Virus record (IMG/VR): IMGVR_UViG_3300038468_000033
Location: 1-39,989 of that record
Length of the DNA: 39,989 bases
Strand: one strand, 5' to 3'
From: a virus
Shown here: positions 1-39,989 of the stretch, piece after piece
Position numbering within the stretch: position 1 is the first letter of the stretch
How the letters are laid out: every line of letters starts with the position of its first letter
Program-made: the position numbers and the translations under genes
The notes under the pieces: generated by a model
The model's database searches: none
What the model was told of the DNA's origin: nothing
What the model saw: only the letters and a program-made list of their open reading frames with translations

Positions 1-222
1 GATTTGCGGAACCCCGTCGGACGCTCCCACCGTCCCGTTCCCGAGCCAGCAGGAACCGCGCTTGGTCTTCATCGCGACTTCCCTGCCGCTCGTTGGGAAC
101 CCGACGCTCACCTTGACCCTCGGACAATCCTGCCCCCATCTCAGCCGGAAAACTTCCCGGGAGATGTCGGCGACGAACTGTTCCAAGTAGGCTTCCCGCG
201 TCGGAAAGTTGCGCTTTGCCAT
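1..222 (-). CDS. SprT-like putative metallopeptidase, N-terminal part (runs off window)
   Basis: An ATG at 222 preceded by AGGAGG with a 7-nt gap opens a leftward frame of 74 codons that is still open at the window edge. The visible part contains VKVSVGFPTSGRE followed by a Lys/Gly/Cys stretch ending in SDGVPQI. From memory of the family, phage SprT-like proteins start this way (a V.IS.G.P strand, then a GxCW-type motif) before the HExxH zinc site, which would lie outside the window. The family assignment is therefore inference from the N-terminus only. The gene is the next leftward gene after the non-coding region downstream of the RepA-like gene. Confidence 0.6.
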   Translation of the reverse strand, partial: MAKRNFPTREAYLEQFVADISREVFRLRWGQDCPRVKVSVGFPTSGREVAMKTKRGSCWLGNGTVGASDGVPQI

Positions 223-249
223 TGCGAAACCTCCTATTGTTCAAGCCGG

Positions 250-301
250 TTTCCCCCGCTCAAACGGGGGATACTCAATCCCGTTTGATGGAGGGGGAAA
301 C
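250..301. repeat. Two-part hairpin upstream of the SprT-like gene
   Basis: GTTTCCCCC at 250-258 pairs with GGGGGAAAC at 293-301. Inside, CAAACGGG pairs with CCCGTTTG, with a competing CCCCCG...CGGGGG hairpin around 254-271. In leftward transcripts it lies about 15 nt upstream of the AGGAGG of the gene starting at 222, so it could be a terminator, attenuator or processing element. Its inner hairpin resembles the CCCCGTTTGAACGGGG hairpins at 37067 and 37720. Confidence 0.6.
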
Positions 302-307
302 TAAGAT

Positions 308-335
308 CCCCGCGCGGAAAGGTTTCCGCCCGGGG
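308..335. repeat. Perfect short hairpin
   Basis: GCGGAAA (314-320) and TTTCCGC (323-329) form a 7-bp stem with a 2-nt spacer, extended outward by CCCC (308-311) and GGGG (332-335). It is one member of the hairpin chain between 250 and 640. Confidence 0.6.
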
Positions 336-439
336 AAGACTGTCAACTAGACCCGTTGAATGTCGGTTCCGCCTGCATCGGCGCGGTTCCCTAGCCTCTT
401 CCGCCGTGCATCAGCCGATCCCCGAATCCCCACCTTACA

Positions 440-490
440 GGGGGAACGTGCTATGCCAAATCGGCTAGTGACGTTCCCCCCGTTCGGGGG
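440..490. repeat. 10-bp perfect inverted repeat followed by overlapping hairpin
   Basis: GGGGGAACGT at 440-449 is the exact reverse complement of ACGTTCCCCC at 471-480, with a 21-nt spacer. The right arm overlaps a second small hairpin, CCCCC-GTTC-GGGGG, ending at 490. The two could be mutually exclusive. Confidence 0.6.
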
Positions 491-527
491 TCAATTCGGA
501 CTAGGCCCGGAGTCGGTCTAAGACTCC

Positions 528-545
528 CCGGGGAAACTTCCCCGG
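528..545. repeat. 8-bp-arm palindrome
   Basis: CCGGGGAA (528-535) and TTCCCCGG (538-545) are perfect complements separated by 2 nt. Confidence 0.6.
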
Positions 546-563
546 TCGCGGTCCGTCTTGCCT

Positions 564-607
564 CCCCCGCTCGGTGTCGGTCTAGGTGTCGGGCGTTTGA
601 GCGGGGG
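564..607. repeat. 9-bp perfect inverted repeat
   Basis: CCCCCGCTC at 564-572 is the exact reverse complement of GAGCGGGGG at 599-607, with a 26-nt spacer. It directly precedes the next inverted repeat in the chain. Confidence 0.6.
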
Positions 608-612
608 TCACT

Positions 613-640
613 CCGACCGGCTGTCAATTGGTCCGGTCGG
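613..640. repeat. 8-bp perfect inverted repeat
   Basis: CCGACCGG at 613-620 pairs exactly with CCGGTCGG at 633-640 across a 12-nt spacer. It is the last clear member of the chain that starts at 250. Confidence 0.6.
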
Positions 641-927
641 TCGCGGAGGAGAATCGCAAGGCCCGTGCCAGAGGCTAACTTGTTGCGGCACATGGTTTTG
701 GGTCAAAGTTACCAGCCATAGATCGTGCTGGATGCAATTGCATTTTGCAAAACGCGAATCCGCCTGTGTGACGCCCGCACGCCCGCGCGCCCGTCATCAT
801 GTGCGCGAAGGGGAAGTGTGCGAAAACGCACGGTGTTGAATTCTGCGACAGGGAATGGGGTCTTTTGGCCCCATTGGGTTTGCAATACTATGACGCATGT
901 GTGCACACACACACACACGCGCATGAT

Positions 928-971
928 GCGCGCGTACAGGCGCGCGTACAGGCGCGCGTACAGGCGCGCAG
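928..971. repeat. Three 12-bp direct repeats (iteron-like)
   Basis: GCGCGCGTACAG occurs three times head-to-tail at 928-939, 940-951 and 952-963, followed by a partial copy to 971. A CA dinucleotide run lies just upstream. The repeats are in the non-coding region downstream of the RepA-like gene, where iterons of a replication origin would be expected. A plain microsatellite is the alternative. Confidence 0.65.
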
Positions 972-1312
972 GCGTGCGCGAGGGGGGGGCACCACGTTCG
1001 CAATGAGGTCATGTCTATTTAGGGTGCGTCCAACCCACTCACCAGCACTCACGGGTCCTCCGTTTTTGGTTCCATCCTTGGCTCCATATTGGGTCCCATA
1101 TTAGTCTCTGCCCCTAAACTCCCAAATTTTCCTATAATTTTGCCTATCTTCTTGCGCCACAATAATTTGGGTCACATATTATTTGTTGTGAAAATCGCCT
1201 CGTTTCTAAGGCCCCTAGCGAGGCTCAGGAGCGAGCCGGATTGGGGACCCTTGCTGGATGGGTTGAGGGGGGTGGATTGTGGAACAGGGAGCGCCCGGCT
1301 TGCCCGAGCGAG

Positions 1313-1364
1313 TTCGGAAGGGAGGAGGACGGACTCCAGAAGGGAGTCCTCCTCCCTTTCCGAA
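1313..1364. repeat. Long imperfect hairpin downstream of the RepA-like gene
   Basis: The arm starting TTCGGAAGGGAGGAGGAC at 1313 is complementary to the arm ending TCCTCCCTTTCCGAA at 1364, with GGACTCC and GGAGTCC continuing the stem towards a 5-nt loop. Only a few bases are bulged over more than 20 bp. It may end the leftward RepA-like transcript, although no clear U-tract follows, or it may be a cruciform-forming element. Confidence 0.6.
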
Positions 1365-1412
1365 GGAGCCTCGTCTTCCAGAACTGTTCCAAATTCTTTT
1401 TAGAACCCCTCA

Positions 1413-1438
1413 CCCTAGGGGGTATTTACCCCCTAGGG
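1413..1438. repeat. Perfect 12-bp-arm palindrome
   Basis: CCCTAGGGGGTA is followed after 2 nt by its exact reverse complement, TACCCCCTAGGG. Such a long near-continuous palindrome is a typical protein-binding or cruciform site. A smaller hairpin, TTGCTA-TATT-TAGCAA, lies at about 1465-1480. Confidence 0.7.
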
Positions 1439-1490
1439 CGTTCCGCGTTTTGTTCCACAAACCGTTGCTATATTTAGCAATAACTTGCCG

Positions 1491-1554
1491 GTTCCGGAAC
1501 AGGATTCCGGAACGGTCGTGGAAAGTAGCTGCTGTTCCGAAAGTGTTCCGGAAT
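1491..1554. promoter_or_regulatory. Cluster of TTCCGGAA operator-like palindromes
   Basis: GTTCCGGAAC at 1491-1500, ATTCCGGAAC at 1504-1513 and GTTCCGGAAT at 1545-1554 share the TTCCGGAA core. A half-like copy, TGTTCCGAAA, begins at about 1533, and TGTTCC recurs several times from 1385 onward. The last copy reaches the stop codon of the RepA-like gene. This looks like a multi-site protein-binding array, perhaps for the RepA-like protein or a regulator. That role is inference. Confidence 0.5.
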
Positions 1555-2702
1555 CATGCGAGATCAATCCGGCCTTGGTCATCGAAGGAGGCCATGCCGG
1601 GGAGGGCGTATTCGATTTTCTTGCCTTTGCCGAACTGGACGATTTTCTGGGAGTCGATAAGTCCTTTTAGGACACCGCGTACCCAGCGATCGGAGACCTT
1701 GCAAGCGGACTGAGCGCGGGCCATTACCTCGTGGATCTTGTGGCGCTGCCCGTTTCCGAGGAGAAGGAGTATTTCCATCTCCACAGTCTCTCTTTCTTTA
1801 CCGGCTTTTTCGTCGTAGGTGATGATTGCGGAGTGATTTTCAGCATTCAAGATCAGTTTGTACCAGAATCCCGGCATATTGAATCCACCCTTGAACTTTG
1901 GTATATCGAATCTAGTTTTACGTTCTAGTACAGGTGGTGGATAAGCAGAGACTTCGGAGGCGATGGACCAGACGACTTTGGCATCGGCGACTTCTGCGGA
2001 GGAGCCGCGGATGCGGTGGATAGCGCCGCCCATTGCTTCTCGGGATGGTTTCCGGAGGTGGTGGGCGCACATGACGGCGGCTCCGGAGTGGGTAGAGATT
2101 TGTTGGAGGAGTGTATTTACGTAGGTCATAGCGGTAGCGTCGTTTTCTTCGAAGGTATGGATGAGGCGGTAGGTGTCGATGAAGACAGCGATAGGGCGTA
2201 TGGCGCGGAACTTTACCAGTAAATCTTCAAATTCTTTCGAGGCGACGTTGAATCCGCAGTTTGGGATGATATAGAAGTCGGGAATACCGGCGATCCCGAT
2301 ACCACATAGAAGTTGGGATAGTTTATCCCGGAGGTCTGAATCTTGGTCGTCCTGAGAAATGAAGACAACGGGTCCTCTTTTTGGTACAGAGAACTCACCC
2401 AAGAAGGGTTGGCCGAGGGCAAGACAGATGGCAGCGTGGAGGAGGAGCCAAGTTTTACCGGCTTGGGGCTCGGCAGCGAGAATACCGAATTGTCCGGCCC
2501 CCAGAAGGTCTCGAATGATGAAGTCCATGCTCGGGGTGTCGCTTGATAGGAACTCGCCAAGTTCTTGTACGGGATAACCTTCCCCGGGTTTTTGTTCATG
2601 AAGTCTTTCATTTTTCTCTCCGAGAGTTCCGGGATCTGGGAAAGATCCTGCTGTTGTGGATGGAAATAACGCATTGGCAACATCTTCCCGTTTACTTTCC
2701 AT
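1554..2702 (-). CDS. RepA-like AAA ATPase (AAA_25 / RecA-fold), putative replication protein
   Basis: The 382-residue protein has a P-loop AEPQAGKTW (residues 77-85) following a GILA strand, a VVFISQDD strand near 113-119, and a Walker B strand IAVFIDTY (171-178). This arrangement is typical of the AAA_25/RepA hexameric-helicase-like family, which loads or drives replication in plasmids and phages. The C-terminal 70 residues (HKIHEVMARA to KIEYALPG) look like a winged helix. The ATG at 2702 overlaps the end of the upstream gene by 11 nt and has only a weak ribosome site, so it is probably translationally coupled. The repeat-rich region 223-1553 lies directly downstream. Family confidence is high; the role in initiation is inferred. 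Confidence 0.85.
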   Translation of the reverse strand: MESKREDVANALFPSTTAGSFPDPGTLGEKNERLHEQKPGEGYPVQELGEFLSSDTPSMDFIIRDLLGAGQFGILAAEPQAGKTWLLLHAAICLALGQPFLGEFSVPKRGPVVFISQDDQDSDLRDKLSQLLCGIGIAGIPDFYIIPNCGFNVASKEFEDLLVKFRAIRPIAVFIDTYRLIHTFEENDATAMTYVNTLLQQISTHSGAAVMCAHHLRKPSREAMGGAIHRIRGSSAEVADAKVVWSIASEVSAYPPPVLERKTRFDIPKFKGGFNMPGFWYKLILNAENHSAIITYDEKAGKERETVEMEILLLLGNGQRHKIHEVMARAQSACKVSDRWVRGVLKGLIDSQKIVQFGKGKKIEYALPGMASFDDQGRIDLA

Positions 2703-2931
2703 GCGTGGGATTCATGGCCTCGCGGATGGCTTCGAGGCGCTGGAGGAACCACGTATCGGGGCGGTCTTCGAAGAGGAGGCGGAAGCGGACCCGAGCCTCC
2801 TCCTGTTTGAGTTCGGGGTGGGAGAATTTGAGAAGGTCGAGGTGGTCGTGGCGGTCGCGCTCCTCGGCGGAGATCAGGGGGTCCGGCTTCGGGTAGAAAA
2901 CGTCGAGGAGGATCTGGAGTTCTCGCGTCAT
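2692..2931 (-). CDS. Small hydrophilic protein of unknown function, coupled to the RepA-like gene
   Basis: A 79-residue frame starts at the ATG at 2931, preceded by GGAGGG about 5 nt away. A GTG at 2937 is possible but overlaps that site. The protein is charged and helical, with an LLDVFYPKPDPLISAEERDRH segment followed by RFRLLFEDRPDTWFLQRLEAIREAM. No family is recognised. It is the first gene of the leftward RepA-like transcript and overlaps the ATPase start by 11 nt, so a partner role in replication is plausible but not shown. Confidence 0.7.
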   Translation of the reverse strand: MTRELQILLDVFYPKPDPLISAEERDRHDHLDLLKFSHPELKQEEARVRFRLLFEDRPDTWFLQRLEAIREAMNPTHGK

Positions 2932-2943
2932 GGGCACCCTCCG

Positions 2944-3076
2944 AGGTGGGGAAAGCTCGCACGTTCTCTCCGCGGAAAATGGCCTGTCAAGGATTTTTCA
3001 TAACTGCAATATTTTCTTGACAGTCTATTTGGCGGGGCTCTAGCGTCCCGGGCAGGGAGGCACATAGGAGGAATCA
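2944..3076. promoter_or_regulatory. Divergent promoter/operator region between the RepA-like gene and the XRE regulator
   Basis: CTGTCAAG at 2984-2991 and CTTGACAG at 3016-3023 are an exact inverted repeat. Each contains a consensus TTGACA -35 box pointing outward: leftward at 2990-2985, rightward at 3017-3022. Matching -10 boxes are weak (rightward TAGCGT at 3041-3046 with 18-nt spacing). The 24-bp segment between the arms is AT-rich. The adjacent XRE gene makes autoregulation here likely. Confidence 0.55.
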
Positions 3077-3439
3077 ATGGCACGGAAGAAGAAGGAAGCG
3101 AATGGTCAGTTTTCGGAATTCGGGAAGCTGGTCATCTCGATCCGTGAGGGTGCGGAGCTAAAGCAGGGCGTGCTCGCGAAGGCGGCGAAGATTTCGCAGT
3201 CGTACCTCTCGGCGATCGAGGCGGGGCGGGTCGGCCCTCCCCAGAACGGAGTATTGGTTCTCTTGGCCAAGGCGTGCGACTACGATCCGGACGAAATGCT
3301 TCTCCTCGCGGGCCGGATTCCTCCGACTCTCCACAAGGTTATCCACAAGGAGCCCGAGAAGGTGGCGAACCTTCTCCGGAAGGCGGGATACTTGGGTGCG
3401 AAGCGAGGCGGAGGTGCGCGGAAAACTGCTGGTGTGTGA
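3077..3439 (+). CDS. XRE-family (Cro/C1-type) transcriptional regulator
   Basis: The 120-residue protein has a classical helix-turn-helix around residues 16-70: FGKLVISIREGAELKQGVLA, then KISQSYLSAIEAGRVGPP, then VLVLLAKACDYDPDEMLLLAGR. There is no LexA-type peptidase domain; the C-terminus is short and basic. AGGAGG lies 5-6 nt before the ATG. It is the first gene of the rightward block and faces the divergent control region, so it probably represses its own and/or the RepA-like promoter. This is compatible with a temperate or plasmid-like lifestyle but does not prove it. Confidence 0.88.
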   Translation: MARKKKEANGQFSEFGKLVISIREGAELKQGVLAKAAKISQSYLSAIEAGRVGPPQNGVLVLLAKACDYDPDEMLLLAGRIPPTLHKVIHKEPEKVANLLRKAGYLGAKRGGGARKTAGV

Positions 3440-3677
3440 GAAGTGCCACGTCAGTTACGAGGCAAGAGCCCAGCCAAACGGAAAGTGTCAGATTTGTGGC
3501 GACAGGCTGAGCGAATTCTCGCCAAGGAATTTGAAAAAGCGACCACTCGCAAAGAATCGGATCGCGAAGGACATCCCGAAAATCTATCAGATCGGGGACA
3601 CGGAGATCCCCGACAAGGTGGCGGTGAAAATCTTCATCATGATGTTGCGGGACATGGGGTGCAAAGTATGTCTGTGA
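3396..3677 (+). CDS. Small zinc-ribbon protein
   Basis: The 93-residue frame overlaps the 3' end of the XRE gene by 44 nt and is proposed to start at the GTG at 3396. Later GTGs at 3414 and 3432 are possible and no ribosome site is decisive. It contains CEKC...CQIC, a four-cysteine zinc ribbon, followed by a Lys/Arg-rich linker and an IPDKVAVKIFIMMLRDMGCKV helix. Its stop overlaps the next ATG. Function unknown; DNA, RNA or protein binding is possible. Confidence 0.6.
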   Translation: MRSEAEVRGKLLVCEKCHVSYEARAQPNGKCQICGDRLSEFSPRNLKKRPLAKNRIAKDIPKIYQIGDTEIPDKVAVKIFIMMLRDMGCKVCL

Positions 3678-3913
3678 ATTATTCACCCGGAACGACGGCA
3701 TCGAAGGCGATCAAGTATTACATTTCCCCCCACTATTACTACCCCAACTGGTATCTCCCGTATTGGTATCCGTGGCATCCGGGTCCGATGGTGGTGCCTC
3801 CTTGCGGCCATTGTCCGACCTGCGGACAGGTGGTCGCGACGTGCCCAACCTGCGGGAAGAAACTGGAGGAACAACATGAAGTGGTTCCTACTGAATCTGG
3901 TTCTGGCCTTTGA
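3668..3913 (+). CDS. Tyr/Trp/Pro-rich protein with zinc ribbon
   Basis: ATG at 3668 overlaps the previous stop. The 81-residue product has an unusual aromatic-proline stretch (residues about 16-40, with YYISPHYYYPNWYLPYWYPW) and then a CGHC-PTC-G...C-PTC-G knot with two CPTCG motifs. No family is recognised. Its last 38 nt are also read in another frame by the 20-residue microprotein gene that follows. Confidence 0.65.
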   Translation: MSVNYSPGTTASKAIKYYISPHYYYPNWYLPYWYPWHPGPMVVPPCGHCPTCGQVVATCPTCGKKLEEQHEVVPTESGSGL

Positions 3914-3938
3914 CTGGTGGTGGTGGTTGAGGCGGTAG
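3876..3938 (+). CDS. 20-residue microprotein ending LAFDWWWWLRR
   Basis: GGAGG at 3865-3869 sits 6 nt before an ATG that opens a 20-codon frame. It has a hydrophobic segment (MKWFLLNLVLAF) followed by DWWWWLRR and a TAG directly abutting the ATG of the next gene. A second 21-residue frame with the same last 11 residues lies on the other strand at 37158-37223, also with a strong ribosome site. The repetition in unrelated surroundings supports translation. A small membrane-interface peptide is likely; the target is unknown. Confidence 0.7.
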   Translation: MKWFLLNLVLAFDWWWWLRR

Positions 3939-4238
3939 ATGGATCGCCGCGATGTCCTGAAAAAGCTGGTTCTGGTCCCCTTGGGGCTGGTAGCCACGAA
4001 GGTCCCGACTCGAAGCCATCCGGAAACGGGTCCTGCGAAGTCGAATTCCGACCCAAATCTGCCATTTCATACCCAATGTGCGAGGTGTCTGTTCGTGCTC
4101 CCCACAGATGAATTGATTCTCGGGAAATGTTCCCGGTGCGGGCATACATGGACTCCGCGACCGTGGCCGGAGAATTCACAAGTTTGGGAAGTGCTGAAAA
4201 GTTACGGAAAGAATAAGCCGTGGCCCCGGAATTCGTAG
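3939..4238 (+). CDS. Zinc-ribbon protein with twin-arginine-like N-terminus
   Basis: The 99-residue protein begins MDRRDVLKKLVLVPLGLVAT, which resembles a short Tat-type signal (RR plus hydrophobic stretch). CARC and CSRCGHTW follow at about residues 46-70 as a four-cysteine zinc ribbon. The ATG abuts the stop of the microprotein gene and is preceded by GAGGCGG. Whether the N-terminus is a signal or only a hydrophobic helix cannot be decided here. Function unknown. Confidence 0.65.
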   Translation: MDRRDVLKKLVLVPLGLVATKVPTRSHPETGPAKSNSDPNLPFHTQCARCLFVLPTDELILGKCSRCGHTWTPRPWPENSQVWEVLKSYGKNKPWPRNS

Positions 4239-4480
4239 CGTTTTTTCTTGGCTTTCTGATCGGCGGCGCTCTCGTCGGGACGGGCGTGGGCGTCGTCGTG
4301 AAGTATATTTCGAAACAGGAAGTCAAGATTACCTACACGAATCAGCCGCGGGTGATCCGCCGGACGGAGGAGGAGGAGGCGGACTTGGAGGCGACGGGTG
4401 AATCCGGAGCCCCGGGTCGGGACTTCTCCGAAATGCGAATGCCACAATTCATGAAGGAAACGGGCGAAGACCCAGACTAA
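4220..4480 (+). CDS. Small membrane-anchored protein with acidic tail
   Basis: GTG at 4220 overlaps the preceding gene by 19 nt. The 86-residue product has one glycine-rich transmembrane helix (residues about 5-27, FVAFFLGFLIGGALVGTGVG) and then a charged cytoplasmic-type tail. It lies immediately before terL where a small terminase subunit would often be, but nothing in it resembles TerS. Function unknown. Confidence 0.6.
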   Translation: MAPEFVAFFLGFLIGGALVGTGVGVVVKYISKQEVKITYTNQPRVIRRTEEEEADLEATGESGAPGRDFSEMRMPQFMKETGEDPD

Positions 4481-4523
4481 CTAGACTCTCCCCAGCGCCA
4501 GATCCGCCGGGGGCATCTCTCCA

Positions 4524-6068
4524 ATGGAGGGACGGCGGATCAAAACACGCCCCAAAAGGCGCGTCCCAACCGCGCAGGAAAAGAAGTTTCTCGCGCAAGG
4601 TCGCGAGGAACTATACTTTTTCACAAAGTACGTTCTCGGCTACTCCCGCCTTGATCGAGCGGTACACGAACCGCTCTGCCTTCTCCTCCAAGACCTTGAA
4701 AAAAACCGCCGCCAGCTAGTTCTCATGCCCCGTGGACATTTCAAGTCCACGATTTCCTCGGTCGCCTACCCTCTTTGGCGACTCATTCGTGACCCGGGAC
4801 TCACGATCTATCTCGATTCCGGGAATCTCGCCCTCACGAAGAAATTCTTGCAGGAGATCCGCGCTCATATCGAGTCCGGAGCCCTCGATGCCTACTCCCC
4901 GACCGGGGAGCCCATGCACACATTCGCCAGCAAAGGCGGGAGGAAGTGGACACAAACCGAGCTTCACATTGATTGGAAACCGGCATCGGTGGCCGCACCC
5001 TCCATCATGGCGGGGTCCGTTGATGTGACGAAAACGGGGTTCCACTTCCTTCTTATTATCGAAGACGACCTTCACACCGAAATCAATACCCAGACTCGGG
5101 AGGGAATCGAGAAAGTCATCAACCACCACCGGGAGTTGAAGCCGATCGAGGACGTGGGGGCGGGCTGCGAGCGGCTTGTCGTGGGAACCCGGTGGGCGTT
5201 CGATGACCTGTACCAGCTTCTCGAAGAACAGGCGGGGTGGCCCACTTACCGGAAGTCGGTCTGGATCGACAAGGCCCGGGAGGTCCCCCTCTTCCCGACC
5301 GAATTCCCCGTCGAGAAGATCCGCCAGATCCAACTCGAACTCGGGCTGGATCGGTTCGCCTGCCAGTACGAAAACGAGCCGATTTCCTCGGAAAACGCCA
5401 TCTTCCGACCGGAGTGGATCAAGGTCTACGAGGGGAAAGCCCCCCCGGGGACCAGCTACATCCTCCTCGACCCGGCATGGACCGACAAACGGGACGGCGA
5501 CCGCTCCGCCTTCGTCCACGTCATCGTCACCAACAACAACCAAATCTATGTCACGGAAGCGATTGCGGGGAGATTCAACCCCGACAAGCGGCTGGACATT
5601 CTCTGGGAGATGGCCTGCCGCCACAACCCGGACGTGATCGGGATTGAGTCCACCTCCTTCCAGAAGAGCGTCAAGTGGGAGTGGGATAAGCGGATGCGGG
5701 CTTCTGGCCGGTGGTGGGTCGTGAAGCCATTGAATGCCGACAATGCCACGAAAAACTCGAAAGAGATTCGGATAAAAGGACTTGCGCCGATCTATGCGAA
5801 CGGGGACATCTTCCATGCCCCGGGCCTCGTGGAGTTGGAGGAGGAGCTTCTTCACTACCCGAAGACGAAGCACGAAGACTTGATCGACGCCCTCTCCTAT
5901 ATCCAGCAACTCGCCTTCCCCGGCGGAATGAACCGCTGCTTTGTCCCGAACGAGTTCCAAGTTCAAGTTCGCGGAGAGCAGAAAAATTCAGATATTGACA
6001 ATCCACGGGAGAGGCTTATCTTCGAGGAAGTATTCCGAGATACCGCAACTGATTGGTATGAGGGATGA
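4524..6068 (+). CDS. terL: Terminase large subunit
   Basis: The 514-residue DNA-packaging motor has an ATPase domain with Walker A MPRGHFKST (68-76) and Walker B LLIIEDD (176-182). The nuclease domain (from about 308) shows the acidic residues expected of the RNase H-like fold: LLDPAWTDKRDGD (D316), IGIES (E375) and HEDLIDALSY (D452/D455). It translocates DNA into the procapsid through the portal and cuts it. The ribosome site is weak, but the frame and length suit the family. No small terminase subunit is recognised nearby. Confidence 0.95.
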   Translation: MEGRRIKTRPKRRVPTAQEKKFLAQGREELYFFTKYVLGYSRLDRAVHEPLCLLLQDLEKNRRQLVLMPRGHFKSTISSVAYPLWRLIRDPGLTIYLDSGNLALTKKFLQEIRAHIESGALDAYSPTGEPMHTFASKGGRKWTQTELHIDWKPASVAAPSIMAGSVDVTKTGFHFLLIIEDDLHTEINTQTREGIEKVINHHRELKPIEDVGAGCERLVVGTRWAFDDLYQLLEEQAGWPTYRKSVWIDKAREVPLFPTEFPVEKIRQIQLELGLDRFACQYENEPISSENAIFRPEWIKVYEGKAPPGTSYILLDPAWTDKRDGDRSAFVHVIVTNNNQIYVTEAIAGRFNPDKRLDILWEMACRHNPDVIGIESTSFQKSVKWEWDKRMRASGRWWVVKPLNADNATKNSKEIRIKGLAPIYANGDIFHAPGLVELEEELLHYPKTKHEDLIDALSYIQQLAFPGGMNRCFVPNEFQVQVRGEQKNSDIDNPRERLIFEEVFRDTATDWYEG

Positions 6069-6072
6069 TGCC

Positions 6073-6336
6073 GTGCCGAATTACGATTTTTACTGCGAGG
6101 AATGCGACTTCGAGTGGGAGGACTTCGAAAAGATGGAAGACCTCCCCGATGTCAAATGCCCCGAGTGCGGCGGCCCCGGGAAGGTGGCTTTCAAAGCCAA
6201 GCCCAACGTGATCCTCGACTTGGAGGAGCACTTTGATTACGGGATTGGGAAGCGAATCCGGTCCCGGAGGCAGAAAAGGGAGACCTTGAAAAGAATCAAT
6301 GGGGAGCGGGAGCATCCTCTGGAGCCAATGGGATGA
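6073..6336 (+). CDS. FmdB-type zinc-ribbon protein
   Basis: Start set at GTG 6073 because FmdB-type proteins begin MPxYxFxCxxC and GAGGG lies 8 nt upstream; an ATG at 6058 is also in frame. The 87-residue protein has YDFYCEECDFEWE and CPECGG, the paired CxxC knuckles of the regulatory-protein FmdB-like zinc ribbon, then a basic C-terminus. Such genes are common beside phage terminase and portal genes; the role is not established. ATGA overlap with the portal gene indicates coupling. Confidence 0.8.
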   Translation: MPNYDFYCEECDFEWEDFEKMEDLPDVKCPECGGPGKVAFKAKPNVILDLEEHFDYGIGKRIRSRRQKRETLKRINGEREHPLEPMG

Positions 6337-8087
6337 TCGGCGGCCTCCAGCCCCTCAATGCTCCGCTTCCCGTCGTTCCCAACGCGGGATCGTCCACGGA
6401 CGCCCGCAATACGGCCCAGAAATGGCGTTCCCTCCTCGATGATTCCCGCGCCAGCCGACAGAAATTCGAACGGATCTGGGAAGAATCCATCAATTTTTAC
6501 AATGGCAATCATTGGAGAACCCGCCGTCCTTCCTACCGAGTCTCCCACAAGGCAAATTTCGTTTTTTCGACGGTAGAAACCGTTCTTCCCATCCTTACCG
6601 ACCAGTCCCCCACCATCAAGATCCTTCCCCGCGGACGACAGGACGCCCGGAGCGCCGAGATCATGGAGCGCGTGGTGGAATACATATGGTCCCGCGGGAA
6701 CATGGATGAAAAACTGGTCGATGTTTGCCGAGGGGGACTCATCCTCGGAACGTGGGCGTTCAAGGTCGTGTTCGACCCTGCAATTCTCCCCTTCGGAGAT
6801 GTCCGGGTTACAGCGATTCCGCCCACGAATCTCTTCCCCGATCCTGCCGCCACCACCATCGAGAACGCCCAATGGGTGATTCACCGTTCGATGGTCCCGA
6901 TTTCGGTCCTTCTCCGGCGCTATCCACAGGCTCGCGAAGCGATTGCACAGGCGAGCGGCGAGAAAGAGCTACTCCGGAAGTGGACCGAGGCGGCGATGCT
7001 GAATATTGAAACGGAGAGCGCGGCGAATTCCTCGTTTGTCGGCTATCAGGTGACTGGACCGGGATCAGCCGCGTCCACAGACGGAGTGAATTTCGTCCGC
7101 GCTCCCCGGGAACGTATCCCCACCTCCAAAACGGTCGAAGTCCTCGAATGCTGGCACCGTACCGACGAGGGTTTGTGGGTCACGACCATCATCGGGGATC
7201 AGGTGATTCAAGATCGGCCGACTCCCTACGAAGATCAGGCGATGCCCTTCGCCCTTTTCTATGACTACCAGCGCCTTGATGAATTTTGGGGTCGCGGGGA
7301 GCCCGAGGAGTTGATCGGCCTCCAAAAAGCCTCGAATAAGCTGATGGCGCTCGTGATCGAGAACGCGAATCTCATGACGAATGGGATCTGGGTGGGTACG
7401 CGCGGGACATTCAATGCCGACATGCTCACCAACCAGCCCGGACTCGTGATCGAGGTGACTCCCGGCTTCGAATGGCCGAAGCGGGAGTCGGGAGCCCCTC
7501 TCCCACGGTACGTGATGGACGCGATTATCGAGTTGAAAGAGGACATCGACCGGGTGAGCGGGGTCCATGACGTGACCCAAGGGAAAAAGCCCGCTGGAAT
7601 CACCGCGGGAGTCGCGATCGAGTCTCTCCAAGAGGCCGCGCATACCCGGATTCGCCTCAAAATTCGGAATTTGGAGGCAACGCTCACCCGTGCCGGGCGG
7701 CTCATCGTTTCGAGGGTCCAGCAGTTCTACACCGAGGATCGTGTCGTCCGGATTACGGACGCGGCCGGGCAGATGGACTTCCTGAATGTCTCCCCGGAGA
7801 TGATTCAGGGGCAGTTCGACGTGGAAGCGACCGCGGGGGCCTCCCTTGCCTCCTCGAAGGCCCAGAAGTTCCAGCAGGGCGTGCTCATGTTCGACAAATT
7901 GGTGAATCTCGACCCGATTTCGGCCGTGAAGGTGCTTCTCGATCAGGCCGAGTTCGAAGGGAAGGAGCAACTCCTCTCCACGATCCAGCAAAAACTCGCG
8001 ATGAAGGAGCGGCTCGCATTGATGCAGGCGATGGCCGGTGGCCCGCCTGCCCCAGAAGGGGGTGGTCCTCCTGCCGTGGAAAAGTGA
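6333..8087 (+). CDS. Portal protein
   Basis: The 584-residue protein follows terL and overlaps the FmdB gene by ATGA. Characteristic portal features include the N-terminal KWRSLLDDSRASRQKFERIW helix and FYNGNHW segment, the FSTVETVLPILTDQSP region and the central DIDRVSGVHDVTQGKKPAGITAGVAIESLQEAAHTRIR stem/clip helices. It would form the dodecameric vertex ring for DNA packaging and tail joining. Confidence 0.88.
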   Translation: MIGGLQPLNAPLPVVPNAGSSTDARNTAQKWRSLLDDSRASRQKFERIWEESINFYNGNHWRTRRPSYRVSHKANFVFSTVETVLPILTDQSPTIKILPRGRQDARSAEIMERVVEYIWSRGNMDEKLVDVCRGGLILGTWAFKVVFDPAILPFGDVRVTAIPPTNLFPDPAATTIENAQWVIHRSMVPISVLLRRYPQAREAIAQASGEKELLRKWTEAAMLNIETESAANSSFVGYQVTGPGSAASTDGVNFVRAPRERIPTSKTVEVLECWHRTDEGLWVTTIIGDQVIQDRPTPYEDQAMPFALFYDYQRLDEFWGRGEPEELIGLQKASNKLMALVIENANLMTNGIWVGTRGTFNADMLTNQPGLVIEVTPGFEWPKRESGAPLPRYVMDAIIELKEDIDRVSGVHDVTQGKKPAGITAGVAIESLQEAAHTRIRLKIRNLEATLTRAGRLIVSRVQQFYTEDRVVRITDAAGQMDFLNVSPEMIQGQFDVEATAGASLASSKAQKFQQGVLMFDKLVNLDPISAVKVLLDQAEFEGKEQLLSTIQQKLAMKERLALMQAMAGGPPAPEGGGPPAVEK

Positions 8088-8241
8088 CGCCCAGCGGAGG
8101 TTCATGTGGGCGCGGCACCCGAAAATTGCCCGTGAATTCGAGGAGAAGACGCCGAAGGGGGCGGATCTGCCGGAACGGATCGGGAAGGCTCATTCAAAAA
8201 GCTATTACGACAAGGCGATCAAGAAAAGGCGGAAAAAGTAA
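8038..8241 (+). CDS. Small conserved phage protein (SDAQRRFMWARHPKIA type)
   Basis: This frame overlaps the end of the portal gene by 50 nt. Its core, KSDAQRRFMWARHPKIAREF...TP, matches a short basic protein type I recall from many phage morphogenesis clusters, of unknown function. The start is uncertain: GTG at 8038 is used here, but GTG at 8062 or a start near the WKSDAQ motif is possible. The Lys/Arg-rich tail (IKKRRKK) suggests nucleic-acid or scaffold contact. Confidence 0.7.
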   Translation: MARLPQKGVVLLPWKSDAQRRFMWARHPKIAREFEEKTPKGADLPERIGKAHSKSYYDKAIKKRRKK

Positions 8242-8507
8242 TGCCAATGGACCAGTCCTATGACGTTCCCGGTGGTGAAAATGAGGCCGCCGAAGGGGAA
8301 CCGGGTGGAGGTGGGCTTCGCCCGGTTCTCGATCAGGCCCTAGCTCTCATTGCCCAGAATCCAGCGGGGGCGCAGGGCGATCTTGACTATTTCATGCAAT
8401 CCGTAATGGAAATTTACGGACAGGCCAGTTCGCAGGGGAAGCCCGAACCGGAACCTGCTTCTCCTACGGCTCCCAAAAGCGTTCCATTTGGAGCGCCAAC
8501 GAGGTAA
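8241..8507 (+). CDS. Small acidic protein of unknown function
   Basis: TAATG coupling joins it to the previous gene. The 88-residue product has a disordered Gly/Glu/Pro-rich N-terminus, a single helix (LRPVLDQALALIAQNP to DYFMQSVMEIYGQ) and a Pro-rich tail. It lies between portal and scaffold genes. No family is recognised; an assembly accessory is plausible. Confidence 0.65.
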   Translation: MPMDQSYDVPGGENEAAEGEPGGGGLRPVLDQALALIAQNPAGAQGDLDYFMQSVMEIYGQASSQGKPEPEPASPTAPKSVPFGAPTR

Positions 8508-8510
8508 TGA

Positions 8511-9335
8511 ATGCCAACACCTGAGAACACCTCGGGCGGGCCAACTCCGGAGGAAATCCGCGGGATCTCCGACGAGTTTGCAGGGAAAACCGAGACTCCG
8601 GGTTCCGTTAGCGCACCCACAATTGCGGCACCCCCACTGGCAGTACAGCAGTTCGATATTGATGGAAAGAAATACAGTATCGACCAAGTGAGGGAAGCAA
8701 TTCGGGGTGGGCTGCGCCAGTCGGACTATACAAGGAAGATGAACGAGATCAAGGCGAGGCGCGATCGAGTTGAGCGCGTGGAAGCCCTCTACGATGAACT
8801 CGAAAGTAACGCCGCGTTTCTTGAGCACGTTCAAAAATTCTTCCGCGGCCAAACCCAGCCGGAACCCGGACCCGGAGATGGCGAGGAAGCACCTCTCGAC
8901 ATCACGAAACATCCGGCCTTTCAGCAGGTGGCCGCGAAATTGCGACAGGTGGAATCGTATTTCACCGACCAGCGAACCAATGAGGCCAACCAAGTAATTG
9001 ACGAGGATATGGAAACCCTCAAAAAGCAGTTTCCTTCTTTGGAGTGGGACACCCTCCAAGAAGAGATTTTTGATCTCGTGGAGCAGGAAAATCGCCGACC
9101 GCTGGATGTCTTCTGGACGCATTACCGCGATTCGGCATTGGCTGCCCACAAGGAAACTGTCATGCGGGAACTCCAGTCCGGGGTCGAGAAGAAAGGCCCC
9201 GCTGCGGTTGAGCCGGGGCAGGGACGAGGGGCCGGTGAAGTCGATGTCCGAACTCTCACTCCGAAACAGTTTGAGGAAATCGCTCGGAAGGAATTTCAAA
9301 ATCTTTCGTGGGGCGGTCCTCCGACTGAGGAGTAA
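8511..9335 (+). CDS. Capsid scaffolding protein
   Basis: The 274-residue, acidic, highly helical protein lies directly upstream of the major capsid gene. It has a disordered Pro/Thr-rich N-terminus, then FDIDGKKYSIDQVREAIRGGLRQSDYTRKMNEIKAR and a long heptad-like coiled coil. No catalytic motif is visible. Position and composition are those of scaffolding proteins that shape the procapsid and leave before packaging. Confidence 0.75.
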   Translation: MPTPENTSGGPTPEEIRGISDEFAGKTETPGSVSAPTIAAPPLAVQQFDIDGKKYSIDQVREAIRGGLRQSDYTRKMNEIKARRDRVERVEALYDELESNAAFLEHVQKFFRGQTQPEPGPGDGEEAPLDITKHPAFQQVAAKLRQVESYFTDQRTNEANQVIDEDMETLKKQFPSLEWDTLQEEIFDLVEQENRRPLDVFWTHYRDSALAAHKETVMRELQSGVEKKGPAAVEPGQGRGAGEVDVRTLTPKQFEEIARKEFQNLSWGGPPTEE

Positions 9336-9342
9336 CTAGGAC

Positions 9343-10293
9343 TTGGCTCTCCCAACCACAAACTACGATCAGCTAACCGCGTCAACGAGGAGATACTTCG
9401 TTCCGCGGATGACGGACAACATCTATACGAAACGTCCGGTGCTGATGAAGTTGTACAAGAAGGGGCCGAAGGTTCAGGGCGGGGTGAAGATTGTTCACCC
9501 ACTTGGATACAAGGCCGGTGTTGGGGGTCGTTTCGAGGGATTCGATGTTCTTCCCTCGGCGGCTCAGGACGAAATCACGGCAGTCGAGTTCAACTGGCGG
9601 CAATATTACGGCCAGACGGCGATCTCGGGCCGTGAAATGAAACTGAATGCTGGCGAGCACAGGGTTTTCGACTTTGTGAAGGCCAAGATTCAGATTGCCG
9701 AAGGCGGAATTCTGAACGCCATTCAGGCCGATTTCTGGTCCACGAATGGTGACTCCCCGGCGAACAAGGGGATTACCGGAATGCCGCACATCGTTTCCGC
9801 CAGCCGTACCTATGGCGGGATCGACTCCACGACCAATACGTGGTGGCAGCCGAATTCGGCGGCTATCGCTGCGGCAGTTGGCGGAAGCCTCGACTTGAAT
9901 GACATGCTTGGTGTCTATCTCGCGGCCTCCACAAATGCCCAGAATGAAGCTCCGGATATGGGAGTCACGACGACTGCTGTTTGGGCTATCTATCATTCGC
10001 TTCTCGCAACGAATCAGCGGTATCAGGATACGGAGATGGCGAATGCTGGATTCCCGAATATCACGTTCATGACGAAGCCGATCGTGTGGGACCCGGATGC
10101 CACGGCCCAGACTTTGTATTTCTTGAATACAAATCATCTGGACCTGTATCAGCAGACGGGAGCCCCCATCGAGTTCGATGGCTGGCGGAAGCCGGTCAAT
10201 CAGGACGCGATGAACGGGTACTTCTTCACCTATCTCCAGCTTGTCTGTGACATGCCCCGCGCTATGGGCAAGGTCACGGGCATTACTTCGTAA
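9343..10293 (+). CDS. Major capsid protein
   Basis: The 316-residue protein starts at TTG 9343 (GAGGAG and TAGGA upstream). LTASTRRYFVPRMTDNIYTKRPVLMKLYKK is typical of a HK97-fold N-terminal region, followed by a GG-x-K-IVHPLGYK strand, WRQYYGQTAISGREMKLNAG, and the A-domain near the C-terminus (ITFMTKPIVWD...LYFLNTNHLDLY). It sits between scaffold and decoration genes. Confidence 0.9.
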   Translation: MALPTTNYDQLTASTRRYFVPRMTDNIYTKRPVLMKLYKKGPKVQGGVKIVHPLGYKAGVGGRFEGFDVLPSAAQDEITAVEFNWRQYYGQTAISGREMKLNAGEHRVFDFVKAKIQIAEGGILNAIQADFWSTNGDSPANKGITGMPHIVSASRTYGGIDSTTNTWWQPNSAAIAAAVGGSLDLNDMLGVYLAASTNAQNEAPDMGVTTTAVWAIYHSLLATNQRYQDTEMANAGFPNITFMTKPIVWDPDATAQTLYFLNTNHLDLYQQTGAPIEFDGWRKPVNQDAMNGYFFTYLQLVCDMPRAMGKVTGITS

Positions 10294-10307
10294 GGAGGTG
10301 ATCGAGA

Positions 10308-10781
10308 ATGGCGAATGAAAACATCAAAACCATCTTCGATCTCCGCGATGCTTCAAGCGGGACCTCCCCCGGAGACCTCGGGTTCGTTACGAGGAATGGG
10401 AGAACGGTGAAGATGGTCGCGAGCGCGGGGGCGGCGATCTCTGCGAGCGCGGCGGTTCGGCTCTCGGCAGCAACGAACGGGTACACCGTGGAGCAGGTGG
10501 CGGCGACTGGTGACGTAGTTGTTGGTGTGGCCGAGGCGTCCATTGCCGCTTCCGGAACTGGATTCATCACCATGACCGATACCGTGGCGGTGCGGTTCCA
10601 GTCCGGAGTGTCGGTGGCAGCGGGACAGCTTGTTGTTCCGGGAACCGCTGGCGGCGTTGTTGGATACGTCTCCCACGCTTCGAACATCGTGGAGGCCGTT
10701 CCGTGCGGGGTGGCCTTGGCTTCCGCAGCGTCGGATGCCACGACTACGCTCACGGTCAAGCTCATCAATTACTTCGGATAA
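10308..10781 (+). CDS. Capsid decoration-like protein
   Basis: A very strong ribosome site (AAGGAGGTGATCGAGA) precedes the ATG. The 157-residue product is Ala/Val/Gly/Thr-rich and predicted all-beta, with FDLRDASSGTSPGDLGFVTRNGRTVKMVASAG and repeated VxVGVAE/GVALAS strands. This is like DUF2190-type head decoration or stabilising proteins that follow major capsid genes. It is followed by a GC-rich hairpin at 10790-10815. Confidence 0.7.
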   Translation: MANENIKTIFDLRDASSGTSPGDLGFVTRNGRTVKMVASAGAAISASAAVRLSAATNGYTVEQVAATGDVVVGVAEASIAASGTGFITMTDTVAVRFQSGVSVAAGQLVVPGTAGGVVGYVSHASNIVEAVPCGVALASAASDATTTLTVKLINYFG

Positions 10782-10789
10782 CCTAAACC

Positions 10790-10815
10790 GGGGGCGGGGC
10801 GAAGGCTCCGCCCCC
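10790..10815 (+). terminator. GC-rich hairpin after capsid genes, terminator-like without U-tract
   Basis: GGGGGCGGGGC and GCTCCGCCCCC form an 11-bp stem (one G-U) with a GAAG loop, 9 nt after the decoration gene stop. AAAAG, not a U-run, follows, so it is probably a partial terminator or an mRNA-stabilising 3' structure favouring capsid protein output. Confidence 0.55.
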
Positions 10816-10832
10816 AAAAGGGTGCGAGGGAA

Positions 10833-12191
10833 ATGGGATTTAGTCCAACACAGAATCAGTCGGCAATCAATGTCTTGAATCCAACAGACCCAAGGGATGG
10901 CGTGCTGATTGGCATTCCAACATTTGGAATGATAAATTGGAAAGTCTTCATGTCCCAACTGATGATGTCTACTCCGATCCACACGACTATCGGGTATGCC
11001 TTTGTAGTCGGGCAACTGGTGGCGGAAGCTAGGAATCAGATTGCGGAAATGGCAATTAGAGATGGATACAAATACGTTTTCTTCCGTGACGATGACGTTG
11101 CCATTCCGCGGGAATCTTTGGGCGTTCTTTATGCCTTGAAGACTGACATCGCTGCGGCTGTTTACTATTCGAAGTCGTACCCGCCAGAACCATTGATTTT
11201 CAAAGATGGCTATATGGCCGGGTATCAGGAGTGGAAGTTTTCAGACGTTCTTACCGACGTGGATTCGTGTGGGATGGGCTGTACGCTGATTGATACGGGA
11301 GTGTTCCGGAGGCTCAAGGAATCGAATCCTGATCTTCCATTTTTCAAGACCGAAGATACTTCTCTGGGGCTACGACAGGGGGTTCCCGGAGTCATGACGG
11401 AGGACATCTATTTCCTTACTCGCTGCAAAAAAGAATTGGGTGTCCGCCCCGTTATCCATACCGGGATTCAATGCGCCCATATCGACGTGAAAACCGGCAC
11501 GGAATTCATGTATGACCCCGCCGTGGATTGCCCGGTTTGGGTTCAGGGAAACATCATTCGGGCTGTCCCGCCTGCTGGCCACAAATGGTATGAGCGGCCG
11601 AAACATGAAGATGCCGAGAAGTACAAGGATGCCCCGATTCGGCTTGATCTTGGATGCGGGTTCAACAAAAAGCCCGGGTTCATCGGCGTGGACTCGAATC
11701 CCGAGACCCATCAGGATGTCCTCGAAGATGTGAGTAATCTGGATTGGGTCGAGCCACGGTTCCAGCGGAAGGCGGATGAAATTTATGCCTCCCATATTCT
11801 GGAACATATTCCGCACATGAAAACGGTCGGTACGCTTCGTTCGTGGGCGCGGGCTCTCAAGCCGGGCGGGACGATGGAAATTCGCGTTCCCGACTTTTGG
11901 TGGTTCGTAGAGGCGCTCCGAGAGGATGAGACCAAAACTACGAATTGGTGGGGGATATATGGAGCCCATATGTATCCCGGAGATGAGCACCATACCGGAT
12001 TCAGCGATACGAGGCTCCGGAATTTGATTCGGATGATTCCGTCACTCAAATTGATTTCATTGGAGCATGGCGACATTGCGGTTGGGAAAGAGTGGGTCTT
12101 GAAGGCCGAAAAGAGATCGCACGAGGAATTGGCCACTCTTGGTCCGGAGCAGGAAGTTGAGGAAGTGAAAGAATTGGAGAGCGTTGGATGA
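10833..12191 (+). CDS. GT-A glycosyltransferase fused to SAM-dependent methyltransferase
   Basis: A 452-residue two-domain protein. Residues about 20-240 look like a GT-A (GT2-like) fold: VLIGIPTFG strand, YKYVFFRDDDVAIP with the metal-binding DxD at 85-88, and TEDIYFLTRCK (about 189-199). Residues about 268-435 are a class I methyltransferase: IRLDLGCGFNKKPGFIGVD (motif I, LDLGCG 271-276), EIYASHILEHIPH and LKPGGTMEIRVPDF. It probably adds and methylates a sugar on a capsid, tail or cell-surface target. The gene sits after the capsid genes and overlaps the next by ATGA. The substrate is unknown. Confidence 0.85.
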   Translation: MGFSPTQNQSAINVLNPTDPRDGVLIGIPTFGMINWKVFMSQLMMSTPIHTTIGYAFVVGQLVAEARNQIAEMAIRDGYKYVFFRDDDVAIPRESLGVLYALKTDIAAAVYYSKSYPPEPLIFKDGYMAGYQEWKFSDVLTDVDSCGMGCTLIDTGVFRRLKESNPDLPFFKTEDTSLGLRQGVPGVMTEDIYFLTRCKKELGVRPVIHTGIQCAHIDVKTGTEFMYDPAVDCPVWVQGNIIRAVPPAGHKWYERPKHEDAEKYKDAPIRLDLGCGFNKKPGFIGVDSNPETHQDVLEDVSNLDWVEPRFQRKADEIYASHILEHIPHMKTVGTLRSWARALKPGGTMEIRVPDFWWFVEALREDETKTTNWWGIYGAHMYPGDEHHTGFSDTRLRNLIRMIPSLKLISLEHGDIAVGKEWVLKAEKRSHEELATLGPEQEVEEVKELESVG

Positions 12192-12511
12192 ATCCATATA
12201 CCACGACGATTGTTGCCGCATCTTCTGCCGCCGCCACCACGATTACTCTCACAGTAAATGCAAATACAAGCAAAAACGTGAGGGTGGTCTATGGGTTCCG
12301 GGCAGGGCAGTTTGGAGCGACAAACACATTGAATAGCGTTCTTTTCAATCAGGCCGGAACCTTGAAGGATGTCGCTGGATTTTTCGGGAATATTCCATGC
12401 GTTGTGGAATATAACCCTCCAGTACGGTATCCGTCTTCTCAGGCCACCACGGTTGTTGTTACTGGATCTGCCGCCAATACATATGCAGTCCTTCTTTATC
12501 AGGACATCTAA
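12188..12511 (+). CDS. Small beta-rich putative virion protein
   Basis: ATGA-coupled to the fusion enzyme. The 107-residue protein is rich in Ala, Thr, Val and Asn, with alternating strands such as TTITLTVNANTSKNVRVVYGF and ATTVVVTGSAANTYAVLLYQ. No family is recognised. Its composition resembles small decoration or tail proteins, and it has the same general look as the proteins at 24617 and 25163. Confidence 0.6.
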   Translation: MNPYTTTIVAASSAAATTITLTVNANTSKNVRVVYGFRAGQFGATNTLNSVLFNQAGTLKDVAGFFGNIPCVVEYNPPVRYPSSQATTVVVTGSAANTYAVLLYQDI

Positions 12512-13177
12512 ATGAACCTCGCGGGGATGGTTTCCAGCGTTCGTGATCGGATCTCGGAAACGACCGCGAACTTCTTCGCGAGCGATGCGATCATCCGCTG
12601 GATCAACGACGGCCAGCGGGACGTGGTGAGCCGCCTTGTCCCGGATGCCCTCGTGGGTCCGACTTCGGCAACGGGGTGTATTGCCGACTCCGCCACCACG
12701 GCGCTCACCACTACGGACGGAACGGTGGCCTTGCCAGCCGATTTCGTTCGAATCATTTCCGCCCACGCCGCCTTTTCCGGGTACAACGAGTCCGTGCCGA
12801 TTCGGATTATCCCCTCGGCGGGTGGATTCGATAAATCACTTTCTGCCGCAGACCAGTATGCCCGCGGGGTCACGGTCTACTCGCCGATCGGATGGCTTTC
12901 GGATGGGTTCCTGAATGTTCGGCCCGGGAACGTGGCGGGGAACGTGACTTTTCGATATGTGCAACTCCCATCCGACATTTCCGGGACCCAGACTTCGATC
13001 GTCCCGGTTCAGTACCACCATTTGATCGTGGAGTACGCGGTCCATGTGGCCAAACGATTCGAGCGGGAACCGGACGAGGCCAATTTTGCATTTCAGCAAT
13101 ATATGAATGGGATTTCCGCGGCGAATGCCAACTATGTCGGGACGCACGGGAATGAGCCCATTCGAATTGTGCCGTAA
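12512..13177 (+). CDS. Adaptor / head-completion-like protein 1
   Basis: The 221-residue protein begins MNLAGMVSSVRDRISETTANFFASDAIIRWINDGQRDVVSRL, a helical segment followed by beta-rich sequence (GTVALPADFVRI). This is the pattern of podovirus head-tail adaptor proteins. Two similar proteins follow directly. It likely docks onto the portal; which of the three is the true adaptor is unclear. Confidence 0.65.
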   Translation: MNLAGMVSSVRDRISETTANFFASDAIIRWINDGQRDVVSRLVPDALVGPTSATGCIADSATTALTTTDGTVALPADFVRIISAHAAFSGYNESVPIRIIPSAGGFDKSLSAADQYARGVTVYSPIGWLSDGFLNVRPGNVAGNVTFRYVQLPSDISGTQTSIVPVQYHHLIVEYAVHVAKRFEREPDEANFAFQQYMNGISAANANYVGTHGNEPIRIVP

Positions 13178-13186
13178 GGAGGGAAC

Positions 13187-14143
13187 GTGAACGTCACCCA
13201 GATGATTTCGGATGTCCGGTCGAGGACGGGGGACATCGCCGTGGAGAGGTTCACGGACGACGAGATTCTTGGAGCCCTCAACTCGGCGCAGCAGGAACTC
13301 GCGACCCGGCTGGTCAACACGCAGCGGGCCTATTTTACATTTCAAGTTACGAGGAGCACGACGGCGACCGAATTCCAGCCCCTTCCTGACGATTTTCTGG
13401 ACATCGTGCAGGTGGAGTATGACTCGGCTGGAGCCACGGCCTACAAGCAGGCGAAGCAGATTTCCATGCGGGATCGCGGGGCTCTCGATACCAACCTGAA
13501 CTACGCGGCGTCGGCCACGAATCCCTACTTCTACATTATGGGTGGCGTGGCAGCGGCGTCGGGAGTGCTCACAACGACCGGCCAGCAGATCGGTCTCAAG
13601 CCAACCCCGGGTGCGGGAACCAGCAATTTGCGTATTACATATATTCGGCGGCCACGGGATCTCAACCGATTCAAGGCATTGGCCTTCACTACATCTGGCG
13701 GGTCAACGACTACGGTTGAATCTACCGCCGGGTTTTCCACGAATTATTCTGACGATTTTTGGAATGGATGTGAAGTTACGCTGGTGAAAAGGGCTGCGGA
13801 CACAACGGCGGAACTTGAAGGCCAGAAAAGAATCGTGACGGACTATACCTCGGCATCCAGCAGGCTCACGGTCGGGACGAACGACGCCTTCACCAAGGCG
13901 GTTGTCACGGGGATGTTGGGGCGTGTAGACGACGTTTCTATCCTCCCGCTCCATGTCCACCCGCTCATGGTTCTCTATGCGGAGGCTCGGGCGAGGATGA
14001 AGATTGGCGACACCTCGACTTCGGCGGCGCTTCGGGCGGAGTACAACGAGAATCTCGCGGCAATCCTCAACTCCTACACCTCGAATGTGGACGTGGGGTT
14101 GGTCGGAGATTCCATGCGGGCTCCCCGGTCGCAGGTGAGCTAA
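13187..14143 (+). CDS. Adaptor-like structural protein 2
   Basis: AAGGAGG lies 6-7 nt before a GTG start. The 318-residue protein opens with MNVTQMISDVRSRTGDIAVERFTDDEILGALNSAQQELATRL, parallel to its two neighbours. It continues with LPDDFLDIVQVEYDS and a Thr/Ser/Gly-rich central insertion, and ends with a helical LMVLYAEARARMKIGDTS region. The shared N-terminal pattern implies common origin with the proteins at 12512 and 14144. Confidence 0.65.
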   Translation: MNVTQMISDVRSRTGDIAVERFTDDEILGALNSAQQELATRLVNTQRAYFTFQVTRSTTATEFQPLPDDFLDIVQVEYDSAGATAYKQAKQISMRDRGALDTNLNYAASATNPYFYIMGGVAAASGVLTTTGQQIGLKPTPGAGTSNLRITYIRRPRDLNRFKALAFTTSGGSTTTVESTAGFSTNYSDDFWNGCEVTLVKRAADTTAELEGQKRIVTDYTSASSRLTVGTNDAFTKAVVTGMLGRVDDVSILPLHVHPLMVLYAEARARMKIGDTSTSAALRAEYNENLAAILNSYTSNVDVGLVGDSMRAPRSQVS

Positions 14144-14815
14144 ATGGCCTTCGCAACGCTCCAGCAGTTGGTCTCGAACGTCCGGTCGGCCCTCACGGAT
14201 ACCCATGCCGGGAGGTTCACGGATCTCGAAATCATCCAGCTTTTGAGCCGGGCGTGGCGTGAATACGCGAATGAGGGCGAGTTTCTGGAAGGCACCCAGA
14301 CGACCGATGTTACCTCCGGGACCGCCGCCTACACGGTGGCGACCGACATTGGAAAGATCATCCGGGTGACTTGCTACGGCCGGAGATGCGCGTGGATCGA
14401 CTACCGGGAGTTGGCGACCCTGAATTCGGACGGACAGGCAATCACCCAGACCGGGAAGCCGAAGTATTACAGCCTATGGGGGGAAACGATCACCCTCTTC
14501 CCGATTCCGGATACGACAACTTCGAGCACGCTCATAATCAATTACTGGAAAATCCCGGTGGATTTCACGTTGGCCCAACTTACGACGGATCTTCAAACCC
14601 TTGAAGTAGTTCCGGAGGCATTCGGCCCGCTTCAAGATTTTGCCACATCGGAATGCTGGTTGTGGCTTGGGAATCCGCAGATGGCTCGATTCTATTTCGA
14701 AAGATGGAATGAGGCCCGGAAGATGGCCAAGGAATCGACCATGAAGTATCGGGATCGGTTCCAAGTGGTCAAGGATGACGACAATTTCTACGCGAATGAG
14801 TTCTCGGTGGAGTAA
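14144..14815 (+). CDS. Adaptor-like structural protein 3
   Basis: The 223-residue protein begins MAFATLQQLVSNVRSALTDTHAGRFTDLEIIQLLSRAWREYANEG and has beta strands (DIGKIIRVTCYGRRCAWIDYREL; ITLFPIPDTTTSSTLIINYW) before a helical C-terminus. The start abuts the previous stop, and its own stop overlaps the next ATG (TAATG). Probably a head-tail joining protein. Confidence 0.65.
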   Translation: MAFATLQQLVSNVRSALTDTHAGRFTDLEIIQLLSRAWREYANEGEFLEGTQTTDVTSGTAAYTVATDIGKIIRVTCYGRRCAWIDYRELATLNSDGQAITQTGKPKYYSLWGETITLFPIPDTTTSSTLIINYWKIPVDFTLAQLTTDLQTLEVVPEAFGPLQDFATSECWLWLGNPQMARFYFERWNEARKMAKESTMKYRDRFQVVKDDDNFYANEFSVE

Positions 14816-16857
14816 TGGCGAGCGAACTTCTTTGGAAAAGATGGCGCAATTTCTCGGGCGGGGTGAACCGGGAACTTGGTGGCGGGCTTACCCTCGGGCT
14901 GTATGCAGACAACGAAGCCGCCGACATTATCAATTTCAACATTATCGAGGGTGGCGGCCTCGCCATGCGGTTCGGATTGCAGGCGAGCGCCTATACGAAG
15001 CCTGCCGGAACGGCGGTCCCGTTCGAATTGATCGAGTACCTCGAACTCCAGAACGGAACAGTCCGCGGTGTCGTGGCTCATCGGACCCATCTCTACGTGG
15101 ATGATGGGGCATGGACGCAGGTGACGCAGGGGGCGACCCTCCAATTCCCGCTTCCACCGGATGGTGCTGGAGTGGCCGGAGATCCCTTCGTCCTCGGAAA
15201 GCGGCAGATGGCGAAGGTCTACCGGAACATTCTCTACATCGTGGGGGATGCGCCATCCGTTTCATCCGGGGCCACGGGCGGATTCAATGTGAAGTGGAAT
15301 GGCGTGACGATCGGCGGCGGGACCGACTCCAAGATGGAGATTATCGGGAATCCGGCGGGTGGCGTGATTACCAACATTACAACCCCCGTTGGCGGGGCTC
15401 TTTCTGCTGGCGATTACCACGTAAAGTACACCGTGGAATACATTGATCCGGAATCCCTAGTTTCTCTCGGCGAGGGCGTTCCGAGTGCCGACTCCGGCGC
15501 GATTACTTGCGCCGCCAACGACCAGATTCAGTTCGACATTCCAGCCATCAATAACTACTGGAATAAGGCCGCCGTCGCCAACTACCACATTTATCGAACA
15601 TTGGTTGGCGGTTCTACCTACTATTGGGAAAAGAGCGTGGCCTCGAATGGGAACTCTGCGCTCGTGGCGCAGACTGTTTCCACGGCCGACACCACGGTTG
15701 TTCTGAATCGGACCCTGAACGATCAGGTCATTCTTCCTCCCAAGGCGTCCTACAACGAGATCCATCAGGATCGCATGTGGATTGGGCACCTTCGCGGGCC
15801 ACATTCTGCCGCGTACAGCGAGATTCACTACAATCGAATCATGTTCTCGAACCTTGGTTTCCCGGACCAGTTCGAGACCCTCAACTTCATTGATGTGGGG
15901 GAATCCAACGACGAGATCACCGGGCTGGTCTCGATGGATGGGATTCTCTACATCTTCAAGCAGAAGTCGATTTGGGGGCTCTACGGGGATTCGCCGAGCA
16001 ACTGGACACTCCGGAAGGTGGTCCCCGACAAGGGGTCCATCGCGGCGCGAAGCATCGTCCAATACAACGGGCAAATCTATTTCGCGTCCTACGATGGCGT
16101 CTATGTTTTCGATGGTACTCCATTCCCGAACCTGCTTTCCCGGAAGATAGGCCCCTATGCGTTCGGATTCGCGGGGTCGTTCAGCAACAGAGCCCCGACG
16201 AAGGCGGTCGGGATCGTTTTCAATGATCGGTACTACTTCTGTTACGACGACAGCGGGGCCGATAGCGCGAATAGTGCGGCAATCGTTCTGGACTTGAAGA
16301 CGGGTGGATGGACCCGCCACACGGGGCAGGCTCCGGGTTCTCCTACCCAGAAAGCCTACGATTTCGAGACGGTGAAGTTGGGAAGGAAGGCGGGCGGGAC
16401 TTTTGCCGGGCTCCAAGACAAGACCTTCTACGCGGCGTCTATCACGATCAACCCGGGAGTTCTAACTGCCGTGGAGAGCGACCCGAAATGCCTTGATTAC
16501 AATGGGGCCTTCGAGGCGGATGTGTGGCTTGGCCCGGTGGATTTTGATGAGCCAATCCACATGAAGCAGATTGAGAAATATCTAGTTGTGATGGAGTACG
16601 CCTTCGCCGGGGGCCAAACGACCCCATGTTCGATTCATTATCAAGTTGATCCCGGGCTGGAGACAACCTTCACGGACGTAAACCTATCTCTAAAGAAGTG
16701 GCAATTGAAGCGGTTCCCAGCCGGAAAGGTTGGGCCAAAGTTTCGATTCGTGGTGAGGCTCGTTTCTGATTCCGGACTTACACAGGGCCTATATCTCGTT
16801 GACTTCGCGATCGGGTATCGAGTTCTGGAACTTCCCACCGACGACAAGGCGATCTAG
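14815..16857 (+). CDS. Tail hub / tail stabilisation protein (P22 gp10-like architecture)
   Basis: The 680-residue protein starts with a WRNFSGGVNRELGGGLTLGLYADNEAADIINF segment typical of short-tail hub proteins. Beta-propeller-like repeats follow (YRNILYIVGDAP; ISMDGILYIFKQKSIWGLYGD; YNGQIYFASYDGVYVFDGTPF; GIVFNDRYYFCYDD). By position after the adaptor-like genes it would extend the tail tube below the portal. The comparison with P22 gp10 rests on architecture, not a search. Confidence 0.75.
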   Translation: MASELLWKRWRNFSGGVNRELGGGLTLGLYADNEAADIINFNIIEGGGLAMRFGLQASAYTKPAGTAVPFELIEYLELQNGTVRGVVAHRTHLYVDDGAWTQVTQGATLQFPLPPDGAGVAGDPFVLGKRQMAKVYRNILYIVGDAPSVSSGATGGFNVKWNGVTIGGGTDSKMEIIGNPAGGVITNITTPVGGALSAGDYHVKYTVEYIDPESLVSLGEGVPSADSGAITCAANDQIQFDIPAINNYWNKAAVANYHIYRTLVGGSTYYWEKSVASNGNSALVAQTVSTADTTVVLNRTLNDQVILPPKASYNEIHQDRMWIGHLRGPHSAAYSEIHYNRIMFSNLGFPDQFETLNFIDVGESNDEITGLVSMDGILYIFKQKSIWGLYGDSPSNWTLRKVVPDKGSIAARSIVQYNGQIYFASYDGVYVFDGTPFPNLLSRKIGPYAFGFAGSFSNRAPTKAVGIVFNDRYYFCYDDSGADSANSAAIVLDLKTGGWTRHTGQAPGSPTQKAYDFETVKLGRKAGGTFAGLQDKTFYAASITINPGVLTAVESDPKCLDYNGAFEADVWLGPVDFDEPIHMKQIEKYLVVMEYAFAGGQTTPCSIHYQVDPGLETTFTDVNLSLKKWQLKRFPAGKVGPKFRFVVRLVSDSGLTQGLYLVDFAIGYRVLELPTDDKAI

Positions 16858-16859
16858 GA

Positions 16860-17237
16860 ATGTCGAATCGGGTTGCGATCCCAGCCGTCACCGGGCAGGA
16901 GCCACGCGAAGTCGCGCGGTCTCTTCGCCGGAATGCGGATGCGGTCGAGAAGTTGAAGGATTTCAATATTGCGGCCGATGCGAACATTGCCTATACCAAG
17001 CTCCACGTCGCAGTTTTCTACGACCAGACAATCGGGACATCCGAGGTGATTCTTCCGCATGGACTCGCGGCCATGCCAAGTCGGGTTGAGATTACAAACA
17101 AGACGACGGGCGGGATCGTGGCCCTCTCTTCCGCAGCGACTCGGGCTGCGGCATCGAAGTGGTACGATGTTACGAATGTATATCTAATCGCTGCGGCGGC
17201 AGGGCAGGTAGTGGATGTTGCCGTTTACGTGGGATAG
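16860..17237 (+). CDS. Small putative virion protein
   Basis: The 125-residue product has a helical N-terminus (EPREVARSLRRNADAVEKLKDF) and a beta-rich C-terminus (ALSSAATRAAASKWYDVTNVYLIAAAAGQVVDVAVYVG). The latter resembles the C-terminal strands of phage fibre-attachment or baseplate-like small proteins. It starts 2 nt after the tail hub gene stop. Confidence 0.6.
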   Translation: MSNRVAIPAVTGQEPREVARSLRRNADAVEKLKDFNIAADANIAYTKLHVAVFYDQTIGTSEVILPHGLAAMPSRVEITNKTTGGIVALSSAATRAAASKWYDVTNVYLIAAAAGQVVDVAVYVG

Positions 17238-17245
17238 GAGGAACG

Positions 17246-17470
17246 ATGCCCTTCTATGAGAGGAATAAGAAGACGGGCGAGATGGTGCAGGTCCAGAAGG
17301 GGATTGTTGGCGGCCATCCCGCTTCGGAGAGGTTGGCCAGCATTTTCATGAAGCCGAAGCCGGACTCGCTCGGGGTCAAGGTAACGAATCGTGGCATGAA
17401 GAAGGGCGAGGGATTTTTCTCCCGCGCAATCGCGGGGATTCGTTCTCGCCTGAGCCCGGCGAAGAAGTGA
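17246..17470 (+). CDS. Small basic protein with GEGFFSRAI motif
   Basis: AGGAGG sits 5 nt before the ATG at 17246. The 74-residue product is Lys/Arg-rich and ends KKGEGFFSRAIAGIRSRLSPAKK. The GEGFFS-x-AI motif recurs in the small protein at 18090. It is likely a virion or assembly component; no family is recognised. Confidence 0.65.
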   Translation: MPFYERNKKTGEMVQVQKGIVGGHPASERLASIFMKPKPDSLGVKVTNRGMKKGEGFFSRAIAGIRSRLSPAKK

Positions 17471-17478
17471 GGTAGGCG

Positions 17479-18087
17479 ATGCCCTACGGGTCTTTTGATC
17501 GTTTCTCGGAGGCGGGCCGCCGGAGACGCCGTGGAATGGGCGGCCCTACCGACCAGATGCGCCGGGAGAATGGATACAACCCCGGCACGCAGGGGCCGTC
17601 CGATCCGAATGCGGGTGGACCGCCGCCCATCCCCGGCCTACCGAAGTACGACACGGGGTATCAGGGGGCCTATCAGGATCTCCTCCGCGGGCTCCCATCT
17701 TTGGAGGAGTCGCCGGAGGAGGCCAGTCTTTTTGAAAGCCTGCAAGGTCAGGCTCGAAGGAATGCCGGGGAATCGGCCCAGCAGCTTTCGGGGTATTTAT
17801 CGCAGTCCGCTTCCTCGCGGGGGTTGCTGGGGAGCGGGATTGATGTTCGAAATCAACTGGAAGGGCTCGGCGGGATCGGTCGCGAACTCGAATCCCAACT
17901 CGGCGAACTCGGACAGGAGCGGTATTCCTCGGCGATCCAGCGGCGGAGGAATCGGGAGGAGGCTCTCCAAGCCGCGGAGGACCGTCTCTTCCAAGCGCGG
18001 ATCTCCGGGCTCATGAGTGAGCAGGAATTCCAGAATCAAATGGCGATCATCGGAAAGCAGCGCCGGGCGCAGCAAGGGAGGGCGTAA
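17479..18087 (+). CDS. Putative internal virion protein
   Basis: The 202-residue product has an Arg/Gly/Pro-rich disordered N-terminus and a helical C-terminal half rich in Gln and Glu (LFESLQGQARRNAGESAQQLSGYLSQSASSRG, then RYSSAIQRRRNREEALQAAEDRLFQ). Gln-rich helical proteins in this position are often ejection proteins. Not identified by family. Confidence 0.6.
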   Translation: MPYGSFDRFSEAGRRRRRGMGGPTDQMRRENGYNPGTQGPSDPNAGGPPPIPGLPKYDTGYQGAYQDLLRGLPSLEESPEEASLFESLQGQARRNAGESAQQLSGYLSQSASSRGLLGSGIDVRNQLEGLGGIGRELESQLGELGQERYSSAIQRRRNREEALQAAEDRLFQARISGLMSEQEFQNQMAIIGKQRRAQQGRA

Positions 18088-18089
18088 CC

Positions 18090-18347
18090 ATGCTTCCTCT
18101 TCTCGCAGCCCTTGGACAGATGGGGTTGAATCTCGGGCAGAAGAAATTGGAGAAGGCGCTCGGGCTCGCACGCTATGAGCCGCTCGGTGGGGGTGGAGGT
18201 GGCGGTGGCCAGCAAGGGGAAGGGTTTTTCTCGCAGGCTATCAAGACCTTCCGGGAGGAGCGCGAGCGAAACAGGTTGAAGAAGTTGCGTGATATTGCAA
18301 GCAGCAATACGAACCCGGGGTATCCCCGCGGAGGGCCTGAGCCGTAA
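18090..18347 (+). CDS. Small protein with polyglycine linker and GEGFFSQAI motif
   Basis: The 85-residue product has a hydrophobic N-terminus (MLPLLAALGQMGLNLGQ), a run of eight glycines, and QGEGFFSQAIKTFREERERNRLKKLRD. The last motif is shared with the protein at 17246. TAATG overlap couples it to the next gene. Function unknown. Confidence 0.6.
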   Translation: MLPLLAALGQMGLNLGQKKLEKALGLARYEPLGGGGGGGGQQGEGFFSQAIKTFREERERNRLKKLRDIASSNTNPGYPRGGPEP

Positions 18348-19474
18348 TGGCTGGGATCAGGGACTTCCTCATTGATACCGCCCTCGGTGGCGTTGCGGGC
18401 TTCGCCGAAGCGGACCCCGCGCGCAGGCAAAAGAATGTCGGCCTCCTTCTGGAGCAGTTGGGGCGGAGTGCTGCCATCCAGCGGGCGCTTCGGCAGGAGG
18501 AAGCCGCGAAAACCCGCGGGCTCGAAACGGAACTTGGTATCCGTGATCGGTACGCGGCGGCGGCCGAGGAGCGCCGTCGTCTCGCGGAGGAGGCCAAGGC
18601 TCGGGAGGCAACGCAGGAGAACATCGCTCTCACAACTGGCGCGGGACTGCCGGAGTACGTCCGGAAGACATTCCCGACTCCCGCTCCGCAGCCGATTCCC
18701 GGCGGCGAGAAGACGCAGGGCGCGTTCTACGGGACGGGGATTCAGGCCCCCGAAGATGTGGCCGCGGAATTCTCGAACGAAGAACTCCGGCGGAAAGCCG
18801 TCGAGGAACTCGGTGGGTTGGTCGAGGCGCAGCGGTTGGACCGGGTTCGGACGGCCGAGAAGGCCCAGATCCAACTCGAACTCGAACGCCTGAACCTGAA
18901 AGAGCAGCAGGGGATGGCTCTCACTCCGGAGGAGATGGCGCAGAAGAAGGCTCTCGGGATGCGGCTTCTCGAACTCGAAGTGGAAGCAAAGCGGGCTGGA
19001 CTCCCGACCGGGCAGTTTGGCGCTTCGAGATTGGAGACGGAGGGCGCGGAGCGTGGGCAGACTGCCGCCCAGACCGATCTCATCCGGGAGCAGATCAAGG
19101 CCATGCAGGAAGGCCGGACGAAGGCGGGGGCGTATCCGCGTGGTGCTGGAGGTGCGGGCAGTCCAACGGACGCCGTGGATCTATTGAAGCAGGGGAAGTC
19201 TGAGGCTGAACTATTCGCGATGTATACGACTGGAATGCTTACATTTCCCGGCACTCAAGACTTCATGCACCCAGATGATAGACTTGACATAACGGATACG
19301 CTTGGGCCGGGAGAAGAACTGAATCCAAGCCTAGCATTTGAGGCAATGAAGGATAGGACTGACGTAGATTGGGATACTGAATATAAGGACTTCGTTGCTG
19401 CGCTTAGACAGGAAGTTGCGAAGCGTTCAGTTGCGCCACCAGTTGGTGCTACTGGCGTGAGCAGGACGGAGTGA
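18347..19474 (+). CDS. Putative internal virion protein, coiled-coil
   Basis: The 375-residue protein is strongly helical and charged, with long Glu/Arg/Ala heptads (AAAAEERRRLAEEAKAREAT; RTAEKAQIQLELERLNLKEQ) and a Gly-rich linker near residue 265. The sequence from about 19195 onward has a lower GC content than the part before it, suggesting a recombinant 3' end. It lies directly upstream of the 1271-residue protein. Confidence 0.6.
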   Translation: MAGIRDFLIDTALGGVAGFAEADPARRQKNVGLLLEQLGRSAAIQRALRQEEAAKTRGLETELGIRDRYAAAAEERRRLAEEAKAREATQENIALTTGAGLPEYVRKTFPTPAPQPIPGGEKTQGAFYGTGIQAPEDVAAEFSNEELRRKAVEELGGLVEAQRLDRVRTAEKAQIQLELERLNLKEQQGMALTPEEMAQKKALGMRLLELEVEAKRAGLPTGQFGASRLETEGAERGQTAAQTDLIREQIKAMQEGRTKAGAYPRGAGGAGSPTDAVDLLKQGKSEAELFAMYTTGMLTFPGTQDFMHPDDRLDITDTLGPGEELNPSLAFEAMKDRTDVDWDTEYKDFVAALRQEVAKRSVAPPVGATGVSRTE

Positions 19475-19475
19475 C

Positions 19476-22400
19476 GTGGGTTATAGGCGTGCCGTAAGGG
19501 TGGGAGGTATTATTTCTCCTCCGGAACCACAGGAGGAGGATGTCGCTCCACCTCCCACCCAAGGCTATCGCCGCGCCCACCGGATTGTCCAACCCGGACA
19601 AAATTTGGTCGCCGGTGCCCAAAAAGCGATCACCGGGACAATGGGCGCTGCCGGACAGGCGATCGAAGCTGTCGGAGCCGGGCTAGGCGATGCCTTTACA
19701 ACCAGCCTAATCACAAAGGGTTACAGTCCGAGGGAGGCTCTGGCCGTCACCGAGCAGTTGAAGACGCTCTCCGGAAGCGGGCTCGGGATGGCTGGTGAAG
19801 CTCTCGGCCGCCCCGCATCGGCCGTGACGGCTGGCCTTGCCCAGACCATCCAGAACATTCGTGAAGGCAAAGCGGCGCAAGGACTTAGCGATGTACGATC
19901 GCCTTTCAGGGTGGCGGCCGAGGCGTTCAAGAGACCCGGCTTTGTTCCCGGCACGAAGGTCATCGAGGCGGCGACTGGTGCAGCAGTCAAAACCCCCTTC
20001 GAGCCCGGGATCGGTTTCGGAGAGTTTTTGAAGCGCCTCGGCCAGCAGGGAGCCGGGTTCGGGATTTCCGTGGCCCTCGACCCTCTCAACAAGATCAAGT
20101 TCCTGCCGAAGACACCCAAGGGTATCGCGGCCGAGAAGGCCGCTGAATCCATCCCCATGCCCACGATCGGGGAGGAGGCACTCCGGACTACCCCCGAATT
20201 CAAAGAAGCCTTGCAGGAGGGCATGGAGGGCATTCAGGCCCGAACGGCGAGGGCGAAGGAGGAGTTGGCCAAGCTCCGCGGAGTCCAACCGGAGGGGGAA
20301 CTCTCCTCGAAGATTTTCCGGAAGGGAGAGAAGAACCTTCAAGCCGTTATCGACCAGCAGAAACAGCAGATACGGGCTTTCCAGCGCGAGCAGCGCCGGG
20401 GGAGGGTCTTCTCGCCGGAGGATGTGGACCGGATGAACGCCCTCCAGACGGACTTGAACCTCCTCAAAGGTCGGGCACGGCAACTCGCGGAAGAGAAGGC
20501 CGCTTTCCGGCGGACCGGGAGGCTGGAGAAGTTCGTGGCGGCCGAGCCGGAACGCACCCAGAGGCTCGAAGGGGCTCTGGTCACGAAGCTAACCCCCATA
20601 GTCGAGCAGTCCCAGCGGGCGGAAATGGCGGCCAAGGCGGGAATGAAGGGCGCGATCGGAGCCCAGCTTGCCGAGAACCAGAGGGCCGCGCTCGGGATCG
20701 ACACGATTTTCGGCGAGCTTCGCACCCCGCAGGGGTTCAACCGCGCGGTCGGGAACGCGGCCACTTTCCTCAACCGGATTGTGGACCCGGCGTTCAAGGG
20801 CGACATCAAACAGCGGGCGATCCGGGCGGTCGAGTTTGCCGGGAAGGATCTCCCGGAACAGGTTTCGGAAACTGCAAAAAGTACGGCTCGGTTCTTCCGG
20901 CGAGAAGCGAAGGCAACTGGCCGTGCTCGGGTGGAGCGGCTGTTCGCTGATGCACATACCGTGTTTCAGAAGCTCTCGCCGGAAGACCGCATTTATCTCG
21001 GGGCCGTGGTCGAGATGGCGGGCGATCCCGCCTCGATTCTCAAGGAAGTGCAGGCCAATTATCAGGATGTCTTCAAATATGCCGGGGCGAAGGTCGGAGT
21101 GCCACCCAGCAAGGAACTCCTGAAAACCATCGAGAAGAAGCGTGACTTCATCCGGGCAATGAATGCGGCTATCGGGGCCGGAGACCTAGAGCGTGGGATC
21201 ATTGACAGGTTCCGAGCAAATTACCTCGCCCACACCTTGACGGAAGAAACCGAGGCCGTCACCTATGAGGCCGGGAAATGGCTTCATTTTACGAGTGTGG
21301 GTCCCAAAGCAGGTCAAATCGGTGCTGCCAATCCTCGCAGGTTCCCCGGCTCCCTAATTGAAATCAACAAACAGTTCGGGAAGCAGGTGTTCGACCCGGA
21401 CGTAATGAATGCCCTGCTGGATCGCTTCATGCCCTCCATCCGGAAGCAGGCAGCCTCCGATTACTACGTGAAGATGTTCAACGAGTTCGGGAGGCCGCTC
21501 CTCGCGAAGAATCGTTTCCGAGCGGCGGTGAAGTTGGGACGCGAGGTGGAGCCCGCGGTGGGCGAGCAGGCGTTCGAGGCATTCCAGTCCCGGCTCCGTC
21601 CCGGCGAGATCCTTGTTGGCGTGCCGGGCTCCATGAAGGCTGCGGCACGGGCGCGATTCGCGGAGAGTGGGCTCGCCCCCAAGTTGAAGGAAGCCTACGA
21701 CGCCAACATGGCGAAGGCGACCGCCCTCTTCAACGCGGAGATCATTTCCGGGACACCGCTTGCGAAACTCCCCCCTGAAATGTCCGCGGACATGGCGAAA
21801 CTGGTGAAGAACGGGGACGTTCATCTTTATGCGATGCCGGAGGAGCTTGCGAGAGGCATCCATAATTTCGCCCTGAAATCGACCCGGATGGAAGACTTTC
21901 TCGGGGTTCCCCGTGACTGGTTGAATCTTTGGAGGAAGTGGACCCTTCTCCCGTGGCCGGGCTACCACGTTCAGAATGCCTTCGGGAACGGGTGGAACCG
22001 CTACATCAACGGCGAGGGGGCCGCCGATCAGGCGTGGACGAATCAGGCGGCGATGGCGATTCAGCTTCCCGGTGCTGCCCAGCGGTTCGGGGTCAAGCAG
22101 CTTCGGATGGGCGACGAGGTGAAGTCCCTCCAAGGCTGGTTCGATGAGGCCGTGGATGCCGGGATTCTTCGAGGCGGGGTGTTTGGCTCGACCCGGCAAA
22201 TCCCGACGCGGGACGATATTCTCCTTGCCCGGTTCCGGCCGCAGGACGTTCTCAACCCCGGCCATCGAAATGCGGTTCTCCGGGCAGGGCAGAAGGTCGG
22301 AGGGATGATCGAGGATCAGTCCCGGCTTGCTCACTATCTGTACTGGCGGTCGAAGGGGTATACCCCACGGATGGCTTCCGATCAGGTGATGCGGGCTCTT

Positions 22401-23291
22401 TTCAATGCCGAGGAATTGGCCGACATTCGCATTTTCGGGAAGACTCTCCTCACGAACGAGCAACAGCAGAACCTCCGAATTATTTTCCCGTTCTATACGT
22501 GGACCCGGAACAATGTGCCTTTCCAGATTGGGAAACTCGGCACGACTCCCGGGCGGGTGAACTCCCAGCTTCTTCTCCTTTCCAATATCAAGGCCCAGAG
22601 TGGAGTCCCCGGCACCAACAACCCGCTCTTTATTCGGATGGATCTGGTCCCCTACGGGGAGGACGAGGACAAGCGGCTCTTTACCAACTTCTTCCAGCGG
22701 ACACTTCCCTTCTCGGAGGTGACGAAGTTCTTGACTCCCGAGCCGGATCTGTTCGGGACGAGTCGCCTGCGAACCCGCCTCGGGGGGAACGTATTCCGAG
22801 CGGTGGGAGGGATGCTGAATCCACTCGCCCAAGAAAGCATCCGCCAGTTTGCCGGGGTTGAACCCTTCACCGGCGCACCGATCGAGCGGTATCCCGGGGA
22901 GCCGGGACGGTTTCTCGGGAGAGAGAACATCCCCTTTACCTCGGTTCCGTGGAGTCAGGACTTCATCAAGGCAGCCCGGACATTCCGGGCAGTCTCCGAG
23001 TTCGACCGGGAGTTCTTCGAGACGGCGGCGCAGAGGAAGGCCCGCGGCGAGATCACCCCCCGCGGGATGCGGCTTCTTACCGGAATCCGGACGTATTCGA
23101 TCAGCAAGGGCGAGGAGAGAAAGGGCTTCCGGCGGGCAAAGCGTGGCGCTCAAACTGAATTCCAAGGCGACCTTCGCGCCATGCGAAACAAGTACCGGAA
23201 GGGGTTGATTTCAAAAGGGCGGTACAAAGAAAGCCGGAGCGAACTCCGGGAAGGCCGCCGTGCAGCAAGACGGCAGAGAGGAATTCCGTGA
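19476..23291 (+). CDS. Large (1271 aa) putative internal virion / ejection protein
   Basis: The largest gene in the window starts at GTG 19476, 2 nt after the previous stop. The N-terminal third is Ala/Gly-rich helices and coiled coil (QKQQIRAFQREQRRGRVF). Around residues 820-850 is a Trp/Asn-rich patch (WRKWTLLPWPGYHVQNAFGN, then WNRYINGEG) like a segment of large polyvalent or ejection proteins. The C-terminus is basic (RRAARRQRG). No transglycosylase or polymerase motif is evident. By size and position just before the lysis genes it is the likely ejected inner-core protein. Confidence 0.65.
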   Translation: MGYRRAVRVGGIISPPEPQEEDVAPPPTQGYRRAHRIVQPGQNLVAGAQKAITGTMGAAGQAIEAVGAGLGDAFTTSLITKGYSPREALAVTEQLKTLSGSGLGMAGEALGRPASAVTAGLAQTIQNIREGKAAQGLSDVRSPFRVAAEAFKRPGFVPGTKVIEAATGAAVKTPFEPGIGFGEFLKRLGQQGAGFGISVALDPLNKIKFLPKTPKGIAAEKAAESIPMPTIGEEALRTTPEFKEALQEGMEGIQARTARAKEELAKLRGVQPEGELSSKIFRKGEKNLQAVIDQQKQQIRAFQREQRRGRVFSPEDVDRMNALQTDLNLLKGRARQLAEEKAAFRRTGRLEKFVAAEPERTQRLEGALVTKLTPIVEQSQRAEMAAKAGMKGAIGAQLAENQRAALGIDTIFGELRTPQGFNRAVGNAATFLNRIVDPAFKGDIKQRAIRAVEFAGKDLPEQVSETAKSTARFFRREAKATGRARVERLFADAHTVFQKLSPEDRIYLGAVVEMAGDPASILKEVQANYQDVFKYAGAKVGVPPSKELLKTIEKKRDFIRAMNAAIGAGDLERGIIDRFRANYLAHTLTEETEAVTYEAGKWLHFTSVGPKAGQIGAANPRRFPGSLIEINKQFGKQVFDPDVMNALLDRFMPSIRKQAASDYYVKMFNEFGRPLLAKNRFRAAVKLGREVEPAVGEQAFEAFQSRLRPGEILVGVPGSMKAAARARFAESGLAPKLKEAYDANMAKATALFNAEIISGTPLAKLPPEMSADMAKLVKNGDVHLYAMPEELARGIHNFALKSTRMEDFLGVPRDWLNLWRKWTLLPWPGYHVQNAFGNGWNRYINGEGAADQAWTNQAAMAIQLPGAAQRFGVKQLRMGDEVKSLQGWFDEAVDAGILRGGVFGSTRQIPTRDDILLARFRPQDVLNPGHRNAVLRAGQKVGGMIEDQSRLAHYLYWRSKGYTPRMASDQVMRALFNAEELADIRIFGKTLLTNEQQQNLRIIFPFYTWTRNNVPFQIGKLGTTPGRVNSQLLLLSNIKAQSGVPGTNNPLFIRMDLVPYGEDEDKRLFTNFFQRTLPFSEVTKFLTPEPDLFGTSRLRTRLGGNVFRAVGGMLNPLAQESIRQFAGVEPFTGAPIERYPGEPGRFLGRENIPFTSVPWSQDFIKAARTFRAVSEFDREFFETAAQRKARGEITPRGMRLLTGIRTYSISKGEERKGFRRAKRGAQTEFQGDLRAMRNKYRKGLISKGRYKESRSELREGRRAARRQRGIP

Positions 23292-23503
23292 AGCAATTGG
23301 ACTGGATCGCCATTTTCCAGTTTGTAATAGCCGGGTCTATCTTGGCTGCCGTCATGGGGCTTTTTAGGATAGACAACATGCTGAAAATAATGAATGGCAG
23401 GATTGGAAGGCTTGAGACTTGGACCCATGAGCATGAAAAGCTGGATGACGCCAAACATGAAGACCAGCAACGCCAGATTGACGATCTAAAGGGGAAGCTA
23501 TGA
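23288..23503 (+). CDS. Small membrane protein with cytoplasmic coiled coil (lysis cassette)
   Basis: GAGGAATTCC precedes a GTG start overlapping the previous stop (GTGA). The 71-residue product has one transmembrane helix (residues 5-26, DWIAIFQFVIAGSILAAVMGLF) followed by a charged heptad region (HEHEKLDDAKHEDQQRQIDDLKGK). It is ATGA-coupled to the amidase. The layout resembles XhlA-type haemolysin/holin-accessory or i-spanin-like proteins; which one cannot be settled. Confidence 0.65.
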   Translation: MKQLDWIAIFQFVIAGSILAAVMGLFRIDNMLKIMNGRIGRLETWTHEHEKLDDAKHEDQQRQIDDLKGKL

Positions 23504-23922
23504 ATTGGCGCTTCATCATGATCCACCACTCGCTCACGAAGGACAGCCAGACCGTATCATGGCAGGCGATCCGGAAGTACCACGTCGAGACCAACGGGTG
23601 GCTCGACATCGGCTATCATTTCGGGATCGAGCTTATCAATGACCAGTATGAAGTTCTGGTCGGTCGCCCGCTCGATACGCCGGGTGCCCATTGCAAGGAG
23701 AACCAGATGAACAATCTTGCAATTGGGGTGTGTTGCGTCGGGAACTACGACTTGGAGGAGCCCCCGGCGGCCATGATTGCCGTTCTTTCGAAGCGCCTCC
23801 TCGTGCCGCTCATGCGGCAGTTCTCGATCGCGAAGGAGCAGATCGTGTTCCACCGCGATTTCGCAACCTACAAGTCCTGCCCCGGGAACCTGTTTCAAAA
23901 GAAACATATCGTCGGGGTCTAG
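23500..23922 (+). CDS. N-acetylmuramoyl-L-alanine amidase endolysin (Amidase_2)
   Basis: The 140-residue single-domain enzyme carries the zinc ligands of the amidase_2/PGRP fold: His in IMIHHS (9/10), H118 in VFHRDF and C127 in SCPGN. Y39 (GYHFGI) and K125 match the catalytic Tyr/Lys of T7 lysozyme-type enzymes. It cuts the MurNAc-L-Ala bond of peptidoglycan at lysis. No signal peptide is present, so it needs a holin, and holin-like genes flank it. Confidence 0.92.
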   Translation: MNWRFIMIHHSLTKDSQTVSWQAIRKYHVETNGWLDIGYHFGIELINDQYEVLVGRPLDTPGAHCKENQMNNLAIGVCCVGNYDLEEPPAAMIAVLSKRLLVPLMRQFSIAKEQIVFHRDFATYKSCPGNLFQKKHIVGV

Positions 23923-23930
23923 GGGGTACA

Positions 23931-24251
23931 ATGCAGGCAAATCCAGATTCCTTGATCTCGTTGGCCGGTGAAGCCGCTCGTGCGCTAGGAACGACTGGTG
24001 GACAATTGGTGCTGGTTCTCACGCCGCTAATTTCCCAGATCCCGGCATGGAAGAAATTCCCGTTTCCCTCAAAACTCCGGTGGATCGTGGCTGTCGGTGG
24101 TGGGGCACTATTGGGGTCTGGCCTTCTAAAAGACCCGCTTTCTGGTGCTATCATCGGGATCTTGGGTGGATACGGATGGGGGGCGGGGAAGGCCACGGGA
24201 CAGTTTGTTGGCTCATTCGCGAAGAAAGGCTGGCTGGCAATCTTCGACTAA
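23931..24251 (+). CDS. Putative holin (glycine-rich two-helix membrane protein)
   Basis: ATG at 23931, 9 nt after the amidase stop. The 106-residue product has a hydrophobic helix (GTTGGQLVLVLTPLISQIPAW) and two Gly-rich membrane segments (WIVAVGGGALLGSGLL; GAIIGILGGYGWGAGKATG). Small Gly-rich membrane proteins beside an endolysin are usually holins. Evidence is position and hydropathy only. Confidence 0.6.
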   Translation: MQANPDSLISLAGEAARALGTTGGQLVLVLTPLISQIPAWKKFPFPSKLRWIVAVGGGALLGSGLLKDPLSGAIIGILGGYGWGAGKATGQFVGSFAKKGWLAIFD

Positions 24252-24261
24252 GGGGAGCGGA

Positions 24262-24633
24262 ATGCGGTTTTCACAAAAATTGCCGGGAGTTTGGGGCAGA
24301 AAAGCAGGGCAGGATACTGGCGAATGGCCACTCCTAAAGGTTGCAGCAAATGAATGGCTAACGATTTGCCCGGCGTGCCTAGAAAAGATCCGATTTGAAG
24401 TTGGGAAGGACTACCGGCAGACCAATCAGGACGGCGCTCCGAGTTTCGAGCCGATGATTTTGTGCAAAGACCCGGAATGTGACGGTGCTCTGCTCATTGT
24501 TCATGGCGAGGTATACACGCGCATCTTCCCCAAAAAGTCTCGGCCGGTAGAGGATGCCCCTGAAAAGTTGGAGCCTGCCGAGGACGTGAAGCTCGCCCTG
24601 CTGAGGAAGATCGGCCTTGTTGGTCGCAGTTGA
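24262..24633 (+). CDS. Small zinc-binding protein of unknown function
   Basis: The 123-residue product starts at the ATG at 24262 after GGGGAGCGG. It contains CPACLEK and CKDPECDG, a four-cysteine metal site spaced about 32 residues apart, inside a compact beta-rich domain, then a Pro/Glu/Lys-rich linker and a terminal helix. Its 3' end overlaps the next gene by 17 nt. No family is recognised. Confidence 0.6.
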   Translation: MRFSQKLPGVWGRKAGQDTGEWPLLKVAANEWLTICPACLEKIRFEVGKDYRQTNQDGAPSFEPMILCKDPECDGALLIVHGEVYTRIFPKKSRPVEDAPEKLEPAEDVKLALLRKIGLVGRS

Positions 24634-24910
24634 TTCCGTTTCCATTACTACGGTTGGTGGCTCTGGGAGCGGGAACATGCACCACAATGTCGGGATTCTC
24701 CGCGGGATTGAGGTGGTTCCGCCATCCGGCACAACGACCCAGAATGTGACCATTACAAATCTGTATGGAACCACGGTCTGGAGCGATATTCTCACGGGTA
24801 CTGACTACATTGGAGTTGAAATCCCACTCCGCGGGATCTACACGGTGGCTCTTTCTGGGGCAACTTCGAATGGTGCGAATACGGTGAGGTTCTGGATGGA
24901 GAAGACGTGA
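24617..24910 (+). CDS. Small beta-rich putative tail/fibre protein
   Basis: TTG start at 24617 with GAGGAAG about 8 nt upstream. The 97-residue product is composed of Thr/Val/Gly-rich strands (TTTQNVTITNLYGTTVWSDIL; GIYTVALSGATSNGANTVRFW). It opens a set of four coupled genes ending in a fibre-like protein. Likely a virion component. Confidence 0.6.
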   Translation: MLVAVDSVSITTVGGSGSGNMHHNVGILRGIEVVPPSGTTTQNVTITNLYGTTVWSDILTGTDYIGVEIPLRGIYTVALSGATSNGANTVRFWMEKT

Positions 24911-25191
24911 GGTGGTGGCGCGTTTTCCGGTGGCTTTCGTCCCCCGTGTGGCAGGTTCGAGAGCGGTTTCGGTACGACGCCGAAGGGTGGGCGTTCGCCC
25001 GCCGGGCTCGTGGCACATGGGATCTGATCCAGAAGGTCCGGCCGGAGATCCACAACAAATGGATCGTTCTGGAGCGGGAACAGGGGCCAACGGAGGAGGT
25101 GAAGCTCCTGAAAGAGAAGGAAGCCGCGCTCCTCTGGGTCCTCGAAGTGGGAGGGGTTGACCTTGGCCCGACTCCAAAACGCGGGGATTGA
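24907..25191 (+). CDS. Trp/Arg-rich small protein
   Basis: GTG start overlapping the previous stop (GTGA). The 94-residue protein begins with an amphipathic Trp/Arg-rich stretch (MRWWRVFRWLSSPVWQVRERFRY) and continues as charged helix (VLEREQGPTEEVKLLKEKEAALLW). It could be a membrane-interface or tail-assembly protein. Not identified. Confidence 0.55.
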   Translation: MRWWRVFRWLSSPVWQVRERFRYDAEGWAFARRARGTWDLIQKVRPEIHNKWIVLEREQGPTEEVKLLKEKEAALLWVLEVGGVDLGPTPKRGD

Positions 25192-25477
25192 GGGACTCGG
25201 GACCACGGCCTACACGAATCAGGCCACGGTTTCCGGGTCGGCTCTCCAGATTCAAGCGACCAGCGCGAACGCCCCCACCACCGTTTTCATTATCAAGGCT
25301 CACTCCGAGAATACGGCCAACATCTACTACGGATTCGTCTCGAACGTGACCACCACCACCGGCGTCGTTCTCCACCCTCACGACGGCATTGTAATGAATC
25401 TCAACTACAACAAGAAGCCGATCTGGGTCATTTCGAACGGGACGGCCCAGAGGTACTCCTACCAAGGGATGGCATGA
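25163..25477 (+). CDS. Small beta-rich putative tail/fibre protein
   Basis: The start is placed at TTG 25163 because GGGAGGGG lies about 8 nt upstream; TTG 25157 is too close. The 104-residue product is beta-rich (TVSGSALQIQATSANAPTTVFIIKAHSENTANIYYGF; GVVLHPHDGIVMNLNYNKKPIWVISN), the pattern of small phage decoration or fibre-tip domains. It is coupled to the next gene by ATGA. Confidence 0.6.
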   Translation: MARLQNAGIEGLGTTAYTNQATVSGSALQIQATSANAPTTVFIIKAHSENTANIYYGFVSNVTTTTGVVLHPHDGIVMNLNYNKKPIWVISNGTAQRYSYQGMA

Positions 25478-26166
25478 GCCCCCGGGCTCTCCTTTCCCGC
25501 GGATCGGGTGGCGGCACGGTGGTCGCCACGATCAATCCCGCCTTTGACCGGACGGCCTTCCGGGATTCGAACGACGATCTCGGCTCCGACGAATGGACCC
25601 TCGCCTCGGCTACCGCTACCACCCTCATCCTCGGCTATCTCGCCACCCTGATCGACCCGGCAATCCACGACTACTGGTACAGGGTTGGGATGGACTTCTC
25701 GTTCGGCTCGATCCCGACGAGCGCCACGATTACGCAGGTCCAGTTCCAGATCCGGGTCACGTTCCAAGATGGGACAGGTGGGGACTTCGCCATCGCGGAC
25801 AAGCTCGGGGGGGGGGCTTTCTCTGCGGAGGGCGATCCGCAGACCTTTTGGGACGAGTGTTCGGGTGGGACTTCCTACGGGACGCTCACTCCGAGCCTAT
25901 CCGCCCCGCGGACGTACACCGTGACGCTGAATGCGGCGGCGGTATCGGCCGTTCAAACGGTGGTTACTGCCGGGTCGGGGAGTGTCCAGATCGCCCTCGC
26001 GGAAACGGGAGCCTTAGACGTGAACGACGTGCGCCGGTTCCTTTCTTCCGTGGATGCCTCCTCGAACAAGCCCGCCCTGATCGTGACCTACACGACGGCG
26101 GGTGGCCCGGGAATGAGCGGCTTGGATGCCGAGGATCTCTTCACAAATATGGCCCAGCTTTCATAG
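25474..26166 (+). CDS. Fibre / receptor-binding-like beta-sandwich protein
   Basis: The 230-residue product has a lectin-like or DNRLRE-like beta-sandwich pattern: SATITQVQFQIRVTFQD, YTVTLNAAAVSAVQTVVTAG, VRRFLSSVDASSNKPALIVTYT. The last, ending in PALIVTY, is typical of such domains. It ends the rightward block and overlaps the convergent leftward gene by 6 nt. Receptor or glycan binding is inferred. A 20-bp segment at 25949-25968 is identical to 37724-37743. Confidence 0.6.
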   Translation: MSPRALLSRGSGGGTVVATINPAFDRTAFRDSNDDLGSDEWTLASATATTLILGYLATLIDPAIHDYWYRVGMDFSFGSIPTSATITQVQFQIRVTFQDGTGGDFAIADKLGGGAFSAEGDPQTFWDECSGGTSYGTLTPSLSAPRTYTVTLNAAAVSAVQTVVTAGSGSVQIALAETGALDVNDVRRFLSSVDASSNKPALIVTYTTAGGPGMSGLDAEDLFTNMAQLS

Positions 26167-26502
26167 TTCGGCCGCATCCCCCTTCGTATAAAGCATAATC
26201 CTCGGCTTCTGAATGTGGCTTTCCCACCGCCAACACTCCTTTATCACGTTTTCCGGGCACACAAACTCCCGCATGGCGGCTGCGTGCTCCTTGGATGGCC
26301 ACGCATTCGACTTTACTTGGATGAGCCTGATTACTTTTTCGTTGATTGCGAGGACATCGAAGAGGCCGAATAGATCGTGGGTGTGAAAGCGGGAGCGATA
26401 CTCTACTTTCTCGGCACGGAATCCCTGCTCCGTCAGGGCCTTGATAGTTTTCCGCACATTACGATTGCCTTTATCGACTGCATACTTCGCCTTCCTTGGC
26501 AT
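26161..26502 (-). CDS. VRR-NUC / Holliday-resolvase-like PD-(D/E)XK nuclease
   Basis: The 113-residue protein has GNRNVRKTIKALTEQGFRAEKVE, then HDLFGLFDVLAI (acidic metal ligand) and IRLIQVKSN (QxK catalytic motif), the compact fold of archaeal-type or phage resolvase-like and VRR-NUC nucleases. CENVIKECW and the WESHIQKPRIMLYT ending complete the domain. It is the most downstream leftward gene and converges with the fibre gene. It likely trims or resolves DNA junctions. Confidence 0.75.
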   Translation of the reverse strand: MPRKAKYAVDKGNRNVRKTIKALTEQGFRAEKVEYRSRFHTHDLFGLFDVLAINEKVIRLIQVKSNAWPSKEHAAAMREFVCPENVIKECWRWESHIQKPRIMLYTKGDAAEL

Positions 26503-26508
26503 GGATAC

Positions 26509-26607
26509 CCCACAAAAAAGCGCCCGATCGCCGCGTCACATCGGCCTCGATCAAGGGGGGCTTAGTCGAGATTCTGCCGAGAAGACGACCGGGCGCTGAC
26601 TTGTGGG
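26509..26607 (-). terminator. Long multi-segment hairpin with U6, leftward
   Basis: In leftward RNA, AGCGCCCG (complement of 26590-26597) pairs with CGGGCGCT (complement of 26519-26526), directly followed by UUUUUUG. An outer CCCACAA/TTGTGGG pair (26509-26515, 26601-26607) and an inner TCGGC..CTCGA/TCGAG..GCCGA stem make a nearly 100-nt structure. The stem plus U-run resembles an intrinsic terminator with an unusually large apical part, so a small RNA or attenuator is also possible. Confidence 0.55.
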
Positions 26608-26613
26608 AGTGTA

Positions 26614-26838
26614 CTACTTTTTCTGGTGGAGGAGTTTCACGTCGAGGTTCTCGTATTCGCTCCCGAAAATGAACTTCTGCACCCTCACCGCGTTCGCATT
26701 GGCCCGGGAGCGGTAGTTCAGATTCCCGCGCGAAACGAACGACCCGCTATCCCCCTGCCAGAGATTGATCTCCACCACGAACCCGCCATCCTGCTCGATC
26801 ACGCGGATGGACGGCTTGAACTTGGGCTTCCCCGGCAT
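26614..26838 (-). CDS. Small protein of unknown function
   Basis: The start is fixed at ATG 26838 because GGAGG lies 8 nt upstream and TAATG couples it to the previous gene. The 74-residue product is basic and beta-rich (FKPSIRVIEQDGGFVVEINLW; GSFVSRGNLNYRSRANANAVRVQKF). No family is recognised. Confidence 0.65.
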   Translation of the reverse strand: MPGKPKFKPSIRVIEQDGGFVVEINLWQGDSGSFVSRGNLNYRSRANANAVRVQKFIFGSEYENLDVKLLHQKK

Positions 26839-27092
26839 TACTCGGCCTCCATGATCTCGCGGTAGCGAGTAGACAGGTTTCCATCCCGCCAAGCCTTGAG
26901 AGCCATCCAGATCGGACGGAGCGTGCCCTGCTCGAAAGGAATCTGCGCCTCCCTCGGAGCGAACATCAGAGCGTCCAGCAACTTCAACTCGAACTCATAG
27001 CCCGAGGTAAGGAACTGGTAGTTGTTGGTCATCTTGAAGATGACGAGTCTCTCCTCGATCGTGAAGGTATCAACCCTCTCCTTCGTTGTCAT
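26838..27092 (-). CDS. Small helical protein of unknown function
   Basis: Start at ATG 27092 behind GGAGGTG with 7-nt spacing. The 84-residue product contains FTIEERLVIFKMTNNYQFLTSGYEFELKLLDALMFAP and ends in an IWMALKAWRDGNLSTRYREI helix. It overlaps the previous gene by 23 nt. Function unknown. Confidence 0.65.
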   Translation of the reverse strand: MTTKERVDTFTIEERLVIFKMTNNYQFLTSGYEFELKLLDALMFAPREAQIPFEQGTLRPIWMALKAWRDGNLSTRYREIMEAE

Positions 27093-27300
27093 TTGTTTCA
27101 CCTCCCTCCTCTTCAACGACTTCTGCGTGACTGTATACCGAAAGATCCTCGAAGAAGTTGAGATCGCCACCGGCCAGAAGGTATCTATGTCCACCATTTA
27201 CAAATATGGTCCCACACTTACACCTCACTAAGTCGTGTGCCGACTTCGATTCGATCACGTCGAGGCACTTTTTGCAGCGGGCCATGTTGCGGGAGATCAT
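27070..27300 (-). CDS. Zinc-finger protein (RCKKC..CKCG type)
   Basis: The 76-residue protein has MARCKKCLDVIESKSAHDLVRCKCGTIFVNGGHRYLLAGG. I recognise this conserved phage pattern of CxxC...CxC plus DGGH-like loop, probably the DUF7695-type family. It has an acidic tail (EEEGGETNDNEGEG). ATG 27300 follows the upstream stop by 1 nt (TAGCATG), favouring coupling over the internal ATG at 27285. Function unknown. Confidence 0.72.
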   Translation of the reverse strand: MISRNMARCKKCLDVIESKSAHDLVRCKCGTIFVNGGHRYLLAGGDLNFFEDLSVYSHAEVVEEEGGETNDNEGEG

Positions 27301-27301
27301 G

Positions 27302-27454
27302 CTAGTGGTAGCAACTGTTGATTATTGCGAAGCCGATGCCGACTAGGGCGTATGTAACTCCACGCCTCTCGTCGCGACCCGCACAAATTATCGCAATAAT
27401 CATGAAAATGAGTGATGCTATTCTGGTTGTTAGGTCGGCTAACTCATGCGCCAC
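27302..27454 (-). CDS. Two-helix membrane microprotein
   Basis: A 50-residue frame starts at GTG 27454 (AAAGGG about 8 nt upstream; GTG 27463 is also in frame). It has two hydrophobic segments, IASLIFMIIAIICAG and YALVGIGFAIINSCYH, separated by a charged loop RDERRGV. It ends 1 nt before the ATG of the zinc-finger gene, so the two are probably co-translated. Function unknown. Confidence 0.6.
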   Translation of the reverse strand: MAHELADLTTRIASLIFMIIAIICAGRDERRGVTYALVGIGFAIINSCYH

Positions 27455-27595
27455 GCTATACACCCTTTCTATATGAGCGCACCCACACGGTCCAAACCTT
27501 GGGTCTTCCTCCGCGAACTCCCACCTTGTCCACCCGTGCCGGTTTCCCTTTACGGTTCAGACTGAGAGTCTAGTTTGGCTGTCTAGTGGGCGCGC

Positions 27596-27682
27596 TCAAA
27601 ATCTCAGAAACACCAACACAGACACTACCCACGCCATCACTACAATTATGAGTAGTGCCAGAATCATGATTATTATTTTCAT
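27596..27682 (-). CDS. 28-residue single-helix membrane microprotein
   Basis: GGAGG at 27691-27687 lies 4 nt before an ATG opening 28 codons, nearly all hydrophobic: MKIIIMILALLIIVVMAWVV, then SVLVFLRF. The whole peptide is one transmembrane helix with an FLRF end. It is one of several membrane microproteins in the leftward block. Confidence 0.5.
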   Translation of the reverse strand: MKIIIMILALLIIVVMAWVVSVLVFLRF

Positions 27683-27737
27683 GAAGCCTCCGAGTCGCAG
27701 CCACCTTCCCGAGAATGCCCGCTCGCGGATGGGCACC

Positions 27738-27755
27738 CTGCATGTTTCCATGCAG
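27738..27755 (-). ncRNA. GNRA-capped hairpin
   Basis: Leftward RNA reads CUGCAUG-GAAA-CAUGCAG: a perfect 7-bp stem capped by a GAAA tetraloop. GNRA caps usually mark functional RNA rather than coding sequence. It lies about 110 nt downstream of a tRNA and could be part of a larger structured leader. Confidence 0.45.
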
Positions 27756-27862
27756 GTCAGAAATACGGTGGATTTTGAGCAGCTTTTCAGCTTTTTGGGT
27801 ATCAGTCGTCATTTGGAATAGCTTTCCACTTTCACCCTTGAGCTTCTTAGTTGCTCCATAGC

Positions 27863-27937
27863 TGGAGTTGATAATGGGATTCGAACCCACAACTTCGGCT
27901 CCGAAGTGCCGATGCTCTACCATTGAGCCATATCAAC
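27863..27937 (-). tRNA. tRNA with encoded CCA and 8-nt anticodon loop (isotype uncertain)
   Basis: Leftward strand folds as a cloverleaf: acceptor GTTGATA/TATCAAC (perfect), D arm GCTC-AATGGTA-GAGC, anticodon stem TCGGC/GCCGA, T arm GTGGG-TTCGAAT-CCCAT, then discriminator U and CCA. The anticodon loop reads ACTTCGGA, eight bases. If the last seven form a standard loop the anticodon is UCG (Arg). The U73 discriminator is more typical of Gly or Cys, so the isotype is unclear. A perfect 8-bp hairpin (ACATACTT/AAGTATGT) lies right at the 5' end and may assist processing. Confidence 0.85.
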
Positions 27938-27999
27938 ATACTTTTCAAGTATGTTTACTCCGCGCTCTTTTCTCGCTTCGCTGCCGAAGGCTTCACTAC

Positions 28000-28545
28000 C
28001 TATACCTCGATCGTCAGGGTCGCGTTCCGGAGGGAGAGCAGCCCGTCGAGAGTCCCCAGAATCTCTTCGAGCCGCTCCACCTCCGCCGACAGTTCCTTCT
28101 CGGGGAGATACACCCCGATGTCCCCGAGGGCGTCGGAGGGGTCGGTGGGAGCCGGGCCGGTCTTGTACCCGATCTTCTTTGCCTCTTCGCGGACCCGGTT
28201 GATCCGTTCCTGAATCTGCCCGAGGAACCGCTGGCGACCCGGAGCCACCTCGCGCCGCCACACCAGCCAATCCGCCACCGTCATCGTGATCCCGGCGATA
28301 GTAATGCTGGCCTTCCCGTTCTCGATCTGGATAGCCCGGCGAATCGTGATGATCCGCTCCTCCAGATCCTTGATCGCCTGCCGTTCCCGCTCGATCGCGG
28401 CGGCCGATCCCCCCTCCTTCGCCAGCACGTCCACGAACATATTCTGCCGCGCGACGTAGTTCAGGACGAAGGTTCGCTTCTTTTCGATTCTCTTCCCGAT
28501 GGTCTTGATCTCGGCAAGCCCCTCGGTAATCGTCATCGTTCCCAT
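28000..28545 (-). CDS. Helical protein of unknown function
   Basis: AGGAGGGTGC precedes the ATG at 28545. The 181-residue protein is mostly coiled-coil helix (ERERQAIKDLEERIITIRRA; RQRFLGQIQERINRVREEAKK) with a central DWLVWRREVAPG and a C-terminal ELSAEVERLEEILGTLDGLLS heptad. No family is recognised. It overlaps the upstream gene by 13 nt. A structural or oligomerising role is plausible. Confidence 0.7.
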   Translation of the reverse strand: MGTMTITEGLAEIKTIGKRIEKKRTFVLNYVARQNMFVDVLAKEGGSAAAIERERQAIKDLEERIITIRRAIQIENGKASITIAGITMTVADWLVWRREVAPGRQRFLGQIQERINRVREEAKKIGYKTGPAPTDPSDALGDIGVYLPEKELSAEVERLEEILGTLDGLLSLRNATLTIEV

Positions 28546-28769
28546 GCACCCTCCTTGATTTCAGAAACTTTGATGAATCGGTTCTCTCTCCCGTATTCAA
28601 AGACTTCGCACACATTCATCGTGCGTGCGAAGTCGGAGAGATTCCCGGCATCGTCGTACATTTGGACCATTACATGGTCCCTAGTAACTAGGAAAAGAAT
28701 CTTCCCCCACGGGGTTACTTTGTCGTCTTGGACTTTGTATACAATCTGTCCACGCACCCACTCATTCAT
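28533..28769 (-). CDS. Small beta-rich protein starting 2 nt after tRNA-Glu
   Basis: The 78-residue product (VRGQIVYKVQDDKVTPWGKILFLVTRDHVMVQMYDDAG) is beta-rich with a charged tail. Its only ATG lies 2 nt after the CCA end of tRNA-Glu, so the ribosome site would lie inside the tRNA acceptor (GGGGCUACC). If the tRNA is cut out, the mRNA is essentially leaderless. Function unknown. Confidence 0.65.
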   Translation of the reverse strand: MNEWVRGQIVYKVQDDKVTPWGKILFLVTRDHVMVQMYDDAGNLSDFARTMNVCEVFEYGRENRFIKVSEIKEGAWER

Positions 28770-28771
28770 GT

Positions 28772-28846
28772 TGGTAGCCCCGCCGGGACTCGAACCCGGG
28801 TCTCATGGTTGAAAACCACGTATCCTAACCCCTAGACGAAGGGGCC
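28772..28846 (-). tRNA. tRNA-Glu (UUC)
   Basis: The 75-nt cloverleaf with encoded CCA has anticodon stem CGTGG/CCATG and loop TTTTCAA, giving anticodon UUC. The 5' sequence GGCCCCTTCGTCTAGGGG matches the hallmark tRNA-Glu start (CCCCTTCGTCTAG). The T arm is CCGGG-TTCGAGT-CCCGG. The acceptor has a G-U closing pair and a U-C mismatch at position 7-66. Confidence 0.93.
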
Positions 28847-29403
28847 AGTAATGATGGCGCGATGGGGGTCCCATCACTCCGGGACGAGCCATCCCGCAAG
28901 ACAGCCCTGTGGAAGCCATCGCGCCAAGTTGATTCGCGTAGCCGCGCCGGGAGTATCCGCTGACCGACGTAGACACTCCGCGGGGGAGATTCCATATTGA
29001 GGCCCGTCAAAACCCCATCGGTCAACCCGCACGCTGGCACGTCGGCGCACATGGAAGATTCCCCCAAACATGGCGAGGATGGCCTGTCTACTCCTCGGGA
29101 GCATGTACCTCTTTCCCTCGCCATGAAGGGGGCAAATCCGCGGGGCCGCGCCGTGGCGTTCGGGGCAGCAGGAGGTTGGCCACGCAACCCCGAGGAGGAC
29201 ACCAGCCCCGCGATTGTTTGGGGGACGGGACCGGACTCACGGTGAGCGAAGACATCCGTAGTCCTACCCCCCGAAAGAGGTACTCGTAAAAATCCCGTCC
29301 CCAGAAATTCGACGCCGACCAATTCCGGCTTCTCAACGGGACCCCCGCCAAGGGACCGCCGAGCGTGCCGAAGGAGTGGGCTCCACCTTGGTCGGCGTCA
29401 TTC
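28847..29403 (-). ncRNA. Candidate large ornate structured RNA (ROOL/GOLLD-like context)
   Basis: A 557-nt gene-free stretch lies between a leftward gene stop (29404) and tRNA-Glu. Long complementary segments fill it. Perfect pairs are 29388-29399 with 29311-29322 (12 bp), 29293-29302 with 29221-29230 (10 bp), GCCCCGCG near 29205 with CGCGGGGC near 29139 (8 bp), 29116-29125 with 29069-29078 (10 bp) and 28915-28924 with 28856-28865 (10 bp). GGACTACGG/CCGTGAGTCC, GGAGTGTC/GATACTCC and a two-part 29051-29065/28982-28995 helix are near-perfect. CCGACGU/ACGUCGG and UGACCGA/UCGGUCA would cross the last helix as alternative pseudoknots. RNase P cleavage of tRNA-Glu would define the 3' end. Known phage ROOL and GOLLD RNAs are of similar size and often adjoin tRNAs; identity is unproven. 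Confidence 0.75.
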
Positions 29404-29655
29404 CTATTCCGTTCTCCAGACCCGAATCCCGGGGACACCCGCCTTCTCGTCCTTGGGCGAATACCGGGTGCAGAACTTCGCGTACTTCTTCCGGTTCTCG
29501 TAGGTCACGCGCCCCGTGATCCGCGATTTTGTCTTCTCGTCGTCCGGCTCGCAGGGAACGAGGAACGAGTCGTTCACTTCCATCTTCCGGAAGGGGTAGT
29601 CGCCTCGCTCTTTCCGCCTCCCCGGAGGAATCGGAACCCCCTTGTCGATTTCCAT
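29404..29655 (-). CDS. Small conserved phage protein of unknown function
   Basis: GGGAGGGGCA precedes the ATG. The 83-residue product has DKGVPIPPGRRK, YPFRKMEVNDSFLVP, RVTYENRKKYAKFCTRYSPKD and GIRVWRTE. This is a pattern I associate with a short phage family (D-G-P-P ... YPF-M-GDSF ... RVWR). Function unknown. It is the last coding gene before the large structured RNA. Confidence 0.7.
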   Translation of the reverse strand: MEIDKGVPIPPGRRKERGDYPFRKMEVNDSFLVPCEPDDEKTKSRITGRVTYENRKKYAKFCTRYSPKDEKAGVPGIRVWRTE

Positions 29656-29664
29656 TGCCCCTCC

Positions 29665-29826
29665 CTACGGCAGCCAGAGATTGTGAATGAAGTCCCACCA
29701 CGCTTCGAAACTGATGAAGGACCGCCACCCGTCGCCGCCCTCGCCCCACGTATCCGCGAAGGCTGGATGGACGAGCCAGATGGAGAGAATCGCGAAAATC
29801 GAAACGCAGATCAAGAACTTTTTCAT
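29665..29826 (-). CDS. Small secreted Trp-rich peptide
   Basis: AGGTGTGCC before the ATG, which overlaps the upstream stop (ATGA). The 53-residue product has a clear Sec signal (MKKFLICVSIFAILSIWLV, cleavage probably after AFA) and a roughly 28-residue mature part rich in Trp, Phe and Gly (WGEGGDGW; SFEAWWDFIHNLWLP). It would act in the envelope or outside the cell; target unknown. Confidence 0.65.
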   Translation of the reverse strand: MKKFLICVSIFAILSIWLVHPAFADTWGEGGDGWRSFISFEAWWDFIHNLWLP

Positions 29827-30314
29827 GGCACACCTCGCACCCGATGGAGTTCCAGTACGGTTCCATCGGAAAGGATTGCCTCGACCCGCAGGGCATCTTG
29901 GGGATGCCCCGCCTCCCTGATTTTCCGGACCCCGTAATTCCTCGCCCCGTTCGCACACCGCGGGCCGAAGATGCCTTTCCCGCACGGGCCAGCCGACTCG
30001 ACCGGGATTCCAAGCCCTTCGTACCAGACCCGGAACCGATCCAGACAAGCCGCGCCGTGGACGGTGAAGGGGATGTATCGAACTTCCGGGTTCCGGAAGG
30101 AACTTATCTCCCCCGCCTCAATCGAGGCAAAGAAAACTTGCGTCTCCCGGTCCGAAAGTCGTTTCCCTTTCGGGTTCCGAATGGTATCTTGGATCTCCAC
30201 GACTCGAACCGAGTCGGCATACCTCCAAATCCCGTCGTCTGGTTGGCGACCCGCGCGGGACGGAGAGGCGCTCCCGGCAAGAATCAGGAGACCCAAGACC
30301 CAACCAACCTTCAC
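29823..30314 (-). CDS. Secreted protein of unknown function
   Basis: AGGAGAGAGCC precedes a GTG start. The 163-residue protein has a signal peptide (MKVGWVLGLLILAGSASPSRA) and a compact domain with cysteines in ACLDRF, GPCGKGIFGPRCANGARNYG, likely disulphide-bonded in the periplasm. The IRNPKGKRLSD..TQVFFASIE segment is helical. No family is recognised. It is coupled to the small secreted peptide, suggesting a joint envelope role. Confidence 0.7.
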   Translation of the reverse strand: MKVGWVLGLLILAGSASPSRAGRQPDDGIWRYADSVRVVEIQDTIRNPKGKRLSDRETQVFFASIEAGEISSFRNPEVRYIPFTVHGAACLDRFRVWYEGLGIPVESAGPCGKGIFGPRCANGARNYGVRKIREAGHPQDALRVEAILSDGTVLELHRVRGVP

Positions 30315-30323
30315 GGCTCTCTC

Positions 30324-30827
30324 CTACTTCTGGACCATCGCTTCGAGGACCGTGAAGCAGACCTGATTCGCCTCGACCGGGGAGAGCCGCGTGTTCAGGA
30401 GCAGCCTCCGAAGATCGAGAACGAACTTCGCGGGATCGACCCCGCCGTTCGTGAGGGGCTGTTCGCCCTTCTTGGCCGCGACCTTCGCGGCGAGAACCGC
30501 CCGCTCCTTCTCCAGCGTGGCGAGCTTGGCCGGGCTCCGGTTGGAATCGAACACCTTCCGGCGCTCCCACCGTGCCGCCGCCGCCTTCCGCGCCTTATAC
30601 TTCCGCGCGTTCTTTCCGCCCGGACGCGGCTTCCACCCCAGAATCTTCTTCTTCAAGCCGATCAGGGTGTAGTAGTTCAGGTTGTACTTCTTCGCCGCCG
30701 TCACGCCATCGCAAACACCCATCCGGATGTCGTCAATGGCCTGCTCGTATCGCCGAACGAGTTCCGGGTCCGTGACCCGGGCTCGCTCCTGATACCGGCT
30801 GGCAAGGATTTCACCGACCGTTGCCAT
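30324..30827 (-). CDS. Putative DNA-binding protein (HTH-like, basic)
   Basis: AGGAGACTCAC precedes the ATG at 30827. The 167-residue protein has a helix-turn-helix-like GVCDGVTAAKKYNLNYYTLIGLKKKI (residues about 37-62) followed by a strongly basic stretch (RPGGKNARKYKARKAAAARWERRK) and a C-terminal helical domain. It may be a regulator or nucleoid-type protein of the early block. Confidence 0.6.
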   Translation of the reverse strand: MATVGEILASRYQERARVTDPELVRRYEQAIDDIRMGVCDGVTAAKKYNLNYYTLIGLKKKILGWKPRPGGKNARKYKARKAAAARWERRKVFDSNRSPAKLATLEKERAVLAAKVAAKKGEQPLTNGGVDPAKFVLDLRRLLLNTRLSPVEANQVCFTVLEAMVQK

Positions 30828-30865
30828 GTGAGTCTCCTAGAAATTGCACCCTTGGAAGATGACGG

Positions 30866-31672
30866 CTAAAACGGAAGGTCATCCTCCGGATCTCGACCGG
30901 GCAACTCCTCGAAAGCTGCCTCCCGAACAGGCTCCCGGTCCTTCCCCAGAAAGTCCGTCGCTTCCATCGACTTCGTTTCTAGGCTTCTCTCGAACACGGA
31001 GGCGAGGATCTTCTTGGCTTCGCGAGCCTTGACCTTCTCCTCCGGGGAGAGAACACCGGCCACCTCGAAGGTGGGCGTGAAATGCGGCTGCGGCTTGGCC
31101 GTGAGTTCCGTCCCGATCTTCACCCTGAAAATGTGGAGCGGGACGCCTTGATCCCTGCCGAGTTTATCGGCAAGTTGCTTCCGCAGCCGGTCGTAAAACA
31201 GGCGGAAGGGCTTGATCCCGCTCGGCTGGAGCGTGACCACGTACCCTCCCCCATTCAAGTCCATGAAGAACAACTCCCGCGTCTCCCGACACGGAGGCCG
31301 CTCACTCCCGGACCACTTCGCGTACTGGCACTCCTCGCACCGTCCATGGACCGTGCCCGTGATCCCGTCCTTTGACTTGCATTCCGGGGTGGTCGATTCC
31401 ATCGTTCGGAAGAAGACGCGGGCGGCTGTCCAGTCGAGGATGGTTCCCTCGATGAACTCCCTGTCTTCCTCGTCCAGACTTGCGGAACCTCCCACTCGCC
31501 ACCCACCCGCCGGACGGATTGCCTTCTTCCCGTCCGGAGAGAGCAATGGCTTGTGCCGAATCACCATGTACTGGTAGATCGGAGCCTCCACCGGATTGCC
31601 TTCGAGATCCTCCGGGTCCAGATCCACGGATGCCGGGAGATTCGGTTCGCGAGGGACCAACTCATTCGGCAT
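30866..31672 (-). CDS. Putative single-stranded DNA-binding protein
   Basis: Start at ATG 31672 behind GGAGGAGG. The 268-residue protein has an OB-like beta-rich body (GGGYVVTLQPSGIKPFRLFYDRL; VPLHIFRVKIGTE), a putative zinc site (HGRCEECQYAKW with other Cys) and an acidic C-terminal tip, GRDPEDDLPF. The tip closely resembles the SSB tail that recruits replication proteins. It overlaps the upstream RecB-like nuclease gene by 11 nt. SSB function is inferred from tail and context. Confidence 0.65.
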   Translation of the reverse strand: MPNELVPREPNLPASVDLDPEDLEGNPVEAPIYQYMVIRHKPLLSPDGKKAIRPAGGWRVGGSASLDEEDREFIEGTILDWTAARVFFRTMESTTPECKSKDGITGTVHGRCEECQYAKWSGSERPPCRETRELFFMDLNGGGYVVTLQPSGIKPFRLFYDRLRKQLADKLGRDQGVPLHIFRVKIGTELTAKPQPHFTPTFEVAGVLSPEEKVKAREAKKILASVFERSLETKSMEATDFLGKDREPVREAAFEELPGRDPEDDLPF

Positions 31673-32627
31673 CCAGATCCTCCTCCCCAATTGTTGCCAT
31701 CATTTCAGGCGTTAGAGCGTCACCGAGAACACCGGCAAGACAGGATTCCTTGACGTGGCAGGTGATACAGGCTCCCGGATTTCGATAGCGAAGATCCCAC
31801 CGCATGGCGGTAAAGACCTTCTCCACTTCCTCCTCCAAGACCTTCATCCGCGCCTCCGAGCACGGGATCTTGGAGACGTACCGTCCGGGTCCACGTTCCT
31901 CACCCTTTTCCTTGTCGCCAGTCTTCCGCTTGTACGGTTCGTGATCTTTCAGGTGGTAGATCGAGGCAACATCGGGAAGCCTCCCAACCCGGAAGCTGGT
32001 CCCCACCATTTCCGGATCGGTATGGCCCCCAATGTCGCCTTCCCCCCAGAAGATCCCTTTCCACACGGCGTAGGCGTAGATCGCCAATTGTGTGTTCAGG
32101 TCGATAAAGAGTTGGTCCGGCCGCCGATCGCCCGTCTTGAAGTCGAGGAGTTCGAGCGTCCCGTCCGGCAACTCCCGTAGCTGGTCGATCCCTTGGCTCT
32201 CGAACCACACCCCGTTGATCTCCACCTTGAACGGGGCCTCGGCAAGAATTACCTTGCACTCTCGATTCTGCGGGGCCTTGATGTAGTTCGGGAAGATCAT
32301 CATGCACTCGGTTCCGAAGTCCCGCCGCTCTTTCTCCTCGTCCTTCCAGTAGACGGGAAGATCGCTGTCCTGCCCGGTCGCAACCTCCGTGTCGAGAGCC
32401 TGCGTGGCCCAGACCCACCACTCCTCGGGGACCCACTTATCGAATCGTTCGATCCCCTCTTTGTGGATATGGTAGAGAAGCCGATGCCGCACCGTCCCCA
32501 TGACGGCGACCCCGCTCCGTGTCTTCGGCCTCGCGCCCTCCACTTCCTGCAAGTAGAACCGTTCCGGGCATTCCAGAAAGTCCCGGAACCGGGACACGCG
32601 AAGTGGCTGTTCTTTCGTGCCGATCAA
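31662..32627 (-). CDS. RecB/Cas4-type PD-(D/E)XK nuclease, probable Fe-S cluster
   Basis: TTG start at 32627 with GGGAGGGG upstream. The 321-residue protein opens LRVSRFRDFLECPERFYLQEVEG, the first helix and first cysteine of RecB/Cas4 nucleases. The catalytic core is GIDQLRELPDGTLELLDFKTGDRR (D...DxK), followed by LFIDLNTQLAIYAYAVW (QLxxY motif). CITCHVKESC near the end supplies the other three cysteines of a [4Fe-4S] cluster. Likely a recombination or end-processing exonuclease working with the SSB-like protein. Confidence 0.85.
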   Translation of the reverse strand: MIGTKEQPLRVSRFRDFLECPERFYLQEVEGARPKTRSGVAVMGTVRHRLLYHIHKEGIERFDKWVPEEWWVWATQALDTEVATGQDSDLPVYWKDEEKERRDFGTECMMIFPNYIKAPQNRECKVILAEAPFKVEINGVWFESQGIDQLRELPDGTLELLDFKTGDRRPDQLFIDLNTQLAIYAYAVWKGIFWGEGDIGGHTDPEMVGTSFRVGRLPDVASIYHLKDHEPYKRKTGDKEKGEERGPGRYVSKIPCSEARMKVLEEEVEKVFTAMRWDLRYRNPGACITCHVKESCLAGVLGDALTPEMMATIGEEDLDAE

Positions 32628-32640
32628 GGCCCCTCCCCTG

Positions 32641-32952
32641 TTAGGCTTCCACCACCGGGATCGGAGTGAACGCATTCGCCGGAGTCAAAGACTGCATAGC
32701 ATCGGGCTTCCCGTAGAAGTCCACGGCCTCGGCGAGATTGACAAGCTGGAAGCCGACCCCGCCACTTGCCGGATCGGAATACAGGAAGTACCGCGGCGTA
32801 GCACTCGCCACCCCTGTCTTCCCGCGATACAGGGTATAGACCACCGCGTTGATCGTGCGGGTGGCAAGCACGTCCGACTTGGCTCCCGCCGTATCGTAGA
32901 GAACCGTCCGGCTGAATCCTTCTACCGTTTCGAGGAACAGAGCCTTTGCCAT
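32641..32952 (-). CDS. Small protein of unknown function
   Basis: GAGGAGAAA precedes the ATG at 32952. The 103-residue product is beta-rich (TINAVVYTLYRGKTGVASATPRYFLYSDPASGGVGFQLV) and ends PIPVVEA. No family is recognised. The candidate structured RNA at 32953-33155 forms its 5' leader. Confidence 0.65.
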   Translation of the reverse strand: MAKALFLETVEGFSRTVLYDTAGAKSDVLATRTINAVVYTLYRGKTGVASATPRYFLYSDPASGGVGFQLVNLAEAVDFYGKPDAMQSLTPANAFTPIPVVEA

Positions 32953-33155
32953 TTTCTCCTCACAAAGTCACGAGCGGGCCAGCACTCGGGGAGCGCCCCA
33001 ATGGAGTGAGGTCTGTACCCTCGGCCAGCCCGCCGTGTCCTTCACAATGGGCGGGTCGCATCTTCGTGTGAATCCGCTCCACAGGGAGGGCATCGAAGAG
33101 ACGGATTCGCGACCCGCCAAGCCTGTTATCAACACTAAAGATTCCATCCCTCACG
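32953..33155 (-). ncRNA. Candidate structured, possibly pseudoknotted leader RNA
   Basis: GGCGGGTCGC/GCGACCCGCC (33050-33059 with 33109-33118, 10 bp) stacks directly on GAATCCG/CGGATTC (33070-33076 with 33102-33108, 7 bp), leaving a 10-nt bulge. The inner loop contains UCUUCG, complementary to CGAAGA in the bulge, allowing a pseudoknot. A GCGGGC/GCCCGC helix follows. TTGACG (33159-33154) overlaps the upstream stop codon and could be a -35 box; the -10 is weak. A 63-codon low-complexity frame exists here but lacks a ribosome site. Confidence 0.5.
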
Positions 33156-33428
33156 TCAAGAGGTTTTTTCGATAATTGCCAAGATTTTTTGCATCCCGTC
33201 AAACCACTTCGTCTGCGTCTCTTCGGGCCACGTCGGATCGAAGTCCGGCATCTTGGCGATCAGGGCTGCCCGCCAATCGGTCTGTGCGGGTGGCGCGGGT
33301 CGCCGGGGTGCCTCTGTGCTGGACGGAAGGGCGGCAAGACCGGCTGGCATGGCCCCTCCGGATAGCTCCGGGATGGCCAGTTTCGGGTGGTCCTCTGGGC
33401 CGCGGGCATCCGGGAATTCTTTACTCAT
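33156..33428 (-). CDS. Small protein with FDPTWPEE-KWF motif
   Basis: Start ATG 33428 overlaps the upstream stop. The 90-residue product has a Pro/Ala-rich disordered first half and a C-terminal helical motif, KMPDFDPTWPEETQTKWFDGMQKILAIIEK. I recognise this from many phage and plasmid regulators, where it follows a DNA-binding domain; here it stands without one. Function unknown. Confidence 0.65.
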   Translation of the reverse strand: MSKEFPDARGPEDHPKLAIPELSGGAMPAGLAALPSSTEAPRRPAPPAQTDWRAALIAKMPDFDPTWPEETQTKWFDGMQKILAIIEKTS

Positions 33429-33657
33429 GGCGCATTGCCTGATTGTGGGCGATTGGGAGTCGCTTCCGAACAGCCATGTCAAAAATCCTGTCCATATCAC
33501 CCCTCGTAAGGTCATGAGCCTCAAACAGATGGACGATGCTGCAATACAGCATCCCCAGAAATGGACAAGTAAGGGTTGGGAACTCCTCCAGCAATTCCCG
33601 GTTGATCTCCATTGCCACCTCTATCGTGACTGGCTGTGACAATGTATCATCAATCAT
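33421..33657 (-). CDS. Small helical protein of unknown function
   Basis: ATGA-coupled to the upstream gene. The 78-residue product is helical (EVAMEINRELLEEFPTL; CPFLGMLYCSIVHLFEAHDLTRGDMDRIFDMAVRK). No family is recognised. Confidence 0.6.
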   Translation of the reverse strand: MIDDTLSQPVTIEVAMEINRELLEEFPTLTCPFLGMLYCSIVHLFEAHDLTRGDMDRIFDMAVRKRLPIAHNQAMRHE

Positions 33658-34220
33658 TTACCCTCCGGCAACGGAAGATTCGGGAACACTCTCCTCATTT
33701 CTGCCGCAGTTCCGAATTTGACTTTATTATATGGGTTATCCGGGTCGCACGTTGGACAATGACACCCTGGACCATTCGTTGCCCCCTCAACCGACTCAAG
33801 CCACCACTTCATGAAGGCGTCAACCCTGCACGTCTTCCAGATTTCGTTCGGGATCTTCCCTTTTTTGAGTTGCCTTTTGACGTAATCCTTTCCTTCATCG
33901 CAGGCATCCCATCTTTCCAGCAAATCAAGGAATTCCTCGCCTGAAATCTCTCCTTTCTTGAGCTTGGCTTTCGGCTTGGCTCGTTGGGCTGCGGCACGCA
34001 CGGCCGCACGTCTGGCTCGAATGCGCTCCTGAGCCTCGCGGTCTGCGTACTGCTTCAACCCCGGGTAGAACTCCGTGACCCATCGGTAGAGTTCCTCCCA
34101 CGTATCAGCCTTTATCGAAAGGTGAATAGATTCCGAATCGAACTCAATTCTTCTCGGTTCTGAATCCAAGACCCTGAGAACTAGGTCCTTTGACTCCACC
34201 TCGATATTCGTTTTTACCAC
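33654..34220 (-). CDS. Early protein with Cys/Trp domain and Cys cluster
   Basis: GTG 34220 with AAGGGGG 8 nt upstream. The 188-residue protein has a beta-rich N-terminus (LRVLDSEPRRIEFDSESIHLSI), a basic helix (RIRARRAAVRAAAQRAKPKAK), then WDACDEGKDYVKRQLKKGKI and EIWKTCRVDAFMKWWLESV, the domain shared with four neighbours. A terminal CHCPTCDPDNPYN follows. The shared domain has the look of the AC..G..W......W..C...W..W type seen in other phages; function unknown. Confidence 0.65.
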   Translation of the reverse strand: MVKTNIEVESKDLVLRVLDSEPRRIEFDSESIHLSIKADTWEELYRWVTEFYPGLKQYADREAQERIRARRAAVRAAAQRAKPKAKLKKGEISGEEFLDLLERWDACDEGKDYVKRQLKKGKIPNEIWKTCRVDAFMKWWLESVEGATNGPGCHCPTCDPDNPYNKVKFGTAAEMRRVFPNLPLPEGK

Positions 34221-34236
34221 ACTTTTCACCCCCTTT

Positions 34237-34461
34237 CTAGTTATTTCTTGGATCGCCAGCCGAAGCCTTGGGCTCCGGTGGTGGCGGAGTTTTCTCGACC
34301 ACCTCCGCCAACTTGCGGAGGATTTCCACGACGCCGTTCCGATCCGGGAACGGCAGGATTGCGCCGTTCCCATCGTTGTCTGCCAACACGACTTGCATCG
34401 TCCCGTCGTCCATGAAGAAGATCCTCACGTCCGGTGTTCCGACAAACCTGACAACATTCAC
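34237..34461 (-). CDS. Small protein of unknown function
   Basis: GGGAGGGCATA precedes GTG 34461, which overlaps the upstream TAG by one base. The 74-residue product is beta-rich (VVRFVGTPDVRIFFMDDGTMQVVLADNDGNGAILPF) with a Pro-rich tail. No family is recognised. Confidence 0.65.
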   Translation of the reverse strand: MNVVRFVGTPDVRIFFMDDGTMQVVLADNDGNGAILPFPDRNGVVEILRKLAEVVEKTPPPPEPKASAGDPRNN

Positions 34462-34730
34462 TATGCCCTCCCTTCTTTCTTCTGAATGTTCTCCTGCAAT
34501 GCCCGGATCTTCTCGATCAGGGCGTTGAAGATCGTGGTGGGGTGCGGCGTCATCGTGAGGAGCGGGACCTTGAAGGAGGCGGAACCCGTGGTCTCCCACT
34601 TTTTCTCGCCGGTTCGCTGCTCCTTCACCACCACCTTGATCCTCCCCGCTTTCGGGTCGTGCTTCCCGACGTACCGAATCCGCCTCTGATCCACATGCAC
34701 GTCGTAGGTAAGCGTGTTCTTCTCCGTCAT
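34461..34730 (-). CDS. Small protein of unknown function
   Basis: ATGA-coupled to the sliding-clamp-like gene. The 89-residue product has a beta-rich basic N-terminus (TYDVHVDQRRIRYVGKHDPK; RIKVVVKEQRTGEKKWETTG) and a C-terminal helix (FNALIEKIRALQENIQKK). Coupling suggests a replication accessory role, but this is a guess. Confidence 0.65.
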   Translation of the reverse strand: MTEKNTLTYDVHVDQRRIRYVGKHDPKAGRIKVVVKEQRTGEKKWETTGSASFKVPLLTMTPHPTTIFNALIEKIRALQENIQKKEGRA

Positions 34731-35326
34731 TCGTCATCCCTCATGGACATGGGTGACAGCATCCCGATGATGTTCGCGACCCCGGAAATCTCGATTCGGA
34801 CGGCCCTGTTGTAATCGTAAATCCTGAACGTGATGTAGTCTTGGTAATCTCTGCCCTTCGACTGCGCCTTGGCCACCCGAATCAACTCTTCGAGGTATGC
34901 CACGTTCAAACGGACCTTGGCCTTCGGCTCCTCGGTCGGGAATATCTTCGAGGTGTCCGGGTAGCGATTCGCTTCCGGGGCATTGACTTCAATGGCCTCT
35001 CGGTTCTCTCGCCCCCACGAAACGAATCCGGAAGGCGAGATGGCGAACTTCGTGTCGTCCTTCTTCTCGAACATCTTCATGAGTTTCTGGACGATGGCGA
35101 CGGGGATCACCTTCCCGGCCAGACTCCCAAGTGGATCTTTCCAGCCCGGCGGGTAATCCTCCGTTTTCCCCTGCGGCGGGAGCGGTGCCCGAAGAATCAG
35201 ACTCCCGTCCGTGGATTCGATGAAGTCCTTCCCGATGTACGCGACGGCAAGATGGGGCCGGGCGTTGTACCCTTTCCCATCGTCCGCGCCGCGTACCACG
35301 TTCAGGACATGACGGTTGAGGATCAT
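34727..35326 (-). CDS. Sliding-clamp-like protein (DnaN/beta-fold), divergent
   Basis: AAGGAGATCC precedes ATG 35326. The 199-residue protein has GYNARPHLAVAYIGKDFIESTDG, a FAISPSGFVSWGRENREAIEV strand pair, NRYPDTSKIFP (clamp-like YPDxxxxxP), then VRLNVAYLEELIRVAKAQ and the ending RIEISGVANIIGMLSPMSM. The ending matches the beta-clamp C-terminus where a final PM motif precedes the tail. It is shorter than bacterial DnaN (about 366 aa), so perhaps two domains and a trimer. It probably tethers a host polymerase. Confidence 0.7.
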   Translation of the reverse strand: MILNRHVLNVVRGADDGKGYNARPHLAVAYIGKDFIESTDGSLILRAPLPPQGKTEDYPPGWKDPLGSLAGKVIPVAIVQKLMKMFEKKDDTKFAISPSGFVSWGRENREAIEVNAPEANRYPDTSKIFPTEEPKAKVRLNVAYLEELIRVAKAQSKGRDYQDYITFRIYDYNRAVRIEISGVANIIGMLSPMSMRDDE

Positions 35327-35337
35327 GGATCTCCTTT

Positions 35338-35997
35338 CTACGCGGCCTCCTGCTCCTCGGCAGCCTTCTCTCTCGCCTCCCGCTCGGCCTTCTCCCTCTC
35401 CTTCTGCGCCTTCGCCTCCCTCCAAAGAGGCACGTACTTGTTCATCTGGTCGATATGAGTCTGATAGTCCCGACTGCTCCTGACGCGCTCGACCGTTTCA
35501 TCGAGGTCCACCGGAATCGGAGCCTCCGGAATTGCTTCGAGGAGTCGTTCGGGAGTGTCGTACTTGGTGTAGTGGGTCGAGAAGAATTCCACGGTTCCAT
35601 AGTCCCTGACCGCATTGGCTGCATCCATGCAATACTGCATCCAGACGCCGCGATACGATCGGAAGAATATCTCCATGTTCTCCCACATTTCCTGCAAGGT
35701 GTTCCCCGCAGTAAACATGGCTCGCTTCCCCTCACTACACGCCCCCTTCCCGGCGAGGTACAGCCAGATTTCCTCCTCTGACGGGCCGAGAGTCTTCCGG
35801 AGTTCCAGCCTCTCGACCTCCGCCGTGACTTCCTTCAACCGTTCGAGAAGCTGGGCGCGAGTTTCCGCCCAGACTTCAAGCCGAACGGCATCCGACTGGA
35901 AGAGATCGAACCGAAACCCCGGCTTCTTCTTCGTGCCTTCGGGTCTCTCCTTGACTACGAGATCCCCGACGCGGAGGGTAATCTCGGTCATTGCCAT
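35338..35997 (-). CDS. Early protein with Cys/Trp domain and coiled-coil tail
   Basis: AAGGAGGTGAACTTGA before ATG 35997. The 219-residue protein has a beta-rich start (TLRVGDLVVKERPEG), a coiled-coil (RAQLLERLKEVTAEVERLELR), the shared domain GACSEGKRAMFTAGNTLQEMWENMEIFF..GVWMQYCMD, and a long Lys/Glu/Ala helix tail (REAKAQKEREKAEREAREKA). It is one of five proteins with the shared domain. Function unknown. Confidence 0.65.
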   Translation of the reverse strand: MAMTEITLRVGDLVVKERPEGTKKKPGFRFDLFQSDAVRLEVWAETRAQLLERLKEVTAEVERLELRKTLGPSEEEIWLYLAGKGACSEGKRAMFTAGNTLQEMWENMEIFFRSYRGVWMQYCMDAANAVRDYGTVEFFSTHYTKYDTPERLLEAIPEAPIPVDLDETVERVRSSRDYQTHIDQMNKYVPLWREAKAQKEREKAEREAREKAAEEQEAA

Positions 35998-36027
35998 TCA
36001 AGTTCACCTCCTTTCATTTCTGACATA

Positions 36028-36303
36028 TCACTTCTCGCCCGGCTTGGGAGGAGTCGGGAAGTGCTCGCGGATCTTGTCCGCAGCGGCCTTATTGTCGTAG
36101 TTAGTCCCGTGGGTGGACATGAGACGGAGTACCGCAGTCCTTCTCGGACTTCCCAGAAGGGCCGCGTTCAGGTACACGCACATTCGGTACGGGTTCGTCA
36201 TCTTGTCCCACGCCTCCTGCGCCATACCTCCATCCTGAATCCCGACTTGCTCCGCTCTCATGCAAGCCCCGGCTTTCCGGAGAGCTTCGTTGACTAGCCC
36301 CAA
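36028..36303 (-). CDS. Small early protein with Cys/Trp-type domain
   Basis: TTG 36303 with GGCGGATC upstream; the start is less certain than most. The 91-residue product contains GACMRAEQVGIQDGGMAQEAWDKMTNPYRMCVYLNAALL, which aligns by eye with the shared domain of its neighbours, then a basic loop and a C-terminal helix. A 6-bp hairpin (CCGCCA/TGGCGG, 36310-36326) precedes it. Confidence 0.6.
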   Translation of the reverse strand: MGLVNEALRKAGACMRAEQVGIQDGGMAQEAWDKMTNPYRMCVYLNAALLGSPRRTAVLRLMSTHGTNYDNKAAADKIREHFPTPPKPGEK

Positions 36304-36337
36304 GCTGATCCGCCAATCGGTGGCGGGGCTCAGGGCA

Positions 36338-36502
36338 TCAGCGAAAAAAGTTCTCCGCCTTCTTCTTGATCGCGTCCAAGTCCGCGAAGATTTCCGCCGC
36401 TGCGTCCGAACGAACCGGAGCCCGGAGCTTCGCGGTCCGCTTCGCCGGACGCTTCTTCTTCGGGGACGGCTTCCGCTTCGCCGTGGTCTTCTTTGTGGGC
36501 AC
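36338..36502 (-). CDS. Small histone-like basic protein
   Basis: GGGAGGTGACAAGG precedes GTG 36502. The 54-residue product has a Lys/Arg/Pro/Ala-rich tail at its N-terminus (MPTKKTTAKRKPSPKKKRPA) like histone H1 or phage DNA-condensing tails. A short helix DAAAEIFADLDAIKKKAENFF follows. That helix resembles the N-terminus of the gene at 36668 (TAAREIINDLDALKVKIANY). Nucleic-acid binding is likely. Confidence 0.65.
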   Translation of the reverse strand: MPTKKTTAKRKPSPKKKRPAKRTAKLRAPVRSDAAAEIFADLDAIKKKAENFFR

Positions 36503-36667
36503 CCTTGTCACCTCCCTTCTGGTAAGATTCCCGGTCGGGGCGGCAACCGGGACGGCCATCCCGCCCGCCCGCGGCGAATCCGGCGGGGAGTTCCCCCGAG
36601 GACAGACCTACGGCTCAGGCTGTCTATCGGGGAGCACCCTCCCTGCGGGGAATCGGAATGCCGCCGA
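36503..36667 (-). other. Structured intergenic spacer
   Basis: This gene-free stretch of about 165 nt contains CCCCGA...UCGGGG enclosing GACAGCCU/AGG(U)CUGUC (about 36593-36636), and UCCCGGU/ACCGGGA (7 bp, near 36527-36550). It also has CCCGCC/GGCGGG. It ends in the ribosome site of the histone-like gene. It could be a regulatory leader or RNA element. Confidence 0.4.
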
Positions 36668-37033
36668 CTAGTCCCTCGGCTTCGGCATGTTGGGCCAGCG
36701 AGCGAGGATCTCCCGGCTCGTCCCCGGGATGTTCTCCACGCCGCAGACGTTCTCCAGCCACCACTCCTGCTGATCGTGGGTGGCCTGCTGCCAGAGGGCC
36801 GTCACGTTCATGGTCTTGTTCTGACGGACCATCCGGATCACGTCCTCGTCGGCGTCGTACTCCTTGAGAAGCAGGAGAAGTTCCTCCCGATCCTCCACGG
36901 TCCAGAGCGCGGGGCCACCCGTCGGAGCCCCGATCGTTCCCGCGTTGATGCCAGCGTAGTTCGCGATCTTCACCTTGAGCGCATCGAGATCGTTGATGAT
37001 CTCGCGCGCCGCGGTCTGCACGTTCGCATCCAT
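36668..37033 (-). CDS. Early protein with Trp-type domain
   Basis: GGGGGTGATTTAGAA precedes ATG 37033. The 121-residue product has an N-terminal helix resembling the end of the histone-like protein, then LLLLLKEYDADEDVIRMVRQNKTMNVTALWQQATHDQQEWWLENVCGVE. The last part follows the spacing of the shared domain, with Asp in place of the first Cys, and the protein ends ARWPNMPKP. Function unknown. Confidence 0.65.
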   Translation of the reverse strand: MDANVQTAAREIINDLDALKVKIANYAGINAGTIGAPTGGPALWTVEDREELLLLLKEYDADEDVIRMVRQNKTMNVTALWQQATHDQQEWWLENVCGVENIPGTSREILARWPNMPKPRD

Positions 37034-37066
37034 TTCTAAATCACCCCCTTTCATTTGTGACGTATG

Positions 37067-37083
37067 CCCCGTTCAAACGGGGG
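37067..37083. repeat. CCCCGTTTGAACGGGG hairpin
   Basis: A perfect 7-bp-arm palindrome with a 2-nt centre lies directly after the stop of the 25-residue microprotein gene, before the ribosome site of the gene starting at 37033. Similar elements follow the stop at 37739 and precede the gene starting at 222. Probably a processing or attenuation element. Confidence 0.55.
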
Positions 37084-37161
37084 TTAGTTCCTTTTCCTCA
37101 TCCACCTGCCGAACAGGTATCCCAGAACCAGAAAGATGATGAGAGTCCACGCGGCGTTCAC
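37084..37161 (-). CDS. 25-residue single-helix membrane microprotein
   Basis: GTG 37161 overlaps the stop of the WWWW microprotein (GTGA). The 25 codons encode NAAWTLIIFLVLGYLFGRW followed by MRKRN: one hydrophobic helix with a positive C-terminal end. The tight coupling suggests it works with the WWWW microprotein. Confidence 0.6.
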   Translation of the reverse strand: MNAAWTLIIFLVLGYLFGRWMRKRN

Positions 37162-37223
37162 CGGCGTAGCCACCACCACCAGTCGAAGGCGAGGACGAAC
37201 AGCATCAGAATGGACACGGCCAT
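37158..37223 (-). CDS. 21-residue microprotein ending LAFDWWWWLRR
   Basis: AAGGAGGTGA directly precedes ATG 37223 (an in-frame GTG at 37217 has better spacing). The product is MAVSILMLFV plus LAFDWWWWLRR. The last 11 residues are identical to those of the microprotein at 3876-3938, while the nucleotide sequences differ at synonymous positions (for example TTGAGGCGG versus CTACGCCGG). That supports real coding. It has a hydrophobic segment plus tryptophan cluster; membrane-interface placement is likely. Confidence 0.72.
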   Translation of the reverse strand: MAVSILMLFVLAFDWWWWLRR

Positions 37224-37384
37224 TCACCTCCTTCCACATGGGAATTGATTTCTTCGATCTCCTCGGGCATGTTCAGGCAGAAGACTTCAAAGCACCCCTG
37301 CCCGCAGAAGTGCCAGACGTTGACGCCCTCCACCATGATGATCGGTCTGCCAGCGATCTCCATGCTGCAATGCGCGCAGTTCAT
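37205..37384 (-). CDS. TRASH/YHS-like zinc-binding protein
   Basis: ATG 37384 overlaps the upstream stop (ATGA). The 59-residue protein has MNCAHCSMEIAGRPIIM and VNVWHFCGQGCFEVFC, the C-x2-C ... FC-x3-CF arrangement of TRASH/YHS treble-clef metal-binding domains, and an acidic tail. Likely metal-dependent protein or nucleic-acid contact. Confidence 0.68.
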   Translation of the reverse strand: MNCAHCSMEIAGRPIIMVEGVNVWHFCGQGCFEVFCLNMPEEIEEINSHVEGGEWPCPF

Positions 37385-37698
37385 ACCTTCACTCCATCCG
37401 CGGCCAGCCGGGCACGGTCGGCTTCGATCTCCGCGACCGTGCAGGAATAGAGCCTTGGACCTTGGAGTGGAACCCCGCCCGTCTCGATCGCGCACAAGTC
37501 GTAGTGCAGGGTCGGCTCCGCGTCCTCGAAGGACAGATATTCCTCCACGCCAAGGTCCCAATCTGCTGCCCAGATCCGCACCCACCCCGCCCGCTGCGCC
37601 GGGGAGGCTTTCATCGCCATCGGCTTGATGAACTTCTCCCACTCCTCTCCGGCCAGCTTCACCTCTCGGACAGCCTTTTCGTGATTATCGAACACCAC
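37381..37698 (-). CDS. Small protein of unknown function
   Basis: GGGAGGTGAAAAAGA precedes GTG 37698. The 105-residue product is helical at the start (EKAVREVKLAGEEWEKFIKPMAM), with WVRIWAADWDLGVEEYLSFEDAEPTLHYDL in the middle. No family is recognised. Confidence 0.62.
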   Translation of the reverse strand: MVFDNHEKAVREVKLAGEEWEKFIKPMAMKASPAQRAGWVRIWAADWDLGVEEYLSFEDAEPTLHYDLCAIETGGVPLQGPRLYSCTVAEIEADRARLAADGVKV

Positions 37699-37719
37699 TC
37701 TTTTTCACCTCCCTTCCTA

Positions 37720-37743
37720 CCCCCCGTTCAAACGGTGGTTACT
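37720..37743. repeat. Hairpin after early gene stop, containing 20-bp exact repeat
   Basis: CCGTT-CA-AACGG forms the core of a hairpin that begins at the TAA of the gene ending at 37739. The 20-mer ccgttcaaacggtggttact (37724-37743) also occurs exactly at 25949-25968 inside the fibre-like gene. Confidence 0.55.
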
Positions 37744-38227
37744 CGCGGAACTTAGAGTCCGATCCCGGATAGTGGAACACCGGGTAGACGAAGCGAATCC
37801 AGTCCGGAGTGATCTTCGGGGCTGGCACTCCGGTTGCGCCGGGAAGCCAATAGTTGAACACCCGATAGATTCGGACTGGCGAGTAGTAGAGATGATTGTA
37901 AGTATTCATCCCACCATTTACGTGGTTGATCCACGCCTCCATCCACCCGTGATTTGTGCAGATGTCCCACAATTCCTGCGGGGTTTTCGAGGGATGGAGT
38001 TCAACCCATGCGACGGCGCTTCGCGCGTCGAAACAGCCTCCCATCTTTTTGATCTCCGCGATCAGATCGTCGCGCGTGAACTCGCGCGGCTTCGACTTCA
38101 AGCTCGCGAGTTCTTTCCGTGCGGCATCAAGCTCCGCCTTCCGGACATCCATTTCCCGAGAAAGAGCCCCGACGGCTTTCTCTAGGGAATTGAGTGCCAT
38201 CCGGAGTTCCCCTTCATCTCTCCCCAT
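37739..38227 (-). CDS. Early protein with coiled coil and Cys/Trp domain
   Basis: GGGGGTGATAGATAA precedes ATG 38227. The 162-residue protein has a coiled-coil (LEKAVGALSREMDVRKAELDAARKELASL), then EIKKMGGCFDARSAVAWVELHPSKTPQELWDICTNHGWMEAWINHVNGG, the clearest copy of the shared AC..A..W....T..ELW..C...WM.AW domain. A Tyr/Pro/Trp-rich C-terminus follows. Function unknown. Confidence 0.68.
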   Translation of the reverse strand: MGRDEGELRMALNSLEKAVGALSREMDVRKAELDAARKELASLKSKPREFTRDDLIAEIKKMGGCFDARSAVAWVELHPSKTPQELWDICTNHGWMEAWINHVNGGMNTYNHLYYSPVRIYRVFNYWLPGATGVPAPKITPDWIRFVYPVFHYPGSDSKFRE

Positions 38228-38263
38228 TTATCTATCACCCCCTTCCATCTCCGACATCGGCAG

Positions 38264-38500
38264 CTACTTCTTCTCCTTGCCGCCGCCCTTCTTCGGCTTC
38301 CCACCCTTCTTGAACTTCTTCTTCTTCACGTCCCCCGACTGGACGATCTGGACCGCCTCCCGCGAGGGACGCTCCGTGTCGCAAACCGTGCAGCGAACGA
38401 ACTCTTCCTTATCGGTCGGATTCATCACCCGCCGATGCTTCCCGTACCGAGAATCCTGATACGGGGAATCACAGAAACAACTCCGAACCGTGACCGGCAT
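38264..38500 (-). CDS. Small Cys-containing basic protein
   Basis: GGGAGGTGATGGA precedes ATG 38500. The 78-residue product has SCFCDSPYQDSRYGKHRRVMN and RCTVCDTERPSREA, a possible zinc ribbon (CFC ... CTVC), and a Lys/Gly-rich tail (KKKKFKKGGKPKKGGGKEKK), suggesting nucleic-acid binding. Confidence 0.65.
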   Translation of the reverse strand: MPVTVRSCFCDSPYQDSRYGKHRRVMNPTDKEEFVRCTVCDTERPSREAVQIVQSGDVKKKKFKKGGKPKKGGGKEKK

Positions 38501-38515
38501 TCCATCACCTCCCAA

Positions 38516-38779
38516 CTAGACCTTGAACAATTTCAGAACTCGATCAGGCACACGCCATGCGCGCCCCCGTACCCTTGAATGTAGGAATGGGCCATTGAAA
38601 GTAAGAATGAAGAAGTGCTCCCCGAGAACCGTGTGGCGATGCGCCGATACTCCAACCGAGATATAGAGTCGCAACGCCTTCATGTAAATTTGAAAATGCC
38701 GTGCCGAATAGATTGGCGATGGGGCTACACGCCAACAGAGAAGATTGCACTCGACCACCTTGCCAATCTTGAAACGCAT
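38516..38779 (-). CDS. Small beta-rich protein of unknown function
   Basis: ATG 38779 follows directly on the TAA of the upstream gene. The 87-residue product (FKIGKVVECNLLCWRVAPSP; ARHFQIYMKALRLYISVGVSA; EHFFILTFNGPFLHSRVRG) is beta-rich and basic. It is less certain than its neighbours because no ribosome site is visible and translation would rely on coupling. Confidence 0.55.
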   Translation of the reverse strand: MRFKIGKVVECNLLCWRVAPSPIYSARHFQIYMKALRLYISVGVSAHRHTVLGEHFFILTFNGPFLHSRVRGRAWRVPDRVLKLFKV

Positions 38780-39235
38780 TTAGAACGGCGTCCTTTCGTA
38801 CTCCGCGAGGAACTTCTTCTCCTCGACCTTGAACGTCTGCCCGAAGTCCGTGAAGTGGGCGTACCCGCCTTCGATCTTCACGGAAACAGTTGTCACGCGG
38901 CGGTAGGTGGAGCCTGCTGGAGAGGGTGAGCTTGCGGAGGCGACCGCATTGTTTGCGGTGGGAGTTTTACCCATTGGGATTGCCGATCCTCCGCAACCCC
39001 CATAGCAATAAGACCGCGATCCAATGCCGTCATACAATTCGGCAATGATGTATCTTCTACACCTAGAACACAGCCATGCCATGTCTGGGTCCACGAGTGG
39101 GTCTGAGTGGCCACGGGAACACACTTTTGGATAAGCCAATCCTGCGGGGTCTATCATTTGTCCGCAGAAGTCGTACCCGGTTGGGGGCTTGATTCCCGCG
39201 TTCCAGTTGTGCGGGCACATTTTGTATTGTGCCAC
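38780..39235 (-). CDS. Multi-cysteine zinc-binding protein
   Basis: GGAGGTGAAGCGAGA precedes GTG 39235. The 151-residue product has many Cys/His: MCPHNW, GYDFCG, KVCSRGHSD, WLCSRCRRY and YCYGGCGG, enough for two zinc sites. A Ser/Ala/Pro linker and a beta-rich C-terminal domain (RRVTTVSVKIEGGYAHFTDFGQTFKVEEKKFL) follow. Function unknown. Confidence 0.68.
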   Translation of the reverse strand: MAQYKMCPHNWNAGIKPPTGYDFCGQMIDPAGLAYPKVCSRGHSDPLVDPDMAWLCSRCRRYIIAELYDGIGSRSYCYGGCGGSAIPMGKTPTANNAVASASSPSPAGSTYRRVTTVSVKIEGGYAHFTDFGQTFKVEEKKFLAEYERTPF

Positions 39236-39272
39236 TCTCGCTTCACCTCCTTTCATTTTTGGAATCGGTCAC

Positions 39273-39497
39273 TTACCCTGCCTTCTTCATCTGCTTCGCC
39301 AACTGGTCCACGATCCCGGCCAGATCGGGAATCTCGCGGAGCGATTCCGGCTCGGCAATCGCGCCCACGACTTCTGATCCGAGAGTGAAAATCGGAATCG
39401 GCCCGACATCCGGCACGGCCTGAACCTTCACGGCGAGGTTGCCGATCCCGGTTTTCAGGATGTACCAGTTCCCGGCGCGTATGTCCTTACGCTCCAT
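39273..39497 (-). CDS. Small protein of unknown function
   Basis: AAGGAGGTGAAAGTCG precedes ATG 39497 and lies inside the end of the upstream gene. The 74-residue product has a beta-rich start (IRAGNWYILKTGIGNLAVKVQAV) and a C-terminal helix (IPDLAGIVDQLAKQMKK). No family is recognised. Confidence 0.65.
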   Translation of the reverse strand: MERKDIRAGNWYILKTGIGNLAVKVQAVPDVGPIPIFTLGSEVVGAIAEPESLREIPDLAGIVDQLAKQMKKAG

Positions 39498-39675
39498 CGA
39501 CTTTCACCTCCTTCTCCTTCTTCGCGACGGCCTGAATCTCGTCGCAGGCTGCGAGCGTCTTGTCCACGGCCTGTCCCAACTCTCGGGACATTTTCCGCGT
39601 CTTCAAGACCACGAGATGGTCCGACGCCGCTTTGGCCCGCGTAATTGCGTCGTCGCGCGTGTCTGGAAGCGCCAT
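39487..39675 (-). CDS. Small helical protein of unknown function
   Basis: AAGGAGGTGAAAAC precedes ATG 39675. The 62-residue product is a charged helix pair (DDAITRAKAASDHLVVLKTRKMSRELGQAVDKTLAACDEIQAVAKKEKE). It overlaps the next gene by 11 nt. Confidence 0.62.
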   Translation of the reverse strand: MALPDTRDDAITRAKAASDHLVVLKTRKMSRELGQAVDKTLAACDEIQAVAKKEKEVKVDGA

Positions 39676-39690
39676 GTTTTCACCTCCTTT

Positions 39691-39909
39691 CTAACCCGAC
39701 CGCGACCCCGACCCCGACCGCGACCGCGACCCCGACCACGACCGCGACCGCGACCACGACCGCGACCACGACCGCGACCACGACCCCGACCGCGACCACG
39801 ACCACGACCACGACCCCGACCACGACCGCGACCGCGACCGCGACCACGACTGCGACCGCGACCCCGACCGCGACCGCGGAATTGCTTGTGATCTCATTGC
39901 AAGATTCAT
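39691..39909 (-). CDS. Possible Ser-(Arg/Gly/Trp) repeat protein
   Basis: TAGGAG lies about 9 nt before ATG 39909. The 72-codon frame reads MNLAMRSQAIPRSRSGSRSQ and then alternating Ser with Arg, Trp or Gly, stopping just before the ribosome site of the next gene. An upstream frame of the same type ends in TGA overlapping this ATG. The placement in the operon favours coding, but the repeat could be a microsatellite that happens to be open. Confidence 0.35.
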   Translation of the reverse strand: MNLAMRSQAIPRSRSGSRSQSWSRSRSRSWSGSWSWSWSRSGSWSRSWSRSWSRSRSWSGSRSRSGSGSRSG

Positions 39910-39989
39910 GGGCTGGTACTCCTAGACCCCGACCCCGACCACGACCCCGACCGCGACCCCGACCGCGACCGCAACCCCGACCACGACCC
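39697..39989. repeat. Degenerate 6-bp tandem repeat CGACC(C/G/A)
   Basis: About 30 copies of CGACC followed by C, G or A (one CGACTG exception) run from 39697 to 39878. A 46-bp unique interruption follows, and the array resumes at about 39925 and continues through the window end. Only the sixth base varies and it is never T. It may mark an unstable or recombinogenic site. Confidence 0.85.

Follow-up and report, generated by a model that had tools for sequence, protein, structure and literature searches.

Gene callers usually skip open reading frames (ORFs) of about 20 codons, and a lone sequence rarely provides evidence that such a frame is translated. The window analyzed here, which is an entire virus record of 39,989 bases, contains two ORFs of this size that end in the same amino acids. 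This arrangement raises the questions of whether the two microORFs are translated and, if so, what their products could do.

Two microORFs and their surroundings

The first-pass annotation had described a 20-codon and a 21-codon frame on opposite strands that share an 11-residue ending. The frames, their positions, their lengths and their strands were as described (Table 1), and the common ending proved to be one residue longer, with 12 residues (VLAFDWWWWLRR) followed by the stop codon in both copies. When the six frames of the whole 39,989-base record were inspected, runs of four Trp residues, as well as FDW and DWWW, were found only at the two microORFs. The residues outside the shared ending are variable and hydrophobic in both peptides, and each peptide has about 18 membrane-compatible residues and then RR. 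The good ribosome site previously noted for copy 1 is the sequence GGAGG (3865..3869, + strand), located 6 nt before the ATG, and in copy 2 the sequence AAGGAGG is found 3 nt before the ATG (ribosome site AAGGAGGT, 37226..37233, - strand).

Table 1. Location of the microORFs and of neighboring features in the window
Feature	Position	Strand	Description
HTH-like regulator	3077-3439	+	PHROGs regulator matches
Upstream ORF of copy 1	3668..3913	+	81 aa from ATG 3668; Y/W/P-rich, CxxC pairs; last 38 nt lie within copy 1
microORF copy 1	3876..3938	+	MKWFLLNLVLAFDWWWWLRR, 20 aa
Next ORF after copy 1	3939..4238	+	99 aa, MDRRDVLKKLVLVPLGLVA..., hydrophobic start, then CxxC pairs
Next ORF after copy 2	37084..37161	-	25 aa, VNAAWTLIIFLVLGYLFGRWMRKRN; GTG start overlaps copy 2 stop codon
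microORF copy 2	37158..37223	-	MAVSILMLFVLAFDWWWWLRR, 21 aa
Upstream ORF of copy 2	37205..37384	-	59 aa, MNCAHCSMEIAGR..., Cys-rich; last 19 nt lie within copy 2

Both microORFs are located in operons whose further ORFs likewise overlap their neighbors. The ATG of the ORF after copy 1 is immediately 3' of the copy 1 stop codon (0-nt gap). In both operons the next ORF has a hydrophobic segment at its start, and the 25-aa ORF after copy 2 is a putative second one-span microprotein. Three neighbors had database matches below threshold: weak zinc-ribbon-like Pfam matches for the ORF upstream of copy 1, a zinc-ribbon match for the ORF that follows it, and a TRASH-like match for the ORF upstream of copy 2. 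The order on the + strand is HTH-like regulator, Cys-rich ORF, upstream ORF, copy 1 and next ORF. An ORF of 86 aa that is hydrophobic at its start comes after these and precedes TerL, portal, scaffold and MCP. Farther along the - strand run that includes copy 2, PHROGs identified a RusA-like resolvase and an exonuclease. The assignment of one copy to a late block and the other to an early block agrees with the PHROGs matches to TerL, portal and MCP on the + strand and to exonuclease and RusA-like resolvase on the - strand. A repeat search limited the similarity of the two sites to a 37-nt repeat (I2); therefore, the neighbors were not duplicated together with the microORF or have diverged since. 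Duplication of a block that included the neighbors was rejected because the search found these 37 nt only.

The window also contains other repeated elements. A dispersed 30-nt repeat with a near-palindromic core (CCGTTCAAACGG) is found at 249-278, 586-615, 25942-25971, 37062-37091 and 37717-37746, and the core occurs five times with at most one mismatch, versus 0.66 times expected. Two copies directly precede - strand ORFs, and the repeat could be an operator- or promoter-like element. An array of GACCNC hexamers occupies positions 39691-39987 at the contig end, and its - strand reading consists of Ser-Arg/Ser-Trp repeats.

Evidence for selection on a translated product

The amino acid sequences of the two endings are identical, and the nucleotide sequences differ at 7 of the 36 coding nucleotides. 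None of these changes alters a residue, in agreement with the synonymous codon differences reported at first. Three codon pairs differ by a single nucleotide (GTT/GTC, CTG/CTC and TTT/TTC) and two differ by two nucleotides (TTG/CTA and AGG/CGC), while the stop codons are TAG and TGA. When 7 random substitutions were introduced in either copy, the peptide remained intact in 0 to 4 of 700,000 trials, a spread that depends on the transition bias; in an 11-codon version with 6 changes, the peptide was retained at a frequency of about 1e-5. Trp codons have no synonyms. Hence, they add nothing to the argument for selection, which is carried by the V, L, A, F, D, L, R and R codons. The number of identical codons in the pair was seven over 11, compared with 6.5 expected from independent choice under the codon usage of the phage, so the synonymous sites look saturated. 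Conservation was confined to one frame, as the other five kept just 6-8 of 11-12 positions. This confinement, together with a number of identical codons that matches independent choice, indicates that the peptide was kept and not the DNA. Taken with the 12 of 12 identical residues and the seven synonymous changes, these results bear out the earlier claim of selection on a translated product. The best reading, for which the sequence comparison provides strong evidence that rests on one paralogue pair, is that both microORFs are under selection as a translated peptide. The claim that the ending was independently retained is compatible with either an ancient duplication or a transfer, and the present data do not distinguish the two.

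Instead of a peptide, the two sites could share an element of the DNA or RNA; GGTGGTGGTGG, for instance, might serve the next ORF as a ribosome-binding stretch, and at both copies a G-rich run is indeed present about 10 nt upstream of the following start. Such an element would leave unexplained that the VLAFD and LRR flanks are conserved as amino acids, that the seven synonymous changes fall outside the Trp codons, and that the five other frames diverge; we consider it highly improbable. That the ending arose by chance or as a GGT-repeat artefact is scarcely credible: a (TGG)n repeat can give rise to Trp codons, but VLAFD and LRR are not derived from it. Across 30 windows resampled with a Markov-2 model, the longest peptide common to two ORF ends was 4-6 residues versus the 12 seen. 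Resampling with a Markov-1 model gave a mean of 0.0 TGGx4 runs, versus two in the window.

Relatives of the peptide were sought in several collections. The FDWWWW pattern identified no other short hydrophobic ORF of this type among the IMG/VR viral contigs and the GTDB species genome contigs, and the WWWWLRR-stop and DWWWLRR-stop patterns found no further copy in the IMG/VR viral contigs. Comparison of both peptides with phages and plasmids by tblastn returned a single 7-residue chance match, no Pfam family matched the microproteins, and a literature search for the motif retrieved nothing relevant. Searches with TerL, portal, MCP and neighbor genes did not find close phage relatives, in searches from which very near records may be omitted. 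The TerL protein shares less than 30% identity with the named phages among those listed, and the MCP shares 23-31% identity with Mx8/Mx9-like and related MCPs. A scan of ten phage records and one viral contig detected no peptide of this kind. Since no homologue was found elsewhere, selection is deduced from a single paralogue pair. An in-genome duplicate with purely synonymous differences is nonetheless evidence that a tiny ORF is translated, and the same test can be applied to paralogous tiny ORFs with synonymous divergence across phage genomes.

Possible activities of the peptide

On the Wimley-White octanol scale, the best 17-19 residue stretches of the two peptides sum to -13.8 and -15.1, and their composition suggests that the peptide is probably located in a membrane. 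A plain transmembrane helix is less certain because there is an Asp within the hydrophobic stretch. Our proposal, to which we give an even chance, is that the phage has two paralogous, translated genes encoding a membrane peptide of 20-21 residues that acts through a specific partner. The peptide would insert as a short helix, in a single-span or interfacial manner; its Trp cluster would lie at the inner (cytoplasmic) membrane interface and its RR tail, following the positive-inside rule, in the cytoplasm. Expression would take place in two phases, from the DNA-metabolism block and from the structural block, and a peptide made from both could target the host envelope during much of the infection. 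A specific partner is favored over a generic pore because the C-terminal 12 residues are exact and the rest is merely hydrophobic. The most likely mode of action would be the binding of the exact FDWWWWLRR end to a membrane protein, with roles such as excluding a superinfecting phage or retuning a host membrane complex. If this is correct, the invariant four-Trp tail is an unusual recognition element. The holin or main lysis peptide of a phage would be expected in a lysis cassette beside the endolysin, and the amidase found in the window (23500-23922) is far from both copies.

The main rival to the membrane peptide is a regulatory leader or arrest peptide, in which the ribosome stalls at the four Trp codons or at LRR-stop and thereby sets the translation of the next ORF, an action in cis and inside the ribosome. 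The microORFs do contain consecutive Trp codons in a very short frame, and known Trp-operon leader peptides have consecutive Trp residues near a short C-terminus, e.g., MNIVSKNIANWWWSSFLRP (PMC7298713). An arrest peptide would also suit an exact C-terminus with a loose N-terminus, and in both copies the stop codon adjoins or overlaps the next start; yet overlaps with neighbors are also seen for other ORFs of these operons. Both microORFs are internal to their operons and overlap the upstream ORF, leaving no space in which an attenuator could precede the next start codon. No terminator-like site was found on the coding strand near either copy, Rfam had no match at the microORF sites even at E<=1, and RNA folding was no better than that of shuffled sequences for copy 1 (z 0.04) and only weakly better for copy 2 (z -1.57). 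The microORFs therefore fail the definition of an attenuator by position and by structure, with a 0-nt gap or overlapping start codon where the terminator and antiterminator would be, and classical transcription attenuation is disfavored, whereas none of these results speaks against arrest at the level of translation. The identity of VLAFD and LRR and the hydrophobic N-terminus are also left unexplained by Trp sensing alone. Overall, we find a leader or arrest peptide unlikely.

We also rejected a connection with a phage tRNA-Trp, as the two tRNAs of the window are a tRNA-Glu (TTC) and a tRNA whose anticodon loop is odd. The latter (27863-27937, - strand) passes the Rfam threshold at 63.9 bits, folds into a clean cloverleaf with an 8-nt anticodon loop (ACUUCGGA), cannot be named by ARAGORN, and is similar to +1-frameshift-type tRNAs.

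Another possibility is that the peptide depolarizes the membrane, by oligomerizing or by thinning it, like the membrane type I toxins or the Trp/Arg-rich antimicrobial peptides. Both peptides have fewer than 60 residues, are hydrophobic, include a putative membrane helix and have a cationic C-terminus provided by RR, all listed features of membrane type I toxins (PMC8309996). They also combine a Trp cluster with cationic residues, as Trp/Arg-rich antimicrobial peptides do, and tritrpticin (VRRFPWWWPFLRR) resembles FDWWWWLRR, in a comparison made by eye only (PMC6017362). Against this activity, both copies are embedded in operons, and no antitoxin RNA is known for them. When the surroundings were scanned for promoters by a simple method, 2700-4700 had no site and 36000-39989 had a single distant one. 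IbsC is toxic even when frameshifted (PMC7192591), so toxins of this type can withstand extensive changes in sequence, in contrast to the exact identity over 12 residues seen here, and a generic pore would need no such exactness. We regard depolarization as doubtful.

Combining the membrane peptide with its main rival, we put forward tentatively, and with more doubt than confidence, that the microORFs represent a two-copy new peptide family with one member for each phase of expression. Its invariant tail, FDWWWWLRR, carried by a hydrophobic anchor, would be either the ligand of a specific membrane protein of the host or the phage, or a nascent-chain arrest code for translation of the overlapping gene.

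Two other small ORFs were found on the - strand, each with a ribosome site and no Pfam match. One (29665-29826, 53 aa, MKKFLICVSIFAILSIWLVHPAFADTWGEGGDGWRSFISFEAWWDFIHNLWLP) has a signal-peptide-like start and a Trp-rich remainder, and the other (27596-27682, 28 aa, MKIIIMILALLIIVVMAWVVSVLVFLRF) is very hydrophobic.

Comparison with known systems

The microORFs are like the type I toxins and the Trp/Arg-rich peptides in composition and like TrpL in their Trp run, and they are not established as members of any of these groups. TrpL and peTrpL are ORFs of 14-19 residues that have several Trp codons in a row close to the C-terminus (PMC7298713), whereas the microORFs are not the first in their transcripts, have no attenuator, encode a hydrophobic N-terminus, and extend their identity to VLAFD and LRR. 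TisB, IbsC, AapA1 and Fst have fewer than 60 aa, one hydrophobic helix and a cationic C-terminus that is mostly predicted to be cytosolic (PMC8309996). The microORFs differ from them in being an operon-embedded pair with exact C-terminal identity and four consecutive Trp residues, and in that no antisense antitoxin is known. Tritrpticin and indolicidin have a Trp cluster beside Arg that is suited to membrane interfaces (PMC6017362), but they are animal host-defence peptides cut from precursors, while the microORFs are free phage ORFs whose products start with hydrophobic residues and carry little net charge (only +1 to +2). The single-span microproteins of phages and bacteria share with them the tiny ORF, the ribosome site, the hydrophobic span and the operon setting, and the microORFs stand apart in the W4 motif, the within-genome duplicate and the lack of a Pfam family. 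Their predicted product may be best described as a one-span microprotein of a phage, whose invariant tail is unusual.

What the first reader, a model, noticed from the sequence alone, without database searches (positions are those of the whole stretch)
28847..29403. Large ornate structured RNA candidate next to tRNA-Glu
This 557-nt gene-free stretch contains at least five perfect helices of 8-12 bp, three near-perfect ones and two alternative 7-bp crossing (pseudoknot) pairings. It is bounded by a stop codon and a tRNA. Size, phage context and tRNA adjacency are those described for ROOL and GOLLD RNAs, but I cannot assign it to either; it may be a new class. RNase P cleavage of tRNA-Glu would create its 3' end.
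Basis: partly seen in the sequence, partly recalled or inferred. Interest (0 to 1): 0.88.

Follow-up and report, generated by a model that had tools for sequence, protein, structure and literature searches.

The report
Orphan large phage RNA beside tRNA-Glu
A gene-free 557-base stretch of an uncultured phage genome very probably makes a large folded RNA that matches no known RNA family, but no relative of it could be found, so whether it is a new class, and what it does, cannot yet be proved.

Summary
Window 29403->28847 (minus strand) has no coding signature. It lies between a stop codon (29404) and tRNA-Glu. It has 6 exact helices of >=10 bp (shuffles 0.23, maximum 3 in 400) and is the top-scoring tile of ~18,000 in 1.36 Mb of phage DNA. 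The fold favours the leftward strand: the energy difference between strands and the excess of G-U pairs are both beyond all 150 shuffles. That points to RNA, not DNA palindromes. The P4 loop can pair with both the P2 and P3 loops, so the predicted shape is ornate and pseudoknotted. It is not ROOL, GOLLD, OLE or any other Rfam 15 family. No homologue was found in any collection I could search, so covariation is untested and 'new class' is unproven. Folding energy alone is weak evidence, because some coding tiles of this phage fold about as well.

Following the neighbourhood gave a stronger result. 900 bases downstream lies a different RNA (27997->27683), which shares a DIP1984-family protein gene with about 50 diverse phages. 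It has strong covariation (90% of cells paired against 62% shuffled), a tRNA in its linker in about 14 phages, and no Rfam match. The finding is not a member of that family.

The parts
28847..29403 (-). The finding ('RNA-A'): 557-nt gene-free, structured RNA candidate; RNA position r = 29404 - window position
29311..29399 (-). P1 hairpin: 12-bp exact stem 29388-29399 x 29311-29322 closing a smaller branched arm
29221..29302 (-). P2 hairpin: 10 bp exact (12 with G-U) 29291-29302 x 29221-29232
29139..29212 (-). P3 hairpin: 10 bp 29203-29212 x 29139-29148
29069..29125 (-). P4 hairpin: 11 bp 29115-29125 x 29069-29079; its loop holds both crossing arms
29105..29283 (-). Crossing pairing X1: P2 loop x P4 loop, 11 bp exact, 29273-29283 (GUACCUCUUUC) x 29105-29115 (GAAAGAGGUAC)
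29091..29197 (-). Crossing pairing X3: P3 loop x P4 loop, 29188-29197 x 29091-29100 (CUCCUCGGGG x UCCCGAGGAG), part of a 19-nt 79% match
29060..29225 (-). Alternative pairing X2: 11 bp exact 29215-29225 x 29060-29070, competes with the base of P2/P4
28855..28926 (-). P5, 3' terminal hairpin: 11 bp exact 28916-28926 x 28855-28865, directly before tRNA-Glu
28772..28846 (-). tRNA-Glu (TTC), CCA encoded; expected RNase P cut at 28847/28846 (inferred)
29404..29655 (-). Upstream gene on the same strand, 83 aa, DUF7303-related; its stop is the 5' boundary
28533..28769 (-). Downstream 78-aa ORF, starts just after the tRNA's CCA; no family match

Best explanation
RNA-A is a phage-encoded, non-coding, self-folding RNA made from the leftward transcript that also carries the DUF7303-like gene, tRNA-Glu, a 78-aa ORF and a DIP1984-family gene. 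RNase P trimming of tRNA-Glu would free its 3' end. It would fold into five strong hairpins, with the P4 loop kissing the P2 and P3 loops, and act as a structured RNA body (scaffold or RNA-RNA assembly) in the manner of the tRNA-adjacent ornate phage RNAs. Shown: no coding signature, a helix excess far over chance, a strand-specific (RNA-level) fold, tRNA adjacency, no known family. Inferred: transcription, processing, the kissing interactions and the assembly role.
For: Exact helix excess, 0 of 400 shuffles. Highest tile of 18,009 for long-range exact pairings. Energy difference between strands -41.2 against -19.2 +- 6.6 in shuffles, and G-U pairs 34 against 10 (difference 24 against 10.8 +- 4.5), both 0 of 150 shuffles, as expected if helices are kept as RNA of the leftward strand. 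Flat codon-position GC and negative codon scores. Two crossing pairings of 11 bp where 0.075 are expected (Poisson about 0.003). Same strand as its neighbours and abutting a tRNA.
Against: No homologue, hence no covariation. MFE z of -3.6 to -4.0 is matched by one coding tile of the same phage (-3.7). No sigma-70-like promoter or intrinsic terminator on this strand near it, though phage and host promoter types are unknown. The kissing pairs compete with local hairpins in the nested MFE. No expression data.
Confidence: 0.5

Rival explanations
1. It is a cis element of the operon mRNA: a long structured leader or spacer that protects the transcript, attenuates or insulates, or presents tRNA-Glu to RNase P, with no life as a separate RNA.
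For: It sits inside a same-strand gene run with no promoter-like or terminator-like site of its own on that strand, and it directly abuts tRNA-Glu.
Against: 557 nt with loop-loop pairings is far more than known leaders of single tRNAs need; the tRNA interrupts the path to the next ORF, so processing would separate it from the mRNA.
Confidence: 0.2
2. DNA-level function: a palindrome-rich site (replication origin, recombination or packaging site) whose hairpins matter in DNA.
For: Exact helices are strand-symmetric by nature. A second gene-free region (223-700) folds strongly on both strands, as a DNA element would.
Against: RNA-A's fold is strongly strand-biased and rich in G-U on one strand only. 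The helices are interleaved over 460 nt rather than being local palindromes.
Confidence: 0.1
3. Neutral GC-rich spacer containing old inverted duplications that look like structure.
For: One 41-nt 80% inverted match (r179-215 x r305-344) could be a decayed inverted duplication. No conservation is known, and coding tiles reach similar MFE z.
Against: The exact helices have unrelated sequences and none of 400 shuffles comes near their number. A one-sided G-U excess is not expected of decaying inverted repeats, which would give A-C and G-U mismatches alike.
Confidence: 0.15
4. A very divergent ROOL or GOLLD that covariance models miss.
For: Size, phage context and tRNA adjacency match what is described for both (PMC12286853).
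Against: No hit to RF03087 or RF02032 at E<=10 over the record, nor in the permissive all-Rfam scan.
Confidence: 0.05

Closest known systems
ROOL RNA (Rfam RF03087)
   Same: Phage/prophage RNA of ~570-660 nt, often near tRNAs, many helices with pseudoknots, function unknown (PMC12286853)
   Different: No covariance-model match at all; octameric cage untested here
GOLLD RNA (Rfam RF02032)
   Same: Phage RNA by tRNA genes, elaborate fold with kissing loops (PMC12286853)
   Different: No match to the conserved 3' domain model; shorter than the >800 nt of many GOLLD; tRNA lies after it, not in its linker
OLE RNA
   Same: Large ornate bacterial RNA
   Different: No Rfam match; phage context; no OLE partner genes were looked for or seen
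The DIP1984-linked phage RNA family found here (window 27997->27683)
   Same: Same transcript direction, 900 nt downstream in the same gene cluster, also tied to a tRNA
   Different: Different sequence and structure: RNA-A does not match its HMM or covariance model

Membership tests
ROOL | Covariance model RF03087 match (gathering 99.1 bits) | tested here: not met
   no match up to E 10 (the control genomes held no ROOL, so no positive control in that call)
ROOL | Encoded in phage/prophage near tRNA genes | tested here: met
ROOL | Homo-octameric RNA cage | not testable with these tools
   needs cryo-EM or mass photometry
GOLLD | Conserved 3' domain, covariance model RF02032 | tested here: not met
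GOLLD | Near or containing tRNA genes in a phage | tested here: met
   tRNA-Glu abuts its 3' end
OLE | Rfam covariance model match | tested here: not met
   (all 4,227 families)
OLE | Adjacent OapA/OapB/OapC protein genes | not tested
   only 27675-27866 matches in the window
A new RNA class (any) | Homologues with compensatory base changes | tested here: inconclusive

The most novel reading that the evidence does not exclude
RNA-A is the first known member of a new class of large, tRNA-linked, kissing-loop phage RNA. In this phage it is encoded in the same transcription unit as a second, independently new RNA (the DIP1984-linked family), so this virus would carry two unrelated ornate RNAs side by side, possibly working with the same tRNA-processing step.
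Probability: 0.35. Interest if true: 0.8.

Novelty: new variant of a known kind. Interest (0 to 1): 0.6.

Why it matters
ROOL and GOLLD were shown in 2025 to build RNA-only cages (PMC12286853), yet why phages make such RNAs next to tRNAs is open. A third, unrelated tRNA-adjacent large RNA in a small podovirus-like genome would argue that the habit is general, and would give a compact test object. The neighbouring DIP1984-linked RNA is firmer: a covarying phage RNA family with a constant protein partner and tRNAs lodged in its linker, absent from Rfam 15.

Tried and rejected
Homologue hunts for RNA-A that found nothing: blastn 'distant' in phages and plasmids (only the tRNA matches); whole-record search of 50 phages related by terminase or sharing the DIP1984 gene; IMG/VR and GTDB scans with six peptide patterns back-translated from an open frame through the RNA; exact 16-17-mer scans, whose 36 hits have no further similarity. 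Finding close relatives of the phage failed: terminase <=34%, capsid <=31% identity to anything found. ROOL/GOLLD/OLE rejected by covariance models. A protein reading was rejected by codon statistics. I first folded 27301-27862 as a '562-nt second RNA'; alignment showed the conserved unit is 27997-27683 and includes the tRNA, so that larger outline is dropped. A model search of 150 proteobacterial genomes for the second RNA gave only weak hits; the two best are simple 7-nt repeats and false, the rest were not inspected. Motif look-alikes between RNA-A and that family (CCUUCGGCA) failed HMM and CM tests. No listed fold other than 3kdq stood out for the DIP1984 protein.

Full report
WHAT WAS CLAIMED.

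WHERE IT LIES. The whole window is one IMG/VR virus record of 39,989 bases. Rightward genes encode terminase, portal, scaffold, an Mx8-like capsid protein and an internal virion protein. From ~26 kb on, genes run leftward. The order around the finding, all leftward, is: DUF7303-like ORF (29655-29404), the finding (29403-28847), tRNA-Glu with encoded CCA (28846-28772), a 78-aa ORF (28769-28533), a 181-aa DIP1984-family gene (28545-28000), and then another RNA (see below).

IS THE STRUCTURE REAL? Exact Watson-Crick pairings: 8 of >=9 bp, 6 of >=10, 4 of >=11, against shuffle means of 0.85, 0.23 and 0.075, never reached in 400 dinucleotide shuffles (Poisson for >=4 of 11 bp ~1e-6). Counting long-range exact pairings in 560-nt tiles over all DNA then held (1.36 Mb, 18,009 tiles), the finding is the single top tile. 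Folding energy on the leftward strand is -271 kcal/mol, z -3.6 to -4.0; on the other strand z is -0.5 to -0.8. The difference between strands is itself beyond all 150 shuffles, as is the one-sided excess of G-U pairs (34 against 10). G-U on one strand is A-C on the other, so this says that the helices suit an RNA of the leftward strand rather than DNA hairpins. Caution: the MFE z-score alone is not special in this genome, where tiles average -1.3 +- 1.6 and one coding tile reaches -3.7; and the second RNA below, whose structure covariation supports, shows no such strand bias, so absence of bias would not have refuted it.

CODING? All ORFs through the stretch have negative codon scores and flat GC by codon position, unlike every reference gene. 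No ORF is a plausible gene.

ANATOMY. Five strong hairpins in order: P1 (12 bp), P2 (10-12), P3 (10), P4 (11), P5 (11). The P4 loop contains two arms: one is the exact 11-bp complement of the P2 loop (GUACCUCUUUC x GAAAGAGGUAC), the other pairs ~10 bp with the P3 loop (CUCCUCGGGG x UCCCGAGGAG). These could be intramolecular pseudoknots or bridges between copies; kissing loops are among the bridges that hold the GOLLD and ROOL assemblies together (PMC12286853). Another 11-bp pairing (29215-29225 x 29060-29070) competes with P2/P4 and may mark an alternative fold.

KNOWN FAMILY? No. cmscan with all Rfam 15 models finds only tRNA above threshold. RF03087 and RF02032 over the whole record find nothing.

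HOMOLOGUES? None found. The phage itself is an orphan: best relatives share <=34% identity in terminase and about 30% in capsid. Consequently covariation could not be tested and the claim 'new class' stays open.

MECHANISM. Most likely a stable non-coding RNA whose 3' end is made when RNase P matures tRNA-Glu, and which acts as a folded or self-assembling RNA body. Shown: structure beyond chance, strand, non-coding nature, tRNA adjacency. Inferred: transcription, processing, kissing, assembly, function.

WHAT THE NEIGHBOURHOOD REVEALED. The DIP1984-family gene downstream (phrog_1491, labelled 'tail fiber' in PHROGs) occurs in 59 IMG/VR loci. Just 3' of it in 49 of 51 downstream regions tested (the window's included) sits a conserved RNA (window 27997->27683); the two without it downstream (L036, L057) carry it upstream of the gene. 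On 38 aligned members, 90.1% of cells pair against 62.5% when shuffled and ~40% when slid; the covariation score is 0.742 against 0.219; 30 of 33 pairs show double changes, including a 13-bp stem joining the two ends. It contains AAAGCUG-like repeats spaced 7, 14 or 21 nt, and in about 14 phages ARAGORN finds a tRNA of varying anticodon in its linker. In the window that tRNA has an 8-nt anticodon loop that could close as a cUUCGg tetraloop (sequence). Rfam sees nothing there but tRNA. The protein is predicted at pLDDT 94.5 and resembles 3kdq, a Corynebacterium diphtheriae protein of unknown function (DIP1984, name from my own knowledge; Foldseek probability 1.00, E 4.5e-3; VIA-align Z 11.2, rmsd 5.9 over 153 residues); 15 of 52 members match NCBIfam DIP1984_fam at E <= 0.01. 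Two actinobacterial DIP1984 genes have no such RNA nearby. The finding is not a member of this family.

VERDICT. Observation confirmed; interpretation partly supported: a well-supported single-copy structured RNA candidate, not ROOL/GOLLD/OLE, class and function unproven.

Noticed in passing
window 27997->27683 (-); homologues in L006-L064: A covarying phage RNA family not in Rfam 15, found next to a DIP1984-family gene (phrog_1491): 49 of 51 downstream regions, plus L036 and L057 upstream; 30 of 33 pairs with double-sided changes, a stem joining 5' and 3' ends, AAAGCUG repeats at 7-nt steps. Probably a new protein-RNA pair.
   Followed up: yes
window 27937->27863 (-): tRNA lodged in the linker of that RNA, with an 8-nt anticodon loop ACUUCGGA that can close as a cUUCGg tetraloop, so probably not an ordinary decoder; about 13 other phages carry a tRNA of varying anticodon at the same place.
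   Followed up: partly
window 223-700 (either strand): Another gene-free stretch folding far better than shuffles on both strands (z -5.3 and -5.6), with a 14-bp exact long-range pairing 253-266 x 594-607; no Rfam match. Could be an origin or a further RNA.
   Followed up: partly
window 900-1460: GCGCGCGTACAG tandem copies (928-975), a long palindrome at ~1320-1370 and palindromes at ~1410-1440 in a gene-poor stretch; may be a replication or packaging region.
   Followed up: no
window 28000-28545 (-): PHROGs calls phrog_1491 'tail fiber protein', but its predicted fold and NCBIfam hits point to the DIP1984 family; the label is doubtful.
   Followed up: yes
L223 1501-1581 and L224 1501-1696: Bacterial genomes with simple tandem 7-mers (TAAAAGC / AAAAGAT) that mimic the repeat part of the second RNA; treated as false hits.
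   Followed up: partly
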